Of a stretch of 64,000 bases of DNA, positions 1-64,000 are shown piece by piece. Below the pieces are notes generated by a model, which worked only from the letters and a program-made list of their open reading frames with translations, was not told the DNA's origin and did not search any database. The stretch comes from Sinorhizobium sp. 8-89 (GTDB lineage Bacteria > Pseudomonadota > Alphaproteobacteria > Rhizobiales > Rhizobiaceae): assembly GCF_030124325.1 (NCBI RefSeq), contig NZ_JASKLR010000005.1:124001-188000 (forward strand), read 5' to 3'. Within the stretch, counting starts at the first letter, position 1; every line of letters starts with the position of its first letter. The translations under genes and the position numbers were made by a program.

Positions 1-148
1 TGCGGTGCTTGTCCTCGGCGAAATCGCGGATCTGCACGGCCTCGATCGACCATTGCCCGCGCTCCAGTGCTTTGCCGGCGAGCGAAACGCCAAGGTGTCC
101 GGGAAACATTTCCGGATAGAGCGTCAGGACCGTCGCGCGAAAGGACAT
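1..148 (-). CDS. trmD: tRNA (guanine-N1)-methyltransferase TrmD, N-terminal fragment
   Basis: This is the first 49 codons of TrmD, which methylates G37 of tRNAs next to the anticodon using S-adenosylmethionine. The rest lies beyond the left edge. The ATG at 148 opens a protein beginning [17 protein letters not shown], the typical TrmD start, followed by [15 protein letters not shown]. It lies 10 bp after the rimM stop on the same strand, in the conserved bacterial order rpsP-rimM-trmD, which supports the call despite the short fragment. Confidence 0.9.
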
Positions 149-158
149 GCCGAACTGC

Positions 159-722
159 TCACTTGCTCTTCTTCGGGAACGGATTGCCGGCGCCGTCATC
201 CTTGGCGTCAAGAAGGCCGGCCGCAACCGGATCGACCAGCAGCCTGCCCGCCTCGAGATCAATTTCGAGTACCGACCATTCGGTAAAGGGGATCAGCACC
301 GGCCGCCGGCCCGGCCCCTTCAGTTCCAGCAGGTCGCCGGCACCGAAGTCGAAGACGCCGGTTACCGAGCCGTAACTCCGGCCGGTTCCGTCAACCGCCT
401 CCAACCCTTCGAGATCGGCGTAGAAGAACTCATCCTCGTCGAGATCGTCGTCGGGAAGATTGTCGCGTTCGATGAAAAGTTCGAGCCCGTTGAGGGCTTC
501 GGCGGCAGTCCGGTCGTTGATGCCGCGAAAGCGCACTACGACCATGTTCTTGGCCTCGCGGATTTCGAGCACCTCGAAGACGCGGCCGTCCGCGCTGTGC
601 AGGTTGCCGTAGTCGCCGAGCGCGGTCGGATCAGCGGTATAGGATTTTGCACGCACTTCGCCGCGCAGGCCCTGGGCCGCACCGATCGTCGCCACCAGGA
701 CTGGATTTTCAAGTTTGCTCAT
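159..722 (-). CDS. rimM: Ribosome maturation factor RimM
   Basis: RimM (187 aa) helps assemble the head of the 30S subunit around S19. The protein opens [24 protein letters not shown], the usual RimM N-terminal beta-barrel start, and the C-terminal PRC-barrel part contains [18 protein letters not shown] and the LIPF motif. A longer reading from upstream is possible, but residue 1 is placed at the ATG at 722 because homology begins there. It sits between rpsP and trmD and is probably cotranscribed with them. The tail is Lys/Asp-rich and variable. Confidence 0.95.
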
Positions 723-779
723 GGTCTGCATCCATTTCCGATTTCGGGGCGCGGTCCGGAATTCCGTGTGCACATAAAG

Positions 780-812
780 CAAAACGGGCGGCATGAAAAT
801 GCCACCCGTTTG
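780..812 (-). terminator. Hairpin between rpsP and rimM
   Basis: A 13-bp inverted repeat (782-794 with 799-811, one mismatch, GAAA loop) lies 21 bp past the rpsP stop. On the minus strand it is followed by a T-rich stretch. It could be a partial terminator that makes ribosomal protein S16 more abundant than RimM and TrmD, or an mRNA-stabilising hairpin. The structure is seen; the function is inferred. Confidence 0.5.
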
Positions 813-832
813 CCACACCGTTTTGACGGATA

Positions 833-1207
833 TTATTCCGCGGCTGCTTCGGCAGCGGCTGCAGCCGCTTCTTCGGCGCGCTGCTTGGCTTCAGCGGCAC
901 GTTCCTGTGCCTTCTTGCCGGGCTGTGCCTTGTTCGGGTTGTTGCGGGCCGGGCGCTTGGCAAGACCAGCCTGGTCGAGGAAGCGCAGGACGCGGTCGGT
1001 CGGCTGCGCGCCCTGGGCGATCCAGTGGTTCACGCGGTCAGCGTCGAGCTCGACGCGCTTTTCGTCGTCCTTGCCGAGCATCGGGTTCCAGGAACCGAGC
1101 TTCTCGAGGAAGCGGCCGTCACGCGGGCTGCGCGCATCGGCGACAACGATCTGGTAGTAGGGGCGCTTCTTGGAACCACCACGGGCGAGACGAATTTTCA
1201 GTGCCAT
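833..1207 (-). CDS. rpsP: 30S ribosomal protein S16
   Basis: S16 (124 aa) is a primary-binding protein of the small ribosomal subunit. The sequence begins [21 protein letters not shown] and contains the conserved [16 protein letters not shown] block. The ATG at 1207 is chosen because it gives the universal S16 N terminus. Beyond the core of about 80 residues there is a Lys/Arg and Ala-rich C-terminal extension (roughly residues 85-124), common in rhizobia and probably flexible. It heads the rpsP-rimM-trmD group. Confidence 0.97.
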
Positions 1208-1245
1208 TTCAATTACTCCTTGCAGGCTTCTTTTGACCGCTTCTT

Positions 1246-1581
1246 TCAAGCGGAATGGGTTGCGCCGGCGTTGCTCGCGGGCTGCGAGCGATCGGCGGCG
1301 ATGGCTTCATGATGCCGGATGACTTCCTTGATGATGAAGTTCAGGAACTTCTCGGCGAAATCCGGGTCCAGATTGGCATCCTTCGCCAGACGGCGGAGGC
1401 GTTCGATCTGGTATTCCTCGCGCGCCGGATCCGCCGGCGGCAATTGATGCTTGGCTTTCAGAACGCCGACCGCCTTGGTGCAGCGGAAACGTTCGGCCAG
1501 CATGTGGACGAGCGCGGCATCGATATTGTCGATCGATTGCCGGTAGCCCGCCAATTCCTCTCTGATCTCGGGATCAACCAT
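1246..1581 (-). CDS. Chorismate mutase (AroQ class)
   Basis: A 111-aa monofunctional chorismate mutase of the all-helical AroQ type, converting chorismate to prephenate for phenylalanine and tyrosine synthesis in the cytoplasm. Family marks are the N-terminal [20 protein letters not shown] helix, the [21 protein letters not shown] segment and the C-terminal [12 protein letters not shown]. The ATG at 1581 lies 15 nt after the ffh stop. An alternative GTG at 1599 would overlap that stop by 4 nt and add six residues. The gene is sandwiched between ffh and rpsP and probably reads through from ffh. Confidence 0.9.
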
Positions 1582-1595
1582 TTGTCTCGCGATCC

Positions 1596-3173
1596 TCACT
1601 TCTTCTTGGGCAAGCCGGGAAGGCCGGGGAAACCGAGACCCGGAAGCTTTGCGCCGCCCAGGCCTGGCAGTCCTTGGCCGGGCAATCCGCCACCACCGAC
1701 GCCAGGTAGACCGCCGCCAGGTTTTCCGAGGCCGGCAGCTTCCGCCTGCTTCTGCAGGGCTTCGAGCTGCTTCGGGTCGAGCTTCGAGAGATCCGGCATG
1801 GCGCCGCTGATGCCCCCAAGCCCCATCTTGTTGGCAAGACCGCCCATCATCTGCTTCATCATGCCGCCTTTGCCCTTGCCACCCATCATCTTCATCATGT
1901 CCGCCATCTGGCGGTGCATCTTCAGAAGCTTGTTGATGTCGGCGGCATCGGTGCCGGAGCCGCTGGCGATGCGCTTCTTGCGCGAATGCTTGAGGATATC
2001 CGGATTGGCGCGCTCGGCCTTGGTCATCGACGAGATGATGGCGAGCTGGCGCTTGAAAAGCTTGTCGTCGAGGCCGGCGGCGGCCATCTTGTCCTTCATG
2101 CCGGCCATGCCGGGCATCAGCCCCATGATGCCGCCCATGCCCCCCATCTTCTGCATTTGGCGGAGCTGATCGGCGAGGTCGTTCAGGTCGAACTTGCCCT
2201 TGGCCATTTTGGCGGCCATGGCGGCCGCCTTTTCGGTGTCGATGTTTTCCGCCGCCTTTTCGACCAGCGAAACGATATCGCCCATGCCGAGGATACGGTC
2301 GGCGACGCGGCGGGGATGGAACTCCTCGAGCTCATCCATCTTCTCGCCGACGCCGATGAGCTTGATCGGCTTGCCAGTGACGGCGCGCATCGACAGCGCC
2401 GCACCGCCTCGGCCGTCGCCGTCCATGCGGGTCAGCACGAGACCGGTGATGCCGACGCGGTCGTCGAAATTGCGTGCGAGATTGACCGCGTCCTGACCGG
2501 TCAGCGCATCGGCAACGAGCAGGATCTCGTGCGGATTGGACTTCCGCTTGATCTCCGCCATCTCGATCATCAACGGCTCGTCGATATGGGTACGGCCGGC
2601 CGTATCGAGGATGACGATGTCATGGCCGCCGAGCTTGGCCGCCTGGACGGCGCGCGCGGCAATGTCGGTCGGCGACTGACCGGCGATAATCGGCAGCGTA
2701 TCGACGCCCGTCTGGACGCCAAGCTGGCGCAATTGCTCCTGCGCGGCCGGACGACGAGTATCGAGCGAAGCCATCAGGACCTTCTTCTTGTCCCGCGCCG
2801 TCAGCCGCTTGGCGATCTTGCCGGTCGTCGTCGTCTTGCCCGAGCCCTGCAGGCCGACCATCATGATGACGACCGGAGCGGGCGCGTTGAGGTCGATCGG
2901 CACGCCCTCGGAGCCGAGCATTGCGACAAGCTCGTCATGGACGATCTTGACGACCATCTGGCCGGGCTTGATCGACTTCAGGATTTCGGCGCCGACCGCC
3001 TTCTCGCGAACCTTTTCGGTGAAGGAACGTACGACATCGAGCGCGACGTCGGCTTCGAGCAGCGCACGGCGAACCTCCCGGAGCGCCGCGGAAACATCAG
3101 CTTCCGACAGGGCGCCGCGGCCGGTCAGTCCATTCAATATGGAACCAAGACGGTCCTGGAGGCTCTCGAACAT
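1596..3173 (-). CDS. ffh: Signal recognition particle protein Ffh
   Basis: Ffh (525 aa) binds signal peptides of nascent membrane proteins together with 4.5S RNA and docks on FtsY. An N domain is followed by the GTPase domain with the P loop GLQGSGKTTTTGK near residue 108 and DTAGR near 190, then a methionine-rich M domain (about residues 300-440). The tail after about residue 465 is an unusual Gly/Pro/Leu-rich stretch with repeated PGLPG-type units ending in KKK. Its partner receptor, ftsY, is encoded about 5 kb away. Confidence 0.97.
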   Translation of the reverse strand: MFESLQDRLGSILNGLTGRGALSEADVSAALREVRRALLEADVALDVVRSFTEKVREKAVGAEILKSIKPGQMVVKIVHDELVAMLGSEGVPIDLNAPAPVVIMMVGLQGSGKTTTTGKIAKRLTARDKKKVLMASLDTRRPAAQEQLRQLGVQTGVDTLPIIAGQSPTDIAARAVQAAKLGGHDIVILDTAGRTHIDEPLMIEMAEIKRKSNPHEILLVADALTGQDAVNLARNFDDRVGITGLVLTRMDGDGRGGAALSMRAVTGKPIKLIGVGEKMDELEEFHPRRVADRILGMGDIVSLVEKAAENIDTEKAAAMAAKMAKGKFDLNDLADQLRQMQKMGGMGGIMGLMPGMAGMKDKMAAAGLDDKLFKRQLAIISSMTKAERANPDILKHSRKKRIASGSGTDAADINKLLKMHRQMADMMKMMGGKGKGGMMKQMMGGLANKMGLGGISGAMPDLSKLDPKQLEALQKQAEAAGLGKPGGGLPGVGGGGLPGQGLPGLGGAKLPGLGFPGLPGLPKKK

Positions 3174-3431
3174 TCTCTCTTCCTTCTGGTTTCCGGTTTT
3201 ACCAATGGTTCAGCCGGAAACGTGGGTTCCCTCGCCCGGAAAACAAGGCACAAAGCCAAAAACCACCCGAGGGCGCAACGCGCTGTCGGATGTTGACCTC
3301 CGGGCTCTCTTTATACCTTTGCGGGGCCCGGTCGGCGGCTTCGAAGTCTTCACTTGCGAAGGAATTGGCCGCGATAAACAGGAAAGCGGGTGAAAAGTCA
3401 AGGATTGGCGGCAAATTCGCTGGAGGCCGCT

Positions 3432-4079
3432 TCAGGTGAGGACGGCACCCCGCCCTTCGAGCGCCTCGGAATGCTTGCGCCATTCACCCTCGTCACGACT
3501 CAATACGGCGTTTTCGAGGATCTCCACTCGGTAGCCGCGGTTGAGCGCGCCGTTGGCCGTGTTCTGGACGCAATAGCAACCATCGAGCCCTGTCAGCAGC
3601 AACGTGCCGACCCTGTTTGCGGCGAGGTAGCCCTCGAGCTCCGGCGACGAGAAGCTGTCGCTCACCGATTTCACCACCTCGAAATCCGGCGTCAGCGGCA
3701 ACGAAAGACCGAGCCCCTTCGATCCCGGAATTCCCCGCCCCTCGCCAAACAGCCAGATCATCAGCCGGATGAGCGGAGCGCCATAGACATGACGGACGGC
3801 GATCACCGGGATTTCGGCTTCGCTCGCCTTGACGACGGCCGTGCTGATCATGGCAAGGCGCGCCTTCAGATAGGCCTCCTCCCAGCCGAACTTCCCGCCG
3901 ACGGAGGTGAAATCCTTCTGCACGTCAATGACGAGCAGCGCCAGGTTCGGCCGCATGGAAATGTCGATGCGCTCGCCGGTGGTCGGCGTGTTCGCCCTCC
4001 GCAACTCATATCTCAAGCGCATGGTAAAGAGGGCGACAGCAAGGAGGATCGCCCCGACCACCGCCAGAACCCACATCAT
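3432..4079 (-). CDS. Isochorismatase-family hydrolase with membrane anchor
   Basis: A 215-aa cysteine hydrolase of the isochorismatase superfamily. An N-terminal hydrophobic helix (MMWVLAVVGAILLAVALF) suggests membrane attachment, which is unusual in this mostly soluble family. The catalytic Asp is in LALLVIDVQKDF (about residue 46) and the Cys lies in TGLDGCYCVQNTA. Substrate cannot be deduced; nicotinamidase, isochorismatase and other amide hydrolases share this fold. The ATG at 4079 overlaps the TGA of the upstream MarR gene as ATGA, implying translational coupling and control by that regulator. Confidence 0.8.
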   Translation of the reverse strand: MMWVLAVVGAILLAVALFTMRLRYELRRANTPTTGERIDISMRPNLALLVIDVQKDFTSVGGKFGWEEAYLKARLAMISTAVVKASEAEIPVIAVRHVYGAPLIRLMIWLFGEGRGIPGSKGLGLSLPLTPDFEVVKSVSDSFSSPELEGYLAANRVGTLLLTGLDGCYCVQNTANGALNRGYRVEILENAVLSRDEGEWRKHSEALEGRGAVLT

Positions 4080-4549
4080 CCGCGTTCCTCCACACCCCAT
4101 TGGCGTGCCAGTTCCTCGAACGCCGCATCGACGCGAGTCATCACCCGGAGAGCCACCACCACCTCCGTCTGGTTGATGTCGCCGAGAGCGGCATGCAGCA
4201 GTTCGAGTTCGCGCTGGTGGATCGCGTTGAACAACTCGCGGCCGGCGGGGGTTGGAGCGCAGAAATAGGCTCTGCGATGCTCGGGATTGGGCTTTTTCTC
4301 GATCAGGGCTTTCGCCAGGAGGCCGGCGGCCATGCGCTGGACGAACTGCCTCTTCATCGACAGCCGCCTTGCTGCTTCCGGCACCGTCAACGGCTCTCCG
4401 CAGAGCAATTCCAGCACGGCACGCTCGGCGACCGTAATTCCTGCCCCCTCAAGCATTCTCTCAACCGTCCTGTTGACGTTGCGATGGATGGGGCGAAGAA
4501 GTCTGATAGCCTTGTAAAGGCGTTCCTGTTTATCGAAGCGAACAAGCAT
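4076..4549 (-). CDS. MarR-family transcriptional regulator
   Basis: A 157-aa winged-helix regulator of the MarR type. The central LTVPEAARRLSMKRQFVQRMAAGLLAKALIE is the helix-turn-helix, followed by the wing NPEHRRAYFCAPTPAGRELF. It is coupled by a 4-nt overlap to the isochorismatase-like gene downstream and diverges from the metallo-beta-lactamase-fold gene at 4672 across a 120-bp intergenic space, so it may regulate either or both. No clear operator palindrome was identified in that space. Ligand unknown. Confidence 0.88.
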   Translation of the reverse strand: MLVRFDKQERLYKAIRLLRPIHRNVNRTVERMLEGAGITVAERAVLELLCGEPLTVPEAARRLSMKRQFVQRMAAGLLAKALIEKKPNPEHRRAYFCAPTPAGRELFNAIHQRELELLHAALGDINQTEVVVALRVMTRVDAAFEELARQWGVEERG

Positions 4550-4671
4550 CTGCGCATAATAGCAATCGAGTTGTCATCTTCAAGAATTTGTTAAGGGCCC
4601 TTGCCTCCGCCCTGTGATGAGGCGTCCGGCGCGCCTATCTTGTTTCATTGCAACGGCAGCCGAGGACGGCA

Positions 4672-5688
4672 ATGAAGAAAGGTGGCAATCCCTATTACAG
4701 CGGGCCCGTTTCGGACCATTTCGACGGCGTTCGCTTCTTCAATCCCGGCGGCACCGCGCCGCGTGGCTTCGGCGATCTGCTGCGCTGGCAGCTCGGCGGC
4801 CGCCGGACAAGATGGCCGGGCCACTATGCCAGTCCGTTCCTTCAGGGGAGACCCGACCTCAATGTCGACGGCGACGGTCTGAGGGTAACCATGGTCGGGC
4901 ACGCGACGCTCCTGATCCAGGTCGGCGGGTGGAACATCTTGACCGACCCGGTCTGGTCGCATCGCGCAAGCCCCTTCACCTTTGCCGGTCCACACCGGCG
5001 CAACGCGCCCGGCATTCTCATGGATGACCTGCCGCCGATCGATATCGTGCTCGTCACGCACAATCACTACGACCACCTCGACCTCGCCACGCTCACCGCA
5101 TTGAACGCGGAACACGCGCCACGCATCGTGACGCCGCTCGGCAACGACACGATCATCCGGCGTTCGGTCCCGAACGCGGAAATATCCGTTGTCGACTGGG
5201 GCGACCGGGTCGAGGTGGAAGACGGGATCACCATCCACGCCGAGCCCTGCCATCACTGGTCGGCACGCCGCTCCGGCGACCGGCGCATGGCGCTATGGGC
5301 CGCCTTCGTGATCGAGACGCCGGCCGGCAAGATCTATCATGTCGGCGACACCGGCTTTCACGACGGCATCAACTATCGTGCCGCCCGCGCCAAGCACGGT
5401 TCATTCCGCCTCGCCAATCTGCCGTTCGGCTCCTACGAGCCGCGCTGGTTCATGGCGTCCCAGCACCAGAACCCGGAGGAGGCGGTCATGGGCATGATCG
5501 CCTGCGGCGCCGAGCACGTCGCCGGGCACCACTGGGGCACGTTCCGGCTGACCAACGAGGGGATCGAGGAGCCGCTGAAAGCCCTTGAGGCAGCGCTCGA
5601 AAAGGCCGGCATAGAACGGACGCGGTTCAGGGCATTGCGTCCCGGCGAGGTCTTCGACGTTCCCGCCGCCGCAAAGAGCGCCGAATAA
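4672..5688 (+). CDS. Metallo-beta-lactamase-fold hydrolase (NAPE-PLD/RomA-like)
   Basis: A 338-aa metal-dependent hydrolase. The hallmark THNHYDHLD (about residues 129-137) binds the zinc ions, with further ligands in PCHHW, HVGDTGFHDG and the C-terminal GHHWGTF. The long N-terminal part with GHATLLIQVGGWNILTDP matches the group containing N-acyl-phosphatidylethanolamine phospholipase D and bacterial RomA/UlaG-like proteins. The ATG at 4672 is preferred over upstream starts because the conserved reading KKGGNPYYSGPVSDHFDG begins there. No signal peptide is visible. The physiological substrate in bacteria is not known. Confidence 0.85.
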   Translation: MKKGGNPYYSGPVSDHFDGVRFFNPGGTAPRGFGDLLRWQLGGRRTRWPGHYASPFLQGRPDLNVDGDGLRVTMVGHATLLIQVGGWNILTDPVWSHRASPFTFAGPHRRNAPGILMDDLPPIDIVLVTHNHYDHLDLATLTALNAEHAPRIVTPLGNDTIIRRSVPNAEISVVDWGDRVEVEDGITIHAEPCHHWSARRSGDRRMALWAAFVIETPAGKIYHVGDTGFHDGINYRAARAKHGSFRLANLPFGSYEPRWFMASQHQNPEEAVMGMIACGAEHVAGHHWGTFRLTNEGIEEPLKALEAALEKAGIERTRFRALRPGEVFDVPAAAKSAE

Positions 5689-5781
5689 AGCGGGCACTGG
5701 TAATTTCCGGGCTTTTCCGCCATATACAGCGCAAATGAAGGACGCCTCCCCGGAATTGGAGGCCAGTTGGACAATCGCGAC

Positions 5782-6687
5782 ATGGCCGACAGCGTGCAAT
5801 TTGCCAGGATGAACGGGCTTGGAAACAAGATCCTGGTCGTTGACATGCGCGGCCGGAAGGATCGCGTGACGCCTGAAGCCGCCATTGCGCTCAATGCCGA
5901 TCCGGCCACGGAATTCGATCAGATCATGGCGATCCACGATCCCAAGGCCGCCGGCACCGATGCCTGGATCGAGATCATCAATTCCGACGGATCGATGGCG
6001 CAGGCTTGCGGCAACGGCACCCGTTGCGTCGTCCAGGCGCTCGCGGCCGAAACCGGCAAGAAGGCCTTCCTCTTCCATACGGTCGCCGGCCTGCTCGAAG
6101 CGAAGGAGCATGACGACGGCACGATCTCGGTCGACATGGGAAGCCCACGTTTTGGCTGGAACGAAATCCCGCTCTCGGAGGAATTCCACGACACCCGCCG
6201 GATCGAACTGCAGATCGGGCCGATCGACGATCCTGTCCTGCATTCGCCTTCCGTTGCCTCGATGGGCAACCCGCATGCGATCTTCTGGGTCGAGAACGAC
6301 GTCTGGTCCTATGAACTCGATCGCTTCGGGCCGCTGCTCGAAAATCATCCGATGTTCCCCGAGCGCGCCAACATCTCGATCGCCCGCGTCCGTTCGCCTC
6401 AGGAAATGGATCTCAGGACCTGGGAGCGTGGCACGGGGCTGACGCTTGCCTGCGGCTCGGCCGCCTGTGCCGCCACCGTCAGCGGTGTCCGGACTGGCCG
6501 GACGGAGCGGACGGTGACTGTGAACGTTCCGGGCGGGCCGCTCCTCATCGAATGGCGCGAGCGGGACGATCACGTGATCATGACCGGACCGGCCGAGTGG
6601 GAATGGTCGGGCACCGTCGATCCAGCCTCCGGCGCCTTTCAGCGCGACGGCGCTCCGGCTGGCGACAGCGGAGCACAGGCACTTTGA
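5782..6687 (+). CDS. dapF: Diaminopimelate epimerase
   Basis: DapF (301 aa) converts LL- to meso-diaminopimelate for lysine and peptidoglycan synthesis. The two catalytic cysteines are in [12 protein letters not shown] (about residue 76) and [15 protein letters not shown] (about residue 223), both intact. Start choice is open: ATG 5782 gives the family length, but a GGAGG at 5758-5762 stands 4 nt before an in-frame TTG at 5767, which would add five residues. The downstream mtaB start overlaps its stop as TTGA, so the two genes are translationally coupled. Confidence 0.96.
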
Positions 6688-7958
6688 GCGGCGTCGAGGT
6701 CATAACCTTCGGCTGCCGCCTCAACACCTATGAATCGGAAGTGATGCGGGCCGAAGCCGAGAAGGCGGGGCTGAACAACGCCATTCTCGTCAACACCTGC
6801 GCCGTAACCGGCGAGGCCGTGCGCCAGGCGCGCCAGGCGATCCGCCGTGCACGGCGCGACAACCCGCACGCCCGCATCATTGTCACCGGCTGCGCCGCCC
6901 AGACGGAGAAGGAAACCTTTGCCGAAATGGCCGAGGTGGATGCAGTGCTCGGCAACGAGGAAAAGCTAAAGAGCGCCTCCTATCGCTCGCTACCGGATTT
7001 CGGCGTCTCAGCGGAAGAAAAGCTCCGCGTCAACGACATAATGAGCGTCACGGAAACCGCGCCCCAGATGGTGAAGCATATAGACGGGCACGTGCGCGCC
7101 TTCATCCAGGTGCAGAACGGCTGCGACCATCGCTGCACCTTCTGCATTATTCCTTTCGGCCGCGGCAATTCCCGCTCGGTACCAATGGGCGCGGTCGTCG
7201 AACAGGCGCGCCGGCTTGTCGAAGGCGGCTATCGCGAGATCGTGCTGACCGGCGTCGACGCGACGAGCTATGGCGCCGATCTACCGGGAACGCCGACGCT
7301 CGGGCTGCTTGCCAAGACGCTGTTGAAACAGGTGCCGGACATCCTGCGCCTGCGCCTCTCCTCGATCGACAGCATCGAGGCCGATCGGCATCTCCTCGAT
7401 CTGATCGCTGACGAGCCGCGCTTCATGCCGCATCTGCATCTTTCGCTCCAGCACGGCGACGACCTCATTCTGAAGCGCATGAAGCGGCGGCATTCGGGTG
7501 CCGATGCCCGCGCCTTCTGTGATCAGGTGCGGCGCCTAAGGCCCGAGATCAGCTTCGGCGCCGACATGATCGCCGGTTTTCCGACCGAGACCGAGGCGAT
7601 GTTCGAGAATGCCGCGCGCCTCGCGGCGGACTGCGGCATAGCCCACCTGCACGTCTTTCCTTACAGCGCTCGCCCCGGCACGCCGGCCGCACGGATGCCG
7701 CAGGTCGATCGGGCGCTCGTCAAGGAGCGCGCCGCCCGTCTCCGCGCGAAGGGCGCCGAGCTTCACGCCGCGCACCTTGACCGAATGGTTGGCGGCGAGC
7801 AGTCGATCCTGGTCGAGATGAACGGGCTCGCGCACACGGAAAACTTCACGCTCGTCGATGCAGCCGGCCTCGAGCCGCGGTCGCTCATTAACGTCACGAT
7901 CACCGGGCACAATGGCAAGCACCTGACGATGCAGCGAAAACAGCTGGCTGCGGCCTGA
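6684..7958 (+). CDS. mtaB: tRNA t6A37 methylthiotransferase MtaB
   Basis: A 424-aa radical-SAM methylthiotransferase that adds a methylthio group to t6A37 in tRNAs reading ANN codons. The order is the UPF0004 domain (cysteines in [20 protein letters not shown] and VTGCAAQ), the radical SAM centre CDHRCTFC near residue 147, then a C-terminal TRAM-like part. The TTG at 6684 is chosen because the protein begins exactly at the family start [16 protein letters not shown] and TTGA overlaps the dapF stop. The open frame upstream of it is only the dapF shadow. Confidence 0.94.
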
Positions 7959-7973
7959 CACGCGGATATTCCC

Positions 7974-9755
7974 ATGGCAATCGGTTTCATCAAGAAGATC
8001 TTCTCCTTCGGCAAGGACGCCGTCGAGGAGAAACCTGTACCGCCGCAGGAGACGCCGGAGGCGACTATCGCTGAGGCAGTGACGCCCCCTTCTGTCCCTT
8101 CGGAAGATCTCTCCGACGAGCCGCGGGCGGTCGAGGCTACCGCAGAGGACGACCGTGGCGCGATCGAGGAGGCCCGCGCAGCGGCGATTACGCCCTCGAC
8201 CGAGAGCGCCCCGGATGAGGTCGATGCGCGTAGCGAAGCGGTCGAGGCAAACACGGAGACCGTTGCCGACGAGAGCGTTGCGATAGAAGACGAGAGCGCG
8301 CCTCCTCCGATCTCCCCCCCTGTGGGGGAGATGCCCGGCAGTGCAGAGTGGAGTGACGCCGCTTCCGAGCCCACCGTTGCGCTCGATGATGAGGCCAAGG
8401 TCGCCACACCCCCCTCTGTCCCTTCGGGACATCTCCCCCGCAAGGGGGGAGATCAGGGGGAGACCGAGGCAACCACAAAGGACGACCGCACCGCCCCGCG
8501 AAACGAGTCGATCGGCAGAGACAATCTCGCCGCCTCGACCGCGACCGAGGATGCCAAGCGCCAAGAGCCCGAGGCAAACGCCGACACCGCTGGCGACGAA
8601 AGCGTGCATCCTCCAATCTCCCCCCTTGGGGGGGAGATGCCCGGCAGGGCAGAGGGGGGTAAACCCCTCTCCGACGGCGCCGCGCCTCGCGAGGACGCCG
8701 CGACACCCCACTCTGTTCCTTCGGGACATCTCCCCGAAAGGGAGGGGGATCAAATCACAGCCGCACCGGCTCTCCCAAAAGGCTTCGCCGTCTTCGACCA
8801 GCGTCCAAGGGAAGAAGCAGCCGCACTCCAGCCGAAGCTTAACTGGTACCAGCGCCTGCGCCGTGGCCTTGCGCGCACCTCGTCACAGCTGACCGGCCAG
8901 ATCACCAGCCTCTTCACCAAGAGGAAGCTCGACGAGGCGACGCTGCAGGATCTCGAAGACCTGCTGATCCAGGCTGACCTTGGCGTCGAGACCGCGATGC
9001 GCATTACCGACACGCTCGCCTCCGAGCGCTACGGCAAGGATGTCTCCGGCGAGGACGTGTCGCGCATCATGGCCGGAGAAATCACCAAGGTGCTGGCGCC
9101 GGTCGCCAAACCGCTCGAGCTCGATCTCAGCCACAAGCCGCACGTGATTCTCGTCGTCGGCGTCAACGGCACCGGCAAGACCACGACGATCGGCAAGCTC
9201 GCAGCAAAGCTCTCCGGCGCGGGCCTGAAGGTGATGCTTGCGGCCGGCGACACGTTCCGCGCCGCAGCCATCGAGCAATTGAAGATCTGGGCCGAACGGA
9301 CGAAATCCGACATCGTCTCCTCGAAGCTTGGCGCCGACGCCGCCGGGCTTGCCTATGAGGCGTTCCAGCTCGCGCGCGAAAAGAAGTCGGATGTGCTGAT
9401 CATCGACACGGCCGGGCGGCTGCAGAACAAAACCGAGCTGATGGCGGAACTCGAAAAGATCGTGCGCGTTCTCGGCAAGCTCGATCCCGACGCGCCGCAC
9501 ACGGTCCTGCAGACGCTCGACGCGACGACCGGCCAGAATGCGCTCCAGCAGGTCGAGATCTTCCGCAACGTCGCAGGCGTCAGCGGTCTCATCATGACCA
9601 AGCTCGACGGCACCGCGCGCGGCGGCATCCTCGTGGCGATTTCCGCAAAGCACAAGTTGCCGGTCTATTTCATCGGTGTCGGCGAAGGCGTCGACGATCT
9701 CGAACCCTTCGAGGCAAAGGATTTCGCCGAAGCAATCGCCGGCGTCGCCGCCTGA
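7974..9755 (+). CDS. ftsY: Signal recognition particle receptor FtsY with repeat-expanded N terminus
   Basis: FtsY (593 aa) is the membrane-associated GTPase receptor for Ffh. The NG domain occupies about residues 280-593: the N bundle starts KLNWYQRLRRGLARTS, the P loop is GVNGTGKTTTIGKLAAKL near residue 397, then DTAGRLQNK and TKLDGTARGG. It is longer than E. coli FtsY (497 aa). The excess lies in the acidic N-terminal region, residues about 36-260, built of imperfect repeats whose DNA is a palindromic rhizobial element (see separate entry). It starts 15 nt after mtaB and is probably in the dapF-mtaB operon. Confidence 0.96.
   Translation: MAIGFIKKIFSFGKDAVEEKPVPPQETPEATIAEAVTPPSVPSEDLSDEPRAVEATAEDDRGAIEEARAAAITPSTESAPDEVDARSEAVEANTETVADESVAIEDESAPPPISPPVGEMPGSAEWSDAASEPTVALDDEAKVATPPSVPSGHLPRKGGDQGETEATTKDDRTAPRNESIGRDNLAASTATEDAKRQEPEANADTAGDESVHPPISPLGGEMPGRAEGGKPLSDGAAPREDAATPHSVPSGHLPEREGDQITAAPALPKGFAVFDQRPREEAAALQPKLNWYQRLRRGLARTSSQLTGQITSLFTKRKLDEATLQDLEDLLIQADLGVETAMRITDTLASERYGKDVSGEDVSRIMAGEITKVLAPVAKPLELDLSHKPHVILVVGVNGTGKTTTIGKLAAKLSGAGLKVMLAAGDTFRAAAIEQLKIWAERTKSDIVSSKLGADAAGLAYEAFQLAREKKSDVLIIDTAGRLQNKTELMAELEKIVRVLGKLDPDAPHTVLQTLDATTGQNALQQVEIFRNVAGVSGLIMTKLDGTARGGILVAISAKHKLPVYFIGVGEGVDDLEPFEAKDFAEAIAGVAA
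8078..8755 (+). repeat. Five in-frame copies of a palindromic repeat inside ftsY
   Basis: Copies lie at about 8080-8114, 8301-8360, 8407-8460, 8608-8662 and 8702-8753. Copies 1, 3 and 5 share cTCTGTcCCTTCGGgACATC and encode TPPSVPSGHLP-like peptides. Copies 2 and 4 are the opposite orientation, containing GATCTCCCCCC...GGGGAGATGCCCGGCA, and encode PPISP..GEMPG. The spacers are also related (EATAEDDR versus EATTKDDR, EANTETVADESV versus EANADTAGDESV), so a unit of roughly 300 bp appears duplicated. All copies keep the reading frame. Confidence 0.88.
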
Positions 9756-9850
9756 GGACGGCGATGGCCCTACAAGGAACGTTTGGACGCCGGCGGCCGC
9801 GCTGATATGGTTTTGCCGCAATGCTGGTGTTATGAGCGGTCAGAGCGAGG

Positions 9851-9890
9851 CGAGGAAAGCGTGAAGCGGTTTTCCGCCCGCGCCCCACTC
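9851..9890 (+). repeat. Partial RIME2-like palindrome
   Basis: GAGGAAAGCGTGAAGCGG followed by TTTTCCGCCCGCGCCCC resembles the common rhizobial intergenic palindrome that reads GCGGGATG..GGAAAA..GCGGTTTTCCGCCCGCATCCCGC in other copies here (17214, 19084, 39462, 60983). The left arm is degenerate. It abuts the RIME1-like element that follows. Confidence 0.5.
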
Positions 9891-9990
9891 TACAGCGCCG
9901 CCCGTCTTATCAGACGCGCAAGGGACGCTGTAACACTTTGAATTGCTGCATGTTTCCTTAAATCGGATACGATTTAAGGAAACATGCAGT
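9891..9990 (+). repeat. RIME1-like mosaic element, complete
   Basis: About 100 bp made of two palindromes: TACAGCGCCGCCCGTCTTAT with its partner around AGACGCGCAAGGGACGCTGTA, then GCATGTTTCCTTAAATCG/CGATTTAAGGAAACATGC. This two-palindrome layout is that of the rhizobial intergenic mosaic element RIME1 (name from the literature, assigned from memory). It ends 34 bp before the yciB ATG, so it forms part of that gene's leader or promoter region. Confidence 0.8.
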
Positions 9991-10024
9991 AGCAAGATGA
10001 GAGATGCACGAACAGGATCCGCAA

Positions 10025-10657
10025 ATGTCGACATTCGAGGCCGCCAAGCCGCGGAGAGAAGTAGGTCCGCTCCTGAAACTGGTGCTGGAGCTCGGACCTC
10101 TCATGGTCTTCTTCTTCGCCAATTCGCGCGGCGACTGGTTGGCGCGGGAATTCCCCGCCCTTTCGCAACTCGGCGGCCCGATCTTCGTTGCCACCGGCCT
10201 GTTCATGGCGGCAACGGCGACAGCGCTCGTCGCTTCCTGGATGCTGACCCGAACACTGCCGATGATGCCGCTCGTTTCCGGGATCGTCGTCTTCGTGTTC
10301 GGCGCGCTGACGCTCTGGCTGCAGAATGACACGTTCATCAAGATGAAGCCGACGATCGTCAACACGCTCTTCGGCGCGATCCTGCTCGGCGGCCTTCTCT
10401 TTGGCAAGTCGCTGCTCGGCTACGTCTTTCACGCCGCCTTCAAGCTGGACGACGACGGCTGGCGGAAGCTGACGATCCGCTGGGGCCTCTTCTTCCTGTT
10501 CCTCGCGGTCTTGAACGAGATCGTCTGGCGCTCCTTCTCGACCGATTTCTGGGTCGCCTTCAAGGTCTGGGGAACGATGCCGATCACCATTCTCTTCACC
10601 CTCGCCCAGATGCCGCTGATCATGAAGCATTCGCTCGAACAGGATAGCGCCGAGTGA
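10025..10657 (+). CDS. yciB: Inner-membrane septation-related protein YciB (IspZ/septation protein A)
   Basis: A 210-aa integral membrane protein of the YciB family with about five hydrophobic segments, from [18 protein letters not shown] onward. The C-terminal part contains the family block [20 protein letters not shown] followed by [15 protein letters not shown]. Family members interact with cell-envelope and division machinery. ATG 10025 is chosen because AGGA (10014-10017) stands 7 nt upstream; an ATG at 10004 would add seven residues. The GTG of the next gene overlaps its stop (GTGA), so both are probably made together. Confidence 0.9.
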
Positions 10658-11247
10658 CGATCGCAGCCGGGACCGACGACAACAGACAACGCTGGGCCCG
10701 GTTCTGGCTGATGGCCTGCCTTGGCGTGGTGGTCGTCCAGATATTGACGCAGTATTTCATGGGTCGGCTGTGGATCTGCGAGTGCGGCTACATCAAGTTC
10801 TGGGAGGGCGTGGTCAAGTCCAGCGGAAACTCACAGCACATTACCGACTGGTACACGCCGTCCCACATCATCCACGGTTTCCTCTTCTACGGCCTCGGAC
10901 ACCTGGCTCTGCGCGGCAAACCGCTGAGCGCGCGCCTGCTTCTCGCGACCGTGATCGAATCCGCCTGGGAAATTGCCGAGAACACGCCGATGGTGATCAA
11001 CCGCTACCGTTCGGCGACGATCTCGCTCGACTATTTCGGCGACAGCATCCTGAATTCCACCATGGACACACTGGCCATGGCAACAGGCTTCCTGCTCGCC
11101 TCACGGCTGCCGGTCGCTGTAACAGTTGCAATCGCGATCGTCCTCGAACTCTTCACCGCCTGGACGGTGCGCGACAATCTCACCTTGAACGTGCTGATGC
11201 TCGTCTGGCCGCTCGACGCGGTGAAGGGCTGGCAGGCTGGCCTTTGA
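10654..11247 (+). CDS. DUF2585 family membrane protein
   Basis: A 197-aa polytopic membrane protein of the DUF2585 (UPF0314) family, restricted mainly to alphaproteobacteria. About five transmembrane stretches are visible, with conserved polar segments [34 protein letters not shown] and [18 protein letters not shown]. Function is unknown. The GTG start overlaps the yciB stop by 4 nt (GTGA), so it is translationally coupled to yciB and may act with it at the inner membrane; that is inference from position only. Confidence 0.85.
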
Positions 11248-11265
11248 CCTCAGTGATTTCGCCGC

Positions 11266-11874
11266 TTACGAGCCGGCGAGCGCCTTCTCGATCGCCGGCA
11301 TCAGCCCTTCCTTGAGGCTGCGTTCGTCAAAAGGACCGACACGCTTGTAGAGAATCGTGCCGTCGGCGCCGACGAGATAGGATTCCGGGATGCCGTAGAC
11401 GCCCCAGTCGATCGCGGCCTTGCCGCGCGGATCGACGCCGATCGCCGAGAACGGATTGCCGAGCTCGCCCAGGAAACGCAGCGCGTTTTCGTTCTGATCC
11501 TTGTAGTTGATGCCGACGACCAGAAACCTTGGGTCCTTGGAGAGCTCGAGGATGATCGGGTGCTCCTGCCGGCAGGGCACGCACCAGGAGGCCCAGATAT
11601 TGACGAGCGTCAGCCTGCCCTTGATCACCGCATCGCTGAGCGCCGGCATCGGCTGGCCCGCTAGCGTCGCGCCTTCAAGCGGCGGCAGATCGAGCTTCGG
11701 CGCCTTCGTGCCGATCAGCGCCGAGGGGATTTCGCTGACATTCTTGCCGGAATTCAGCTGGCTCCAGAAGATCAGCGCCAGCGCCGCGAAGATGATGAGC
11801 GGCAGCGCTGCGAACACGAAGCGCAAGGCGCCGGGTTTCCGCTCGTCCGGCTGGGGCGCGTGGGTGCTGCTCAT
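11266..11874 (-). CDS. ccmG: Cytochrome c biogenesis thiol-disulfide protein CcmG (DsbE/CycY)
   Basis: A 202-aa membrane-anchored periplasmic thioredoxin that reduces apocytochrome c or CcmH during cytochrome c maturation. One N-terminal transmembrane helix (about residues 17-38) is followed by a thioredoxin fold with VNIWASWCVPCRQEHP (Cys98 and Cys101), and the GVYGIPESYLVGADG cis-proline region typical of CcmG. Its ATG overlaps the ccmD stop (ATGA). It is the last gene of the minus-strand ccmABCDG operon; ccmEFH are not in this window. Confidence 0.95.
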   Translation of the reverse strand: MSSTHAPQPDERKPGALRFVFAALPLIIFAALALIFWSQLNSGKNVSEIPSALIGTKAPKLDLPPLEGATLAGQPMPALSDAVIKGRLTLVNIWASWCVPCRQEHPIILELSKDPRFLVVGINYKDQNENALRFLGELGNPFSAIGVDPRGKAAIDWGVYGIPESYLVGADGTILYKRVGPFDERSLKEGLMPAIEKALAGS

Positions 11875-12047
11875 CGGCCGGCCCCGCCAGAGGCGTCCGC
11901 CGAGCGGCGTCGGATGCCGGCCGCCTCGAGTTCCTTCAACTCACGCCGACGGGCGCGGCCATCGCCGATGACCCAGAACACGAGCCCCGCCACCGTAGCG
12001 GCGGCGACGGCATAGCTCGCAAGGACATAGGCGGCATGGCTCATCAT
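11871..12047 (-). CDS. ccmD: Heme exporter protein CcmD
   Basis: A 58-aa small membrane protein, MMSHAAYVLASYAVAAATVA at its start, with one transmembrane helix and a basic cytoplasmic tail (RARRRELKELEAAGIRRR). CcmD helps release holo-CcmE from the CcmAB-CcmC complex. The family has little sequence conservation, so the call rests on size, topology and position between ccmC and ccmG, overlapping each by 4 nt (ATGA at both ends). Confidence 0.9.
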   Translation of the reverse strand: MMSHAAYVLASYAVAAATVAGLVFWVIGDGRARRRELKELEAAGIRRRSADASGGAGR

Positions 12048-12814
12048 AGTCCCTGTGCCTCCCGGCCGGCATTGCGCACCGCCTGACGGCGGAGCGACGT
12101 TACCCGGCGGCGCCAGATCTCGTTGCGCATTGCCGCGATGTGCAGAGTGAAGAACAGAAGCGTAAAGGCGACCGCCATGACCAGAAGCGGCCACAAGAAC
12201 TCGGGATCGATGGTCGGCCCGTCGAGGCGCAACACGCTCGCCGGCTGATGCAGCGTGTTCCACCACTCGACGGAAAACTTGATGATCGGGATGTTGACGA
12301 AGCCGACCAGCACGAGAACAGCGGAGACGCGAGCCGAGCGGGCAGGATCGTCCATGGCGCGATTGAGCGCGATCAGCCCGAGATACATGAGGAAGAGCAC
12401 GAAGACCGAAGTCAGCCGCGCATCCCAAACCCACCAGGCCCCCCACATCGGCTTGCCCCAGAGCGAACCGGTGACGAGCGCGAGAAAGGTGAAGCAGGCG
12501 CCGATCGGTGCGGCGGCCTTGGCGGAAACGTCGGCCAGCGGATGGCGCCAGACGAGCGTGCCGAGCGCGGAAATCGCCATCACCGTGTAGCACATCATCG
12601 ACAGCCAGGCCGCCGGCACGTGCACATACATGATGCGCACCGTCTCGCCCTGCTGATAGTCGCCCTCGGTCGTAAAGGAAAGCCAGAGGCCAACGGCGAA
12701 GAACAGGACGGTGGCGGCGGCAAACCAGAACAGAACACGATCCGCCAGCGCCAGAAACCGGGTCGGATTGGCGAGATCGCTGAATTTGCGTATGGCCAAG
12801 CTGTTTTCGCTCAT
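12044..12814 (-). CDS. ccmC: Heme exporter / heme handling protein CcmC
   Basis: CcmC (256 aa) transfers heme to the chaperone CcmE on the periplasmic side of the inner membrane. Six transmembrane segments are visible. The tryptophan-rich heme-handling motif WGAWWVWDARLTS lies at about residues 124-136, and flanking histidines in YVHVPAAW (about residue 65) and NTLHQPAS are heme ligands in the family. Expected length for the family. It is preceded by 154 bp after ccmB and overlaps ccmD downstream. Confidence 0.97.
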   Translation of the reverse strand: MSENSLAIRKFSDLANPTRFLALADRVLFWFAAATVLFFAVGLWLSFTTEGDYQQGETVRIMYVHVPAAWLSMMCYTVMAISALGTLVWRHPLADVSAKAAAPIGACFTFLALVTGSLWGKPMWGAWWVWDARLTSVFVLFLMYLGLIALNRAMDDPARSARVSAVLVLVGFVNIPIIKFSVEWWNTLHQPASVLRLDGPTIDPEFLWPLLVMAVAFTLLFFTLHIAAMRNEIWRRRVTSLRRQAVRNAGREAQGL

Positions 12815-12968
12815 GTCGGCTCTTTAACGCGGAAGCATCTCTTCCGCAATTGACCCTGGTCAATCACGTTAACGCATGTCCCGCAAAGTGCGCAGTGGTC
12901 TTGGGACGACGACATGCAATAACCAAAACGCAAAGCGTATTGCTTCAGTTCATTTAACCGTAACGCTC

Positions 12969-13628
12969 TCAATCGGCCGAGTGCCTGAGCGCGGCGGCTG
13001 CGGCGACCGGACCGATTACTGCGAAGAACAGGGTTATCGCCATCAATATCATGAAAGGCGGCAGAAACGGGGCGGGATCCTCGATCGCCGCATAGACCGC
13101 GCTGACGCCGAAGATCAGCACGGGAACGGCAAGCGGCAGAACGAGGATCGAGACGAGCAGCCCGCCTCGCGGCAGGGCGACAGCGACCGCGGCACCAACA
13201 GCGCCGATGAGGGTGATGGCCGGCGTGCCGGCAAGAAGCGTGAGCATCGTCGCGCCGATCGCGAGCTCGTTCATGTTCATGAAGAGCCCGAGCAGCGGCG
13301 AGGCAATGACAAGCGGGAGCCCCGTCGCCGCCCAATGGGCGGCGCATTTGACGAACACCGTCATGAGCAGCGGCGTCTCCTGCATCAGCAAGAGATCGAG
13401 CGATCCGTCTTCACGCTCCGCCTGGAAAAGACGGTCGAGACCGAGCAGCGAGGCGAGCAACGCCCCGATCCAGAGCATCGCCGGACCGATGCGCGACAAG
13501 AGATTGAGATCCGGCCCGACCCCGAAGGGCACGACGGCAACGACGGTCATGAAGAACAGAACGCCGATCATTGCGCCGCCGCCTGCACGCACCGAGAGCT
13601 TGAGGTCGCGAAGGAAGAGGGCGATCAA
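12969..13628 (-). CDS. ccmB: Heme exporter membrane subunit CcmB
   Basis: CcmB (219 aa) is the membrane component of the CcmAB ABC complex that uses ATP to release heme-loaded CcmE. Six hydrophobic helices are seen, and the conserved ERTDGSLDLLL-type motif appears as EREDGSLDLLL near residue 72. The start overlaps the ccmA stop by 4 nt. The following 154-bp gap before ccmC contains no gene I can support. Confidence 0.96.
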   Translation of the reverse strand: MIALFLRDLKLSVRAGGGAMIGVLFFMTVVAVVPFGVGPDLNLLSRIGPAMLWIGALLASLLGLDRLFQAEREDGSLDLLLMQETPLLMTVFVKCAAHWAATGLPLVIASPLLGLFMNMNELAIGATMLTLLAGTPAITLIGAVGAAVAVALPRGGLLVSILVLPLAVPVLIFGVSAVYAAIEDPAPFLPPFMILMAITLFFAVIGPVAAAAALRHSAD

Positions 13629-14248
13629 AGTGTGAACCCCTTCATCTGCAGGCCCTGCGTCGACCCCAGCCCCAGAGGCTGATGGGTGGCGGCAATGACG
13701 ATACCGCCGCGTTCGAGATGACCCGTCACGAGCCCGGCGAACAGCCTGTCCGCCCCCGCATCGAGCGCTGCGGTCGGCTCGTCGAGCAGCCAGATCGGCC
13801 TATGCGCGACGAGAAGCTTGGCCATGGCCATGCGCCGCTGCTGTCCGGCCGAAAGATAGCCGAATGGCAGGTGCGTGATGCCGGCAAGGCCTACGGCTCC
13901 TGCCGCAGCGGCGATATCGACGCCGAAGCCTCCCGGCGAATCACCCATGAATCGCTGCCAGAAGGAAAGATTTTCCCGGACGGTCAGCTCGCGCTTCATC
14001 GCGTTGCGGTGGCCGAGATAGTGGCTGAGCTCGCGTGGGTGGTCGAATTCCGCCGGTCCTTCCTCGATCCTGAGCCTGCCCGATTCGGCCTGCAAAAGAC
14101 CTGCCAGAACCCTGAGCAGGGTCGACTTGCCGGAGCCGTTCGGGCCCGTCACCACAAGGGCCTCTCCCTCTCCGAGGGAAAAGGAAATATCGTTAAAAAT
14201 CAGGTCCTCGCCGCGCCTTGCACTCAAACCTTCAGCCAGCAGGCGCAT
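13625..14248 (-). CDS. ccmA: Heme exporter ATP-binding protein CcmA
   Basis: CcmA (207 aa) is the ATPase of the cytochrome c maturation ABC complex. Walker A is GPNGSGKST (about residues 34-42), the signature is LSAGQQRRMAMAKLL, Walker B is IWLLDEPTAAL and the switch histidine is in AATHQP. The LSAGQQRR form instead of LSGGQ is characteristic of CcmA. It is the first gene of the minus-strand ccm operon and diverges from acnA across about 270 bp. Confidence 0.96.
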   Translation of the reverse strand: MRLLAEGLSARRGEDLIFNDISFSLGEGEALVVTGPNGSGKSTLLRVLAGLLQAESGRLRIEEGPAEFDHPRELSHYLGHRNAMKRELTVRENLSFWQRFMGDSPGGFGVDIAAAAGAVGLAGITHLPFGYLSAGQQRRMAMAKLLVAHRPIWLLDEPTAALDAGADRLFAGLVTGHLERGGIVIAATHQPLGLGSTQGLQMKGFTL

Positions 14249-14515
14249 GTATTTTCAGCTTCCTTGACGCTCTTTGCCGCACAGCAAAAAAAGTTCCGAT
14301 TGAACCTTGGTTGGTCTGGCACCATCTGGAGAAATTATCTATAACGCGGCCAACACGCCAGCGGTCGGCGTGAATTTCATCCAAGCGCCGAACATGGAAT
14401 GACATTCCACGTACGGACAGCGGAAATGGCCGCACCCGCATCCCAATTCGCGCTTCCTGCGCTCGGGCGTTCGTACGTCAGTTTTTGGCGATCAGACGGA
14501 ACGGGGTATTATCCA

Positions 14516-17206
<2,691 letters not shown>

Positions 17207-17213
17207 GCCCGCA

Positions 17214-17259
17214 GGGCGGGATGAGGGTGTGCGGTTTTCCGCCCGCATCCCGCTCTAGC
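17214..17259 (+). repeat. RIME2-like palindrome
   Basis: GGGCGGGATGAGGGTGTGCG then GTTTTCCGCCCGCATCCCGC: a self-complementary rhizobial intergenic repeat beginning 8 bp after the acnA stop. It may act as a 3-prime hairpin for the acnA transcript. Similar copies are at 19084, 39462 and 60983. Confidence 0.7.
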
Positions 17260-17273
17260 CTATTCTCACGGCT

Positions 17274-17377
17274 ACTGCATGTTTCCTTAGATCCTAGTCG
17301 GTTTAGGGACAAAAACATGCAGTACTTCAAGGCGCTACAGCGTCCTTTGAGCGTCGGATAAGACGCGCGGTGATCTA
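17274..17377 (-). repeat. RIME1-like mosaic element, inverted
   Basis: The two RIME1 palindromes appear in reverse order: ACTGCATGTTTCCTTAGATC with its partner ending ACATGCAGT, then GCTACAGCGTCCTTTGAGCG with GACGCGCGG. The long arms have drifted (TCCTAGTCGGTTTAGGGACA), so this copy is moderately degenerate. Confidence 0.75.
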
Positions 17378-17379
17378 GA

Positions 17380-17412
17380 GAGCCGGGACATCGAGTGATG
17401 TCCCGGCTTTTC
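17380..17412 (+). terminator. Rho-independent terminator downstream of acnA
   Basis: A perfect 12-bp stem (17381-17392 AGCCGGGACATC with 17397-17408) around a GAGT loop is followed by TTTT. It is the only strong terminator between acnA and the DUF1223 gene; the two repeats at 17214-17377 lie inside the transcript before it. Confidence 0.85.
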
Positions 17413-17527
17413 ACGTCCCCGTATCGGTAAGCGGCGAAATACTCACTCCAACGTGACTTTCCGTTGAAGAACGGCCGTCGTATGTATGATTTCCCGCATT
17501 CGAGCCTGCCGACCAAGAAGTGACGCC

Positions 17528-18301
17528 ATGACATCCGCCTGCAAAACGACCATTCGGCGTCTCGCCCTGACGATAGCGTTTCTGGGGGCAGGCTGCGGGG
17601 TGGTGGCTGCGGATGATGGAAAGGCAATCAAGGGTGTCGTCGAACTCTTCACCAGCCAGGGCTGTTCGTCCTGCCCGCCCGCGGATGCCGCGCTGAAGAA
17701 GCTTGTCGACGAGGGTGACGTCGTCGCGCTCGCCTATCACGTCGACTACTGGAACTATCTCGGCTGGGCCGACACGCTCGCTTCCAAGGAAAATACCGAA
17801 CGGCAATATGCCTATGCGCGCATGCTCGGCCGCAACGGCGTCTATACGCCGCAAGCAGTCCTCAACGGGCGCGATCATCTCAACGGCGCCAATCTACAGG
17901 CGATCAGGAGCCGGCTCGACGCGATGAACACCGACGGCCGGGGACTGGCCGTTCCGGTCGACGCCGCGATCGCCGCCGATGAAATCTCGATCAAGATCGG
18001 TGCCGGCGAAGGCAAGGCAAATGTCGTCGTCGTCTATTTCGACCGGGCCAAGGTGGTCGATGTGGAGAAGGGTGAAAACAGTGGCAAGCAGATCGCCTAC
18101 TGGCATGCCGTGCGCGACGTACAGACGATCGGCATGTGGGACGGCAAGCCTGCCGAATTCAGATTGCCCGCTTCCGTCCTGATCGAGGGACGCGGCAATA
18201 GCGGCTGCGCCATTCTGCTGCAATCGATGAAGGATGCGGATACCCCGGGAGCCATCGTCGGAGCAGCCGCCGTTCTTGCCGGCCCGCAGGGCAAGCTTTG
18301 A
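17528..18301 (+). CDS. DUF1223 domain protein, thioredoxin-like, exported
   Basis: A 257-aa DUF1223 protein with a thioredoxin-like motif SQGCSSCPPAD (Cys46 and Cys49) and conserved blocks YHVDYWNYLGWAD and GVYTPQAVLNGRDHLNGA. The N terminus (MTSACKTTIRRLALTIAFLG) is a signal sequence ending AGCGVVAAD. A cysteine at residue 23 could be lipidated, but the lipobox is poor (Leu at -4). The role is unknown; the CxxC suggests a periplasmic redox or disulfide function. Start ATG 17528 is chosen because the signal peptide begins there. Confidence 0.85.
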   Translation: MTSACKTTIRRLALTIAFLGAGCGVVAADDGKAIKGVVELFTSQGCSSCPPADAALKKLVDEGDVVALAYHVDYWNYLGWADTLASKENTERQYAYARMLGRNGVYTPQAVLNGRDHLNGANLQAIRSRLDAMNTDGRGLAVPVDAAIAADEISIKIGAGEGKANVVVVYFDRAKVVDVEKGENSGKQIAYWHAVRDVQTIGMWDGKPAEFRLPASVLIEGRGNSGCAILLQSMKDADTPGAIVGAAAVLAGPQGKL

Positions 18302-18612
18302 ACACGGGGATTTTCTGAGAGGGGGGGTGGTTCGGCCCGGCAGCATCGAGGGGCTGGGGCTGAGGGTTCGAAGTTACCGGACCGAACCGGTCATGTCTGC
18401 GTTCGTAATCTCCCGCAGCATGACGACCTGTCCGGACATACGGTGGCAACGACTCTGTCCGGCAGCGGTCGGAGTTTTGCCGTGAATTGGGGCGGCGATT
18501 TGACTGAATTGCGGCAAGGACAAGAATTGCCGGTATTGTTCAACAGCTTCCGTCTTGCTTTTCAGTTCGTGTCAGGCACACTGTCGTGGTTCTGTCACAT
18601 CAGAAGGCCGGA
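18302..18612. other. Intergenic space without recognised genes
   Basis: About 310 bp between the DUF1223 and DUF2794 genes. Short open frames here have no family resemblance. A G-rich run (GAGAGGGGGGGTGG) lies at 18318-18331. No strong terminator, repeat or RNA gene was seen; it presumably holds the promoter for the downstream gene. Confidence 0.5.
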
Positions 18613-19020
18613 ATGCCGATGACCGATGAACCGGATTTGCCGCAAGGCGAAACGCGTCGCCAGAGCCAGACCACGTCGGAAGTAGTTGACTTCCACGAGT
18701 ACAAGAACGCCAGAAATCCCCCTCCCGTTACATTTCATCGCCGCGAGTTGGACCAGATTTTGCGACTCTATGGCCGCATGGTCGGCGAAGGCGAATGGCG
18801 CGACTATGCGATCGACCACACGAGGGATCGAGCTGTTTTCTCAGTGTTCAAGCGATCGGGGGAAACGCCGCTTTACCGGATCGAGAAAAATCCGAAGCTT
18901 GCGGCAAAACAGGGTGCCTATAGTGTGCTCAATGCCCATGGCACGATATTGAAGCGTGGCCATGAGCTTGCCCAGGTGCTCAAGGTGTTCGACAAGGTGC
19001 TGAAGCTCGTCGAGACCTGA
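18613..19020 (+). CDS. DUF2794 domain protein
   Basis: A 135-aa cytoplasmic protein of the DUF2794 family, found in alphaproteobacteria. The conserved block VVDFHEYKNARNPPPVTFHR begins near residue 25, followed by ELDQILRLYGRMVGEGEWRDYAID and a C-terminal LAQVLKVFDKVLKLVE. No catalytic motif or membrane segment is visible and no function is established. The start could also be the ATG at 18619 two codons on; ATG 18613 has a purine-rich AAGG 8 nt upstream. Confidence 0.85.
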   Translation: MPMTDEPDLPQGETRRQSQTTSEVVDFHEYKNARNPPPVTFHRRELDQILRLYGRMVGEGEWRDYAIDHTRDRAVFSVFKRSGETPLYRIEKNPKLAAKQGAYSVLNAHGTILKRGHELAQVLKVFDKVLKLVET

Positions 19021-19083
19021 GACGCTTCTCCGAAGCCAGCGCGGTACAATGACGGAAAAGCCTCCGTTTGCCCGCAACTCCAG

Positions 19084-19130
19084 CGCGGGATGAGGAAAAG
19101 TGCGCGCGGTTTTCCGCCGCCCTCTTCGCT
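19084..19130 (+). repeat. RIME2-like palindrome
   Basis: GCGCGGGATGAGGAAAAGTG followed by CGCGCGGTTTTCCGCCGCCC. It sits in the convergent space between the DUF2794 gene and the GNAT gene, 5 bp from the latter's stop. Confidence 0.65.
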
Positions 19131-19135
19131 CATGT

Positions 19136-19696
19136 CTAGGACCGGTAGAGCGTATCCGGATAGACGCCTTCGGCCGGATCGGTGGCCGTTCCTTCGCCGA
19201 GCGCGAGCTGCATGATGGCCGTGTCGAGCCACCGGCCGTGCTTGAAGCCGGTCGCCTTCATCAATCCCTGGTGCTCGAAGCCGAGAGCCCGATGCAGCGC
19301 GATCGATGACGGATGCGCGCCGCCGATCACCGCCACCATCTGGCGGAAACCAAGCGCCGTGCATCGTCTGACCAGTTCCGCGAGCAGGGCCCTGCCGACG
19401 CCTTTGCCACGGGCCTCCGGCGCAAGATAGATGGAGTCCTCCACTAGGAACCGATAGGCCGTCCGCGTGCGGAATGCGGAAGCATAGGCGTAGCCGATGA
19501 TCGCTCTTCCGTGATCTTCCTGTGCCACGATGTAGGGATAGCCGTTGCCGGTAATCGTCGAAAAGCGCATTGCCATCTCCGCCTCGGAGGGCGGCGTTAT
19601 CTCGTAAGTCGCGACGCCGTTCAAAACGGACTCGCGATAGATCTCGGTAATTGCTGGAAGATCGGCAGCGACGGCGTCGCGGAGCGTGACAGGCAT
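19136..19696 (-). CDS. GNAT acetyltransferase, phosphinothricin acetyltransferase-like
   Basis: A 186-aa GCN5-related N-acetyltransferase. The start MPVTLRDAVAADLPAITEIY and the segment NGVATYEITPPSEAEM resemble the Pat/Bar and methionine sulfoximine acetyltransferase group. The acetyl-CoA loop is EARGKGVGRALL, followed by GGAHPSSIALHRALGFEHQG. The ATG at 19696 is preferred because upstream residues lack homology. Substrate unknown; detoxification of amino acid analogues is the known family activity. Confidence 0.85.
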   Translation of the reverse strand: MPVTLRDAVAADLPAITEIYRESVLNGVATYEITPPSEAEMAMRFSTITGNGYPYIVAQEDHGRAIIGYAYASAFRTRTAYRFLVEDSIYLAPEARGKGVGRALLAELVRRCTALGFRQMVAVIGGAHPSSIALHRALGFEHQGLMKATGFKHGRWLDTAIMQLALGEGTATDPAEGVYPDTLYRS

Positions 19697-19822
19697 GGAC
19701 TTCGCAGTGTTAGGACTATGCGACCAATCGCATGGATCGGGCGAGGCGATCAAGGCTGTTCGGGCTGCAGGTTCATTAGAACGGTTTACGGTTCAAAGCG
19801 TCACAGCTGAGCGCGATAGCAA

Positions 19823-19851
19823 ACAAAAAAAGGCGGCCGAAGCCGCCTTTT
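19823..19851 (-). terminator. Rho-independent terminator of the BI-1 gene
   Basis: AAGGCGG and CCGCCTT (stem within 19830-19850) form a hairpin with a TTCGG-type loop. On the minus strand it is followed by a run of seven T residues, 18 bp beyond the stop of the BI-1 gene. Confidence 0.9.
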
Positions 19852-19868
19852 CCGTGAATGCGCATGCA

Positions 19869-20606
19869 CTACTCGTTCTTGTTGCCAAGGAACTGCAGCA
19901 GGAACATGAACAGGTTGATGAAGTCGAGATAGAGCGTCAGCGCGCCCATGATGGCCTTGCGGCCAGCAACCGCGACGTCATCGGCCTCGAAATACATTTC
20001 CTTGATCTTCTGCGTGTCATAGGCGGTCAGGCCTGCGAAGATCAGCACGCCGATCACCGAGATCGCGAAGCCGAGCGCCGAAGACGCCAGGAAGATGTTG
20101 ACGATCGACGCGATGATCAGGCCGAAGAGGCCCATGATCAGGAACGTGCCGAAGCCCGACAGATCCTTCTTCGTCGTGTAGCCGTAGAGCGACAGGGCGC
20201 CGAAGGAGGCGGCCGTGACGAAGAACGTCTGCACGATGCTCTGGCCGGTGAAGACCAGGAAGATCGAGGACAGCGAAAGCCCCATCAAGGCGGCGTAGAT
20301 CCAGAACGTCGTCTGCGCTGCGGAGACGCTCATCGAATTGATGCGGAAGCTCATGAAGAATACCAGCGCCAGCGGCGCCAGCATTACGACCCACTTCAAG
20401 GGCGAAGCGTAGATGAGCTGGGCGAATGCCGGATTGGAGACGGCAAGCGCATAGGTGCCGTAAGCTGCTACACCTGTGATCGCCAGCCCGAGAGCCATCA
20501 GGTTGTAGACCTTCAGCATGTAAGCGCGAAGGCCCTCGTCGATCACGGCACCCGCCTGAGCGCCGGCGGGCGACATTCGGGTTTGGTAGTTTCTCAGATC
20601 AGCCAT
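19869..20606 (-). CDS. Bax inhibitor-1 / YccA family membrane protein
   Basis: A 245-aa polytopic membrane protein with seven hydrophobic helices, of the BI-1 (UPF0005) family to which E. coli YccA and YbhL belong. Conserved parts are the N-terminal VYNLMALGLAITG, the central YGYTTKKDLSGFG and the C-terminal TAYDTQKIKEMYF with the Asp residues characteristic of the family, ending in LYLDFINLFMFLLQFLG. YccA modulates the protease FtsH; other members behave as calcium-leak channels. It is a single-gene transcript with its own terminator. Confidence 0.93.
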   Translation of the reverse strand: MADLRNYQTRMSPAGAQAGAVIDEGLRAYMLKVYNLMALGLAITGVAAYGTYALAVSNPAFAQLIYASPLKWVVMLAPLALVFFMSFRINSMSVSAAQTTFWIYAALMGLSLSSIFLVFTGQSIVQTFFVTAASFGALSLYGYTTKKDLSGFGTFLIMGLFGLIIASIVNIFLASSALGFAISVIGVLIFAGLTAYDTQKIKEMYFEADDVAVAGRKAIMGALTLYLDFINLFMFLLQFLGNKNE

Positions 20607-20821
20607 TGTTTCCTCATTTAAGCCCCGGTTGAATTGACGGTGTCGGGCGACAAGTGAAGTGTTTGTCCTTCAAGCGCCCAGGCGCCGCTGCGGGGCTCCA
20701 GCATGCCTGTGGACAAATATGATGTCGAAAACGATCAGGCACAAGACCCGGAACCCCCGGAATCGCGCAAAGCCGGGCACTCGCTCATCAAACAAGGGTG
20801 ATTTACGGTTAATTTCCGCCC

Positions 20822-23377
20822 TCACAATTCCCGCAGCACCGGCGCGGCTTTCTGGCCGAGGATGCGCCAGGTCCCGGCAAGACCGATGCCGACAGTCATG
20901 ACAAGCGCGACGACAATGGTGGCGATGGCAACGTCCGGCAGGAAATCGGACGGTAGCGTCATCACGCGGCTGACGACGAACCAGGCGGAGACGCCCCCCG
21001 CAAACAGGGCGAAGACAGCCGTTGCGAAGCCGAGAATGACATACTCGTAACTGAAGGCACGGATCAGCGTGCCGCGCGTGGCACCCAGCGTCTTCAGCAC
21101 CACCGCATCGTGAATGCGCGCGCGGTTACCCGCGGCGAGCGCTCCGGCAAGGACGAGAACCGACGCGATGAGGGCAACGGCCGCGGCGGCGCGAATGGCC
21201 GTCGCAAGCTGCGCGAGAAGCGTGTTGACGATATCGAGCGCATCCTTGACACGCACGCTGGTAATCGTCGGATAGGTATTGGTGACCGACTTCAAGACCG
21301 CCGCTTCCTCCTTGGCCGTGGCATCGGGATCGATGACGGTTGCGAGCCAGGCATGCGGCGCGCCGGCAAAGGTGTTCGGCGAGAAGACCATGACGAAATT
21401 GATCGACAGCGATTCCCATTCGACATTGCGGAAATTGGCGATCTTTGCGGTGATGTTGCGGCCGAGCACGTTGACGGTAACCGTGTCGCCGAGTTTCAGG
21501 CCGAGTTCGCCGGCTTCCTCCGCCGAGAACGAGACCAGCGGTTCACCAGCATAGTTTTCGGGCCACCAGGTACCTTCGGTAAGCGTCGAGTTCTCCGGCC
21601 GGTTGTTGGCATAGGTGATGCCACGGTCGCCGCGCAGCACCCATTGTCCGCCGGGTGGTACGTTGCGGCTGTTCACGTCCTCGCCGTTGAACGCCACGAT
21701 ACGCCCGCGCAGCATCGGCACTTCGACGACCTTGCCCTTCGGCATCGCCTGGGAAAGCAGCGACCGGAACCCCTCGATCTCGCTGCCCTGGATATCGACA
21801 AAGAAGAAGTTGGGCGCGCGCTCGGCCATGTCGCCGGTGAGTTCGCGCCGGAGATTGCCGTCGATGAGCGCCAGTGTCACGAGCAGGGCGAGGCCGAGGC
21901 CGAGCGACAACACCACCGAAGGTGTCAGGGCGCCCGGGCGGTGGATATTGCCGATCGCCAGCCTTAGCGCGGGCGAATTCACGCGCGGGCTGCGCCGTGC
22001 CAGCCAGGAGATTAGCAGCGACACGCCGCGAAGCAGGATGAAGGCAAAGGCGATCGCGCCGAGAAAGATCAGCGAAATGCTACGATCATAGGCGGTCCAG
22101 ACGGCAAGCCCGGCGAGCGCCATAAGGCAGGCGAGAGCACCCACGAGATAGGGCCAGGCCGGAAAGCCTGTTGGTTCGAATCCCTGCTGCCGGAAAAGCG
22201 CGGTTGCCGGCACCCGGCGCGCGCGGCCGAGCGGAAGGATGGCGAAAGCAAGCGCCGTCAAAAGGCCGAAAAGCGCCGCAAGGCCGAGCGCCGAAGGATA
22301 TAGCTGAAACGATGTCGGCACGGGGAGCACATCGGCGAGGAACTGGGCTGCGACGAAGGGGATCAGCGCGCCGAAAATCAGGCCGACGCCGATCCCGATC
22401 AGGGCGATCATCAGGATCTGCGCGAGATAGACCATGGCGACCAGTGACGCGGGGGCGCCGAGGCACTTGAAGGTCGCGATGACGCTGCGCTTGCCATCGA
22501 GATAGGCGCGCACTGCATTGGCGACGCCCACGCCACCGACGATCAGTGCCGTCAGGCCGACGAGCGTCAGGAACTGCGAGAAACGCGTGATATTGGCGTT
22601 GAGCGACGGCGCGGCATTGCGGCTCGTCCGGATCGACCAGCCGGCCGATGGGAATCGCTTCTCCGCCTCGGTGCGAGCAGATGCGACGCGCTCCGGATCG
22701 GCAAGCTTGACCTTGTAGCCATGCTCGACGAGGCTGCCGGTCTGCACCAGTCCCGAGGCGGCGAGTGCCTCCGCCGAGACCATCAGCCGCGGCGCAAAGC
22801 CGAAGCCATCGGAAAGCGCGTCCGGCTCCCGGACGATTGTGGCGTTGATCCGAACCCGCGCATTGCCGAGCAGGATTTCCTCTCCAAGCCCGATATCCAG
22901 ACGCTCCAGGAGCAGCGGCGCGGCCACCGCACCGAATGCTTCCGCCCGTTTGGACAGGAGTTCGGCGAGCGGCCTTCCCGGCTCGCTTTCAAAAGCGCCG
23001 TAGAGCGGGTAGGCACCGTCGACGGCCTTCAGCTCGACCAGTGCCTGGTTGGAACCATCGGCAAGCCGCGCCATGGAGCGCAGGCCCGAGGAAACGGAGA
23101 CACTGCCGAGACTGTCAAGAAAGGTGCGTTCTTCGATTGTCGCCGCGCGATTGTTGAGTTCGAAGCGGATATCGCCGGCAAGGAGTTCCTGCCCTTGTGA
23201 AGCGATTGTTGCGCTGATCGACTGCGAAAGCGAATTGACACCGGCAATCGCCGCCGTGCCGAGTGCGATGCAGGCTAAGAAGATGTAGAAGCCCTTGAGA
23301 CCGCCGCGCATTTCCCGCACCGCCAGCCGGAGGGCGAGCAGTGGGCGAAAGCGGTTGATGGCGCGTGCCTCGTTCAT
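20822..23377 (-). CDS. ABC transporter permease, FtsX/YbbP-like
   Basis: An 851-aa permease with the MacB/FtsX double layout: one N-terminal helix, a large extracytoplasmic region (about residues 50-255), three helices around 265-385, a middle membrane block (about 405-465), helices near 480, a second periplasmic region and three C-terminal helices from about 720. This matches E. coli YbbP, which works with the ATPase YbbA. The start overlaps the stop of the ATPase gene by 4 nt (ATGA), so they form an operon. The substrate is unknown; neighbouring tesA recurs beside YbbAP in many genomes. Confidence 0.9.
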   Translation of the reverse strand: MNEARAINRFRPLLALRLAVREMRGGLKGFYIFLACIALGTAAIAGVNSLSQSISATIASQGQELLAGDIRFELNNRAATIEERTFLDSLGSVSVSSGLRSMARLADGSNQALVELKAVDGAYPLYGAFESEPGRPLAELLSKRAEAFGAVAAPLLLERLDIGLGEEILLGNARVRINATIVREPDALSDGFGFAPRLMVSAEALAASGLVQTGSLVEHGYKVKLADPERVASARTEAEKRFPSAGWSIRTSRNAAPSLNANITRFSQFLTLVGLTALIVGGVGVANAVRAYLDGKRSVIATFKCLGAPASLVAMVYLAQILMIALIGIGVGLIFGALIPFVAAQFLADVLPVPTSFQLYPSALGLAALFGLLTALAFAILPLGRARRVPATALFRQQGFEPTGFPAWPYLVGALACLMALAGLAVWTAYDRSISLIFLGAIAFAFILLRGVSLLISWLARRSPRVNSPALRLAIGNIHRPGALTPSVVLSLGLGLALLVTLALIDGNLRRELTGDMAERAPNFFFVDIQGSEIEGFRSLLSQAMPKGKVVEVPMLRGRIVAFNGEDVNSRNVPPGGQWVLRGDRGITYANNRPENSTLTEGTWWPENYAGEPLVSFSAEEAGELGLKLGDTVTVNVLGRNITAKIANFRNVEWESLSINFVMVFSPNTFAGAPHAWLATVIDPDATAKEEAAVLKSVTNTYPTITSVRVKDALDIVNTLLAQLATAIRAAAAVALIASVLVLAGALAAGNRARIHDAVVLKTLGATRGTLIRAFSYEYVILGFATAVFALFAGGVSAWFVVSRVMTLPSDFLPDVAIATIVVALVMTVGIGLAGTWRILGQKAAPVLREL

Positions 23378-24099
23378 GCCGACGCCGCCTCCTGGCGAGC
23401 CGCAGTCGCCCTCGGTTCGGCATGCTCGCCCGAGACGATCTCGCCGGAGCGCACCTGTACCTGTCGCACGCAGCGCCCGGCAAGCGCGGCATCATGCGTG
23501 ACGAGAACCAGCGTCATCCCGCGCTCGCGCTGTTCCGCGAAGAGAAGATCGGCGATCTGCCGGCCGGTCTCGGCGTCGAGGTTGCCGGTCGGTTCGTCGG
23601 CGATCAGCAGTTTCGGTGAGGGCGCCAGCGCTCGGGCGATCGCCACGCGCTGCTGCTCGCCTCCTGAAAGCTGCCCCGGATAGTGCGTCAGGCGCTCGCC
23701 CAGACCGACCGCAACGAGTTCTTGGCGCGCGATGTCGAAGGCATCGCGGACATTCGCAAGCTCAAGCGGCACCGCAACGTTTTCAAGCGCGGTCATGTTG
23801 GGAATGAGATGAAAGGATTGAAAGACGATGCCGATATTGCGGCCCCGGAAATCCGCGAGCCGATCCTCGCTCAACCCGTGCAGGGGCGTGCCGTCGATGA
23901 CGATCTCGCCGCTGTCGAGCCGCTCCAGGCCGGCAAGCACCATCAGCAATGTCGATTTCCCGGATCCGGAGGGGCCGACGATCCCCACGGATTCGCCGGC
24001 GTCGACCGTCAGACTCACGCCTTTCAGCACATGGACCGCCGCCGCGGCCTCGCCCAGCGTCAAGTCGGCGTTTTTCAGCTCGATGATGGTTTTTGCCAC
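23374..24099 (-). CDS. ABC transporter ATP-binding protein, YbbA/LolD-like
   Basis: A 241-aa ATPase with Walker A GPSGSGKST (about residues 42-50), signature LSGGEQQRVAIARAL, Walker B LLIADEPTGNLD and switch VTHD. The EPTGNLD form marks the LolD/MacB/FtsE group. GTG 24099 is chosen: it begins VAKTIIELKNADLTLG and leaves 74 bp to the divergent esterase gene; the track back to 24159 would run into that promoter. It is paired with the large permease downstream. Confidence 0.92.
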   Translation of the reverse strand: MAKTIIELKNADLTLGEAAAAVHVLKGVSLTVDAGESVGIVGPSGSGKSTLLMVLAGLERLDSGEIVIDGTPLHGLSEDRLADFRGRNIGIVFQSFHLIPNMTALENVAVPLELANVRDAFDIARQELVAVGLGERLTHYPGQLSGGEQQRVAIARALAPSPKLLIADEPTGNLDAETGRQIADLLFAEQRERGMTLVLVTHDAALAGRCVRQVQVRSGEIVSGEHAEPRATAARQEAASA

Positions 24100-24173
24100 G
24101 CGAAACAGTCCTATATGAAAACGAGACTGGATGACGAAAATGATTGCCCCTTCGGGCATTTAGGAATGAGCCT

Positions 24174-24815
24174 ATGGCATTAAAAGATTTTCTGCGCTTT
24201 TTCTTGAGCCTGGCAATGACAATCGCGTTATCGTCAGCGGTGCGCGCCGAGAGTGTAAGTCTCGTCGGCTTCGGCGACAGCCTGATGGCCGGCTACCAGC
24301 TCCCGCCCGAGGACGCCTTCCCTGCCCGCCTCGAAAAAGCTTTGAAAGACAAGGGCCTCGACGTCGCGATCGTCAATGCCGGCGTTTCCGGCGACACCAC
24401 CTCCGGCGGCCTTGCCCGCATTGATTGGTCGGTGCCGGATGGAACGAAAGGCGTGATCCTCGAACTCGGCGCGAACGACGCGTTGCGCGGCATTCCGCCG
24501 GAGGAGTCGCGAAAAAATCTCGAGGCGATGATCACCCGGCTCAAGGAGCGCGGTATCGCCGTATTGCTTGCCGGCATGATGGCGCCTCCCAACATGGGCA
24601 CCGACTATGCCGCCCGCTTCAACCCCATCTACCCGGAGCTGGCGGCGAAATATGATCTCGAATTCTATCCGTTTTTCCTTGACGGCGTGGCGATCGATGC
24701 GGCGCTGAAGCTCGAAGACGGAATGCACCCAAACAGCCAGGGCATCGGCAAGATGGTGGAGCGTTTCCTGCCTGTTGCGGAGCGGTTCATCGCCTCGCTG
24801 GACAAAGCGGAGTGA
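24174..24815 (+). CDS. tesA: SGNH arylesterase / lysophospholipase TesA
   Basis: A 213-aa exported hydrolase of the SGNH family, like E. coli TesA (thioesterase I, lysophospholipase L1). A signal peptide (residues 1-25, ending AVRA) precedes the nucleophile block VGFGDSLMAGYQLP (Ser36). The oxyanion Gly and Asn are in SGDTTSGG and LELGANDALRG, and the catalytic Asp and His in EDGMHPNSQG. It diverges from the YbbA/YbbP-like ABC genes, as in many proteobacteria, suggesting a shared lipid-related task. Confidence 0.93.
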   Translation: MALKDFLRFFLSLAMTIALSSAVRAESVSLVGFGDSLMAGYQLPPEDAFPARLEKALKDKGLDVAIVNAGVSGDTTSGGLARIDWSVPDGTKGVILELGANDALRGIPPEESRKNLEAMITRLKERGIAVLLAGMMAPPNMGTDYAARFNPIYPELAAKYDLEFYPFFLDGVAIDAALKLEDGMHPNSQGIGKMVERFLPVAERFIASLDKAE

Positions 24816-24929
24816 TGTTTCGGTCCACAGTTAAGAGAACGTTAACGCTCTGTCGCGCTAAATAACAGTTGCGTGCAGACTCGATGCGTGATTCGCTGAG
24901 ATATCTGCAAGAGATTCGGGGAGCTCGCC

Positions 24930-25520
24930 ATGCCGAGACTGTTCACCGCCCTCGAAATTCCGCGCAATGCAGCGATGAGCCTTTCCTTGCTGCGCGGAGG
25001 TCTTCCCGGAGCTCGATGGATTGATGTGGAAAACTATCACATCACTCTGCGTTTCATCGGCGATGTCGACGGACGCACCGCCGACGAGATCGTCGAAAGG
25101 CTCGACCGGATCGAGCGCCCCGAGTTCCAGCTGCAATTGACGGGCACGGGCGCCTTCGGCTCGAAAAAACCGCATTCGGTCTGGGCCGGCGTCAGCAACG
25201 AACCTGAAATGTTTGCGCTTCAGGCGGAAATCGAACGCATCTGCCAGCGCATCGGCCTGCCGCCGGACCCGCGCAAATTCACGCCGCACGTGACTCTCGC
25301 GAGACTGCGTTCCTCCCGCGTCGAGGACGTCGTGAACTATCTCTCGGGGCGCGGCAATTTTCTCACCTCACCCTTTACGGTCTCCCGCTTCGTCCTCCTG
25401 TCGTCGCGCGATTCCGTCGGCGGCGGTCCTTACCTGACCGAAGAGGTTTTTCCGCTTCACGAGGCGCGTTCCCCGAGTCTCGCCAACAGCGACAAGCATC
25501 CGGCTTCCAGCATCTGGTAG
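24930..25520 (+). CDS. thpR: RNA 2',3'-cyclic phosphodiesterase ThpR
   Basis: A 196-aa 2H phosphoesterase, which hydrolyses 2',3'-cyclic phosphates on RNA ends to 2'-phosphates. The two signature tetrapeptides are in YHITLRFIGDV (about residue 37) and TPHVTLAR (about residue 117). It is well preserved through SRFVLLSS. The last 21 codons overlap the 3-prime end of the convergent phosphatase gene, so the extreme C terminus (after about residue 175) is not conserved sequence. Confidence 0.92.
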   Translation: MPRLFTALEIPRNAAMSLSLLRGGLPGARWIDVENYHITLRFIGDVDGRTADEIVERLDRIERPEFQLQLTGTGAFGSKKPHSVWAGVSNEPEMFALQAEIERICQRIGLPPDPRKFTPHVTLARLRSSRVEDVVNYLSGRGNFLTSPFTVSRFVLLSSRDSVGGGPYLTEEVFPLHEARSPSLANSDKHPASSIW

Positions 25521-25936
25521 ACCGCTTCGAAGGCGTCCGCCGCTTCTTCGTAATAGGGATCCGGAACATCTCCGTCCCGGCCGGTGGCATACTGCATGAA
25601 AAGATGCACCTTGCCTGCCATTGCCGCAGGCGCGAGCACGCTGAGGTCGCGGACGTTGCTCATGTCCATGGCGAGGATCAGGTCGAAGGCCGCGAAATCC
25701 GCCGTCGTGATTTTGCGCCCGCGCAGGGCCGCTATATCGATCCCGTGCGCCTTCGCCACCGAAATCGACCGTTGATCCGGCGGAGCGCCGATGTGCCATC
25801 CGCCGATGCCGGCGGAATCGATGGAGACCGCGCGACCATGGCTCGCCCTTTCGGCGAGGTCCCGCAGGATGCCCTCGGCCAGGGGTGAACGACAAATATT
25901 GCCAAGACAAACAAAGAGAATTCTGACCGGTTTCAT
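25457..25936 (-). CDS. Low-molecular-weight protein-tyrosine phosphatase
   Basis: A 159-aa cysteine phosphatase. The P loop VCLGNICRSPLAEG (Cys near residue 10, Arg six residues later) begins right after the start, and the general-acid motif is VPDPYYEE. Family members dephosphorylate tyrosines on proteins, including exopolysaccharide kinases in bacteria. ATG 25936 (MKPVRILFVCLGN) is the family start; the further upstream ATG lacks support. Its 3-prime end overlaps thpR by 64 bp tail to tail. Confidence 0.92.
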   Translation of the reverse strand: MKPVRILFVCLGNICRSPLAEGILRDLAERASHGRAVSIDSAGIGGWHIGAPPDQRSISVAKAHGIDIAALRGRKITTADFAAFDLILAMDMSNVRDLSVLAPAAMAGKVHLFMQYATGRDGDVPDPYYEEAADAFEAVYQMLEAGCLSLLARLGERAS

Positions 25937-25994
25937 GCTATCCAGTTCGCATTGAGAGTTGTGCGGCATGGCCTGCGCGGGGTTTATTCGAGAC

Positions 25995-26092
25995 TACAGC
26001 GCCGTGCGTCTCTTCGGAGGCAAAGGTCGCCGTTAGAACTTCGAATTGCAGCCGGTTTTATCCTTAAATCGGTTCCGATTTGAGGATAACCT
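25995..26092 (+). repeat. RIME1-like element, degenerate
   Basis: TACAGCGCCGTGCGTCTCTT followed by the second palindrome TTATCCTTAAATCGG/CCGATTTGAGGATAA. The first palindrome is badly eroded (GGAGGCAAAGGTCGCCGTTA). It lies about 44 bp before the phhB start, in its leader. Confidence 0.7.
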
Positions 26093-26135
26093 GATGGGTC
26101 CGTGTCAGGCACGAAGACGTCAAGGGAGAAACAGC

Positions 26136-26453
26136 ATGGGGCCGGAAAAACTGGATGCCGAGGCTGTCGCCGATCATTTGCACAAGATGGAGGGCTGGGT
26201 TCTCGCCGAGGATGGCGCATCGATCTGGAAAGCGTTTCGCTTCAAGAATTTTGCGGAAGCGTTCAGCTTCATGACGCAATGCGCCCTTGCCGCCGAGAAA
26301 CTCGATCACCACCCCGAATGGTTCAATGTCTACAACAGGGTCGATGTCACGCTTTCGACGCACGACGCGAACGGGCTCACGGAGCTCGATTTCAAGCTGG
26401 CGGCGAAAATGGATCGCGCGGCGACCGGGCGGATGCCCGACCATTTGAAATAG
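26136..26453 (+). CDS. phhB: Pterin-4a-carbinolamine dehydratase
   Basis: A 105-aa dehydratase that recycles the tetrahydropterin cofactor after aromatic amino acid hydroxylation. The signature [20 protein letters not shown] (about residues 53-72) contains the catalytic histidines, and [16 protein letters not shown] completes the fold. The ATG at 26136 begins [21 protein letters not shown], the family start; the open frame before it belongs to a RIME1-like repeat. No pterin-dependent hydroxylase gene is in the window. Confidence 0.93.
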
Positions 26454-26480
26454 CGCATGCCTTCCCCATATCAGACTGCG

Positions 26481-26536
26481 GCCCACAGCGCCCCGCGTCT
26501 TATTTGACGCACAAAGGTCGCCACACTTTGAACTAC
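26481..26536 (+). repeat. RIME1-like element, first half only
   Basis: CCCACAGCGCCCCGCGTCTT with TTTGACGCACAAAGGTCGCC and CACTTTGAACTA: only the first palindrome of RIME1 is present; the ATTTAAGG palindrome is missing. It lies between phhB and the YkvA gene. Confidence 0.65.
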
Positions 26537-26549
26537 CGGAACGGACGCG

Positions 26550-26930
26550 ATGGACGATATCAAGATCGGTGAAATTCTCCTCCCTGGTGAGGAATCCGAA
26601 CAGGAACGCCGGGAACGCAAGGTGCGCCGCCGGTTCTGGCCGACCTTTCGCCGCGCAGCCCGTCAGATTCCCTTCAGCCGTGATCTCGTCGCCGCCTTTT
26701 ATTGTGCGGTGGATCCGAAGACTCCGACGCGTACACGCGGCATCCTGCTCGCGGCGCTTGCCTATTTCGTCCTGCCCCTCGACTTCGTGCCGGACATGCT
26801 GGCCGTCGTCGGCTTTTCCGACGACATCGCCGTGCTGACGGCCGCCTTTGCCGCGATCAGCGGCCAGATCAAGGAGGCGCATTACCACAAGGCCGACGAG
26901 GCCCTGCGCGACAGGTCGGATGACGAATAA
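26550..26930 (+). CDS. YkvA family protein (DUF1232)
   Basis: A 126-aa protein with the DUF1232 core AALAYFVLPLDFVPDMLAVVGFSDDIAVL (about residues 70-98), a hydrophobic hairpin carrying the PLDFVPD motif. The N terminus is charged (ERRERKVRRRF) and the C terminus holds a helical KEAHYHKADEALRD. YkvA-like proteins are widespread; the function is not established. A half RIME1 repeat ends 14 bp upstream. Confidence 0.87.
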   Translation: MDDIKIGEILLPGEESEQERRERKVRRRFWPTFRRAARQIPFSRDLVAAFYCAVDPKTPTRTRGILLAALAYFVLPLDFVPDMLAVVGFSDDIAVLTAAFAAISGQIKEAHYHKADEALRDRSDDE

Positions 26931-27334
26931 TCCTCACAATGCGTGACCGCCGCATTTCTGCCTGAAAGACAAACTCTTGCCCGATTCTTTGTGACATAGA
27001 TTCCGCAAACGTGACGGCTGTGGGCGAAAACGGCTGCAGGACAGTGCGTTGCGGCGAGATTTGAGACAGGGAACTCCTACCGGCCACGGCCCTCCAGAAT
27101 TGACGATCGACCGAACCGGCAAATCCGCAGGCACGAAGAACGGCACGCCGACAGGCGCCAAGCTTCGACTGCACGGGTGTGTCGCTGGCCTGTTTCGGGG
27201 CGGAAACGAGCGGATTTCAGTGATCGTTGACGGTTTAGTAACCTGAATTAAGTCAAAATAAATCAAATCGTGACTATGCATCGGCCGTCTCACCTGTTTC
27301 GGGCGATCGCAAGCAAGACAAGCGGCAGGACCTC
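26931..27334. other. Intergenic region upstream of the IalB-like gene
   Basis: About 400 bp without a gene I can support. Small open frames (for example 27049-27246) show no family resemblance. The segment 27241-27280 is AT-rich (AATTAAGTCAAAATAAATCA) and is the likely promoter region for the gene at 27335. No clear terminator was seen for the YkvA gene. Confidence 0.5.
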
Positions 27335-27838
27335 ATGTTTGTAAGAAAGATCGCAACTGCAATCGCACTCGTATTGGCAGCGGCCGGCGTTGCTGCCGCT
27401 CAATCCCCCACACGAATCCAGCAGTTCAACGCCTGGGGCGCCTATTCCTACCAGGCCGGCGCCGGTAAGGTTTGCTACGTCCTGTCGGTTCCGAAGGAGA
27501 AGAGCCCTGCCGGTGTAGACCATGGCGATATCTTCTTCCTCGTCTCGCAGCGCCCGGGGCAGAACATCAGCTACGAACCGCAGGCGATGATGGGCTATCC
27601 GCTGCAGGACAATTCCAAGGTCAACGTGATCATCGACGGCCGGACCTTCACCATGTTCACCAAGGGCAATTCCGCTTGGGTCGAAAACGCCGCGGAAGAA
27701 CCCGCGCTGGTGGCGGCGATGAGGTCGGGCAAGGACATGTCGGTCAGCGCAAAATCGCGCAAGGGAACCGAGACGTCCTATTCCTATTCCCTCTCCGGCA
27801 TTTCGGCTGCGCTGAAGCAGATCGAAGCCTGCAAGTAA
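27335..27838 (+). CDS. Invasion-associated locus B (IalB) family protein, exported
   Basis: A 167-aa secreted protein with a clear signal peptide (residues 1-22, ending GVAAA, then QSPTRIQQF). The mature part matches the IalB family: FNAWGAYSYQAGAGKVCYVLS, FLVSQRPGQNISYEPQAMMGYPL, and a C-terminal KGTETSYSYSLSG with a final Cys pairing the earlier one. Named after a Bartonella invasion factor, the family is common in non-pathogenic rhizobia where the role is unclear. Confidence 0.88.
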   Translation: MFVRKIATAIALVLAAAGVAAAQSPTRIQQFNAWGAYSYQAGAGKVCYVLSVPKEKSPAGVDHGDIFFLVSQRPGQNISYEPQAMMGYPLQDNSKVNVIIDGRTFTMFTKGNSAWVENAAEEPALVAAMRSGKDMSVSAKSRKGTETSYSYSLSGISAALKQIEACK

Positions 27839-27843
27839 CACCT

Positions 27844-27947
27844 GCGACGCTTTACGTCCTTTAGACGCATAAAGGTCGACATAGCACCCTTGAATTGTCG
27901 CGTGGTTTATCCTCGAATCGGCGCCGATTTTGAGGAAACATGCAGTA
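27844..27947 (+). repeat. RIME1-like element, degenerate
   Basis: GCGACGCTTTACGTCCTTTA and GACGCATAAAGGTCGACATA, then TGGTTTATCCTCGAATCGGC with GCCGATTTTGAGGAAACATG. Both palindromes are recognisable but drifted. It begins 5 bp after the stop of the IalB-like gene. Confidence 0.7.
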
Positions 27948-27967
27948 ACACGGCACAACCCGATGCG

Positions 27968-27997
27968 AGGGCCGGCCCATTGGCGCCGGCCTTTTTG
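27968..27997 (+). terminator. Rho-independent terminator
   Basis: GGCCGGC (27970-27976) pairs with GCCGGCC (27985-27991), followed by TTTTT. It probably ends the IalB-like transcript, about 130 bp downstream of the stop and beyond the repeat. Confidence 0.8.
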
Positions 27998-28175
27998 CAT
28001 TCGAACCGCGGCGTCATGGTGACTCGCGGCGAAAAGAATGCTAAAGCGCCGCCAAATTCAGAGCCCCGCGCCCCATTGCCGCGCTCGAAGGCTCGCCAGT
28101 TTTCAATTCGAGCATCGGAACATGATCCGGAATCCTTCTCCGGACGGGCCTTCGCTGTATGACAGGACATCAAGC

Positions 28176-29411
28176 ATGGCAGCCACTGAGATCTTGAACA
28201 GGGTGGACGTCGTCAAGGCGCCGCAGGTGCACCCGACGCCGCAGACCGAGAAGTCATCGCTGATCGGCCTCGTGCGCGAGGACATGGCCAAGCTGCTCGT
28301 TGAAAGAGGCGTGCCGGAGCGTCAGGTCAAGATGCGTGTCAGCCAACTCTGGCACTGGCTCTATGTCCGCGGTGTTTCCGAATTCGACCAGATGTCGAAC
28401 GTCTCCAAGGACATGCGCGAAATGCTCAAGGAGCATTTCACCATCGCCCGGCCGGAGATCGTCGAGGAGCAAATTTCCAACGACGGCACGCGCAAGTGGC
28501 TCCTGCGCTTTCCGCCGCGGGGCGCCGGCCGGCCGGTCGAAATCGAGACCGTCTACATCCCGGAGGAAGGCCGCGGCACGCTCTGCATCTCGAGCCAGGT
28601 CGGCTGCACGCTCACCTGTTCCTTCTGCCACACCGGCACCCAGAAGCTGGTGCGCAACCTGACGGCCGAAGAAATTCTCGCCCAGTTGCTGCTTGCGCGC
28701 GACCGGCTCGGCGATTTTCCCGAGCGCGATACGCCGCAAGGCGCCATCGTGCCCGCGGAAGGCCGCAAGATCACCAATATTGTAATGATGGGCATGGGCG
28801 AGCCGCTCTACAATTTCGAGGCCGTCAAGACCGCACTCCTGATCGCGTCCGACGGCGACGGTCTTTCGCTCTCGAAGCGCCGCATCACGCTCTCGACGTC
28901 CGGCATCGTCCCCGAGATCTACCGCACCGGTGAGGAGATCGGTGTGATGCTGGCGATCTCGCTGCATGCGGTGCGCGACGACCTGCGCGACATGCTGGTG
29001 CCGATCAACAAGAAGTATCCGCTCAAGGAGCTGATGGATGCCTGCCGCGCCTATCCGGGCCTGTCGAACGCGCGCCGCATCACCTTCGAATATGTAATGC
29101 TGAAGGACGTCAACGACAGTCTCGAGGATGCCAGGGAACTGGTGAAGCTGTTGAAGGGCATCCCGGCAAAGATCAACCTCATCCCCTTCAATCCCTGGCC
29201 GGGCACCAACTACCAGTGCTCAGACTGGGAGCAGATCGAAAAATTCGCCGACTTCATCAATCAGGCCGGTTATGCATCGCCGATCCGCACGCCGCGTGGC
29301 CGCGATATCCTGGCGGCCTGCGGCCAGCTCAAGTCGGAGTCCGAACGCATGCGCAAGGTCGACCGCCTTGCCTTCGAGGCGATGATGATTGCCAATCACG
29401 GCGAGGATTAA
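28176..29411 (+). CDS. rlmN: Dual-specificity 23S rRNA/tRNA methyltransferase RlmN
   Basis: A 411-aa radical-SAM enzyme that methylates C2 of A2503 in 23S rRNA and A37 in some tRNAs. The [4Fe-4S] motif is in [16 protein letters not shown], the resolving cysteine in [15 protein letters not shown] near the C terminus, and [12 protein letters not shown] and [14 protein letters not shown] are family blocks. ATG 28176 ([16 protein letters not shown]) has AGGA 8 nt upstream; the longer upstream frame has no support. The N-terminal helical domain starts near residue 28. Confidence 0.95.
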
Positions 29412-29457
29412 GCAATTCCAGAAGTGTGTAACGGTTTTCCCGTCCGGAATTGCGTAA
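29412..29457 (+). repeat. Palindromic element at the rlmN 3-prime end
   Basis: GCAATTCC (29412-29419) pairs with GGAATTGC (29446-29453) around AGAAGTGTGTAACGGTTTTC. It resembles the RIME2-like family but with AT-richer arms, and starts immediately after the rlmN stop codon, so it probably protects or terminates that mRNA. Confidence 0.6.
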
Positions 29458-29484
29458 TTTCAAGAGCTGGGAGCGGCTTATTGG

Positions 29485-29590
29485 CCCCTCATCCGCCTGC
29501 CGGCACCTTCTCCCCGCAGAAGAAGGGGTTTGCCGCACCGCCTTGGTCCCTTCTCCCCGCTCGCGGGGAGAAGACTAGGGTGAGGGGCAA
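29485..29590 (+). repeat. Palindromic repeat of the CCTTCTCCCCGC type
   Basis: GCCCCTCATCCGCCTGCCGG then CACCTTCTCCCCGCAGAAGA and CCCTTCTCCCCGCTCGCGGG, closing with GAGAAGACTAGGGTGAGGGGC. The outer arms (GCCCCTCA/TGAGGGGC) are complementary. This is a frequent rhizobial intergenic repeat; related copies are at 32680-32866 and 60031-60192. Confidence 0.7.
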
Positions 29591-29795
29591 TCGCAGCAAC
29601 TCCGAGCAGGACAAGGGAATGGCTCTCATCACATCCCCGATCGATGAAGAAGATTGATGGATGAAGCTATTCCCATCGATTGATTTCATCCCTCTGCTTT
29701 CCTAAGAAAGCGGCGAAATCATTCCTGAAGCGGGATGCGGACGACGCAATGTGGCCTTGCCCCACAATCCCACGCCAAAAAATCGGAGGACATCC

Positions 29796-30749
29796 ATGCG
29801 CTCACTTCTCATAGCTCTTGCCGCCACCGTGGCGCTTTCCCTGCCGGCGCGCGCCGACGAGGTTACTGTTGCCGTGACGGCTATCGTCGAGCATCCGGCG
29901 CTCGATGCCGCCCGCGACGGCGTCAAGGATGCGCTCGCCGCTGCCGGCTACAAGGAAGGCGAGAACCTCAAGTTCATCTACGAATCGGCACAGGGCAACC
30001 CGGCGACCGCGGCGCAGATCGCCCGCCAGTTCGCCGGCGAAGCGCCGAGCGTCATCGTTCCGATCTCGACGCCTTCCGCGCAGGCCGTAGTCTCCTCGAC
30101 GCGCGACATCCCGGTGGTCTTCACCGCCGTTTCCGATCCGCTCGGCGCGCAGCTCGTCCGGGATATGGAGAAGCCCGGCGGCAACGTAACCGGTCTTTCC
30201 GACATGTCGCCGGTTGCCGAGCACGTGGCGCTGATCAAGGAAATCCTGCCGAACGCCAAGTCGATCGGCTATCTCTACAATTCCGGTGAGGCGAACTCCG
30301 TCTCGCTGCTCGCCGCCCTCAAGGCCGAAGCCGAAAAGGCAGGGCTTGCCGTGGTCGAGTCCGCCGCAACGAAATCGGCCGAGGTCCAGGGTGCGGCCCG
30401 CGCCCTCGTCGGCCGCGCGGATGCGATCTACGTTCCGACCGACAACACGATCATCTCCGCGCTCGAAGGTGCCGTCGCCGTGGCCGAGGAAAGCAAGCTG
30501 CCGCTCTTCACCGCTGATACCGATTCCGTTTCCCGCGGCTCGGTCGCGGCCCTCGGCTTCAACTACTACGACGTCGGCAAGCAGACCGGCGACGTCGTCG
30601 TTCGTATTCTGAAAGGTGAAAATCCGGGCGACATCGCCGTCAAGGTCGCCGCCGGCACCGACCTCGTCATCAACAAGGCTGCTGCCGCCAAGATGGGCGT
30701 AACCCTGCCGGAAAGCGTCGTCAAGCGCGCGACCCGCGTCGTCGAGTAA
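29796..30749 (+). CDS. ABC transporter substrate-binding protein (ABC_sub_bind family)
   Basis: A 317-aa periplasmic binding protein. A signal peptide (residues 1-20, MRSLLIALAATVALSLPARA) is followed by DEVTVAVTAIVEHPALDAAR and the family blocks GNPATAAQIARQF, SDPLGAQLV, KPGGNVTGLSD and PTDNTIISALEGAV. This group includes streptococcal TrpX; the ligand here is not known. ATG 29796 is preceded by GGAGGA at good spacing. The permease and ATPase follow, but a hairpin and a RIME1 element intervene. Confidence 0.9.
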   Translation: MRSLLIALAATVALSLPARADEVTVAVTAIVEHPALDAARDGVKDALAAAGYKEGENLKFIYESAQGNPATAAQIARQFAGEAPSVIVPISTPSAQAVVSSTRDIPVVFTAVSDPLGAQLVRDMEKPGGNVTGLSDMSPVAEHVALIKEILPNAKSIGYLYNSGEANSVSLLAALKAEAEKAGLAVVESAATKSAEVQGAARALVGRADAIYVPTDNTIISALEGAVAVAEESKLPLFTADTDSVSRGSVAALGFNYYDVGKQTGDVVVRILKGENPGDIAVKVAAGTDLVINKAAAAKMGVTLPESVVKRATRVVE

Positions 30750-30783
30750 CGACTGCGCCGAGGACGCAAGTTTATTGCCTTTT

Positions 30784-30809
30784 TGCCGCCCCCGTTCCAT
30801 ACGGGGGCG
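30784..30809 (+). terminator. Strong hairpin after the binding-protein gene
   Basis: CCGCCCCCGT and ACGGGGGCGG form a perfect 10-bp stem with a TCCAT loop, 34 bp after the stop. No T run follows, so it is more likely an mRNA-stabilising or attenuating hairpin that raises binding-protein expression relative to the permease than a full terminator. Confidence 0.6.
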
Positions 30810-30840
30810 GTTCGCTATCAACAAACACGTTGCGCGCATC

Positions 30841-30944
30841 TACAGCGCCGCGCGTCTTATCAGACGCGCAAAGGACGCTGTAGCACTTTGAAGTGCTGCA
30901 TGTTTTTATCCTTAAATCGGCTACGATTTAAGGAAACATGCAGT
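30841..30944 (+). repeat. RIME1-like mosaic element, best-preserved copy
   Basis: 104 bp: TACAGCGCCGCGCGTCTTAT CAGACGCGCAAAGGACGCTG TA, then GCATGTTTTTATCCTTAAATCG-type arm with CGATTTAAGGAAACATGC. It lies inside an ABC importer operon, between the binding-protein and permease genes, 37 bp before the permease start. Confidence 0.85.
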
Positions 30945-30980
30945 CGCTTTGCGCGAAACATGACTGAAAAGGGCCGAGCG

Positions 30981-31859
30981 TTGAGTCAAATCGCTTTCTG
31001 GGGAGCCGTGGAACTGGGGCTCGTCTATGCCTTTGTCGCCGTCGGCGTCTTCCTTGCCTTTCGCGTGCTCGACTTTCCCGACCTGACGGTCGACGGGTCG
31101 TTTCCGCTCGGCGCGGCGGTCACCGCGGTTCTGATCATTGCGGGCGTCAATCCGTGGCTCGCCGCGGCCGTCGCGATGGTCGCCGGCGCCGCGGCCGGCA
31201 TTGTCACGGCGCTGCTTAACGTGCGCTTCCGCATCCTCAACCTGCTCGCCTCGATCCTGACGATGATCGCCCTCTTCTCGGTGAACCTGCGCGTCATGGG
31301 CAAGCCGAACGTCGCGCTGATCAATGCCGACACCATGCTTTCGCCATTCTATGGGCTGAGCCTCCGGGACTTCTACGTTCGCCCGCTCTTCGTCGGCATT
31401 CTTGTGCTCGCCGCCGTCCTCGCCGTCTGGCGCTTTCTTGAGAGCGACGCCGGCCTCGCCATGCGAGCGACCGGCGCCAATGCCCGCATGGCCCGCGCCC
31501 AGGGGGTCGATACCAGCCGCCAGATCTATCTCGGCATGGCGATCTCCAACGCGCTTGTTGCCTTAGGCGGCGCGCTCTTCGCCCAGACCAACGGCTTTGC
31601 TGACGTAACGTCCGGCGTCGGCACGATCGTCGTCGGGCTCGCGGCGGTCATCATCGGTGAAACGCTGTTCGGCGCCCGCGGCATCCTGATCGCGCTCGCC
31701 GGCTGCGTGCTCGGCTCTATCCTCTACCGCATTGCCATCCAGCTCGCGCTGTCGACCGACGTGCTCGGCCTGCAGGCCTCGGACCTCAACTTCGTCACCG
31801 CGGCTCTCGTCACCGTGGCGCTCGTCCTTCCTCGTCTGCGTCGCGGAGGTGCCGCATGA
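30981..31859 (+). CDS. ABC transporter permease (ABC_sub_bind-type importer)
   Basis: A 292-aa permease with about eight transmembrane helices in the style of the branched-chain amino acid permease family: FWGAVELGLVYAFVAVGVFL, RVLDFPDLTVDGSFPLGA, the EAA-like AMRATGANARMARAQGVDT, and GTIVVGLAAVIIGETLFG. The TTG at 30981 is chosen as AAGGG precedes it at a suitable distance; an ATG at 30960 lacks a ribosome-binding site. The stop overlaps the ATPase start (ATGA). Confidence 0.9.
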   Translation: MSQIAFWGAVELGLVYAFVAVGVFLAFRVLDFPDLTVDGSFPLGAAVTAVLIIAGVNPWLAAAVAMVAGAAAGIVTALLNVRFRILNLLASILTMIALFSVNLRVMGKPNVALINADTMLSPFYGLSLRDFYVRPLFVGILVLAAVLAVWRFLESDAGLAMRATGANARMARAQGVDTSRQIYLGMAISNALVALGGALFAQTNGFADVTSGVGTIVVGLAAVIIGETLFGARGILIALAGCVLGSILYRIAIQLALSTDVLGLQASDLNFVTAALVTVALVLPRLRRGGAA

Positions 31860-32650
31860 TCAGCGTTAAGAACATCAAGGTCGTTTTCGGCAAGGGCACA
31901 CCCTTGCAGAAACAGGCGCTGAACGGCGTCACCTTGACCATCGAGGAAGGCTCCTTCGTCACCGTGATCGGCTCGAACGGGGCCGGCAAATCGACGCTGC
32001 TCGGCGTGCTCGCCGGAGACGTCCTGCCGAGCGAAGGCGAGGTTACGATCGGGCACACGGACGTCACCCGCAAGGGAACACCGGCGCGCGCCGGCCTCGT
32101 TGCGCGCGTGTTCCAGGATCCGCTCGCCGGCAGTTGCGGCGCGCTTTCCATCGAGGAGAATCTGGCGCTTGCCGCCAGGCGCGGCGAAAGTCGCGGCCTG
32201 ACGCCCGCGCTCGGCGCGAAACGTCGCGAACACTTCCGCGCACGGATTGCCGAACTCAATCTCGGGCTCGAAAACCGCCTGGGCGACCGCATGGATCTTC
32301 TGTCGGGCGGCCAGAGACAGGCCGTCTCGCTGGTGATGGCCACACTTGCCGGATCGGAGGTGCTGCTTCTCGACGAACACACCGCGGCTCTCGATCCGGG
32401 CATGGCGGAATTCGTCATGAACCTGACGCAGAAGATCGTCACCGAACGCAAGCTGACGACGATGATGGTCACCCACTCGATGCGCCAGGCACTCGACTAC
32501 GGCCATCGCACGATCATGCTTCACGGTGGCGAAATCGTGCTCGACGTCGCCGGCGACAGCCGCAAGACGCTTGAGGTCGAGGACCTCATCGCCATGTTCC
32601 GCCGCATCCGCGGCCAGACGCTGGACGACGACGCACTGCTGATCGGTTGA
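31856..32650 (+). CDS. ABC transporter ATP-binding protein
   Basis: A 264-aa importer ATPase. Walker A GSNGAGKST (about residues 41-49), signature LLSGGQRQAVSLVMA, Walker B VLLLDEHTAALDPG with a His in place of the usual Pro, and switch VTHSMRQAL. The DEHTAALDPG variant is typical for the ATPase partner of ABC_sub_bind proteins. Coupled to the permease by an ATGA overlap. Confidence 0.92.
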   Translation: MISVKNIKVVFGKGTPLQKQALNGVTLTIEEGSFVTVIGSNGAGKSTLLGVLAGDVLPSEGEVTIGHTDVTRKGTPARAGLVARVFQDPLAGSCGALSIEENLALAARRGESRGLTPALGAKRREHFRARIAELNLGLENRLGDRMDLLSGGQRQAVSLVMATLAGSEVLLLDEHTAALDPGMAEFVMNLTQKIVTERKLTTMMVTHSMRQALDYGHRTIMLHGGEIVLDVAGDSRKTLEVEDLIAMFRRIRGQTLDDDALLIG

Positions 32651-32679
32651 GCCGCTACATCGGCCCTTCCGGCGCCATT

Positions 32680-32866
32680 GCCCCTCATCTGCAGCCGGCA
32701 TCTTCTCCCCGTTGGACGGGGAGAAGAACAGATGCCGCAACGTTGCCGCACAGACCTGCGGCCCGACGATAAGTTAGCATTTGAGTGGAGAGGGACTGGG
32801 AGCTTGCTGCTTGTCTCTTCTGCCCGCGTGCGGGGAGAAGATGCCGGCAGGCAGACGAGGGGCAAA
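32680..32866 (+). repeat. Pair of CCTTCTCCCCGC-type palindromic repeats
   Basis: TGCCCCTCATCTGCAGCCGG CATCTTCTCCCCGTTGGACG GGGAGAAG forms one hairpin; TGCCCGCGTGCGGGGAGAAG ATGCCGGCAGGCAGACGAGG GGCA closes the outer pair with the left end. The enclosed segment (about 32735-32795) is unrelated sequence. It fills the convergent space between the ABC ATPase and LysE genes. Confidence 0.7.
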
Positions 32867-32885
32867 AAACCAGTCGCCGCGTACC

Positions 32886-33527
32886 TCAGCGCGCCTGCGT
32901 CAGGAAAATCTTGACCGCAAAGACCGAGAAGACACCGGCAAAGCTGAAGTCAAGCGCACGCATGAAGCGCTTGTTGTTCTGCAGCCACGCGGCAAGCCAA
33001 TCGGCGGCAAGCACGACCATCGCATTCACCGGCATGCCGATGACGATGAAGAAGAAGCCGAGGAACAGCAACTTTCCGGTGACCGACGGATCGTTTGCGC
33101 TGACGAACTGCGGCAGGAAGGTCATGAAGAAGATCACGACCTTCGGGTTGAGGATGTTCACCCAGAAGCCGGTCGCAACGTTCGAGACGGCCGTTCCCTT
33201 CGCCCCGTCGATCTTCTTCACAGAAAGAGTCGAGCCGTGGCGAATTGCCTGGACGGCGAGCCAGAATAGATAGGCGGCCCCGCCCGTCTTCAGCACCAGG
33301 AAGGCGGTCGGCGACGCCGTGATGAGCGCTGAAATGCCGAAGGCGACGAGCATCGTGTGGACGACGATGCCGAGGCCGGTGCCGAGCACGACGAAGAGCG
33401 CGGCCTTCCTCCCTTGAGCCAGGGATCGGCTGATCGAAAGCGTCATGTCCGGTCCGGGCGTTGCCGCCAGAAGCAGGCTGGCGGCGGCGAAGGCGAGCAG
33501 CGTCGGCAGGCTTGGCACGAAGTCCAT
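32886..33527 (-). CDS. LysE family translocator
   Basis: A 213-aa membrane exporter of the LysE/RhtB family with six hydrophobic segments. The family motif is AATPGPDMTLSISRSLAQGRKA (about residues 18-39), and the later NPKVVIFFMTFLPQF block is also typical. Such proteins export amino acids or related metabolites; the substrate cannot be predicted. ATG 33527 is preceded by GAGGA. Transcribed divergently from argG. Confidence 0.92.
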   Translation of the reverse strand: MDFVPSLPTLLAFAAASLLLAATPGPDMTLSISRSLAQGRKAALFVVLGTGLGIVVHTMLVAFGISALITASPTAFLVLKTGGAAYLFWLAVQAIRHGSTLSVKKIDGAKGTAVSNVATGFWVNILNPKVVIFFMTFLPQFVSANDPSVTGKLLFLGFFFIVIGMPVNAMVVLAADWLAAWLQNNKRFMRALDFSFAGVFSVFAVKIFLTQAR

Positions 33528-33748
33528 GGCGAATTCCTCAATGAGATGATTGCCGGTGATACCGCCGGACACGGTTTTTTGCCAGCGGTTTCGGGTGTCC
33601 GCTAGCGACACAGGCTGTTGCGGCGTACCGTGGCGTGTCAATTTTCGCCGGGCGCCGCTGTAATGCTTGTATCCCTTCAAGTTCTGGCTAAAGTGCCGCA
33701 GATTTTGCACGCGGCATTGCCGCTTCCCAGAGCAGACGGACAGACATC

Positions 33749-34966
33749 ATGGCATCGCACAAAGACGTGAAGAAGGTCGTTCTCGCCTATTCCGGCGGTC
33801 TCGACACCTCGATCATCCTCAAGTGGCTGCAGACGGAATTGGGCGCCGAAGTGGTGACCTTCACCGCCGATCTCGGTCAGGGCGAAGAGCTGGAACCAGC
33901 GCGCAAGAAGGCCGAGATGCTCGGCATCAAGGAAATCTACATCGAGGACGTGCGCGAAGAGTTCGTCAGGGATTTCGTGTTCCCGATGTTCCGCGCCAAC
34001 GCCGTCTATGAGGGCGTCTACCTGCTCGGCACCTCGATCGCCCGTCCGCTGATCTCCAAGCACCTGATCGACATCGCCAGGAAGACCGGCGCCGACGCGA
34101 TCGCCCATGGCGCGACCGGCAAGGGCAACGACCAGGTCCGCTTCGAGCTCTCGGCCTATGCGTTGAACCCGGACATCAAGATCATCGCGCCCTGGCGCGA
34201 CTGGTCGTTCAAGAGCCGCACGGACCTGCTGGAATTCGCCGAGAAGCACCAGATTCCGGTCGCCAAGGACAAGAAGGGCGAGGCCCCCTTCTCCGTCGAC
34301 GCCAACCTCCTGCACTCCTCCTCCGAGGGCAAGGTGCTGGAAGACCCGGCGCAGGAGGCCCCTGAATACGTGCATATGCGCACGATTTCGCCGGAAGCCG
34401 CACCCGACGAGGCCACCATCATCAAGGTCGGCTTCGAGCGCGGCGACGCGGTTTCGATCAACGGCATGCGCATGTCGCCGGCGACGGTTCTCGCCAAGCT
34501 CAACGAATATGGCCGCGACAACGGCATCGGCCGCATCGACCTCGTCGAAAACCGCTTCGTCGGCATGAAATCGCGCGGCGTCTACGAGACCCCCGGCGGC
34601 ACCATCCTGCTTGCCGCTCATCGCGCGATCGAAAGCATCACGCTCGACCGCGGCGCCGCGCACTTGAAGGACGAGCTGATGCCGCGCTATGCCGAGCTCA
34701 TCTACTACGGCTTCTGGTTCTCGCCGGAACGCGAGATGCTGCAGGCCGCGATCGACAAGAGCCAGGAGCATGTGGAAGGCGAAGTGACGCTGAAGCTCTA
34801 CAAGGGCAATGTCATGGTCACCGGCCGAGAGAGCCCGAAGTCGCTCTATTCCGACAAGCTGGTCACCTTCGAGGACGACCAGGGCGCGTACGACCAGAAG
34901 GACGCCGCCGGCTTCATCAAGCTCAATGCGCTGCGCCTGCGCACGCTCGCCGCGCGCAACCGCTGA
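33749..34966 (+). CDS. argG: Argininosuccinate synthase
   Basis: ArgG (405 aa) joins citrulline and aspartate using ATP in arginine biosynthesis. The N-type ATP pyrophosphatase loop is [13 protein letters not shown] (about residues 11-23), followed by ADLGQGEE, the citrulline/aspartate-binding [13 protein letters not shown], and the C-terminal EKSLYS-like [14 protein letters not shown]. Full length, no anomalies. A terminator follows 27 bp after the stop. Confidence 0.98.
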
Positions 34967-34993
34967 GGCGACCGCAGAGTCGTTCGAAATCAA

Positions 34994-35028
34994 GGACCGC
35001 GGCAGAGCAATCTGCCGCGGTCTTTCTG
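34994..35028 (+). terminator. Rho-independent terminator of argG
   Basis: AGGACCGCGGCAGA pairs with TCTGCCGCGGTCTT around a GCAA loop, followed by a short T-rich TTTCTGT. It also lies 15 bp from the convergent efflux gene and may serve both. Confidence 0.9.
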
Positions 35029-35042
35029 TTACGGATGGAAGT

Positions 35043-36281
35043 CTATTCCGCCGCTTCGCGCAGCCTGTCATCGGCCGCCGCCGGCGCGGACAACGGCCGC
35101 AGGCGAACGGTCTTGCGGTACCAGAAATAGCTGACTATCGAGGCGAGCCCAAAGCCAGGGATGATCGTGCCGAGCGCTAGCGCCGGCACGCCGACGAGGG
35201 CGGCAAGCGCGCCGCCGAGAAGTCCCGCGCTCATCTGGATGAAGCCCATCATCGCGGAGGCCGTGCCGGCGATATGCGGAAAAGGCACCATGGCAGCGGT
35301 CATCATGTAAGGCATGACGAAGGCGATGCCGAAGGCATAGACGCCGATCGGCGCCATCACCGACAGGAAGCTGGGCGTGAGCGCATGCATGGTGAAGGCG
35401 AGCAGAAGGCTGGCGGCGCCGATGAACGAAAGGCCGACGGGGACAAGCGCCTGCGGGGTGAAGCGCCGCATCAGCAGCCGCACGCTGACCGTGCCGGAAA
35501 AGAAGAAGCCCGACTGCATGAGCATGCCGACACCGAATTCGGTCGGCGTCAGGCCGACTTGCCCGATCAGCACGAAGGGCAGCATCGTCGCCTGTGCATA
35601 GAGCGCGCCGACGGCGCCGGCGATTACCAGCGTCGACGACAGAAAGCGGCTGTCCTTCAGGAGCTCGCGATAGGCGGCGAAAATGGGCCCGATACGCCCC
35701 TTGCTGCGGTCCGGCGTCACCGTTTCCAGCATGAAGAACTGGACGGTGAAGCAGGCCATCAACGCGAAGCCCACCATCAGGAAGAAGATCGACTGCCAGC
35801 CGAAGAGGCCGAGCGCGAGGCCGCCGAGCGTCGGCGAAACCGCAGGACCGATCGCCAGCATCATCCCGATCATGTTCATGATGCGGGCGGCCGTGGTGCC
35901 GGTGAACTGGTCGCGCACGATGGCGCGCGCCACGGTCATGCCGACGGAGGCACCAATCCCCTGCACCAGGCGTCCGGCCAGCAACACGCCGACCGAGGGT
36001 GCAAAGGCGGCCATCAGGCTGCCGGCAAGATAGATGGCCATGAAGATCAATGTCGCCGGGCGGCGGCCGATGACGTCGGAGAGCGTGCCCGAGACGAGCT
36101 GAGCGAAAGCGAAGCCGCCGAAATAAAGTGATAGCGTCATCTTGATCGCCGCTTCGCTCGAGGCAAAGGCGCGGACGAGCTCCGGCATCGCTGGCGTATA
36201 GAGGGCCATGGAGACCGGGCCGAGCGCCACCAGGAACGCGCCGATGATGCTCGTGCGCCGTTCGCTCATCTTGAGCGTCAT
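35043..36281 (-). CDS. Bcr/CflA family multidrug efflux MFS transporter
   Basis: A 412-aa major facilitator protein with 12 transmembrane helices. The Bcr/CflA marks are LYTPAMPELVRAF in the first loop, the motif-A form GTLSDVIGRRPATLIF (about residue 63) and QGIGASVGMTVARAIVRDQF. Members expel chloramphenicol, bicyclomycin or similar compounds. The start overlaps the stop of the MarR gene (ATGA), making it the target of that regulator. Confidence 0.92.
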   Translation of the reverse strand: MTLKMSERRTSIIGAFLVALGPVSMALYTPAMPELVRAFASSEAAIKMTLSLYFGGFAFAQLVSGTLSDVIGRRPATLIFMAIYLAGSLMAAFAPSVGVLLAGRLVQGIGASVGMTVARAIVRDQFTGTTAARIMNMIGMMLAIGPAVSPTLGGLALGLFGWQSIFFLMVGFALMACFTVQFFMLETVTPDRSKGRIGPIFAAYRELLKDSRFLSSTLVIAGAVGALYAQATMLPFVLIGQVGLTPTEFGVGMLMQSGFFFSGTVSVRLLMRRFTPQALVPVGLSFIGAASLLLAFTMHALTPSFLSVMAPIGVYAFGIAFVMPYMMTAAMVPFPHIAGTASAMMGFIQMSAGLLGGALAALVGVPALALGTIIPGFGLASIVSYFWYRKTVRLRPLSAPAAADDRLREAAE

Positions 36282-36778
36282 TGGGCTGGTCCTTTTTCCT
36301 TGCCGGTCTCCTTGCCGGCGAGGCAGGGGTCGAGCCGCCGGAGATTGTCGCGCAGGATCCTGAGATTACCGCAGAGCAATTCGCGCTCCGCTTCATCGAG
36401 ACCTGCGGTATAGGCGTTTATCATTTCGCGAAGCCCGGCCATAAGCTCCGTTAACAGCGGATCGGCGCTGTCGGTGATGACGACGTTTTTTGCGCGCCGA
36501 TCGGCCGGATCCGGCACACGCGCGACCAGTCCCAGCCCCTCGAGCCGGTCGAGATAGGCCGAGAGCGTCATCGGCTCTATACCCATCCGGGTGGCGATTT
36601 CCGCCTGTTTGATGCCTTCGGTCAGCGCGACCTGGATCAGCGTGCGGGCCTCGCCGGGCGTGATACCGAGATCCATCGCGTTCACCTTCCGGTCGAACGC
36701 GCCGCGCAGCAGCCGGGAGACATCAGTCAACAGCATCCCGATCGTTTCGGATTCGATCTTTATCGGCATCACAATCAT
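36278..36778 (-). CDS. MarR-family regulator of the efflux gene
   Basis: A 166-aa winged-helix protein. The recognition region is KQAEIATRMGIEPMTLSAYLDRLEGLGLVAR and the wing DPADRRAKNVVIT. It is translationally coupled to the Bcr/CflA efflux gene, the classic repressor-pump arrangement, so it probably represses both. A perfect inverted repeat lies 16 bp upstream (36794-36808). Start could be 36778 or the ATG three codons later at 36769. Confidence 0.92.
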   Translation of the reverse strand: MIVMPIKIESETIGMLLTDVSRLLRGAFDRKVNAMDLGITPGEARTLIQVALTEGIKQAEIATRMGIEPMTLSAYLDRLEGLGLVARVPDPADRRAKNVVITDSADPLLTELMAGLREMINAYTAGLDEAERELLCGNLRILRDNLRRLDPCLAGKETGKEKGPAQ

Positions 36779-36793
36779 TCACGGTGGGAAATA

Positions 36794-36808
36794 ATAAGTT
36801 TTCCTTAT
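36794..36808. promoter_or_regulatory. Candidate MarR operator
   Basis: ATAAG-TTTTC-CTTAT, a perfect 5-bp inverted repeat with 5-bp spacer in AT-rich DNA just upstream of the marR-efflux operon. Position and symmetry fit an autoregulatory MarR operator overlapping the ribosome-binding or promoter region. Binding is inferred. Confidence 0.5.
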
Positions 36809-36837
36809 CATATCTGACGAAGCCGTTCAACGAGCGA

Positions 36838-36885
36838 CTGCAGCAGCGTCCTCCGCGCGTCTGAAAGAACGCGCGGCGCTCCAGG
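36838..36885 (-). repeat. RIME1-like element, half copy
   Basis: CTGCAGCAGCGTCCTCCGCG with CGTCTGAAAGAACGCGCGGC and GCTCCAG: only the ACAGCG/GACGCGC palindrome remains. It lies immediately downstream of the ABC-F gene stop and upstream of the marR promoter. Confidence 0.55.
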
Positions 36886-36886
36886 G

Positions 36887-38737
36887 TCAGCCCTCGAGTT
36901 CCTCGCGCAGCATTTCAAGCTCCAGCCATTCCTCTTCCATCCGCGCGAGGCCTTCCCTCAACTTTTCCAGTTCGGCGGCAATCTTCGCAAAGCCGTTCGG
37001 GTCTTTCGAAAAGAGATTGGGATCGGCCATCTTCTCTTCGTGCTTGGCGATCTCGCCTTCGGTCCTGGCGATCTCCTTCGGCAGGTTTTCAAGCGCAAAC
37101 TTCTGCTTGTAGGAGAGCTTGCCCTTGGCCTTCGGCGCTTCGGACGGAGCAGCGGGAGCATCGCTCGACTTTGCCTTTTCCGCCTTTTCGATCTTCCGCT
37201 TTTCCTCGATCGCACCTTTGCGCTGTGCCATCATGTCGGAATAGCCGCCCGCATATTCGATCCAGCGACCATCCGGTGCCTCCGGGTTGGCCGGCGCGAT
37301 GGTCGAGGTCACCGTACGGTCGAGAAAATCGCGGTCGTGGCTGACGAGGATCACCGTACCGGCGAAACCGGCGACGATCTCCTGCAGGAGGTCGAGCGTT
37401 TCAATGTCGAGATCGTTGGTCGGCTCGTCCAGGATCAGAAGGTTGGTGGCGCGCGCCAGAATGCGCGCCAGCATCAGCCGCGCCCGTTCGCCGCCCGAAA
37501 GCTCGCGAATCGGCGTGCGGGCCTGCTCCGGCTGGAAGAGAAAATCCTTCATATAGCCGGTGACATGGCGCTGCTCGCCATTGACGAGGAGGTTGTCGCC
37601 GCGACCGTCGGTCAGGTAGTGCGCCAGCGTCTCGTCAAGGTTCAGGTCCTCGCGCTTCTGGTCGAGCGTCGCCATCTCGAGATTGGTACCGAGCTTGACG
37701 GTTCCGGAGTCCGGCTCGATCTGGCCGGTCAGAAGTTTGAGCAGCGTCGTCTTGCCGGCGCCATTCGGGCCGACGAGGCCGATCCGGTCGCCGCGGTGGA
37801 CGCGGATCGAGAACGGCGCGACGATCGTGCGATCGGCATAAGCCTTGGTGATCTTTTCCGCCTCGATCACGAGCTTGCCGGATTCCTTGGCGTCCGCCGC
37901 CGCTGCCTGCACCGTGCCCTGCGGCCCCTTGTGGCCGCGATAACGCGTGCGCATGTCCTGCAGGTCGCCAAGACGGCGCATGTTGCGCTTGCGCCGGGCC
38001 GTGACGCCGTAGCGTAGCCAATGCTCCTCGCGCTCGATCGCCTTGCCGAGCTTGTGCTGCTCCAGTTCCTCGGCCTCCAGCACCTCGTCACGCCACGCCT
38101 CGAAATGGCCAAAGCCGCGGTCGAGCCGGCGCGACTGGCCCCGGTCGAGCCAGACGGTCGCCGTCGAGACCTTTTCGAGAAAGCGCCGGTCGTGCGAGAT
38201 GAGCACGAGCGCCGAGCGGCTGCGGGTGAGTTCGTCCTCCAGCCATTCGATGGTCGGGAGATCGAGATGGTTGGTGGGCTCGTCGAGGAGCAGGATGTCC
38301 GGCTCCGGTGCCAGCACACGGGCAAGTGCCGCACGCCGCGCCTCGCCCCCCGAAAGCCGCTTCGGATCCTCCTCGCCGGTCAGCCCAAGATGCTGCAGCA
38401 GATAGGCGACGCGATAGGGATCGTCGCCCGGGCCGAGCCCCGCTTCCGCATAGGCCTGGACGGTATCGAAGCCTTCGAAATCCGGCGCCTGATGCAGATA
38501 GCGAACGGTCACCGAGGGATGACGGAAGATTTCGCCCGATTGCGGTTCGACGAGGCCGGCGGCCATCTTCATGAGCGTGGACTTGCCCGAGCCGTTGCGC
38601 CCGACGAGGCAAATGCGGTCGCCAGGCTCGACCTGCAGGTTGGCGCCCGCGAGCAGCGGCGCGCCGCCAAAGGTCAGGAAGATGTCATCGAGCTTCAGAA
38701 TGGGTGGCGCCAAGGCTTCAGGCTCCGGAAAGGTCAT
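36887..38737 (-). CDS. ABC-F family ATPase, Uup-like
   Basis: A 616-aa cytoplasmic protein with two ABC domains and no membrane part. Domain 1 has GRNGSGKST, LSGGEARRAALARVL and LLLDEPTNHLDLPT; domain 2 has GPNGAGKTT, LSGGERARLMLARIL and LILDEPTNDLDIET. The linker between them is rich in Arg/Lys, and a C-terminal coiled coil (about residues 540-616) marks the Uup type, which binds ribosomes or branched DNA. The start overlaps the thiN stop by 20 bp, so the two genes are cotranscribed. Confidence 0.93.
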   Translation of the reverse strand: MTFPEPEALAPPILKLDDIFLTFGGAPLLAGANLQVEPGDRICLVGRNGSGKSTLMKMAAGLVEPQSGEIFRHPSVTVRYLHQAPDFEGFDTVQAYAEAGLGPGDDPYRVAYLLQHLGLTGEEDPKRLSGGEARRAALARVLAPEPDILLLDEPTNHLDLPTIEWLEDELTRSRSALVLISHDRRFLEKVSTATVWLDRGQSRRLDRGFGHFEAWRDEVLEAEELEQHKLGKAIEREEHWLRYGVTARRKRNMRRLGDLQDMRTRYRGHKGPQGTVQAAAADAKESGKLVIEAEKITKAYADRTIVAPFSIRVHRGDRIGLVGPNGAGKTTLLKLLTGQIEPDSGTVKLGTNLEMATLDQKREDLNLDETLAHYLTDGRGDNLLVNGEQRHVTGYMKDFLFQPEQARTPIRELSGGERARLMLARILARATNLLILDEPTNDLDIETLDLLQEIVAGFAGTVILVSHDRDFLDRTVTSTIAPANPEAPDGRWIEYAGGYSDMMAQRKGAIEEKRKIEKAEKAKSSDAPAAPSEAPKAKGKLSYKQKFALENLPKEIARTEGEIAKHEEKMADPNLFSKDPNGFAKIAAELEKLREGLARMEEEWLELEMLREELEG

Positions 38738-39368
38738 AGGGACGGGCGAGAATAACCGCCCGGCCGGATTTCAAGGAAAAGCGGACCGGCCCCTCCGCAA
38801 TGTTGGAAATGGTCCGGGAGGAACCGAAGGGCAAGGCGAAGCCGTCGAGCGGATAACGCGCGTTTTCGATGGAAAGGCCGGAAAGCGCACTGAGCCCGAG
38901 GATCGAGAAAAGGCTGCCTTTCGGGAGATCGATCTCCCGCGCGCCGGGCAGCAGCGGATAGGCCTCCTCCTCGCCGGAGGTCATCAGCGCCGGCAGCCCC
39001 TCTTCGGCGATCGCCACGGCTCGCAGCAGATGCAGGAAGGCGTGGTCGCTTCTGGTGCCGCCGAGGGCGCCGGCGAAGATCAGTGACGTTGCGCCGCGCG
39101 CGACCGCAGCCTCGACCGCGATCTCCCCGTCGGTCGCGCTTTTTGCCGCGGGATAGCTCTCACGCGGAACCTCGGCGAACGTGGCAAGCAACGCATCGTC
39201 GGTCGAGTCGAAATCGCCGACCCAGAGTTCGGGAACGATGCCAAGTGTGCTCGCGTGGCGCATGCCGCCGTCGGCCGCGATGAAGCGGCTACCCGAAAGC
39301 TGGCTCGCAAGCCGCTCGGTGCGGGTGAGCGTACCGCCGAGAAGGATGGTGAAGGTCGATTGGGCCAT
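38718..39368 (-). CDS. Thiamine diphosphokinase
   Basis: A 216-aa enzyme that converts thiamine directly to thiamine diphosphate. Diagnostic blocks are FIAADGGMRHA, LWVGDFDSTDD, KSATDGEIAVEAA and GALGGTRSDHAF, holding the metal and pyrophosphate ligands; SIENARYPLDGF is the thiamine-binding C-terminal part. It overlaps the downstream ABC-F gene. About 860 bp away, on the other strand, a TPP riboswitch controls the thiamine importer thiBPQ, so uptake and activation are neighbours. Confidence 0.92.
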   Translation of the reverse strand: MAQSTFTILLGGTLTRTERLASQLSGSRFIAADGGMRHASTLGIVPELWVGDFDSTDDALLATFAEVPRESYPAAKSATDGEIAVEAAVARGATSLIFAGALGGTRSDHAFLHLLRAVAIAEEGLPALMTSGEEEAYPLLPGAREIDLPKGSLFSILGLSALSGLSIENARYPLDGFALPFGSSRTISNIAEGPVRFSLKSGRAVILARPYDLSGA

Positions 39369-39461
39369 GGCAGAAGCCCATAGCGCAAAGGCACGACCAG
39401 ATCACGATGATTTTGGGTCGAATCGACCAAAATCATAACCGCGATCGATTCTAATGGGTTA

Positions 39462-39511
39462 GAGCGGGACGCGGGCGGAAAACCGCACGCACTTTTCCTC
39501 ACCCCGCTCTA
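39462..39511. repeat. RIME2-like palindrome
   Basis: AGAGCGGGACGCGGGCGGAA AACCGCACGCACTTTTCCTC ACCCCGCTCT. The outer AGAGCGGG/CCCGCTCT arms and the inner GCGG/CCGC arms are complementary. It lies between the GNAT and thiamine diphosphokinase genes. Confidence 0.75.
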
Positions 39512-39549
39512 AAGGCCGAGAGCCGTTTGGCGGCAGCAAAGGCTGCGCA

Positions 39550-40035
39550 TCAGCTTTCCGACGGGGCTTCGCCGGGAAAGAGCATACCCGCATAAATACC
39601 AGGCACCGAATCCGGTATCTCCACGGCACCGACTGCACGGGCATAGAAATCGGCGGGACCGACGCCGCCGATGACGGCATAGCCGTAGCCCGCGGCGCGC
39701 ATCGCCATCAGGCTCTCGATGAGCAACGCCTCGCCGATCCCCTGACCGCGCATGCTTTCCTCGACGCCCGTCGGCCCGAAGAAGCCAAGCGCCGTCACGT
39801 CATGGCAAGCGAAACCGACGACGCGACCTTCGTGGACGGCGATGTGAATTCTGGTCGGCGTTGACAAGAAGGCGGCTTCAGCCTCGCCGACCCAACCGGC
39901 GCCAAACCGCTCTTCGATCCAGGCAAGCACGATCCCGCGTTCCGGAGCCATCGCCCGGCGAATGCTGATGCCGGGCCCGAGCCGGGAAGCGCGCCTTTCA
40001 GGCAAGGCATAGAGACGAACGAGCATGTCTGGCAT
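39550..40035 (-). CDS. GNAT acetyltransferase
   Basis: A 161-aa GCN5-related N-acetyltransferase. The N terminus SIRRAMAPERGIVLAWIEERFGAGWVGEAEAAF is a substrate-side helix pair; the acetyl-CoA binding signature is VEESMRGQGIGEALLIESL and GYGYAVIGGVGPADFYARAVGA follows. Substrate unknown. It starts about 195 bp from the TPP riboswitch, transcribed away from it; a half RIME1 element lies directly upstream. Confidence 0.85.
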   Translation of the reverse strand: MPDMLVRLYALPERRASRLGPGISIRRAMAPERGIVLAWIEERFGAGWVGEAEAAFLSTPTRIHIAVHEGRVVGFACHDVTALGFFGPTGVEESMRGQGIGEALLIESLMAMRAAGYGYAVIGGVGPADFYARAVGAVEIPDSVPGIYAGMLFPGEAPSES

Positions 40036-40050
40036 GAGAGTATCTCCCGG

Positions 40051-40110
40051 CTACATCGCCGCGCGCCTGATTGGACGCGCAAAGGACGCTGTACGTTGAA
40101 TTTGCCGCAG
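40051..40110 (+). repeat. RIME1-like element, first half only
   Basis: CTACATCGCCGCGCGCCTGA TTGGACGCGCAAAGGACGCT GTACGTTGAATTTGCCGCAG: the first RIME1 palindrome without the ATTTAAGG part. It sits in the divergent space between the GNAT gene and the thiamine riboswitch. Confidence 0.65.
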
Positions 40111-40229
40111 CAGGCGAACAAACGCCGCCGACAGTTGTTTGGTTTAATAGCGCAGATGGCTTGGACGGCAAATGTTTCCGCCGAAACCCGGCTTGCCAGA
40201 CCTGCCGCCGAAAGCTAAATCTTTGCTGC

Positions 40230-40326
40230 TCTAACGGGGTGCCTCGGTCCGCTTGCGGAACCAAGGCTGAGAGGCTCAAGCCAACCCGCGGAACCTGATC
40301 CGGTTCATACCGGCGGAGGGATTAGA
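40230..40326 (+). ncRNA. TPP riboswitch (THI element) of thiBPQ
   Basis: The conserved TPP aptamer is clear: ACGGGGTGCC at 40234, GGCTGAGAGGCTC at 40265, then CCCGCGGAACCTGATCCGG, TTCATACCGGCGGAGGGATTA. It lies 62 bp upstream of the thiB ATG on the same strand. When thiamine diphosphate binds, the thiamine transport operon is switched off. No terminator with a T run follows, so control is probably at translation (see finding on the hairpin at 40345-40379). Confidence 0.96.
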
Positions 40327-40344
40327 AGCGATCGGACCGATGCG

Positions 40345-40379
40345 CCCTTTTCCCGCAACATCAACAAGAGGGAGAGAGG
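40345..40379 (+). promoter_or_regulatory. Shine-Dalgarno-sequestering hairpin, proposed
   Basis: CCCTTTTCCC (40345-40354) can pair with GGGAGAGAGG (40370-40379), which contains the ribosome-binding site 8 nt before the thiB ATG. Nine of ten positions pair, two as G-U. It could be the expression platform of the riboswitch. The pairing is seen; the regulatory use is inferred. Confidence 0.5.
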
Positions 40380-40387
40380 TGCCCGTC

Positions 40388-41413
40388 ATGTCCAGTCCGC
40401 TTTACGCCAAATTGCTTAGCCGGCTTGCGCTAACGGCAATCGCGGCAGCCTTGCCGTTCGGTGCCAGCGCCGCCGAAAAGAAGCTGACGATCTACACCTA
40501 TGAGAGTTTCATCACCGAATGGGGGCCGGGCACGAAAGTCGCCGAGGCCTTCGAGAAGACCTGCGGCTGCGACGTCGACTATGTCGGTGTCGCCGACGGC
40601 GTCGAGCTTCTGACCCGACTGAAGCTCGAAGGCGAGCAAACGAAGGCCGATATCGTGCTCGGCATTGACACCAACCTCGTCGCAGAAGCCAAGGCGACAG
40701 GCTTTTTCGCGCCGCACGGCCTCGATACTTCCGCCGTCAAAGTTCCCGGCAACTTTTCGGACGAAACTTTTATCCCCTACGATTACGGCCATTTCGCCGT
40801 GATCTACGATAGCGAAGCGCTGAAGAACCCGCCGAAGAGCCTGAAGGAACTGGTCGAGGGCGATCCTTCGCAAAAGATCGTCATCGAGGATCCCCGCACC
40901 TCGACCCCGGGCCTGGGACTGCTGCTCTGGGTGAAGTCAGTCTATGGCGAGGAGGCCGCCGCCGCCTGGGCCAAGCTCAAGAACCGCGTGCTGACGGTGA
41001 CCCCTGGCTGGTCGGAAGCCTATGGCCTCTTCACCAAGGGCGAAGCGCCGATGGTTCTCTCCTACACCACCTCGCCTGCCTACCACATGGTGACGGAAAA
41101 CACCGAGCGTTATCAGGCCGCTTCCTTCGCCGAGGGGCACTACATCCAGATCGAAGTGGCCGGCATGACGAAGAACGCGAAGGAACCGGAACTCGCCAAG
41201 GAGTTTCTGGCCTTCATGACCGGCCCCGACTTCCAATCGATCATCCCGACGACCAACTGGATGATGCCGGTGGCGGCAACCAAGGAGCCGCTGCCGGACG
41301 CCTTCGGCAAGCTCGTCAATCCGGAAAAGACATTCCTGATGTCTTCCGAGGAAGTCGCGGCCAACCGCAAGGCCTGGATCGACGAATGGCTGACCGCCAT
41401 GAGCAAGAACTGA
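40388..41413 (+). CDS. thiB: Thiamine ABC transporter substrate-binding protein
   Basis: ThiB (341 aa) captures thiamine, its phosphate or diphosphate in the periplasm. A signal peptide (residues 1-28, [20 protein letters not shown] through GASAA) is followed by [19 protein letters not shown]. Other family blocks are [49 protein letters not shown] and [15 protein letters not shown] 40388 has a purine-rich site upstream and leaves the riboswitch in the leader. First gene of thiBPQ. Confidence 0.95.
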
Positions 41414-41420
41414 GGCGGGA

Positions 41421-43049
41421 TTGTCCGGTGCTGCCGAAAAACGGATGACGATCGCCGCCGGGGTTTTCAGCCTCGGCGGCATTCTGCTGTTCGTCGGCCT
41501 CGCCGTCATCGCCCTCCTCGCCCAGTCCGGCGGCGGTGACGCCGGCGCCCTCTTCGACACCTATGTCTGGCGCGTCACTCGCTTTACACTGCTTCAGGCG
41601 AGCCTCTCGACGATCCTCTCCGTCCTTTTTGCGATCCCCGTGGCACGCGCGCTCGCCCGCCAGGCGTCTTTTCCCGGCCGCATCTGGTTGCTTCGGCTGA
41701 TGGCGCTGCCGCTCGGCCTTCCCGCGCTGGTCGCGGCGCTCGGCCTCATTCAGGTCTGGGGCCGTCAGGGCTTTCTGAATACCGGCATCGTCGCGCTCGG
41801 GTTCGAGGAGCCGATCAGCATCTACGGTCTCTTCGGCATTCTTCTCGCCCACGTCTTCTTCAACATGCCGCTCGCGGCGCGGCTGATGCTTGCCGGGATC
41901 GAGCGGATACCGGGGGAATACTGGCGCACTGCCGCAAATCTCGGAATGCCCTCGGCCGCAGTCTTCCGCTTGATCGAATGGCCCGCGATCCGGGGACTGC
42001 TGCCCGGCATCGCCGGTCTGATCTTCATGCTCTGCGCCACCAGTTTCACGCTTGTGCTGACGCTCGGCGGTGGCCCTGCCGCAAGCACGATCGAGGTGGC
42101 GATCTATCAGGCGCTGCGTTTCGACTTCGACCCGCCGCGGGCGATCGCCCTTTCCGGGCTGCAGATCGCGTTGACAGGCGCGCTGCTTCTCGTTCTGAAA
42201 TTCGTTGCGCCGCCGCCGCAGGAGAGCGAGACGAGCGGCAAGGCAATGAGGCGGTTTGACGGATTGCGCGGGCGATCACGGCTCGCCGACGCGCTCTGGC
42301 TCATTCTTGCGCTCATCTTCGTCGGCCTGCCGTTCGTCGCAATCGCCTATTCCGGTCTGCAGGCGGATTTGGCGAGGCTCGTCGGCGATCCGGCATTTCA
42401 TCGCGCGCTCGCCACCAGTGCCGTGATTGCCTTGCTTTCGGCTGCGGTATCCGTCGGGGCGACGGCCGTGATGATCCGGACGCAGCAGGTAGCACTGATG
42501 CGACGGCACGCCGGGGCCGCTGCTCGCGGACTTGCCGGCACAATCAGCGCCGGTACTTCCTTCATCCTGCTGGTGCCGCCGGTCGTTCTCGGCGCGGGCT
42601 GGTTCCTGCTGTTGCGACCGTTCGGCGACGTCGCGCGTTTTGCCCCCGCCGTCGTCGTCGCCATCAATGCGCTGATGGCGCTTCCCTTCGTTCACCGCGT
42701 GCTCGCGCCGGCGATGGCCACCCATGCGGCACGCGCGGATCGGCTGGCAGCGAGCCTCGGCATAGTGGGTTTTCATCGCCTGCGATGGATCGACTGGCCG
42801 CCGCTGCGCAAACCCCTCCTCATGGCGTTCTCTTTCGCCATGGCCTTGTCTCTCGGCGATCTTGGAGCGGTGGCCCTGTTTGGATCGCAGGACATGACGA
42901 CCTTGCCTTGGCTGCTCTACAGCCGCATGGGAAGCTACCGCACCGCCGACGCCGCAGGGCTTGCATTGATGCTCGGCCTCATCTGCCTGGTCCTCACCGT
43001 GCTTGGCACGGCAGGAGAGGATGGAGCGCGCGAAGGAAGAAACGCATGA
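41421..43049 (+). CDS. thiP: Thiamine ABC transporter permease
   Basis: ThiP (542 aa) is a fused double permease with about 12 transmembrane helices. Each half carries an EAA loop, AGIERIPGEYWRTAANLGMP in the first and RADRLAASLGIVGFHRLRWIDWP in the second. The TTG at 41421 begins MSGAAEKRMTIAAGVFSLGG, 7 bp after the thiB stop with GGCGGGA nearby. The stop overlaps the thiQ start (ATGA). Confidence 0.93.
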   Translation: MSGAAEKRMTIAAGVFSLGGILLFVGLAVIALLAQSGGGDAGALFDTYVWRVTRFTLLQASLSTILSVLFAIPVARALARQASFPGRIWLLRLMALPLGLPALVAALGLIQVWGRQGFLNTGIVALGFEEPISIYGLFGILLAHVFFNMPLAARLMLAGIERIPGEYWRTAANLGMPSAAVFRLIEWPAIRGLLPGIAGLIFMLCATSFTLVLTLGGGPAASTIEVAIYQALRFDFDPPRAIALSGLQIALTGALLLVLKFVAPPPQESETSGKAMRRFDGLRGRSRLADALWLILALIFVGLPFVAIAYSGLQADLARLVGDPAFHRALATSAVIALLSAAVSVGATAVMIRTQQVALMRRHAGAAARGLAGTISAGTSFILLVPPVVLGAGWFLLLRPFGDVARFAPAVVVAINALMALPFVHRVLAPAMATHAARADRLAASLGIVGFHRLRWIDWPPLRKPLLMAFSFAMALSLGDLGAVALFGSQDMTTLPWLLYSRMGSYRTADAAGLALMLGLICLVLTVLGTAGEDGAREGRNA

Positions 43050-43774
43050 ACTCGACAGTCTCCCCTTCCGCGGCGGTCATGCTCAAGGACGTCGAGGTCC
43101 GTTTCGAGACGACGACACTCCTGTTCGACTGCGTGATTCCGGCCGGGCAGATCGTCGCAGTCGCAGGCGCGTCGGGTTCGGGGAAATCCACACTGTTCAA
43201 CATCATCGCCGGATTCGAGGAACCGGAACGGGGCGACGTCCACATTCTTGGAGAAGAGATGGCCGGTCATCTGCCGGCGGAACGCCCGGTATCGGTCATC
43301 TTCCAGGAACACAACCTCTTTGCCCATCTCGACGCCGCGACCAATGTCGGCCTCGGCATCAACCCGACAATGCGTCTGTCCGCTGTCCACCGTGCGAAGG
43401 TGGCCGATGCGTTGAAGCGCGTCGGCCTTGCCGGCTTTGGCGGCAGGTTGCCGCCGACGCTTTCCGGCGGCGAGCGCCAGCGCGTGGCGCTTGCACGCGC
43501 GCTCGTGCGCCACCGTCCGCTGCTCCTGGTTGACGAACCATTTGCCGCTCTCGACCCGGGCATGAGAGCGGAAATGCGCGAATTGTTGCGTGACCTCCAT
43601 GCAGAGGAGGGCAACACGATCCTGATGATCACGCATCATCCCGATGACGTGAAGCTACTTGCCGACAGCGTGCTTTTTCTCGATCAGGGGCGTATCATCG
43701 CGCATGACCCAGTCGAGCGCTTCGTCGAACGGCGCGATGTCACGGCGATCAATCGGTTCCTCGGCCGCGAATGA
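43046..43774 (+). CDS. thiQ: Thiamine ABC transporter ATP-binding protein
   Basis: ThiQ (242 aa) energises thiamine import. Walker A is GASGSGKSTLF (about residues 41-51), the Q loop VIFQEHNLFAHLDAATNVGLG is the ThiQ form, the signature LSGGERQRVALARAL and Walker B LLLVDEPFAALDPG, switch MITHHPDD. The start is the ATG at 43046 in an ATGA overlap with thiP; the same frame is open further upstream only as a shadow of thiP. Confidence 0.95.
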   Translation: MNSTVSPSAAVMLKDVEVRFETTTLLFDCVIPAGQIVAVAGASGSGKSTLFNIIAGFEEPERGDVHILGEEMAGHLPAERPVSVIFQEHNLFAHLDAATNVGLGINPTMRLSAVHRAKVADALKRVGLAGFGGRLPPTLSGGERQRVALARALVRHRPLLLVDEPFAALDPGMRAEMRELLRDLHAEEGNTILMITHHPDDVKLLADSVLFLDQGRIIAHDPVERFVERRDVTAINRFLGRE

Positions 43775-44169
43775 GGCCCGTCGGTCCCGCCAATGCATGT
43801 TTCGTTAATCGGCGCCGATTTTAGAAACATGCGGCAATTTGAAATGCTACAGCGAGCCTTTGTGCGCCCAAGAGACGCACGGCGCTGCAGAGAATTCTCT
43901 AAAATCGGCGTTCGCCACAATTTGACCGCCGCGCTGTGCGACGCGCGGAATATCCGCAGGTGGCGCGATGTTCGCGCATCCGTTGCTGTGATACCACGGG
44001 GCAACTATTTCTACGGGGATCAGCTAGGCAGACGGCGCTGAAATCGATACAGCACGATTATGGCTGGAACACCCAGGCTGGAGCGCTGTATCCGGCTGAA
44101 AAGGTAGGATTTTTTCAACGCCGGCGCTCGGGCTATGGCACGCGCCGGCGGAGGGGAACGGGCTGAGGC
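43775..44169. other. Intergenic region after thiBPQ
   Basis: About 395 bp. The first part holds a RIME1-like repeat (43793-43890). The remainder, 43891-44169, has no supported gene and no convincing terminator; it presumably includes the promoter for the M48 protease gene. Confidence 0.5.
43793..43890 (-). repeat. RIME1-like mosaic element, inverted
   Basis: GCATGTTTCGTTAATCGGCG with CGCCGATTTTAGAAACATGC, then GCTACAGCGAGCCTTTGTGC and GAGACGCACGGCGCTGCAG. Both palindromes are present in reverse order relative to the copy at 30841, 18 bp after the thiQ stop. Confidence 0.78.
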
Positions 44170-45681
44170 ATGGTTAGGCAGACAGTCATCGACGGCCGGA
44201 TTCCGACGCGACGCGGCGGCAAGAATGCACGAGTAGTGGTTGTATTCCTGGCGACCACGCTCCTGTCCGCCTGCCAGTCGATGATCGAACAGACCTACGA
44301 GCCGACCGTCACCCCCTCGTCAAATCCGCAGATCGTCGACGAAGTGCAGAAGAACGACCCGCGCGCCCAGTTGGGTGCGCGCGAGCACCCGCGGATCGTC
44401 GCGAGCTATGGCGGCGAATACAAGGACGCCAAGACCGAACGGCTGGTAGCGCGCATCACCGGCGCCCTGACGGCGGTTTCGGAAAATCCGCAGCAGTCCT
44501 ATCGCATCACCATTCTCAATTCGCCGGCGATCAACGCCTTCGCGCTCCCGGGCGGCTACCTTTACGTCACGCGCGGCCTTCTGGCTCTTGCCAACGATGC
44601 CTCGGAGGTCGCTGCCGTGCTCTCGCATGAGATGGCGCACGTCACCGCCAACCACGGCATCGAGCGCCAGCAGCGCGAAGAGGCCGAGGTGATCGCAAGC
44701 CGGGTCGTCTCCGAGGTGCTTTCCTCGAATCTGGCGGGAAAACAGGCGCTCGCCCGCGGCAAGCTGCGGCTCGCCGCCTTCTCGCGCAATCAGGAGCTCC
44801 AGGCCGACGTGATCGGCGTGCGCATGCTCGGAGAGGCGGGATACGACCCTTATGCAGCCGGCCGCTTCCTCGACTCAATGGCGGCCTACGCCCGCTTCAC
44901 GGCGGTCGATCCGGAATCCGACCAGAGCCTCGACTTTCTGTCGAGCCATCCGAACGCCCCGCAGCGAGTGGAGCTGGCGCGCCGGCACGCGCGCGCCTTC
45001 GGCGTCGAAAGCGCGATCGGCGATCGCGGGCGCGATTACTATCTGGCCGGCATCGACGGCCTTCTCTACGGCGACAGCCCGCAGGAGGGCTATGTCCGCG
45101 GCCAGACATTCCTGCACGGCCAGCTCGGCATCCGCTTCGACGTTCCGGTGGGCTTTCAGATTGACAACAAGGCCGAGGCGGTGCTCGCGACCGGTCCGGG
45201 CGACATCGCGATCCGCTTTGACGGTGTGGCCGACACGGCACGGCGCAGCCTAACCGACTACATCGCCAGCGGCTGGGTGACGGGCCTGCAGCCGGATACA
45301 ATTCGCCCGATCTCGATCAACGGTCTCGAGGCAGCAACAGCGCGGGCGTCCGCCGATCGCTGGGACTTCGATGTCACCGTGATCCGTATCGACAACCAAA
45401 TCTACCGTTTCCTGACCGCCGTACCCAAGGGATCGAGCGCTCTCGAAGGCACGGCGAGTCAATTGCGCAGCTCTTTCCGCCGGATGACGCAGGCGGAGGT
45501 TCAATCGCTGAAGCCGCTGCGCATCCGCGTGGTTACTGTAAGGTCAGGCGACACGATGGCGACGCTCGCCGCCCGGATGATGGGGACGGATCGCAAACTC
45601 GATCTGTTCCGCTTGATCAACGCCATGCAGATCACCTCCACCGTCAAGCCCGGTGACAAGGTGAAGATCATTGCGGAGTAG
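44170..45681 (+). CDS. M48 family metalloprotease, lipoprotein with LysM-like tail
   Basis: A 503-aa protease. An N-terminal membrane signal ends in a lipobox LLSACQSM (Cys at residue 35), so it is probably an envelope lipoprotein. The zinc site is VLSHEMAHVTANHG (about residue 158) with the third ligand in NQELQADVIGVRMLG. Residues about 440-503 (IRVVTVRSGDTMATLAARMM ... KPGDKVKII) look like a LysM domain. Such proteins handle misassembled outer-membrane proteins (BepA-like). ATG 44170 gives the complete signal sequence. Confidence 0.9.
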   Translation: MVRQTVIDGRIPTRRGGKNARVVVVFLATTLLSACQSMIEQTYEPTVTPSSNPQIVDEVQKNDPRAQLGAREHPRIVASYGGEYKDAKTERLVARITGALTAVSENPQQSYRITILNSPAINAFALPGGYLYVTRGLLALANDASEVAAVLSHEMAHVTANHGIERQQREEAEVIASRVVSEVLSSNLAGKQALARGKLRLAAFSRNQELQADVIGVRMLGEAGYDPYAAGRFLDSMAAYARFTAVDPESDQSLDFLSSHPNAPQRVELARRHARAFGVESAIGDRGRDYYLAGIDGLLYGDSPQEGYVRGQTFLHGQLGIRFDVPVGFQIDNKAEAVLATGPGDIAIRFDGVADTARRSLTDYIASGWVTGLQPDTIRPISINGLEAATARASADRWDFDVTVIRIDNQIYRFLTAVPKGSSALEGTASQLRSSFRRMTQAEVQSLKPLRIRVVTVRSGDTMATLAARMMGTDRKLDLFRLINAMQITSTVKPGDKVKIIAE

Positions 45682-45702
45682 CACCCGGGAAGCCGGCGAG
45701 TG

Positions 45703-45799
45703 CGCAATTCTTTGAATTGCTTGGCTTACTGGATGATTTCTTAAATCGGAATCGATTTAAGAAGCGCCATACGTCTGAAAAGACGCGTGGCGCTGCAAG
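45703..45799 (-). repeat. RIME1-like element, mosaic or rearranged
   Basis: Contains CAATTCTTTGAATTGCTTGG, GATTTCTTAAATCGGAATCG ATTTAAGAA and GCCATACGTCTGAAAAGACG CGTGGCGCTGCAA. The order of pieces and the altered first palindrome suggest a mosaic of RIME1 segments. It fills the convergent space between the M48 protease and rpoH2 genes. Confidence 0.6.
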
Positions 45800-45808
45800 C
45801 GCTGGCCG

Positions 45809-46675
45809 TCAGTGTATGCCGGATGTCAATGCCGGCGCCTTGGCAGCGAGTGCGGCGCGCAACTTTTCGAGCGCGCGGGTTTCGATCTGCCTGACGCGCT
45901 CCTTCGAGATGCCGAGGTCGACGCCGAGCTCCTCCAGAGTCGCGCCGTCTTCCGATAGACGGCGGGCGCGAATGATCTTCATCTCGCGCTCGCTCAGTTC
46001 GCCGAGGGCGATATGAAGCCAACGCCGGGCGCGCTCGCCGTCGATCATGTCGCTGACCTGTTCGTCGGGGAGCGGCGCTTCGCTCGCAAGAAAATCGAGC
46101 CGCTCGCCGCCGTCTGAATCGCCGTGGCCGACAGGGGCCTGCAGCGACGCATCGCTTCCGGACAGGCGCGCATCCATCGTCTGTACGTCGGCAAGGCTGA
46201 CGCCGAGCGCTGCGGCAATCTCCTCATGCACCGCCTGCGAGGTCAGCTGCCTGTCTCCCTGGGCAAGGCGCGCGCGCAATCTCCGCAGGTTGAAGAACAG
46301 CGCCTTTTGCGCCGAGCTTGTGCCCCCGCGGACGATCGACCAGTTGCGCAGGACATAGTCCTGCATCGATGCGCGGATCCACCACGTGGCATAGGTCGAG
46401 AAGCGAACCTCCCGACTTGGCTCGAAACGTGCGGCGGCCTCCAGCAGGCCCACATGCCCTTCCTGGACGAGGTCGCTCATCGGCAACCCGAAGCTACGGA
46501 ACTTGGCCGCCATGGCGATCACCAGGCGCATGTGCGACATGGCGATCTTGTTGCGCGCTTCCTGATCGTTGTCGTTCCTCCAGGCCTGCGCCAGCGCATG
46601 CTCCTCTTCCCGTTCGAGATAGGGCGCGTCCATGGCAATCTTTATCATGCGCCTGTCTGCTGTAAGGGTCTTCAT
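45809..46675 (-). CDS. rpoH2: Heat-shock type sigma factor RpoH2
   Basis: A 288-aa sigma-32 family protein directing RNA polymerase to stress promoters. Region 2 is MRLVIAMAAKFRSFGLPMSD to STYATWWIRASMQDYVLRNWSIVR; the RpoH box is QKALFFNLRR; region 4 is LEELGVDLGISKERVRQIETRALEKL. Sinorhizobium has two such factors; next to carD this fits rpoH2, but the paralogue choice is from remembered gene order. A candidate RpoE2-type promoter lies at 46894-46919, consistent with published RpoE2 dependence. Confidence 0.92.
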   Translation of the reverse strand: MKTLTADRRMIKIAMDAPYLEREEEHALAQAWRNDNDQEARNKIAMSHMRLVIAMAAKFRSFGLPMSDLVQEGHVGLLEAAARFEPSREVRFSTYATWWIRASMQDYVLRNWSIVRGGTSSAQKALFFNLRRLRARLAQGDRQLTSQAVHEEIAAALGVSLADVQTMDARLSGSDASLQAPVGHGDSDGGERLDFLASEAPLPDEQVSDMIDGERARRWLHIALGELSEREMKIIRARRLSEDGATLEELGVDLGISKERVRQIETRALEKLRAALAAKAPALTSGIH

Positions 46676-46893
46676 CGATCGCTCCGTAGCTGGCGCCGGG
46701 CGCCGTTAACGATTGAACTCGAAGGGCCAAACGCTTGTCGGAGCATCCGGCGACAGGAACGGCGAGCGCTATGGTCGTGCTTGAAGAACCGATGCGGCGC
46801 CCTAAATCGAAGATACGAACCTGAAACGGTGAACCATCACAGAACCAAGGCCGTCCGGGCAGCAAAGGCGAACGCCTTCGCACCGGCCCTCCT

Positions 46894-46919
46894 AAACGCG
46901 CGCCAGCGCAAAAAGTTCC
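46894..46919 (-). promoter_or_regulatory. Candidate RpoE2-dependent promoter of rpoH2
   Basis: On the minus strand, GGAAC (46919-46915) is followed after exactly 18 nt by TTT (46896-46894). This matches the alphaproteobacterial general-stress promoter pattern GGAAC-N18/19-TT, recognised by RpoE2/EcfG sigma factors. It points toward rpoH2, about 220 nt upstream of its start. Confidence 0.6.
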
Positions 46920-47004
46920 TCGCTTGCGGTGATTTCGGGATGATCGTTTCTGCAGAGATCCGATCGCCGGCCATGGCGCCCGCCGCGAGCCAAGCGGAAA
47001 AAGA

Positions 47005-47032
47005 AAAAGCCCGGCACGAGGGCCGGGCTTTT
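47005..47032 (-). terminator. Rho-independent terminator of carD
   Basis: AAAAGCCCGGC and GCCGGGCTTTT form a perfect 11-bp stem with a six-base loop; on the minus strand T residues follow (GCTTTTTCTTTTTCC). It is about 70 bp beyond the carD stop. Confidence 0.92.
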
Positions 47033-47043
47033 GGGTCGTGTCT

Positions 47044-47092
47044 TGCCGCAGTTTTAAATCGTCACCGATTTTAAGAGACGCAGCGTCGTAGG
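47044..47092 (-). repeat. RIME1-like fragment
   Basis: CCGCAGTTTTAAATCGTCAC CGATTTTAAGAGACGCAGCG TCGTA: one AAATCG/CGATTT palindrome with a scrap of the other half. It lies between the carD stop and its terminator. Confidence 0.5.
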
Positions 47093-47100
47093 ACAGTGGC

Positions 47101-47670
47101 TTAAGCGGCCTCGTCCTGGGTGTCCTCGTCGTCGATGGTCTTGCCGCGCTTCGGCCCCTTGTTCAGGTTTGCCTCCACGAGACGTACCGCCTCCGTTTCC
47201 GACATCTTGTTCACGGCAGCGATTTCGCGCGCCATGCGATCAAGGGCGGCTTCATAAAGCTGGCGTTCGGAATAGGACTGCTCCGGCTGGTTTTCCGCGC
47301 GGTAAAGATCGCGCACCACTTCCGCGATGGAGATGAGATCGCCGGAATTGATCTTGGCATCGTATTCCTGGGCACGACGGGACCACATGGTCCGCTTCAC
47401 GCGTGCCTTGCCCTGCACGACCTTCAGCGCACGATCGACGAAATCGGTTTCGGACAGCTTGCGCATGCCGATCGTGACGGCCTTCGCCACCGGCACTTTG
47501 AGACGCATCTTGTCCTTCTCGAAATCGATGACAAAAAGCTCGAGCTTCATGCCAGCGACTTCCTGCTCCTCAATCGCAACGATCTGGCCAACACCGTGTG
47601 CCGGATAAACGATCGATTCACCGGTCTTGAAGCCTTGGCGCGTTGAAGATTTTTTCTGCTGGGTCGTCAT
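47101..47670 (-). CDS. CarD/CdnL family transcriptional regulator
   Basis: A 189-aa CarD family protein that binds RNA polymerase beta and stabilises the open promoter complex. The N-terminal RNAP-interaction domain is GFKTGESIVYPAHGVGQIVAIEEQEVAG, then LKVPVAKAVTIGMRKLS; the C-terminal helical DNA-binding domain contains RTMWSRRAQEYDAKINSGDLISIAEVVRDLYR. The ATG at 47670 (MTTQQKKSST) is the likely start. The leader carries overlapping hairpins (47696-47724) and a terminator follows the gene. Confidence 0.93.
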   Translation of the reverse strand: MTTQQKKSSTRQGFKTGESIVYPAHGVGQIVAIEEQEVAGMKLELFVIDFEKDKMRLKVPVAKAVTIGMRKLSETDFVDRALKVVQGKARVKRTMWSRRAQEYDAKINSGDLISIAEVVRDLYRAENQPEQSYSERQLYEAALDRMAREIAAVNKMSETEAVRLVEANLNKGPKRGKTIDDEDTQDEAA

Positions 47671-48081
47671 TCGTTTCAAAAACTCCCTATTGCGCACCCG
47701 GCCTCTCAAAGGCCGGGGCCGGGTCGGTCAGGCCCGGGATAGACGGGGATACCGCCGGTGGGGTCAATCCTGGTCCGTCCAACGGAACGCAAACAGCCTC
47801 GTGTATCGCGGTCGCAAGCAACGGTACGTTGCGTATTTGGGAAGAGCCGCGCCGTGGAGATCGTTTGCTTTCGTGATGGTTTTCGGGCGCGCAAAAACAC
47901 CCTCGGTGGATCAGTAATGGGAAGCTATCACAAAAAAGCGCGCAAATCAATAATTTGCTGCATGGCAGCGATCAGGCGGCCATGCTGGCGATTGTGAGGC
48001 TGAGGCCGGATTTCCCCAGGTTTCGGCCCTCGCTTTATATCCGTTCCTCAGCGTCGGCGAACCGAGCACGGGCGACTGCCG
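47671..48081. other. Intergenic region upstream of carD
   Basis: About 410 bp between fdxA and carD, both on the minus strand. Near carD it holds the hairpins at 47696-47724. The stretch 47900-47960 is AT-rich (GCTATCACAAAAAAGCGCGC AAATCAATAATTTGC) and includes CAAATCAATAATTTG, a palindrome, likely part of the carD promoter region. No gene was recognised. Confidence 0.5.
47696..47724 (-). promoter_or_regulatory. carD leader with two alternative hairpins
   Basis: ACCCGGCC (47696-47703) pairs with GGCCGGGT (47717-47724); alternatively GGCCT (47701-47705) pairs with AGGCC (47711-47715... around CTCAA). The two stems share bases and are mutually exclusive. They stand about 26 nt upstream of the carD ATG. 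Regulatory use is inferred. Confidence 0.4.
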
Positions 48082-48420
48082 TCAGTCGCCCTGTCCCGGC
48101 TCGGAGGAGAAATACTTCTCGTATTTCCCGTCGACGCCATCCATCTCCTTGGCCTCCGGCAGCGGATCCCGCTTCACCGTGATATTCGGCCACTTCGTGG
48201 AAAAATCAGCGTTCAATTTCAACCACATGTCGAGACCCGGCTCAGTGTCCGGCTTGATCGCATTGGCAGGACATTCCGGCTCGCACACGCCGCAATCAAT
48301 GCACTCATCAGGGTGGATGACGAGGAAATTCTCCCCTTCATAGAAGCAGTCCACCGGGCAGACTTCCACGCAGTCCGTATACTTGCAGCGAATGCAATTG
48401 TCGGTCACGACATACGTCAT
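48082..48420 (-). CDS. fdxA: Ferredoxin FdxA, 7Fe-8S type
   Basis: A 112-aa bacterial ferredoxin carrying one [3Fe-4S] and one [4Fe-4S] cluster. The ligands are in [22 protein letters not shown] and [17 protein letters not shown]. The start [17 protein letters not shown] at 48420 is the exact family N terminus, and the C-terminal extension [20 protein letters not shown] is typical of the proteobacterial/azotobacter FdI group. An electron carrier in the cytoplasm; its partner is not known. Confidence 0.96.
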
Positions 48421-48719
48421 GAGGTACTCCAGCCAATGCTCACATTTGATGGCAGACGGCAATCAATGGTGATTCTCGTCCTCCATGCATGCTAGGAATG
48501 TCCGGCGCGCATAGCTGCCGGACGAGACCCGAATGCCACTCAACGTGGCTTGTCAGGTAAAGGCTTTGGATGGCCATTGCAAGAATAATCCATGCGCCAT
48601 TTGCCGGGAAGCGGGCAGGTTTTTCTAGAGCGGGATGATTTTCGCTTGCTTCGGTCCAAAACCGCGGATGCGGCCGATTTCCGCAGGCGCGACGGCACGG
48701 AAACCGCCTGCTGGCGAGC

Positions 48720-49133
48720 TCAGTCGTCGTGCTCGCCGAGGTCCGGCTTGAGGCGATCCATCTCGCGACGTTCCCGCTTCGTCGGACGCCCCGCGCCTCG
48801 TTCGCGCGTTGCTTGCTCGAAGGCCGTGAGCCTCTGGGAGGAGGCCGGCGGCGTCAGATCCTCGTAGAGCAGGCGGGCCTCCTCGTAAGGCCCTCGCCGT
48901 ATTCCAGGCAAGAGCACGCGAACGACGATATCTCGCCGCTCCAGCGACAATTCGAGCGTATCGCCCGCCTTTATTTGAGCGGAGGATTGCGTCACCCGCG
49001 CGCCATTGACCGCGACATGACCGGATTCGATCGCCTTTTGGGCGAGCGAGCGCGATTTGATCAGCCGCGCGAAGAACAGCCACTTGTCGAGCCGCTGACG
49101 GGATGCGGGCGCGGACGTCGGCTGTTTCTCCAT
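48720..49133 (-). CDS. S4 domain RNA-binding protein, Hsp15-like
   Basis: A 137-aa protein with an N-terminal S4 domain: RQRLDKWLFFARLIKSRSLAQKAIESGHVAVNGARV. This resembles E. coli Hsp15 (HslR), which rescues 50S subunits carrying nascent chains. The basic C terminus (RERGAGRPTKRERREMDRLK) also fits. The start is 8 bp downstream of the mgpS helicase stop, so it is probably cotranscribed with that helicase. Confidence 0.9.
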   Translation of the reverse strand: MEKQPTSAPASRQRLDKWLFFARLIKSRSLAQKAIESGHVAVNGARVTQSSAQIKAGDTLELSLERRDIVVRVLLPGIRRGPYEEARLLYEDLTPPASSQRLTAFEQATRERGAGRPTKRERREMDRLKPDLGEHDD

Positions 49134-49140
49134 TGTATTC

Positions 49141-52107
49141 CTACTTTTTCAGTTGCTCCTTGAGAGCGGCAAGCTTGGCAAAGGGCGAATCCGGATCCAG
49201 CGGCTTTTCCTTGCGCGGCGGGCGCCCCTCGAACTTCTGGCCGCCCGGCTTGCCGCCCCGATCATGCCGGTCGGGCCTATCCTTGCGCTGGCCGCCAGCC
49301 GGTCTGCTCTCCTGTGCCTTGCCGCGCATGGGCGCTCCGCCCTTGCGGCCACCTTCCCTGCCTTCGCCCTGACCGTGCCGCTGGCCGCCGCGGCGTTGAT
49401 CACCCTGATGGCGACCGCCCTGACGCTGGTTGTCCTGGCGCGTGCCGGGACGCCAAAGGAGCACGAGCTTGGCTTCGGCAGGCTCTTCCGCTTGGATCGC
49501 TTCAGCCGGCGCGTCGCCGGTTGCTTCGGCTGCCGGAGCGTCCGCCTGTTCCGTATCGGCCGGTTCGCCCTCCGCTTTTGCGTCCGCATCGGCGCTTTCG
49601 GTCTCAACGCTTTCGGCCGGCGTCTCCGAAGAGGCCACTTCGCCCCGTTGGCTTGCAAGGAACGCAGCCGCCTCTTCGGCGGTCACGCTGTCGGCGCGAT
49701 AACCAAGGCCCTTGAGAATCTCTTCCATGTCGTCAGGCGTTGCGCCGAGAATGGACAACATCGAGGTCGTCGCCATGAAACGGCGGCCATCATAGGCGCC
49801 TTCCGGACGCGGCTCGACGCCGGGTTTCCATTGCAGCAACGGGCGGATGAGATCGGCGAGCCGCTCGAGGATGTCGATCCGCACAGCCCGTTTGCCGAGA
49901 AACCGGAAGCCCGCGAGCTTGTAGAACGTCCGCTCGAACGACGGATCGGTGACGACAGAGGTACGGCCGGCTGCAAGCATCGGAATGAGTTCGCCGTAGC
50001 CGGGCTTGTCGAGCCCGTCGTTCTTCAATGCCCAGAGCAGCGTGATCAGCTCCGCCGGCGCCGGCTTCAAGAGAGCCGGCAGGAAGATATGATAGGCGCC
50101 GAAGCGAACGCCATATTTGCGGATAGACGCGCGGCCGTCCTGGTCGAGCGACTTCACCTCCTCGGCGACGTCGCGACGGAAAAGCACGCCGAGATTCTCG
50201 ACGAGCTGGAAGGCCAGGCCCTTGGCGAGACCTTCGAGGTCCTCCGCCCGGGAAATGTCGTCAAGCGGCTTCAGCACCGTGCCGATATGGTGATTGACGA
50301 ACCGTTCGATCCGAACCAGCACATGCTCGCGGGCATTGGCCTGGAGCTGTTCGTCCGCGAGCAGAATGACGCGGGGACGCATGACGTGGTCACTGGCGGT
50401 AAGCCGCGCCACGGGATCGCCGAGCCAACGCACGAGGCCGTCCGACGAAAGCGCCAGATCACCGTTGCCGGCCGCGTGCAGGCGGGCAGCCCGCGCCTCG
50501 AATTCAAGCGCAAGCGCCTTCTGGGCAGCGCCCTGGACGGCCTTCGCATCCGACCCCTCGCCACCGGCCGCCAACGTGAACCGGAACCCGGTCAATTGGC
50601 CTACGTGGTGTCCCTCGACGAAGACATCACCATTCACACTGATTTCAGCTTCCAGCATCGCATTCTCTCTCAGGCGCTTCATGAGCACAGATGTCCTGCG
50701 ATCAACAAAGCGTTTCGTCAACCTTTCATGTAGCGCGTCGGACAATCGATCTTCAATTTCCCGCGTCTTTTCTTGCCAGTGTGTCGGATCGGCAAGCCAT
50801 CCGGGCCGATTGGACACATAGGTCCAGGTCCTGATCTGCGCAATTCGCGCCGAAAGTGTGTCAATCTCGCCGTCGGTGTGATCCGCGCGGCGGACCTGCT
50901 CGGCCATGAAGTCTTCGTTGACCGTGCCCTCGCGAATGAGATCGGCGTAGATCGTCGAAATCAGGTCGGCGTGCTGCGCCGGCGTTATGCGCCGGTAGTC
51001 GGGCAGCGCACAGGCTTCCCAGAGCGTCTCGACCCGCTCGGCCGTGGTCGCGACGTCAACGATCTCGGGGTAACGCATGAGATGCTCGAGCGCCTGCTGA
51101 TCGACGGCCGGAAGCGCGCGCGTCAGACCAGCAACAGCCGGCGCCGCCTCGAGGCTTTTCTTGAGCGCCTTCAGCGAGGAATAGTCGACCGCCTTCGAGC
51201 GCCATTGCAAGACCTTGACGGTATCGAATTCGTGCGACTCCATCCGATGCACAAGTTCGTTGTCGAAGGGATCGACGCGTCCGGTGACGCCGAACGTGCC
51301 GTCCCGTACGTGCCGGCCCGCCCGTCCTGCGACCTGGGCGAGCTCTGCCGGGTTGAGATTCCGATACTGATAGCCGTCGAACTTCCGGTCCTGCGCGAAG
51401 GCGACATGGTCGACGTCGAGATTGAGTCCCATGCCAATGGCATCGGTCGCCACCAGGTACTCGACGTCTCCCTCCTGATAGAGCGCGACCTGGGCGTTGC
51501 GGGTGCGCGGCGAAAGCGCCCCAAGCACGACGGCGGCGCCGCCGCGCTGTCGCCGGATAAGCTCGGCGATCGCATAGACCTCGTCCGCCGAGAAAGCGAC
51601 GATTGCGGAACGATGCGGGAGCCGCGTGATCTTTTTCGACCCGGCGTAGAGAAGCTGCGACAGGCGCGGGCGCTCGATGATCGTGATCCCCGGCAAAAGC
51701 TGCTGGAGGATCGGCCGCATCGTCGCGGCACCGAGCAGCAGCGTTTCCCCACGGCCGCGCAGATGCAGCAGGCGGTCGGTGAAGATGTGGCCACGCTCCA
51801 GGTCGGCGGCAAGCTGCACCTCGTCGATTGCGACGAACGACGCCGTCGTCTCGCGCGGCATGGCTTCGACCGTGCAGACCGAATAACGCGCCCGGTGCGG
51901 CGCGATCTTCTCCTCGCCGGTGATCAGCGCGACGTTATGGTGGCCGACCTTCTCGACGAGACGCGTATAGACCTCGCGCGCGAGCAGACGCAGCGGCAGA
52001 CCGATGACGCCGCTGTCATGCGCAACCATGCGCTCGATCGCATAGTGTGTCTTGCCGGTGTTGGTTGGTCCGAGCACCGCGGTCACGCCGCGACCACTCA
52101 GGATCAT
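49141..52107 (-). CDS. mgpS: SUV3-like ATP-dependent RNA helicase (MgpS)
   Basis: A 988-aa superfamily 2 helicase of the SUV3 kind. Motif I is GPTNTGKTHYAIERM right at the N terminus, then VAIDEVQLAADLERGHIFTDRLL (II), LGAATMRPIL (III), and VATDAIGMGLNLDVDHVAF with QVAGRAGRHVRDGTFG (V, VI). Residues about 850-985 are low complexity: first acidic and Ala/Glu-rich, then basic Gly/Arg/Gln-rich, ending KLAALKEQLKK. ATG 52107 gives the compact family start; ATG 52140 would add 11 residues. The gene symbol is from memory of the Sinorhizobium annotation. Confidence 0.88.
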   Translation of the reverse strand: MILSGRGVTAVLGPTNTGKTHYAIERMVAHDSGVIGLPLRLLAREVYTRLVEKVGHHNVALITGEEKIAPHRARYSVCTVEAMPRETTASFVAIDEVQLAADLERGHIFTDRLLHLRGRGETLLLGAATMRPILQQLLPGITIIERPRLSQLLYAGSKKITRLPHRSAIVAFSADEVYAIAELIRRQRGGAAVVLGALSPRTRNAQVALYQEGDVEYLVATDAIGMGLNLDVDHVAFAQDRKFDGYQYRNLNPAELAQVAGRAGRHVRDGTFGVTGRVDPFDNELVHRMESHEFDTVKVLQWRSKAVDYSSLKALKKSLEAAPAVAGLTRALPAVDQQALEHLMRYPEIVDVATTAERVETLWEACALPDYRRITPAQHADLISTIYADLIREGTVNEDFMAEQVRRADHTDGEIDTLSARIAQIRTWTYVSNRPGWLADPTHWQEKTREIEDRLSDALHERLTKRFVDRRTSVLMKRLRENAMLEAEISVNGDVFVEGHHVGQLTGFRFTLAAGGEGSDAKAVQGAAQKALALEFEARAARLHAAGNGDLALSSDGLVRWLGDPVARLTASDHVMRPRVILLADEQLQANAREHVLVRIERFVNHHIGTVLKPLDDISRAEDLEGLAKGLAFQLVENLGVLFRRDVAEEVKSLDQDGRASIRKYGVRFGAYHIFLPALLKPAPAELITLLWALKNDGLDKPGYGELIPMLAAGRTSVVTDPSFERTFYKLAGFRFLGKRAVRIDILERLADLIRPLLQWKPGVEPRPEGAYDGRRFMATTSMLSILGATPDDMEEILKGLGYRADSVTAEEAAAFLASQRGEVASSETPAESVETESADADAKAEGEPADTEQADAPAAEATGDAPAEAIQAEEPAEAKLVLLWRPGTRQDNQRQGGRHQGDQRRGGQRHGQGEGREGGRKGGAPMRGKAQESRPAGGQRKDRPDRHDRGGKPGGQKFEGRPPRKEKPLDPDSPFAKLAALKEQLKK

Positions 52108-52290
52108 GGATTGAAAGGACACTTCATCGATCCCGGGCATTCTCAACGAGCCGGCGCGCCTTCGCGTGCCGGCGGGGAACACATGCCCACGCTCCGGGGC
52201 AAACGCAAGGGGCGCGAGCAATTAAAACCACTTACGGCCCCCTCCGGGAGCCATATTTCGTGCCTCCACATTAACACTTGGAACAGCGGT

Positions 52291-52317
52291 GGAACGAATC
52301 AGCGACGAATCGCTGAC
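52291..52317. repeat. 27-bp direct repeat, copy 1, with internal hairpin
   Basis: Begins GGAACGAATCAGCGACGAAT and ends CGCTGAC. It contains CAGCGA-CGAA-TCGCTG, a perfect 6-bp stem with 4-base loop, and two CGAATC motifs 11 bp apart, each a GANTC site. Copy 2 is at 52573-52599 with one base changed. Confidence 0.9.
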
Positions 52318-52666
52318 TCACGCCGATTCACTGTATGTTCACGGCTACATGTAGTTCGCCAGAGCAAGAGTCGCACCACATGCTGAATCTTCTGGAACAT
52401 CGTGCAAACCGATGCCCTCGGCGGCGTTAATGTTTCCTTCCAGATTGTTAATCGCCATCAAGGATTCGGAATCCAAGACTCTGGAAAGTTTAGAAAATTT
52501 TAACCCGGATTCGTCTGCGGACTCGGCGAATCAAGGAATGAGAATCGTCACCTTAACCTTTCGATCAAAGCCGGAACGAATCGGCGACGAATCGCTGACA
52601 CGACTACTTTCCCGTTTTGTTCACCACAACATATAGGGGCTAAGGTGCCTTCGGGACAATAGAATC
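52296..52666. promoter_or_regulatory. Cluster of 16 GANTC (CcrM) sites
   Basis: Sites start at 52296, 52307, 52315, 52325, 52368, 52385, 52463, 52469, 52477, 52508, 52520, 52528, 52542, 52578, 52589 and 52662. Random expectation for about 370 bp at this GC content is one or two. CcrM methylates GANTC in the alphaproteobacterial cell cycle. The block lies upstream of the helicase gene. Function is inferred, see findings. Confidence 0.85.
52573..52599. repeat. 27-bp direct repeat, copy 2
   Basis: Identical to copy 1 at 52291 except for A to G in the left hairpin arm (CGGCGA-CGAA-TCGCTG), which keeps pairing as a G-U wobble if transcribed as the plus-strand RNA. The distance from copy 1 is 282 bp. 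Confidence 0.9.
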
Positions 52667-52741
52667 ATGGCTCGTTTTTTCGAGATCCGAGCACCGCGCG
52701 ACTGCGCTGTTAACATTTGGTCGAGCGATCCTGCCTGCGGT

Positions 52742-52776
52742 CAGAAAACAAATGCGGCGCCTGAAAGGGCGCCGCG
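52742..52776 (-). terminator. Rho-independent terminator of phbAB
   Basis: GCGGCGCC (52754-52761) and GGCGCCGC (52768-52775) form a perfect 8-bp stem with TGAAAG loop; on the minus strand ATTTGTTTTCTG follows. It lies 30 bp beyond the phbB stop. Confidence 0.85.
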
Positions 52777-52805
52777 AGAGATGATGTGTTTTGTCTCGCC
52801 CGTTG

Positions 52806-53531
52806 TCAGACGAAGAACTGGCCGCCATTGGCCGAAATCGTCGAACCGGTGATGAAACCGGCGTCGTCCGACGCCAGGAACACGACGCAACGGGCGATTT
52901 CTTCCGGTTCGCCGAGACGCCCGACGGGGATCTGCGGAATGATGCGTTCGTTGAGCACCTTTTCCGGTACGGCCCTGACCATCTCCGTGCCGATATAGCC
53001 CGGGCAGATCGCGTTGACGGTGATTCCCTTTGCCGCCCCTTCCTGCGCCAGCGCCTTGGTGAAGCCGAGATCGCCCGCCTTCGCCGCGGAATAATTCGCC
53101 TGGCCCATCTGCCCTTTCTGACCGTTGATCGAGGAGATGTTGATGACGCGTCCGAAGCCGCGGTCACGCATGCCCGACCAGAGCGGATGCGTCATGTTGA
53201 AGAGACCGGTCAGATTGGTGCTGATCACTTCGCCCCATTGTTCCGGCGTCATCTTGTGGAACATCGCATCACGGGTGATGCCGGCATTGTTGACGAGAAC
53301 GTCGACCGGTCCGAGATCGGCCTCCACCTGCGCGATACCGTCGGCGCAGGCCCGATAGTTGGAGACATCCCATTTGTAGACGGGGATGCCGGCCTCCTGC
53401 TTGAAGGCCTGGGCCTTCTCGTCATTGCCGGCATAGTTCGCTGCCACCTTGTATCCCGCCGCTTTCAAAGCCACCGAAATGGCTGCACCGATCCCGCGGG
53501 ATCCACCCGTAACCAACGCTACCCTGCTCAT
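52806..53531 (-). CDS. phbB: Acetoacetyl-CoA reductase
   Basis: PhbB (241 aa) reduces acetoacetyl-CoA with NADPH to (R)-3-hydroxybutyryl-CoA for polyhydroxybutyrate. It is a short-chain dehydrogenase: cofactor loop VTGGSRGIGAAI near residue 8, NNAG, and the catalytic Ser/Tyr/Lys in NISSINGQKGQMGQANYSAAKAG. The start MSRVALVTGGSRG at 53531 has good homology; the upstream residues do not. It follows phbA by 178 bp on the same strand and ends in a terminator. Confidence 0.96.
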   Translation of the reverse strand: MSRVALVTGGSRGIGAAISVALKAAGYKVAANYAGNDEKAQAFKQEAGIPVYKWDVSNYRACADGIAQVEADLGPVDVLVNNAGITRDAMFHKMTPEQWGEVISTNLTGLFNMTHPLWSGMRDRGFGRVINISSINGQKGQMGQANYSAAKAGDLGFTKALAQEGAAKGITVNAICPGYIGTEMVRAVPEKVLNERIIPQIPVGRLGEPEEIARCVVFLASDDAGFITGSTISANGGQFFV

Positions 53532-53709
53532 GCTCGCCTCCCACAAGGTTGATTTCAATTTTGCATAGGTAATCCGCACGCGGCCCGGCATAGACGGGCC
53601 ACATGTGCTCGATCAATTTCGCGGATGTCACATGGGGACAGCAGGCCGGAAGACCGGCAAATGCACCGGAAAACTTTTCCGCCGGCCCGCTGCATATTAC
53701 CGCGGCCGG

Positions 53710-54891
53710 TTACAGGCGCTCGACGCACATCGCGACGCCCATGCCGCCACCGATGCACAAGGTGGCGAGGCCCTTGGAAACGCCGCGCCGCTTCATCTCG
53801 AAGAGCAACGTGTTGAGAACGCGGGCACCGGACGCGCCGATCGGATGGCCGATCGCGATCGCACCGCCATTGACGTTGACGATCGACGGATCCCAGCCGA
53901 GGTCCTTGTTGACAGCACAGGCCTGTGCCGCGAAGGCTTCGTTCGCCTCCACAAGCTGCACGTCGCCGACCGACCAGCCGGCCTTTTCCAGTGCCTTGCG
54001 GGAAGCGGGGATCGGCCCGGTACCCATGACCTGCGGGTCGACACCGGCCGTTGCCCAGGAAACGATGCGGGCAAGCGGCTGAATGCCGCGCTTTTCCGCC
54101 TCCGCTTCGGTCATCAAGAGCGTCGCGGCCGCGCCATCGTTCAAGCCGGACGCGTTTCCGGCAGTCACCGTTCCCTCCTTGTCGAAGGCGGGGCGAAGCT
54201 TGGCCATCGAATCGAGCGTCGCGCCGTGACGGATGTATTCGTCCTGATCGACCGTCACATCTCCCTTACGGGTCTTCACGATGAAGGGCACGATCTCGTC
54301 GGCGAAACGACCGGCCTTCTGCGCGGCTTCAGCCTTGTTCTGCGAAGCAAGCGCGAATTCGTCCTGCTCTTCGCGGGTAAGCTGCCACTTTCGCGCGACG
54401 TTCTCGGCGGTGATGCCCATGTGGTAGCCGTAGAAGGCGTCCGTCAGGCCGTCCTTGATCATCGTGTCGATCATCTTGAAGTCGCCCATTTTCACGCCGC
54501 CGCGAAGGTGTGCGCAATGCGGCGCCATCGACATCGACTCCATGCCGCCCGCCACGATGATATCCGCATCGCCGGTGACGATCTGCTGCATGCCGAGCGC
54601 GACGGCCCGCAGGCCCGAACCGCAAAGCTGGTTCATGCCCCAAGCCGTCTTTTCCTGCGGGATACCCGCCTTCATCGCGGCCTGACGCGCCGGGTTCTGC
54701 CCTTCGCCGGCGGGAAGAACCTGGCCGAGGATCACCTCGTCCACCTCTGCCGCAGCGACGCCCGCCCGCTCGAGCACCGCCTTGATGACACCGGCGCCCA
54801 GCTCGTGCGCCGTTGTGTTGCCGAAGGCACCGTTAAAGGATCCGACGGCGGTGCGGGCCGCGCTGGCGATCACGACGGAGGGATTGCTCAT
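53710..54891 (-). CDS. phbA: Acetyl-CoA acetyltransferase (beta-ketothiolase)
   Basis: PhbA (393 aa) condenses two acetyl-CoA to acetoacetyl-CoA, the first step of polyhydroxybutyrate synthesis. The active-site residues are Cys in [15 protein letters not shown] (about residue 89), His in [19 protein letters not shown] and the second Cys in [17 protein letters not shown] 54891 ([19 protein letters not shown]) is the family start. It is divergent from phaR across 224 bp and precedes phbB. Confidence 0.97.
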
Positions 54892-55115
54892 GGGACGTTT
54901 CCTCATATTTCGTTTGCCTGATGCAAGCAGACTGGCAAAGCCTGGAGCGCAAGTCAAACGCCTTGATGCGCTGCCGCAAAAGCTTCACGCTTCGCGCGAG
55001 CACCATATTTCGCACGTGCGTCGCCGCATTGCACAAAGAGATTGTCAGAGCCTCGATTTTGCGGATACTCTGAAAAATACAATAAAGACGGGATGATGGG
55101 TAAGAGGAGACCCTG
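54892..55115. promoter_or_regulatory. Divergent phbA/phaR control region
   Basis: 224 bp between two divergent genes. It contains inverted repeats rich in TGC/GCA: TTGC-CTGAT-GCAA (54914-54926), TGCG-CTGC-CGCA (54967-54978) and the perfect palindrome CGCACGTGCG (55011-55020). PhaR proteins are known to bind TGC-rich operators, so these are candidate sites for autoregulation and control of phbAB. Binding is inferred. Confidence 0.5.
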
Positions 55116-55694
55116 ATGGCGAAGAACGAAGGCCAGATCGTTATCAAGAAATATGCGAACCGGCGCCTCTACAATACCGGCACCAGCACCTATGTAACCC
55201 TCGACGACCTGGCCGTGATGGTAAAGAAGGGTGAGGAATTCGTGGTGCAGGACGCCAAGTCCGGCGAAGACATCACCCACTCCGTGCTGACCCAGATCAT
55301 CTTCGAGCAGGAATCGAAGACCGGCAACACGCTTCTGCCGATTTCCTTCCTGCGCCAGCTGATTTCCTTCTACGGCGACCAGATGCAGATGGTGGTGCCG
55401 AGCTACCTCGAACACTCGATGCAGGCCTTCACCGAACAGCAGGCGCAGATGCGCGAGCAGATCAACAAGGCGTTCGGCGACACACCGCTCGGCAAGAACC
55501 TGCAGGTGCCGCTGCAATTGGTCGAGGAGCAGGTGCGGCGGAACACCGAAATGTTCCATCAGGCCATGCAGATGTTCTCGCCCTTCATGGCGGCCCCGCC
55601 GGCCAAGGAAACGAAAAAAGCCGAGGCGAAGGATATCGACGAGCTCAAGGAACAGTTGCGCGCGCTCCAGACGAAGCTCGACAATCTCGGCTGA
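55116..55694 (+). CDS. phaR: Polyhydroxyalkanoate synthesis regulator PhaR
   Basis: PhaR (192 aa), also called AniA in rhizobia, represses phasin and carbon-storage genes and senses polyhydroxybutyrate granules. The N-terminal PHB/PHA accumulation domain is IVIKKYANRRLYNTGTSTYVTLDDLA, followed by GEDITHSVLTQIIFEQESK and LLPISFLRQLISFYGDQMQ; the C terminus is a coiled coil (DELKEQLRALQTKLDNL). A GAGGAG ribosome-binding site precedes ATG 55116. Divergent from phbA. Confidence 0.95.
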   Translation: MAKNEGQIVIKKYANRRLYNTGTSTYVTLDDLAVMVKKGEEFVVQDAKSGEDITHSVLTQIIFEQESKTGNTLLPISFLRQLISFYGDQMQMVVPSYLEHSMQAFTEQQAQMREQINKAFGDTPLGKNLQVPLQLVEEQVRRNTEMFHQAMQMFSPFMAAPPAKETKKAEAKDIDELKEQLRALQTKLDNLG

Positions 55695-55861
55695 CCTCCC
55701 GGGCACCCGATCGAAGCGTTACACCCGGATCGCGAAGAGCCGGGATCAACGGTCCAAAATCGCAAACGGGGCGATTTCCAAGAGATGAGAGCGGGAATAC
55801 GGCGGCGGCCGGTGGGCTTCCTCCGGATTTCGTGCGTGCGCCAAGGGCGGAGATGCGGCAA

Positions 55862-55891
55862 AGAAAAAGGGCCGGCAAAGCCAGCCCTTGA
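55862..55891 (-). terminator. Rho-independent terminator of rpmF
   Basis: AAGGGCCGGC and GCCAGCCCTT form a 10-bp stem with one mismatch and an AAA loop; TTTTTCTTTG follows on the minus strand, 26 bp beyond the rpmF stop. Confidence 0.8.
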
Positions 55892-55914
55892 ACTTCATCA
55901 GCGAACGGCAGCGC

Positions 55915-56100
55915 TTATGCGCTTTCCTTCGGCGTCAGAACCTGACGACCGCGGTACATGCCGGTCTTCAGGTCGATGTGGTGCGGACGGCGCAGTTCGC
56001 CGGAGTTCTTGTCTTCGATGTAGGTCGGAGCCTTGAGGGCGTCAGCGGAACGGCGCATGCCACGCTTGGACGGGCTCGTTTTTCTTTTCGGTACAGCCAT
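55915..56100 (-). CDS. rpmF: 50S ribosomal protein L32
   Basis: L32 (61 aa) begins [20 protein letters not shown] and ends [11 protein letters not shown], with the [13 protein letters not shown] block. This is the zinc-free form, as the CxxC pairs are absent. ATG 56100 is the family start. Convergent with phaR and followed by its own terminator. Confidence 0.97.
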
Positions 56101-56277
56101 TTCATTCTCCACTTATCGGGCAAAACACTGTTCAGCAGCCGAAAATGGCCGGGTCAAACAGATGTCGATCTCGGAATTTCGCGCGCTTATACATGGCCAA
56201 CCGCAGTTTGACCAGTCCCCGCACACAAATTTTCGATTCGAGACGGGAACGGAGCGCCCGCCCGCTCCTCGTCAGCG

Positions 56278-56925
56278 TCAGGCTTCGTCCTCCGGCACGA
56301 TCCAGGGTTCGGCCCTCGCCGCTTCCTCCCATTTGCGGAAGGCCGGGTGCGTCTTGACGGCATCCATATAGGCGAGCGTGCCGGGCGCGGTCACCAGGTC
56401 GTAGACGTCGAAACGGTTGACAACCGGGGCAAACATCGCGTCCGCCGCGGTAAAGCCGCCGAAGAGGAACGGTCCGCCGGAGCCGGCGATTGCCTCCCGC
56501 CAGATTTCCTCGATTCGTGCGACGTCGGCCGCGACCCCGTCCGGCAGCGCAATCGCCTTTCTCGGGCGCCGGATGTTCATCGGGCAGGCGCCGCGCAGAG
56601 CGCGAAAGCCGGAGAGCATTTCCATCGCATAGCTGCGAGCGCGGGCGCGATCTTCCCGGTTCTCGGGCCAGAGGCCGGCCTCGGGGAAAAGTTCCGCCAC
56701 ATATTCGATGATCGACAGCGATTCCCACACGCGGACATCGCCATGATGGAGCACCGGCACACGGCCCGTCGGCGAAATCTCACGGAAGCGCGGATTTCCG
56801 GCAGGAAAATCGAAGGGAATGACGACGTCCTCGAATGGAACCCCGCAGGCTTCCAGCGCCAGCCACGGTCGAAGCGACCAGGAGGAATAGTTCTTGTTAC
56901 CTATATAAAGGACGAGCTTCGTCAT
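56278..56925 (-). CDS. Glutathione S-transferase family protein
   Basis: A 215-aa GST. The N-terminal thioredoxin-like domain starts MTKLVLYIGNKNYSSWSLRPW with the SSWSxR glutathione-site pattern, and SPTGRVPVLHHGDVRVWESLSIIEYVAE supplies the cis-Pro and ES motifs. The C-terminal helical domain includes GGPFLFGGFTAADAMFAPVVNRF. The NYSSWSLR form resembles a maleylacetoacetate isomerase-like or YfcF group. ATG 56925 is preferred to the upstream ATG. Substrate unknown. Confidence 0.9.
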   Translation of the reverse strand: MTKLVLYIGNKNYSSWSLRPWLALEACGVPFEDVVIPFDFPAGNPRFREISPTGRVPVLHHGDVRVWESLSIIEYVAELFPEAGLWPENREDRARARSYAMEMLSGFRALRGACPMNIRRPRKAIALPDGVAADVARIEEIWREAIAGSGGPFLFGGFTAADAMFAPVVNRFDVYDLVTAPGTLAYMDAVKTHPAFRKWEEAARAEPWIVPEDEA

Positions 56926-57002
56926 GCGCGTGTCTCCCACCAGCTTTTCAGGCGGCAGGCTTGCCACATCAGCGGCGGCGAGACCAATGAATTGCTGTCA
57001 TC

Positions 57003-57767
57003 TCAGTCATAAAGGCATGTGATGTAACCGCCGGAGCGGCTGGCGCGCCGCTCGATGACCGATGCAAGCCGCCTTAAGCCCCGTGCGGGTTTGCCCGCAT
57101 TGCGGTCGATCGGGTTGGGCAGCGACACCGCCAGCAAGGCGGCCTGACGGCGCGAAAGCTTCGCCGCCGAAACGCCGAAATGGTGCCTCGCGGCGGCCTC
57201 GATGCCATAGATGCCGTCGCCCCATTCGGCGACGTTCAGGTAGATCTCCATCATGCGCCGCTTGCTCCAGACGAAATCAGCCGCGATCGCGAGCGGCAGT
57301 TCCATCGCCTTGCGGACGAAGGAGCGGCCATTCCAGAGAAAAAGGTTCTTGACCGTCTGCATCGGGATCGTGCTGGCGCCGCGCGTCTGCTCACCGTCCA
57401 GCGCATCCTCGACGACGCCGCGCATCTGGTTCCAGTCGATCCCGGCATGGGCGCAGAACTGCCCATCCTCAGACATCATCACCGACTGAACGAGCACCGG
57501 CGCGATGTCGTCGAACTCTACCCATTGCCGATCATAGCCGCGCAGGAGCACAAGATCGCGCAGCATCAGCGTCGAGACCGGATGCACGAAGTCCAGCAGA
57601 TAGAAGACGATCAGCACATAGGGCAACACGAGGAGGGAAAGGACGGCAAGAACGAGACGGCGGCACCTCGCCCGCCATGTGGCGGACCAGCGACTGGTGG
57701 ACATCCCGCTCTCCTCCAACGCTTCCGGAACGACGTCCATGCCCTGACTGTCCACCTCTTTGTCCAT
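57003..57767 (-). CDS. mtgA: Monofunctional biosynthetic peptidoglycan transglycosylase
   Basis: MtgA (254 aa) polymerises lipid II into glycan strands in the periplasm. After a cytoplasmic N terminus comes a transmembrane helix (about residues 38-62), then the glycosyltransferase 51 domain: catalytic Glu in [16 protein letters not shown] (about residue 100), [43 protein letters not shown] and [14 protein letters not shown]. The start could be 57767 or the ATG at 57740; both lie in the cytoplasmic tail. Confidence 0.94.
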
Positions 57768-57854
57768 CCGCCTCTCTTATTTCATGGGCAAGCAAAGTTG
57801 AATGGTCTTTCTGGCAAAAGGCAAGTCGCTGGCACACTCATCCAAAGGCAAAGC

Positions 57855-57951
57855 ACTACCGCCGCGTCCAATCGGACGCGCTAACGTCGCAGTAGCACCT
57901 TGAAGTGCTGCATGATTCCTTAGATCGATTCGGATTTAAGGAATCATGCAG
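57855..57951 (+). repeat. RIME1-like mosaic element
   Basis: CTACCGCCGCGTCCAATCGG ACGCGCTAACGTCGCAGTAG, then GCATGATTCCTTAGATCG with CGGATTTAAGGAATCATGC. Both palindromes are present, with compensating changes (GATTCC/GGAATC) that keep the stem. It lies in the divergent space between mtgA and the polyprenyl synthetase gene. Confidence 0.8.
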
Positions 57952-58008
57952 GCACTGCGACGCGAATGCCCGTTGAAAGCTGCTCTTGTGCATGCCAAAG
58001 AGCGCTGC

Positions 58009-58920
58009 ATGAAAGAGACATCATCCTTCTCCGCTCACCTGAAGGCCAATGCGCTTGCGGTGGAAGAGCTGCTTTCCAAGCTTCTGGGGCCGGTCGTCGG
58101 CGTCGATGAAATTGCGCGCCCCGCGAACCTGCTTGCCGCCATGCGCCATGGCGTGCTCAACGGCGGAAAGCGTCTGCGGCCCTTTCTCGTGAGCGAGTGC
58201 ACCGCGCTTCTCGGCGGCGATACCGATGCGGGGCTCAGGATCGGCGCCGCACTTGAATGCGTGCATTGCTACTCGCTCGTCCACGACGACCTGCCGGCGA
58301 TGGATGATGACGACTTGAGACGCGGCCAGCCGACGGTGCACATCGCCTTCGACGAGGCGACCGCCATTCTGGCCGGCGACAGCCTGCTGACATTCGCCTT
58401 CGACATCATCGCCGCGCCGCAGACACCGCTTTCCGACCGGCAGAAGACGGCGCTGATACTGGCGCTAGCGCGTGCCTCCGGGCACGGCGGCATGGCCGGC
58501 GGACAAGCGCTTGACCTCGCAGCCGAGAAGAAGCCGCCGGACGGGGCCGGCATTGTCACGCTGCAAGCGATGAAGACCGGGGCGCTCATTCGTTTCGCCT
58601 GCGAGGCGGGCGCGATCATCGCCGATGCGTCAGACGAAGATCGGCGGCGGCTGCGCGCCTTCGGCGAAAAGATCGGCCTCGCCTTCCAGCTCGCCGACGA
58701 CCTGCTCGATCTGACGGCGGATGCGGAGGCGATGGGGAAGGCTACCGGCAAGGACGCCGCACGCGGCAAGGGTACGCTCGTCGCCCTTCATGGCCAAGCC
58801 TGGGCCGAGCGTGAACTCGATGAACTGGTGGCACAGGCGGAAAATCTGCTCCAGCCCTATGGCGCGCGCTCGGCCATGCTCGTCGAGACAGCCCGCTTCA
58901 TCGCCAACCGCAGGAGTTAG
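58009..58920 (+). CDS. ispA: Polyprenyl synthetase, farnesyl diphosphate synthase type
   Basis: A 303-aa prenyltransferase of the short-chain isoprenyl diphosphate synthase family, making farnesyl or geranyl diphosphate. The first Asp-rich motif is [16 protein letters not shown] (about residue 90) and the second LADDLLD (about residue 230); [10 protein letters not shown] near residue 52 binds isopentenyl diphosphate. The [10 protein letters not shown] layout points to the bacterial FPP synthase type. ATG 58009 is chosen; an in-frame ATG at 57946 lies inside a RIME1 repeat. hisC follows after 5 bp. Confidence 0.9.
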
Positions 58921-58925
58921 AGCCC

Positions 58926-59981
58926 GTGAGCAAATACTGGTCGCCGATCGTCTCCACGCTTAAACCCTATGTTCCGGGCGAACAGCCGCGCATGGCGAAT
59001 CTCGTCAAACTGAACACCAACGAAAACCCCTATGCGCCTTCAGAAAAGGTGATCGAAGCGATCCGGGGGGCCGCCAGCGCCGATCTCAGGCTCTATCCGG
59101 ATCCGCTCGCGCTCGACCTCAGGCAAGCGATTGCCGCGCGATATGGCGTGGCAGCCGAGCAAGTGTTCGTCGGCAACGGCTCGGACGAGGTACTGGCCCA
59201 CACCTTCGCGGCACTCCTGAAGCACGACAAACCGCTTCTCTATCCCGACATTTCCTACAGCTTCTATCCGACCTATGCGGGCCTCTTCGGCATCGACGCC
59301 ATCGAGGTGCCGCTCGACGCCGCCTTCCGCGTCGTCGTCGCCGACTACCGCCGCCCGGCGGGCGCGATCACTCTTCCCAATCCGAACGCACCAACGGGGA
59401 TCGGCCTGCCGCTCGCCGAGATCGAAGCTTTGGTCGCGGAACACCCTGACCAGCCGGTGGTGATCGACGAGGCCTATATCGATTTCGGCGGCGAATCCGC
59501 GGCCGTGCTCGTGCCAAAATACGACAACCTGCTCGTCGTACAGACCTTTTCCAAATCCAGGGCGCTTGCCGGCTTGCGGGTCGGCTTCGCGATCGGCCAG
59601 CGGCCGCTGATCGAGGCCTTGGAACGCGTCAAGGACAGTTTCAATTCCTATCCCCTCGGTCGAGCGGCCCAGGCTGGCGCCACCGCCGCGATCAAGGACG
59701 AGGCGTGGTTCGAGACGACGCGCGGCAAGATCGTAGCTTCGCGCGGACAATTGACCCGCGATCTCGGGAATCGTGGCTTCGAGGTCCTGCCGTCACAGGC
59801 AAACTTCGTCTTCGCTTGCCATCCGGGTCACACCGGCCAGGAGCTGGCCGCAAAACTGCGCGAGCGCGCCGTCATCGTCCGCCATTTCGCCAAGCCGCGG
59901 ATTTCAGATTTCCTGCGTATCACCATCGGCACCGACGCGGAATGCGCAAGACTGGTCGCGGCGCTCGACGAGATTCTGTGA
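58926..59981 (+). CDS. hisC: Histidinol-phosphate aminotransferase
   Basis: A 351-aa PLP-dependent aminotransferase of histidine biosynthesis. The start [20 protein letters not shown] is typical; [44 protein letters not shown] and [15 protein letters not shown] (PLP lysine near residue 212) are the class II motifs. The GTG at 58926 follows AGGAGT at good spacing, 5 bp after the prenyl synthase stop. Many rhizobia carry several HisC paralogues, so an aromatic aminotransferase role is possible. Confidence 0.88.
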
Positions 59982-60323
59982 CACTTGGAACTGGATCGGA
60001 CGGGGCAGCGCCAACCGGCGAACGGCTCGTTTTCCCCTCACTCTGAACCTCTCTCCGCACGCGGGGAGAGGGGACTTGGTCGCGCGGCATACCCTTTGCG
60101 GGGCCTGTTGGCGAGAGCGGGTGAGGGGGCGCCGCGAGTCCCCTTCGCCCGCTTGCGGGGAGAAGGTGGCCAGCGGCCGGATGAGGGGGAGCCGATGGCA
60201 CTGCGCCCCTTTTCCCGCCCGCGGCCCGAGCGGCATGGGCGAAGCGGTTCGAGACCCCGCTCCAGTTGGCATCCACGGAAGCCTCGGGTACTGTTCGCCC
60301 AAACCACAGCCGGACGCCGCACC
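59982..60323. other. Intergenic region filled with palindromic repeats
   Basis: About 340 bp between hisC and LysE, of which 60031-60192 is occupied by palindromic repeats described separately. No supported gene; the open frames across it come from the repeats. Confidence 0.6.
60031..60192 (+). repeat. Composite palindromic repeats between hisC and LysE
   Basis: CCCCTCACTCTGAACCTCTC TCCGCACGCGGGGAGAGG, then CTTTGCGGGGCCTGTTGGCG AGAGCGGGTGAGGGGGC and CCCCTTCGCCCGCTTGCGGG GAGAAGGTGGCCAGCGGCCG GATGAGGGGGA. At least two hairpin units (GCACGCGGGGAGAG, CCGCTTGCGGGGAGAAGG) of the common rhizobial repeat family seen at 29485 and 32680. Confidence 0.75.
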
Positions 60324-60965
60324 ATGCTCGACCTCACGCCTTATCTTCCGCAGCTTCTGGTCGCCTGGACGGCCTACACCATAGCGGTCGTATCGCCGGG
60401 GCCGGCGGTCCTGGCGATCATCGCGACGTCCGTGAGCCACGGACGAAAGGCGGGCCTGGCGCTCGCCCTCGGCGTGCTGAGCGGCAGCTACACCTGGGCG
60501 ATGCTGACGGCCTCGGGCCTCTCGGCACTGATCCGGACCTATGGGCAAGCGATCATCTTTCTGAAAATCGCCGGTGCCTGCTATCTCTTCTGGCTTGCCT
60601 ATAATGCGTTCAAGGCGGCCATGCGCAGCGAGGCGTCGCAAGCGGCCGCCCGGGCTCCGCTGCGGATGTCGTTGAAGAAACTCTATCTCAAGGGGCTCGG
60701 CATCCACTTGACCAATCCCAAGGCGATCTTCGCCTGGATCATGCTGGTCTCGCTCGGCATGCCGGAAGGGGCGCCGGTCGCCGTCACCGCCGCTTTCATC
60801 GGCGGCTGCATGCTGATCGGCCTCGTCGCCTTCTGCGGCTTCGCGATCGTCTTCTCGCTCTCGCCGGTCCACCGCGCCTATCTCAAATCGCGGCGCGTGA
60901 TCGAAAGCCTCATGGCCGGTTTCTTCGCCTTCGCCGGCCTGAAGCTGCTGACGGCGCGGCTTTGA
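60324..60965 (+). CDS. LysE family translocator
   Basis: A 213-aa exporter of the LysE/RhtB family with six hydrophobic segments. The motif VSPGPAVLAIIATSVSHGRKAG (about residues 23-44) and TNPKAIFAWIMLVSLGM are conserved. ATG 60324 (MLDLTPYLPQLLVAWTAYT) is the family-like start; the long upstream open frame runs through repeats and lacks support. Substrate unknown. It is related to, but clearly different from, the LysE at 32886. Confidence 0.9.
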   Translation: MLDLTPYLPQLLVAWTAYTIAVVSPGPAVLAIIATSVSHGRKAGLALALGVLSGSYTWAMLTASGLSALIRTYGQAIIFLKIAGACYLFWLAYNAFKAAMRSEASQAAARAPLRMSLKKLYLKGLGIHLTNPKAIFAWIMLVSLGMPEGAPVAVTAAFIGGCMLIGLVAFCGFAIVFSLSPVHRAYLKSRRVIESLMAGFFAFAGLKLLTARL

Positions 60966-60982
60966 TTTAGATTGGATAAACG

Positions 60983-61031
60983 CGGGACGCGCGCGGAAAA
61001 CCGCTTCACACTTTTCCTCGTCCCGCTCTGG
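60983..61031. repeat. RIME2-like palindrome
   Basis: CGGGACGCGCGCGGAAAACC GCTTCACACTTTTCCTCGTC CCGCTCTGG. Matching arms CGGGACG/CGTCCCG. It lies between the convergent LysE and ispG genes, 2 bp from the ispG stop. Confidence 0.75.
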
Positions 61032-61032
61032 A

Positions 61033-62286
61033 CTATTCCGCGGCCGCCTGGCCGCGGCCGTAGCGCTTCTCGATATAGTCGGCGACGAGAAGCTGGAATT
61101 CCTCCGCTATCTTCGGTCCGCGCAGCGTCATCGCCTTCTGGCCGTCGATGAAGACGGGTGCCGCCGGCGTCTCGCCGGTTCCGGGAAGCGAAATGCCGAT
61201 ATCGGCATGCTTGCTTTCGCCCGGGCCATTAACGATGCAGCCCATGACGGCGACCTTCAGCGCCTCGACGCCCGGATATTTCTTGCGCCAGACCGGCATG
61301 CTTGCGCGGATATCCTCCTGAATCTTCTGGGCGAGTTCCTGGAAGACCGTTGACGTCGTCCGGCCGCAGCCGGGACAGGCGGCAACCACGGGAATGAACT
61401 GGCGGAAGCCCATGACCTGCAAAAGTTCCTGCGCCACCTGCACCTCGCGCGTGCGATCGCCGCCCGGTTCCGGGGTCAGCGAAATGCGGATGGTGTCGCC
61501 GATGCCCTGCTGCATCAGGATGCCGAGCGAGGCGGAGGACGCGACGATCCCCTTAGTGCCCATGCCGGCTTCGGTAAGCCCGAGATGGAGCGCGTGGTCC
61601 GAACGGGCGGCGAGCATCGCATAGACGGCGATCAGGTCCTGCACGCCCGAAACCTTGGCGGAAAGGATGATGCGGTTGCGCGGCAGGCCGAGCTCTTCGG
61701 CAAGCTCCGCCGAGAGAAGCGCCGACTGCACGATCGTCTCGCGCGTCACCTGCTGCGCCGTGAGCGGCGAGCCGTTGGCCTGGTTCTCGTCCATCAGCCG
61801 CGTCAGCAGTTCCTGATCGAGCGAACCCCAGTTGACGCCGATGCGCACCGGCTTGTCGTAGCGCATCGCCATCTCGATGATCTCGGCGAACTGCTTGTCC
61901 TTCTTGTCCTTGAATCCGACGTTGCCCGGATTGATGCGGTATTTCGCCAACGCCTCGGCGCAGGCCGGATGGTCGGCCAAGAGCTTGTGCCCGATATAGT
62001 GGAAGTCGCCGACAAGCGGCACGTCCATGCCGAGGCGCAGCAACCGCTCGCGGATCCTCGGCACCGCCGCGGCACTTTCGTCGCGATCGACCGTGATGCG
62101 CACCAGTTCGGAACCGGCCTTGTGAAGGGCTGCCACTTGCGCCACCGTCTGATCGACGTCGGCAGTATCCGTGTTCGTCATCGACTGGACGACGACCGGC
62201 GCGCCGCCGCCGACGATCACGCCGCCAACGTCGACGGCGACGGAAGCGCGGCGCGGCTGTGGCTCGAAATCGAAGGCAGAAGACAT
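61033..62286 (-). CDS. ispG: (E)-4-hydroxy-3-methylbut-2-enyl-diphosphate synthase
   Basis: IspG (417 aa) is the [4Fe-4S] enzyme converting MEcPP to HMBPP in the MEP isoprenoid pathway. The cluster cysteines are in [12 protein letters not shown] and [17 protein letters not shown]; the N-terminal TIM-barrel begins [33 protein letters not shown] 62286 is consistent with the family. Isoprenoid supply here pairs with the prenyl synthase at 58009. Confidence 0.97.
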
Positions 62287-62483
62287 TTAGGCCTCTTCTT
62301 GGGTCCGTTTGTCGCGGCGGAATGCGGACGGAGAACCGCTTCACCGCTTTCGCCTTTCAGGTGGCGAAGGAATGCTTGCTTGTCAACGGCAACATCATGC
62401 GCTGACGGCGAATTGATGGCACGGCCGCCACCTCAAACAGCATCCGGAAAGCGCACTCGGCTTTCCGCGCATCCCGCGTGGAT

Positions 62484-63677
62484 CTAATGTCCTTTTCCGT
62501 GATCCGCATGGACGGCGTGGTGCGAGAGAAGCAGCACGACGATGAAGAGAGCCGGAACGGACATGAAGATGATCGCGAAGCCGGTATGCTCGGCCACGAA
62601 GCCGATCAGCGAGGGGGCGAAGAGCATGCCGGAATAGCCCATGAACGTTGCGACTGAGAGGCCGATGCCGGGCTGCAGCCCCGGCATGTTGCCGGCGGCC
62701 GAAAAAGCAATCGGCACCATGTTGGAAATGCCGATGCCGGCGACAGCGAAGCCGAGAATTGCGACCAACGCATTTGGCGCGAGACCTGCGAGGACAATTC
62801 CGACAAGCGCCGTGACCGTGCAGATACGCAAGGTCCGCTTCGCGCCAAGCAGATCGCGGACATGGTCCCCCGCAAACCGCATCGCGGCCATCGTTGCCGA
62901 GAAGGCGGCGAAGCCGAAGCCCGAGAGTTCGACGGAGGCGCCGAGTTCGTTGCGCAAATAGAGCGCGCCCCAGTCGAGCACCGTGCCTTCCGGCACCATA
63001 GAGAAAAGGGCCATGATGCCGATCAGCCAGGGCAGCGGCGTCAGCGGCAGGCGCAGCTTCTCCTTGGCCGCGGCCGGATGAGGCTGGTCGGCGAGGACCA
63101 TCGGCCAGGCGACGGCAAGAAACATGAGGCAAAGGACCGTGACGACAAGCACGTGCGGCAGCACGCCGAAACGCGCCATCAGGAAACCGCCGATGCCGGC
63201 GCCGATCAAGCCGCCGAGGCTCCAATAGGCGTGGCAGGAGGACATGATCGCGCGGCGCATCGACTTCTCGACCTCGACCGCATTAGCATTCATCGCCACG
63301 TCCATGGCGCCGACGAAGCCTCCGAGCAGGAACATGCCGATCGCCGCCGTCCAGACATTCGGCGCCAGCGTCAAGAGCAAGAGCAACGGCGACAGAATGA
63401 TTGCGGTGACCTTGACCACCTTCTGCGAACCGACGCGGGCGATGAACCCGCCGGCAATCGGCATAAGCACCAGCGAGCCGATGCCGAACACCAGGATCAG
63501 AAGGCCAAGCACGCTCTCGCCTATCCCGAGCCGGTCCTTGAACTCCGGAATCTTGGGGGCCCAGCTGCCGGTGACGAAGCCGTTCATCAGGAACAGGAGC
63601 GACACGGCGAGCCGGTTTTTCGACATGTAGCCTTGCCGGACGAGGCCTTGAGAGGCGGTTTGTGTGCGCTGATCCAT
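62484..63677 (-). CDS. MFS transporter
   Basis: A 397-aa major facilitator protein with 12 transmembrane helices. Motifs are LMNGFVTGSWAPKIPEFKDRLGIGESVLGLLILVFG, AGGFIARVGSQKVVK and DVAMNANAVEVEKSMRR, which resemble the group containing sugar or fucose permease-like proteins (YbjJ). ATG 63677 is preceded by GGAAGG at 6 nt; a TTG at 63713 overlapping the VOC stop is possible. It follows the VOC gene and is probably cotranscribed. Substrate unknown. Confidence 0.88.
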   Translation of the reverse strand: MDQRTQTASQGLVRQGYMSKNRLAVSLLFLMNGFVTGSWAPKIPEFKDRLGIGESVLGLLILVFGIGSLVLMPIAGGFIARVGSQKVVKVTAIILSPLLLLLTLAPNVWTAAIGMFLLGGFVGAMDVAMNANAVEVEKSMRRAIMSSCHAYWSLGGLIGAGIGGFLMARFGVLPHVLVVTVLCLMFLAVAWPMVLADQPHPAAAKEKLRLPLTPLPWLIGIMALFSMVPEGTVLDWGALYLRNELGASVELSGFGFAAFSATMAAMRFAGDHVRDLLGAKRTLRICTVTALVGIVLAGLAPNALVAILGFAVAGIGISNMVPIAFSAAGNMPGLQPGIGLSVATFMGYSGMLFAPSLIGFVAEHTGFAIIFMSVPALFIVVLLLSHHAVHADHGKGH

Positions 63678-63709
63678 GAGTAACCTTCCCGCAGCCGGAT
63701 CCGTCCGGC

Positions 63710-64000
63710 TCAAATGGTGATTTCGATAAGATTGCCGTCGGGATCGCGGATCACGGCCTCGTAGAAGCCGTCACCGGTCCATCGGGCTTTCGAGACGAGC
63801 ATGCCCTCCCGGCCGGCCCGTTCCGCCATGTCGTCCACTGCCTCGCCGCTGCCGAGCGAAAGAGCGACATGCGCATAGCCTGCACGCTCTACCGTCGCCG
63901 CGTCATGGGGAGCAAGCCATGGCCCCTCCATCACCTCGATCGAAGGCCCGCTCCGAAGCGTCAGGAAACGAGAGCGGAAACCGGGACGGCGGCGGCTTTC
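63710..64000 (-). CDS. VOC family (glyoxalase-like) protein, C-terminal fragment
   Basis: The 97 codons visible are the C-terminal part of a vicinal oxygen chelate protein; the start lies beyond the right edge. The visible parts GFRSRFLTLRSGPSIEVMEGPWLAP, YAHVALSLGSGEAVDDMAERAGREG and the closing YEAVIRDPDGNLIEITI with the metal Glu are typical. The frame is open to the edge. An ATG at 63931 inside is not the start. Function may be glyoxalase, dioxygenase or resistance; undetermined. Confidence 0.85.
   Translation of the reverse strand, partial: ESRRRPGFRSRFLTLRSGPSIEVMEGPWLAPHDAATVERAGYAHVALSLGSGEAVDDMAERAGREGMLVSKARWTGDGFYEAVIRDPDGNLIEITI

Follow-up and report, generated by a model that had tools for sequence, protein, structure and literature searches.

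What accounts for the crowding of recognition sites of the methyltransferase CcrM (GANTC) in the short gap between the genes mgpS and phbB of Sinorhizobium sp. 8-89? The gap, flanked by two minus-strand genes, lies within the 64,000-nucleotide stretch of DNA that was analysed as a whole (the window), part of a genome of 7.06 Mb in 103 contigs. The presumed target gene, mgpS (49144-52140, minus strand), encodes a Suv3-like DEXQ-box helicase (Pfam DEXQc_Suv3 and Helicase_C) of 999 aa, counted from a presumed start at the long ORF's residue 28, the point from which several relatives show similarity. It corresponds to SMc03877 and is raised by acid stress in S. meliloti, as described for that species (PMC4941405). 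On the far side, phbB (52806-53531, minus strand; TIGR01829) encodes an acetoacetyl-CoA reductase, and a terminator-like hairpin 3' of it (52754-52775, minus strand), recognised by pattern scan only, lies between the phbAB genes and the array; the scan found three such sites against 0.9 expected in shuffles. The answer favoured here, held tentatively and at somewhat less than even confidence, is that the gap may contain a cis-acting control array of mgpS, built of tandem composite operator modules and tying expression of the helicase to CcrM methylation and to LexA.

A first-pass annotation of the locus had pointed to 16 GANTC in 371 bp (52296-52666) of gene-free, AT-rich DNA, with short intervals, where one or two sites would be expected, and this description holds throughout. 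All 16 sites are present, at successive intervals of 11, 8, 10, 43, 17, 78, 6, 8, 31, 12, 8, 14, 36, 11 and 73; no gene is evident in the gap, and its GC content is 0.488 against 0.625 for the window. Composition of the segment predicts 1.42 sites (Poisson probability of at least 16, ~3e-12) and the genome mean 0.68. GANTC also stands out as a word, since 16 of the window's 110 sites fall in the segment, 25 times the window rate, the next ratio among the 12 commonest XYNZW words being 6. The second-densest 371 bp of the window hold 4 sites. A density scan that took in 667 kb of the genome (all 366 kb of contig C38 and 301 kb from the starts of 20 other contigs, at most 20 kb each; the other 6.4 Mb lie outside the sample) recovered no window of comparable density, the runner-up having 5 sites per 371 bp. 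In a relative with a complete genome (G001), of which ~0.8 Mb was sampled, the orthologous cluster has 14 sites and the runner-up 7. In the sequence sampled from both genomes, no cluster of CcrM sites is denser than the array.

Comparison of the gap among relatives gave matches to the region in 33/33 genomes of the genus, and the 30 loci examined (not the other three) contain 12-17 GANTC per 371 bp. The cluster stands as it had been described, but the conserved feature is larger, comprising two modules and a partly conserved spacer; the annotation had overlooked the tandem modules, the SOS-type box that they contain and their conservation across the order. Two tandem copies of a ~110-bp module lie upstream of mgpS, 282 bp apart (direct repeats 52267-52354 and 52549-52636), and relatives have one to five copies. 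Before copies were counted, modules were dropped if they scored no more than 40 bits or had truncated flanks, as were copies more than 80% identical, and the resulting nonredundant sets comprise 134 of 186 proximal and 136 of 174 distal copies.

The mgpS-proximal module with its edge element, followed here in the sense of mgpS, spans 52271-52389 (minus strand), as defined by nhmmer matches and the consensus of the 134 proximal copies. It begins with the edge element GATTCAGCATnTGGTG (52374-52389, minus strand; consensus), whose AT centre is separated by 31 bp from the centre of the next palindrome in 88/92 measured cases. This palindrome, CnAnATnTnG (52345-52354), appears in the consensus of both copy sets, with per-position counts taken from the 101/134 proximal and 73/136 distal copies that were anchorable, the anchoring itself favouring the pattern. 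It is followed by a degenerate SOS-like direct repeat, GAAC-N7-GAA (52326-52340, minus strand), oriented opposite to the GTTC box and present as GTGAACN7GAA in 97/134 proximal and 55/136 distal copies. Next come twin YGATTCG sites (CGATTCG and TGATTCG, starts 11 bp apart; 52295-52312, minus strand), which are of the GcrA-type extended CcrM motif, and GTTCCACCGCTGTTC (52281-52295, minus strand), a GTTC-N7-GTTC element of SOS (LexA) box type. The proximal consensus reads GATTCAgcATnTgGTG-N18-CnAnATnTaG-cc-GTGAACAaA-n3-tGAAtc-n5-GAGTCAgcGATTCGTCGCyGATTCGTTCCagnctnGTTCCaa-nn-gttaa.

The distal module (52553-52640, minus strand), a direct repeat of the proximal one at 282 bp and defined by the consensus of the 136 distal copies, has a palindrome at 52627-52636, GTGAACA at 52618-52624, twin GATTC at 52578-52582 and 52589-52593, a degenerate GTTC-N7-GATC at 52563-52577 and GTTAA at 52553-52557. 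Its consensus has CnAnATnTtG, GTGAACA, GAA and GATTCGTCGCyGATTCGTTCC in common with the proximal one and differs at the end (GgcTtTGnnC..gTTAA). The inter-module spacer (52390-52548) contributes seven further GANTC and the palindromes GGATTCSGAATCC (52462-52474) and AGASTCT (52476-52482), as seen in an alignment of 25 nonredundant relatives from the genus and its nearest neighbours (5 of 30 aligned sequences were dropped as more than 90% identical). Both palindromes, apart from a C/G swap at the centre, are near-invariant across the genus alignment (52462-52482).

A sigma-70 promoter inside the module (TGGTG-N18-CnAnAT) was considered and rejected; the spacing fits, but key -10 positions are variable and the conserved ones palindromic. 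A sigma-70 scan found no promoter within the array. By eye, a promoter-like stretch can be recognised in this genome between module and mgpS, ~60 bp past the module.

The module extends well outside the genus. The family search gave matches in 120/199 genomes and 70/109 genera, mainly as repeat units, and an iterated profile gave 413 matches across loci, some genomes being counted more than once. A 21-mer from the module, with up to 3 mismatches allowed, occurs in the whole genome at the two modules only (a reversed control pattern matched once). Loci carrying the exact 21-mer were also picked from public genomes (scan loci), a choice that speaks to exclusivity to mgpS and not to frequency. 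Genera named for the scan matches listed include Rhizobium, Mesorhizobium, Brucella, Bartonella, Hoeflea, Nitratireductor, Chelativorans and Ahrensia. Among the matches listed, the module is upstream of mgpS in 107/107 scan loci that contain the mgpS start; in these 107 the first module lies 81-277 bp (median 153) upstream of that start, copies number one (13 loci), two (77), three (8) or four (9), and module spacing has quartiles of 270, 274.5 and 283 bp, with extremes of 196 and 1754. Five copies occur in one family locus. Eleven of at least 118 scan loci are outside these counts, namely ten without an mgpS match and one (L202) with a C-terminal mgpS match only; eight of the ten have the module within ~165 bp of the end of the stretch, and in L141 and L196 it lies ~600-1000 bp from the end with no mgpS seen. 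In the plasmid collection, matches were found from phbB onward only.

Loci from other families of the order and from other orders of the class were taken, independently of the motif, as the best mgpS matches outside the family or outside the order, and lean to near relatives. The module was found at E<=1e-4 in 23/27 order loci (best 27 of 95), L066, L079, L084 and L086 having none at that threshold, and in 4/28 class loci (L290, L305, L300 and L292; best 28 of 46). By these comparisons the module is an old one, common across the order, and it can be followed into other orders of the class. The number of GANTC per locus varies, with a median of 10 and a range of 3-23 in the 99 scan loci for which a full 1 kb is available (among the matches listed), and only 3 and 5 in two Bartonella loci. 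Further modules occur past intervening ORFs in L147 (~5428-5528 and 6680-6771) and L110 (~6767-6862); perhaps genes were inserted between modules there, or the modules serve other genes too.

The twin YGATTCG is found in 117/134 proximal and 105/136 distal nonredundant copies. The exact twin is rare elsewhere, with two occurrences in the 667 kb sampled from this genome, both of them in the array, and one in 800 kb of G001. Both sites match YGAKTCK, the extended motif proposed for GcrA/CcrM promoters and quoted for Caulobacter; B. subvibrioides is described as showing no preference for an extended motif (PMC7987155). The genome encodes GcrA (PF07750, 221.8 bits, contig C13) and a RAMA-domain protein (PF18755, 68.1 bits, contig C1) that fits CcrM. 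In S. meliloti, GcrA is reported to bind fully methylated probes more strongly than hemimethylated and these more strongly than unmethylated ones (PMC3667746), and for Caulobacter and Agrobacterium it has been suggested that promoters which read methylation serve as replication timers (PMC3667746, PMC11514494). For E. meliloti, one account gives GANTC as ~2 times commoner in intergenic than in coding DNA, lists 111 candidate CcrM-regulated genes and describes promoters of cell-cycle genes as not enriched in GANTC (PMC8725594). The four module-bearing class genomes are among the five with top PF07750 scores (at least 169.9 bits; best 28 of 46 class loci; Fisher p 2.4e-4), an association for which the cut was chosen post hoc and which kinship explains equally well.

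A further element, GTTC-N7-GTTC, is the SOS box of Caulobacter (PMC9578287) and is concentrated in the copy next to mgpS. Within a 210-bp stretch it is present in 123/134 proximal versus 23/136 distal copies, and exactly behind the GATTCG twin in 102/134 and 15/136, respectively; its GTTC half-sites are almost invariant in the consensus and the spacer is variable. Promoters of lexA carry the same type of box in 8/8 genomes, this one and seven relatives (e.g. GTTCCATATGTGTTCC), recA upstream stretches in only 4/8. Upstream of mgpS the box occurs in 22/27 order loci (best 27 of 95), against 0/27 in 400 bp of the gene itself. It is absent within 400 bp upstream of mgpS in 28/28 class loci (best 28 of 46), the module-bearing L290, L305 and L300 included, and among the four module-bearing class loci L292 alone has one, 885 bp upstream. 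In 58 of the 123 proximal copies with a box, a GANTC lies within it. The recA upstream box of two Sinorhizobium loci (L319 and L323), ~190 bp before the domain start, has GATTC in its spacer, and methylation within SOS boxes might be a wider phenomenon.

GANTC is retained beyond the modules in Sinorhizobium/Ensifer. The retention rate is 0.82 for the seven spacer sites and 0.27 for the rest of the spacer positions (permutation p 5e-5, 25 nonredundant relatives), and GANTC in the genus spacer reaches 11.6 times expectation, rank 1/16 among palindromes, in 14 loci that are related and thus non-independent. In the genus alignment the middle base varies and GA-TC is kept at 52368, 52477, 52520, 52528, 52578 and 52589, whereas the proximal twin sites show no variation in the middle base, indicating that the whole sequence, and not GANTC alone, is constrained there. 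Over the whole array, 17% of retained GANTC cells have a different middle base, compared with 14% for positions that do not overlap GANTC (11% for all positions), and middle-base freedom is weak as a standalone statistic. Outside the genus, between-module GANTC is at 1.65-1.76 times expectation, rank 4/16 behind CGNCG, AANTT and GCNGC. An order-wide enrichment had at first appeared to be 3.2-fold and fell to these values once the conserved edge site was removed, and the claim of GANTC enrichment is therefore restricted to the genus. The weight that the annotation gave to GANTC is borne out to that extent: it looks selected as such in the genus and is not special between modules outside it. The modules, then, are old, and the extra GANTC density is particular to Sinorhizobium/Ensifer.

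These patterns bear directly on the best-surviving alternative, a plain multi-factor operator bound by LexA and a palindrome-binding protein, for which GANTC would be no more than part of the recognition sequence and methylation would have no role. It is in keeping with the fixed middle base of the proximal twin, with a SOS box and palindrome conserved as well as the GANTC sites and with the lack of special enrichment between modules outside the genus, but it sits poorly with the six genus positions at which GANTC is kept despite a change of middle base and with the first rank of GANTC in the spacer of the 14 related loci, and we consider it fairly unlikely. A methylation-read switch on mgpS is plausible, because GANTC looks selected in the genus and the twin sites fit the GcrA-type motif.

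As a control array of mgpS, the locus would be methylated by CcrM at its GANTC sites. Once methylated, the twin YGATTCG would be bound by GcrA, which might spread over the array, and LexA would occupy the GTTC-N7-GTTC of the mgpS-adjacent copy. Since the array lies near the inferred origin, it would turn hemimethylated early in most genomes measured; within the genus (gidB and the inferred origin being ~100 kb away) early replication would leave it hemimethylated soon after initiation and until CcrM returns. In the hemimethylated state the array would be occupied by GcrA differently, which would time mgpS expression in part by replication, and DNA damage would add a second input via LexA. A more elaborate form of this proposal, which we regard as doubtful, is that one operator array joins the methylation clock and the SOS response, with GcrA and LexA competing or cooperating, the helicase being licensed once per replication round and on damage, and the one to five modules tuning the response.

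The nearness to the origin raises the question of whether the array is itself an origin. The annotation had doubted this, having seen no DnaA boxes, and rightly so: GC skew, the position of gidB and a DnaA-box scan all speak against it. In G001 the GC skew flips near 3.33 Mb and gidB is at 3.328 Mb, with the array at 3.233 Mb (~95 kb off), and the reading as a replication origin was rejected. In the present genome gidB lies 99 kb from the array on the same contig (C38), and the array contains a single match to the DnaA box with 2 mismatches (52620-52628) and none closer. Adjoining the distal module on its far side, TTATCCACA, a DnaA box, occurs in L052 and TTATCCACC in L038. Two sampled 20-kb stretches of G001 near the inferred origin (contig C1, 3136688-3156687 and 3321199-3341198) have 64 and 63 GANTC, the other 38 sampled stretches 13-52.

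A replication- or nucleoid-linked site that merely happens to be located at mgpS is a related possibility, in which the array would titrate GcrA, CcrM or LexA or serve as a platform for a reader of hemimethylation, with no role in mgpS expression. The very high site density, the multi-copy layout and the DnaA-box-like sequences in L052 and L038 agree with such a function, as does the distance to gidB (measured from the array or, in order genomes, from the mgpS match; G116, with two contigs, and G130, whose place is not listed, are left out). Across 11 Sinorhizobium genomes this distance spans 93-111 kb, and in 15 of 18 further genomes it spans 109-474 kb. Of the remaining three, G290 (no module found) has ~0.5 Mb, G065 has 801 kb and G282 (mgpS match) has 990 kb. 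However, the array keeps its place immediately upstream of mgpS where gidB is hundreds of kb away, 13/107 scan loci have a single copy and the median of 10 GANTC per kb in 99 scan loci (both among the matches listed) is few for a sink; the closest match to a DnaA box in this array, moreover, has 2 mismatches. We judge a site of this kind unlikely, and control of mgpS remains the preferred reading.

Conservation of the module, in one to five copies upstream of mgpS, goes without signs of coding or of RNA folding. Small RNAs in tandem, or a structured leader whose transcription runs toward mgpS, would agree with the regular spacing of the units, with one of seven stretches of this locus that folds clearly better than shuffles (z -3.4) and with a terminator-like hairpin at 52233-52255. 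Nevertheless, consensus folds are near zero (-4.0 to -0.8 kcal/mol, first 60 rows per set), the fifth position of an apparent hairpin in the mgpS sense pairs in only 38% and 37% of copies, and the sole listed Rfam match, outside the modules, scores 20 bits where 46 are needed (E 0.69), which makes an RNA very improbable. That the cluster is a fragment of a small-protein gene, with GANTC arising from Asp/Glu-Ser codons (GAN-TCN), can hardly be credited: a 74-codon Asp/Glu-Ser-rich ORF is open on the plus strand at 52412-52636, from the spacer through the distal module, and its frame has no stop in 24 codons in 93/109 and 77/84 anchored copies, yet conservation is about the same at all three codon positions, the modules of some relatives have single-base gaps and the spacer of L014, L025 and L029 has an in-frame TAG.

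The best-known examples of CcrM/GcrA control are Caulobacter promoters that have few sites. The array resembles GcrA/CcrM promoters (ctrA P1 of Caulobacter; gcrA and repABC-Ch2 of Agrobacterium) in its clustered regulatory GANTC, extended motif and origin-near place, and differs from them in its tandem modules. For such promoters, 6 GANTC in 250 bp were described as strong over-representation (PMC11514494), compared with 16 in 371 bp here. Its GTTC-N7-GTTC is of the type described for Caulobacter (PMC9578287) and seen in the lexA promoters above, as in LexA operators of Alphaproteobacteria, but the array combines the box with CcrM sites, often with GANTC inside it, and with degenerate repeats. 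Known GcrA and LexA sites overlap promoters, those of GcrA near -10/-35; the module is at most a candidate for such an overlap, the promoter-like stretch recognised by eye lying ~60 bp past it. The MucR-shielded hypomethylated GANTC promoters reported in S. meliloti (SMa1635 and SMa2245; PMC5172544) are similar in placing CcrM sites within regulatory DNA, which in the array a bound protein might also shield. A high density of methylation sites in the wider neighbourhood of the origin is also a property of SeqA/oriC and datA, methylation or titration sites of enterobacteria, which differ in the methyltransferase involved, and here there is no close DnaA box and the tie is to one gene.

No account of the array was found among the titles and abstract openings listed by full-text literature searches; it may stand in a supplementary list of a ChIP or methylome study. 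In most order loci examined the array is tied to one gene, and it brings methylation-clock and SOS-type elements together. As the densest cluster sampled, with a one-gene tie and both types of element, it offers a defined place to test the joint reading of replication-coupled methylation and DNA damage. If the proposal is true, the Suv3-like helicase MgpS would be linked to cell-cycle or genome-maintenance control.

Between the array and mgpS, positions 52233-52262 (minus strand) hold an SD-like GGAGG, a 10-codon ORF (MAPGGGRKWF) and the terminator-like hairpin. A similar 10-codon ORF is found in 6/30 genus loci, this one included (e.g. MARGEGRKQF and VARGGGRKRF), and is absent in the others; it could be a leader peptide of near relatives.
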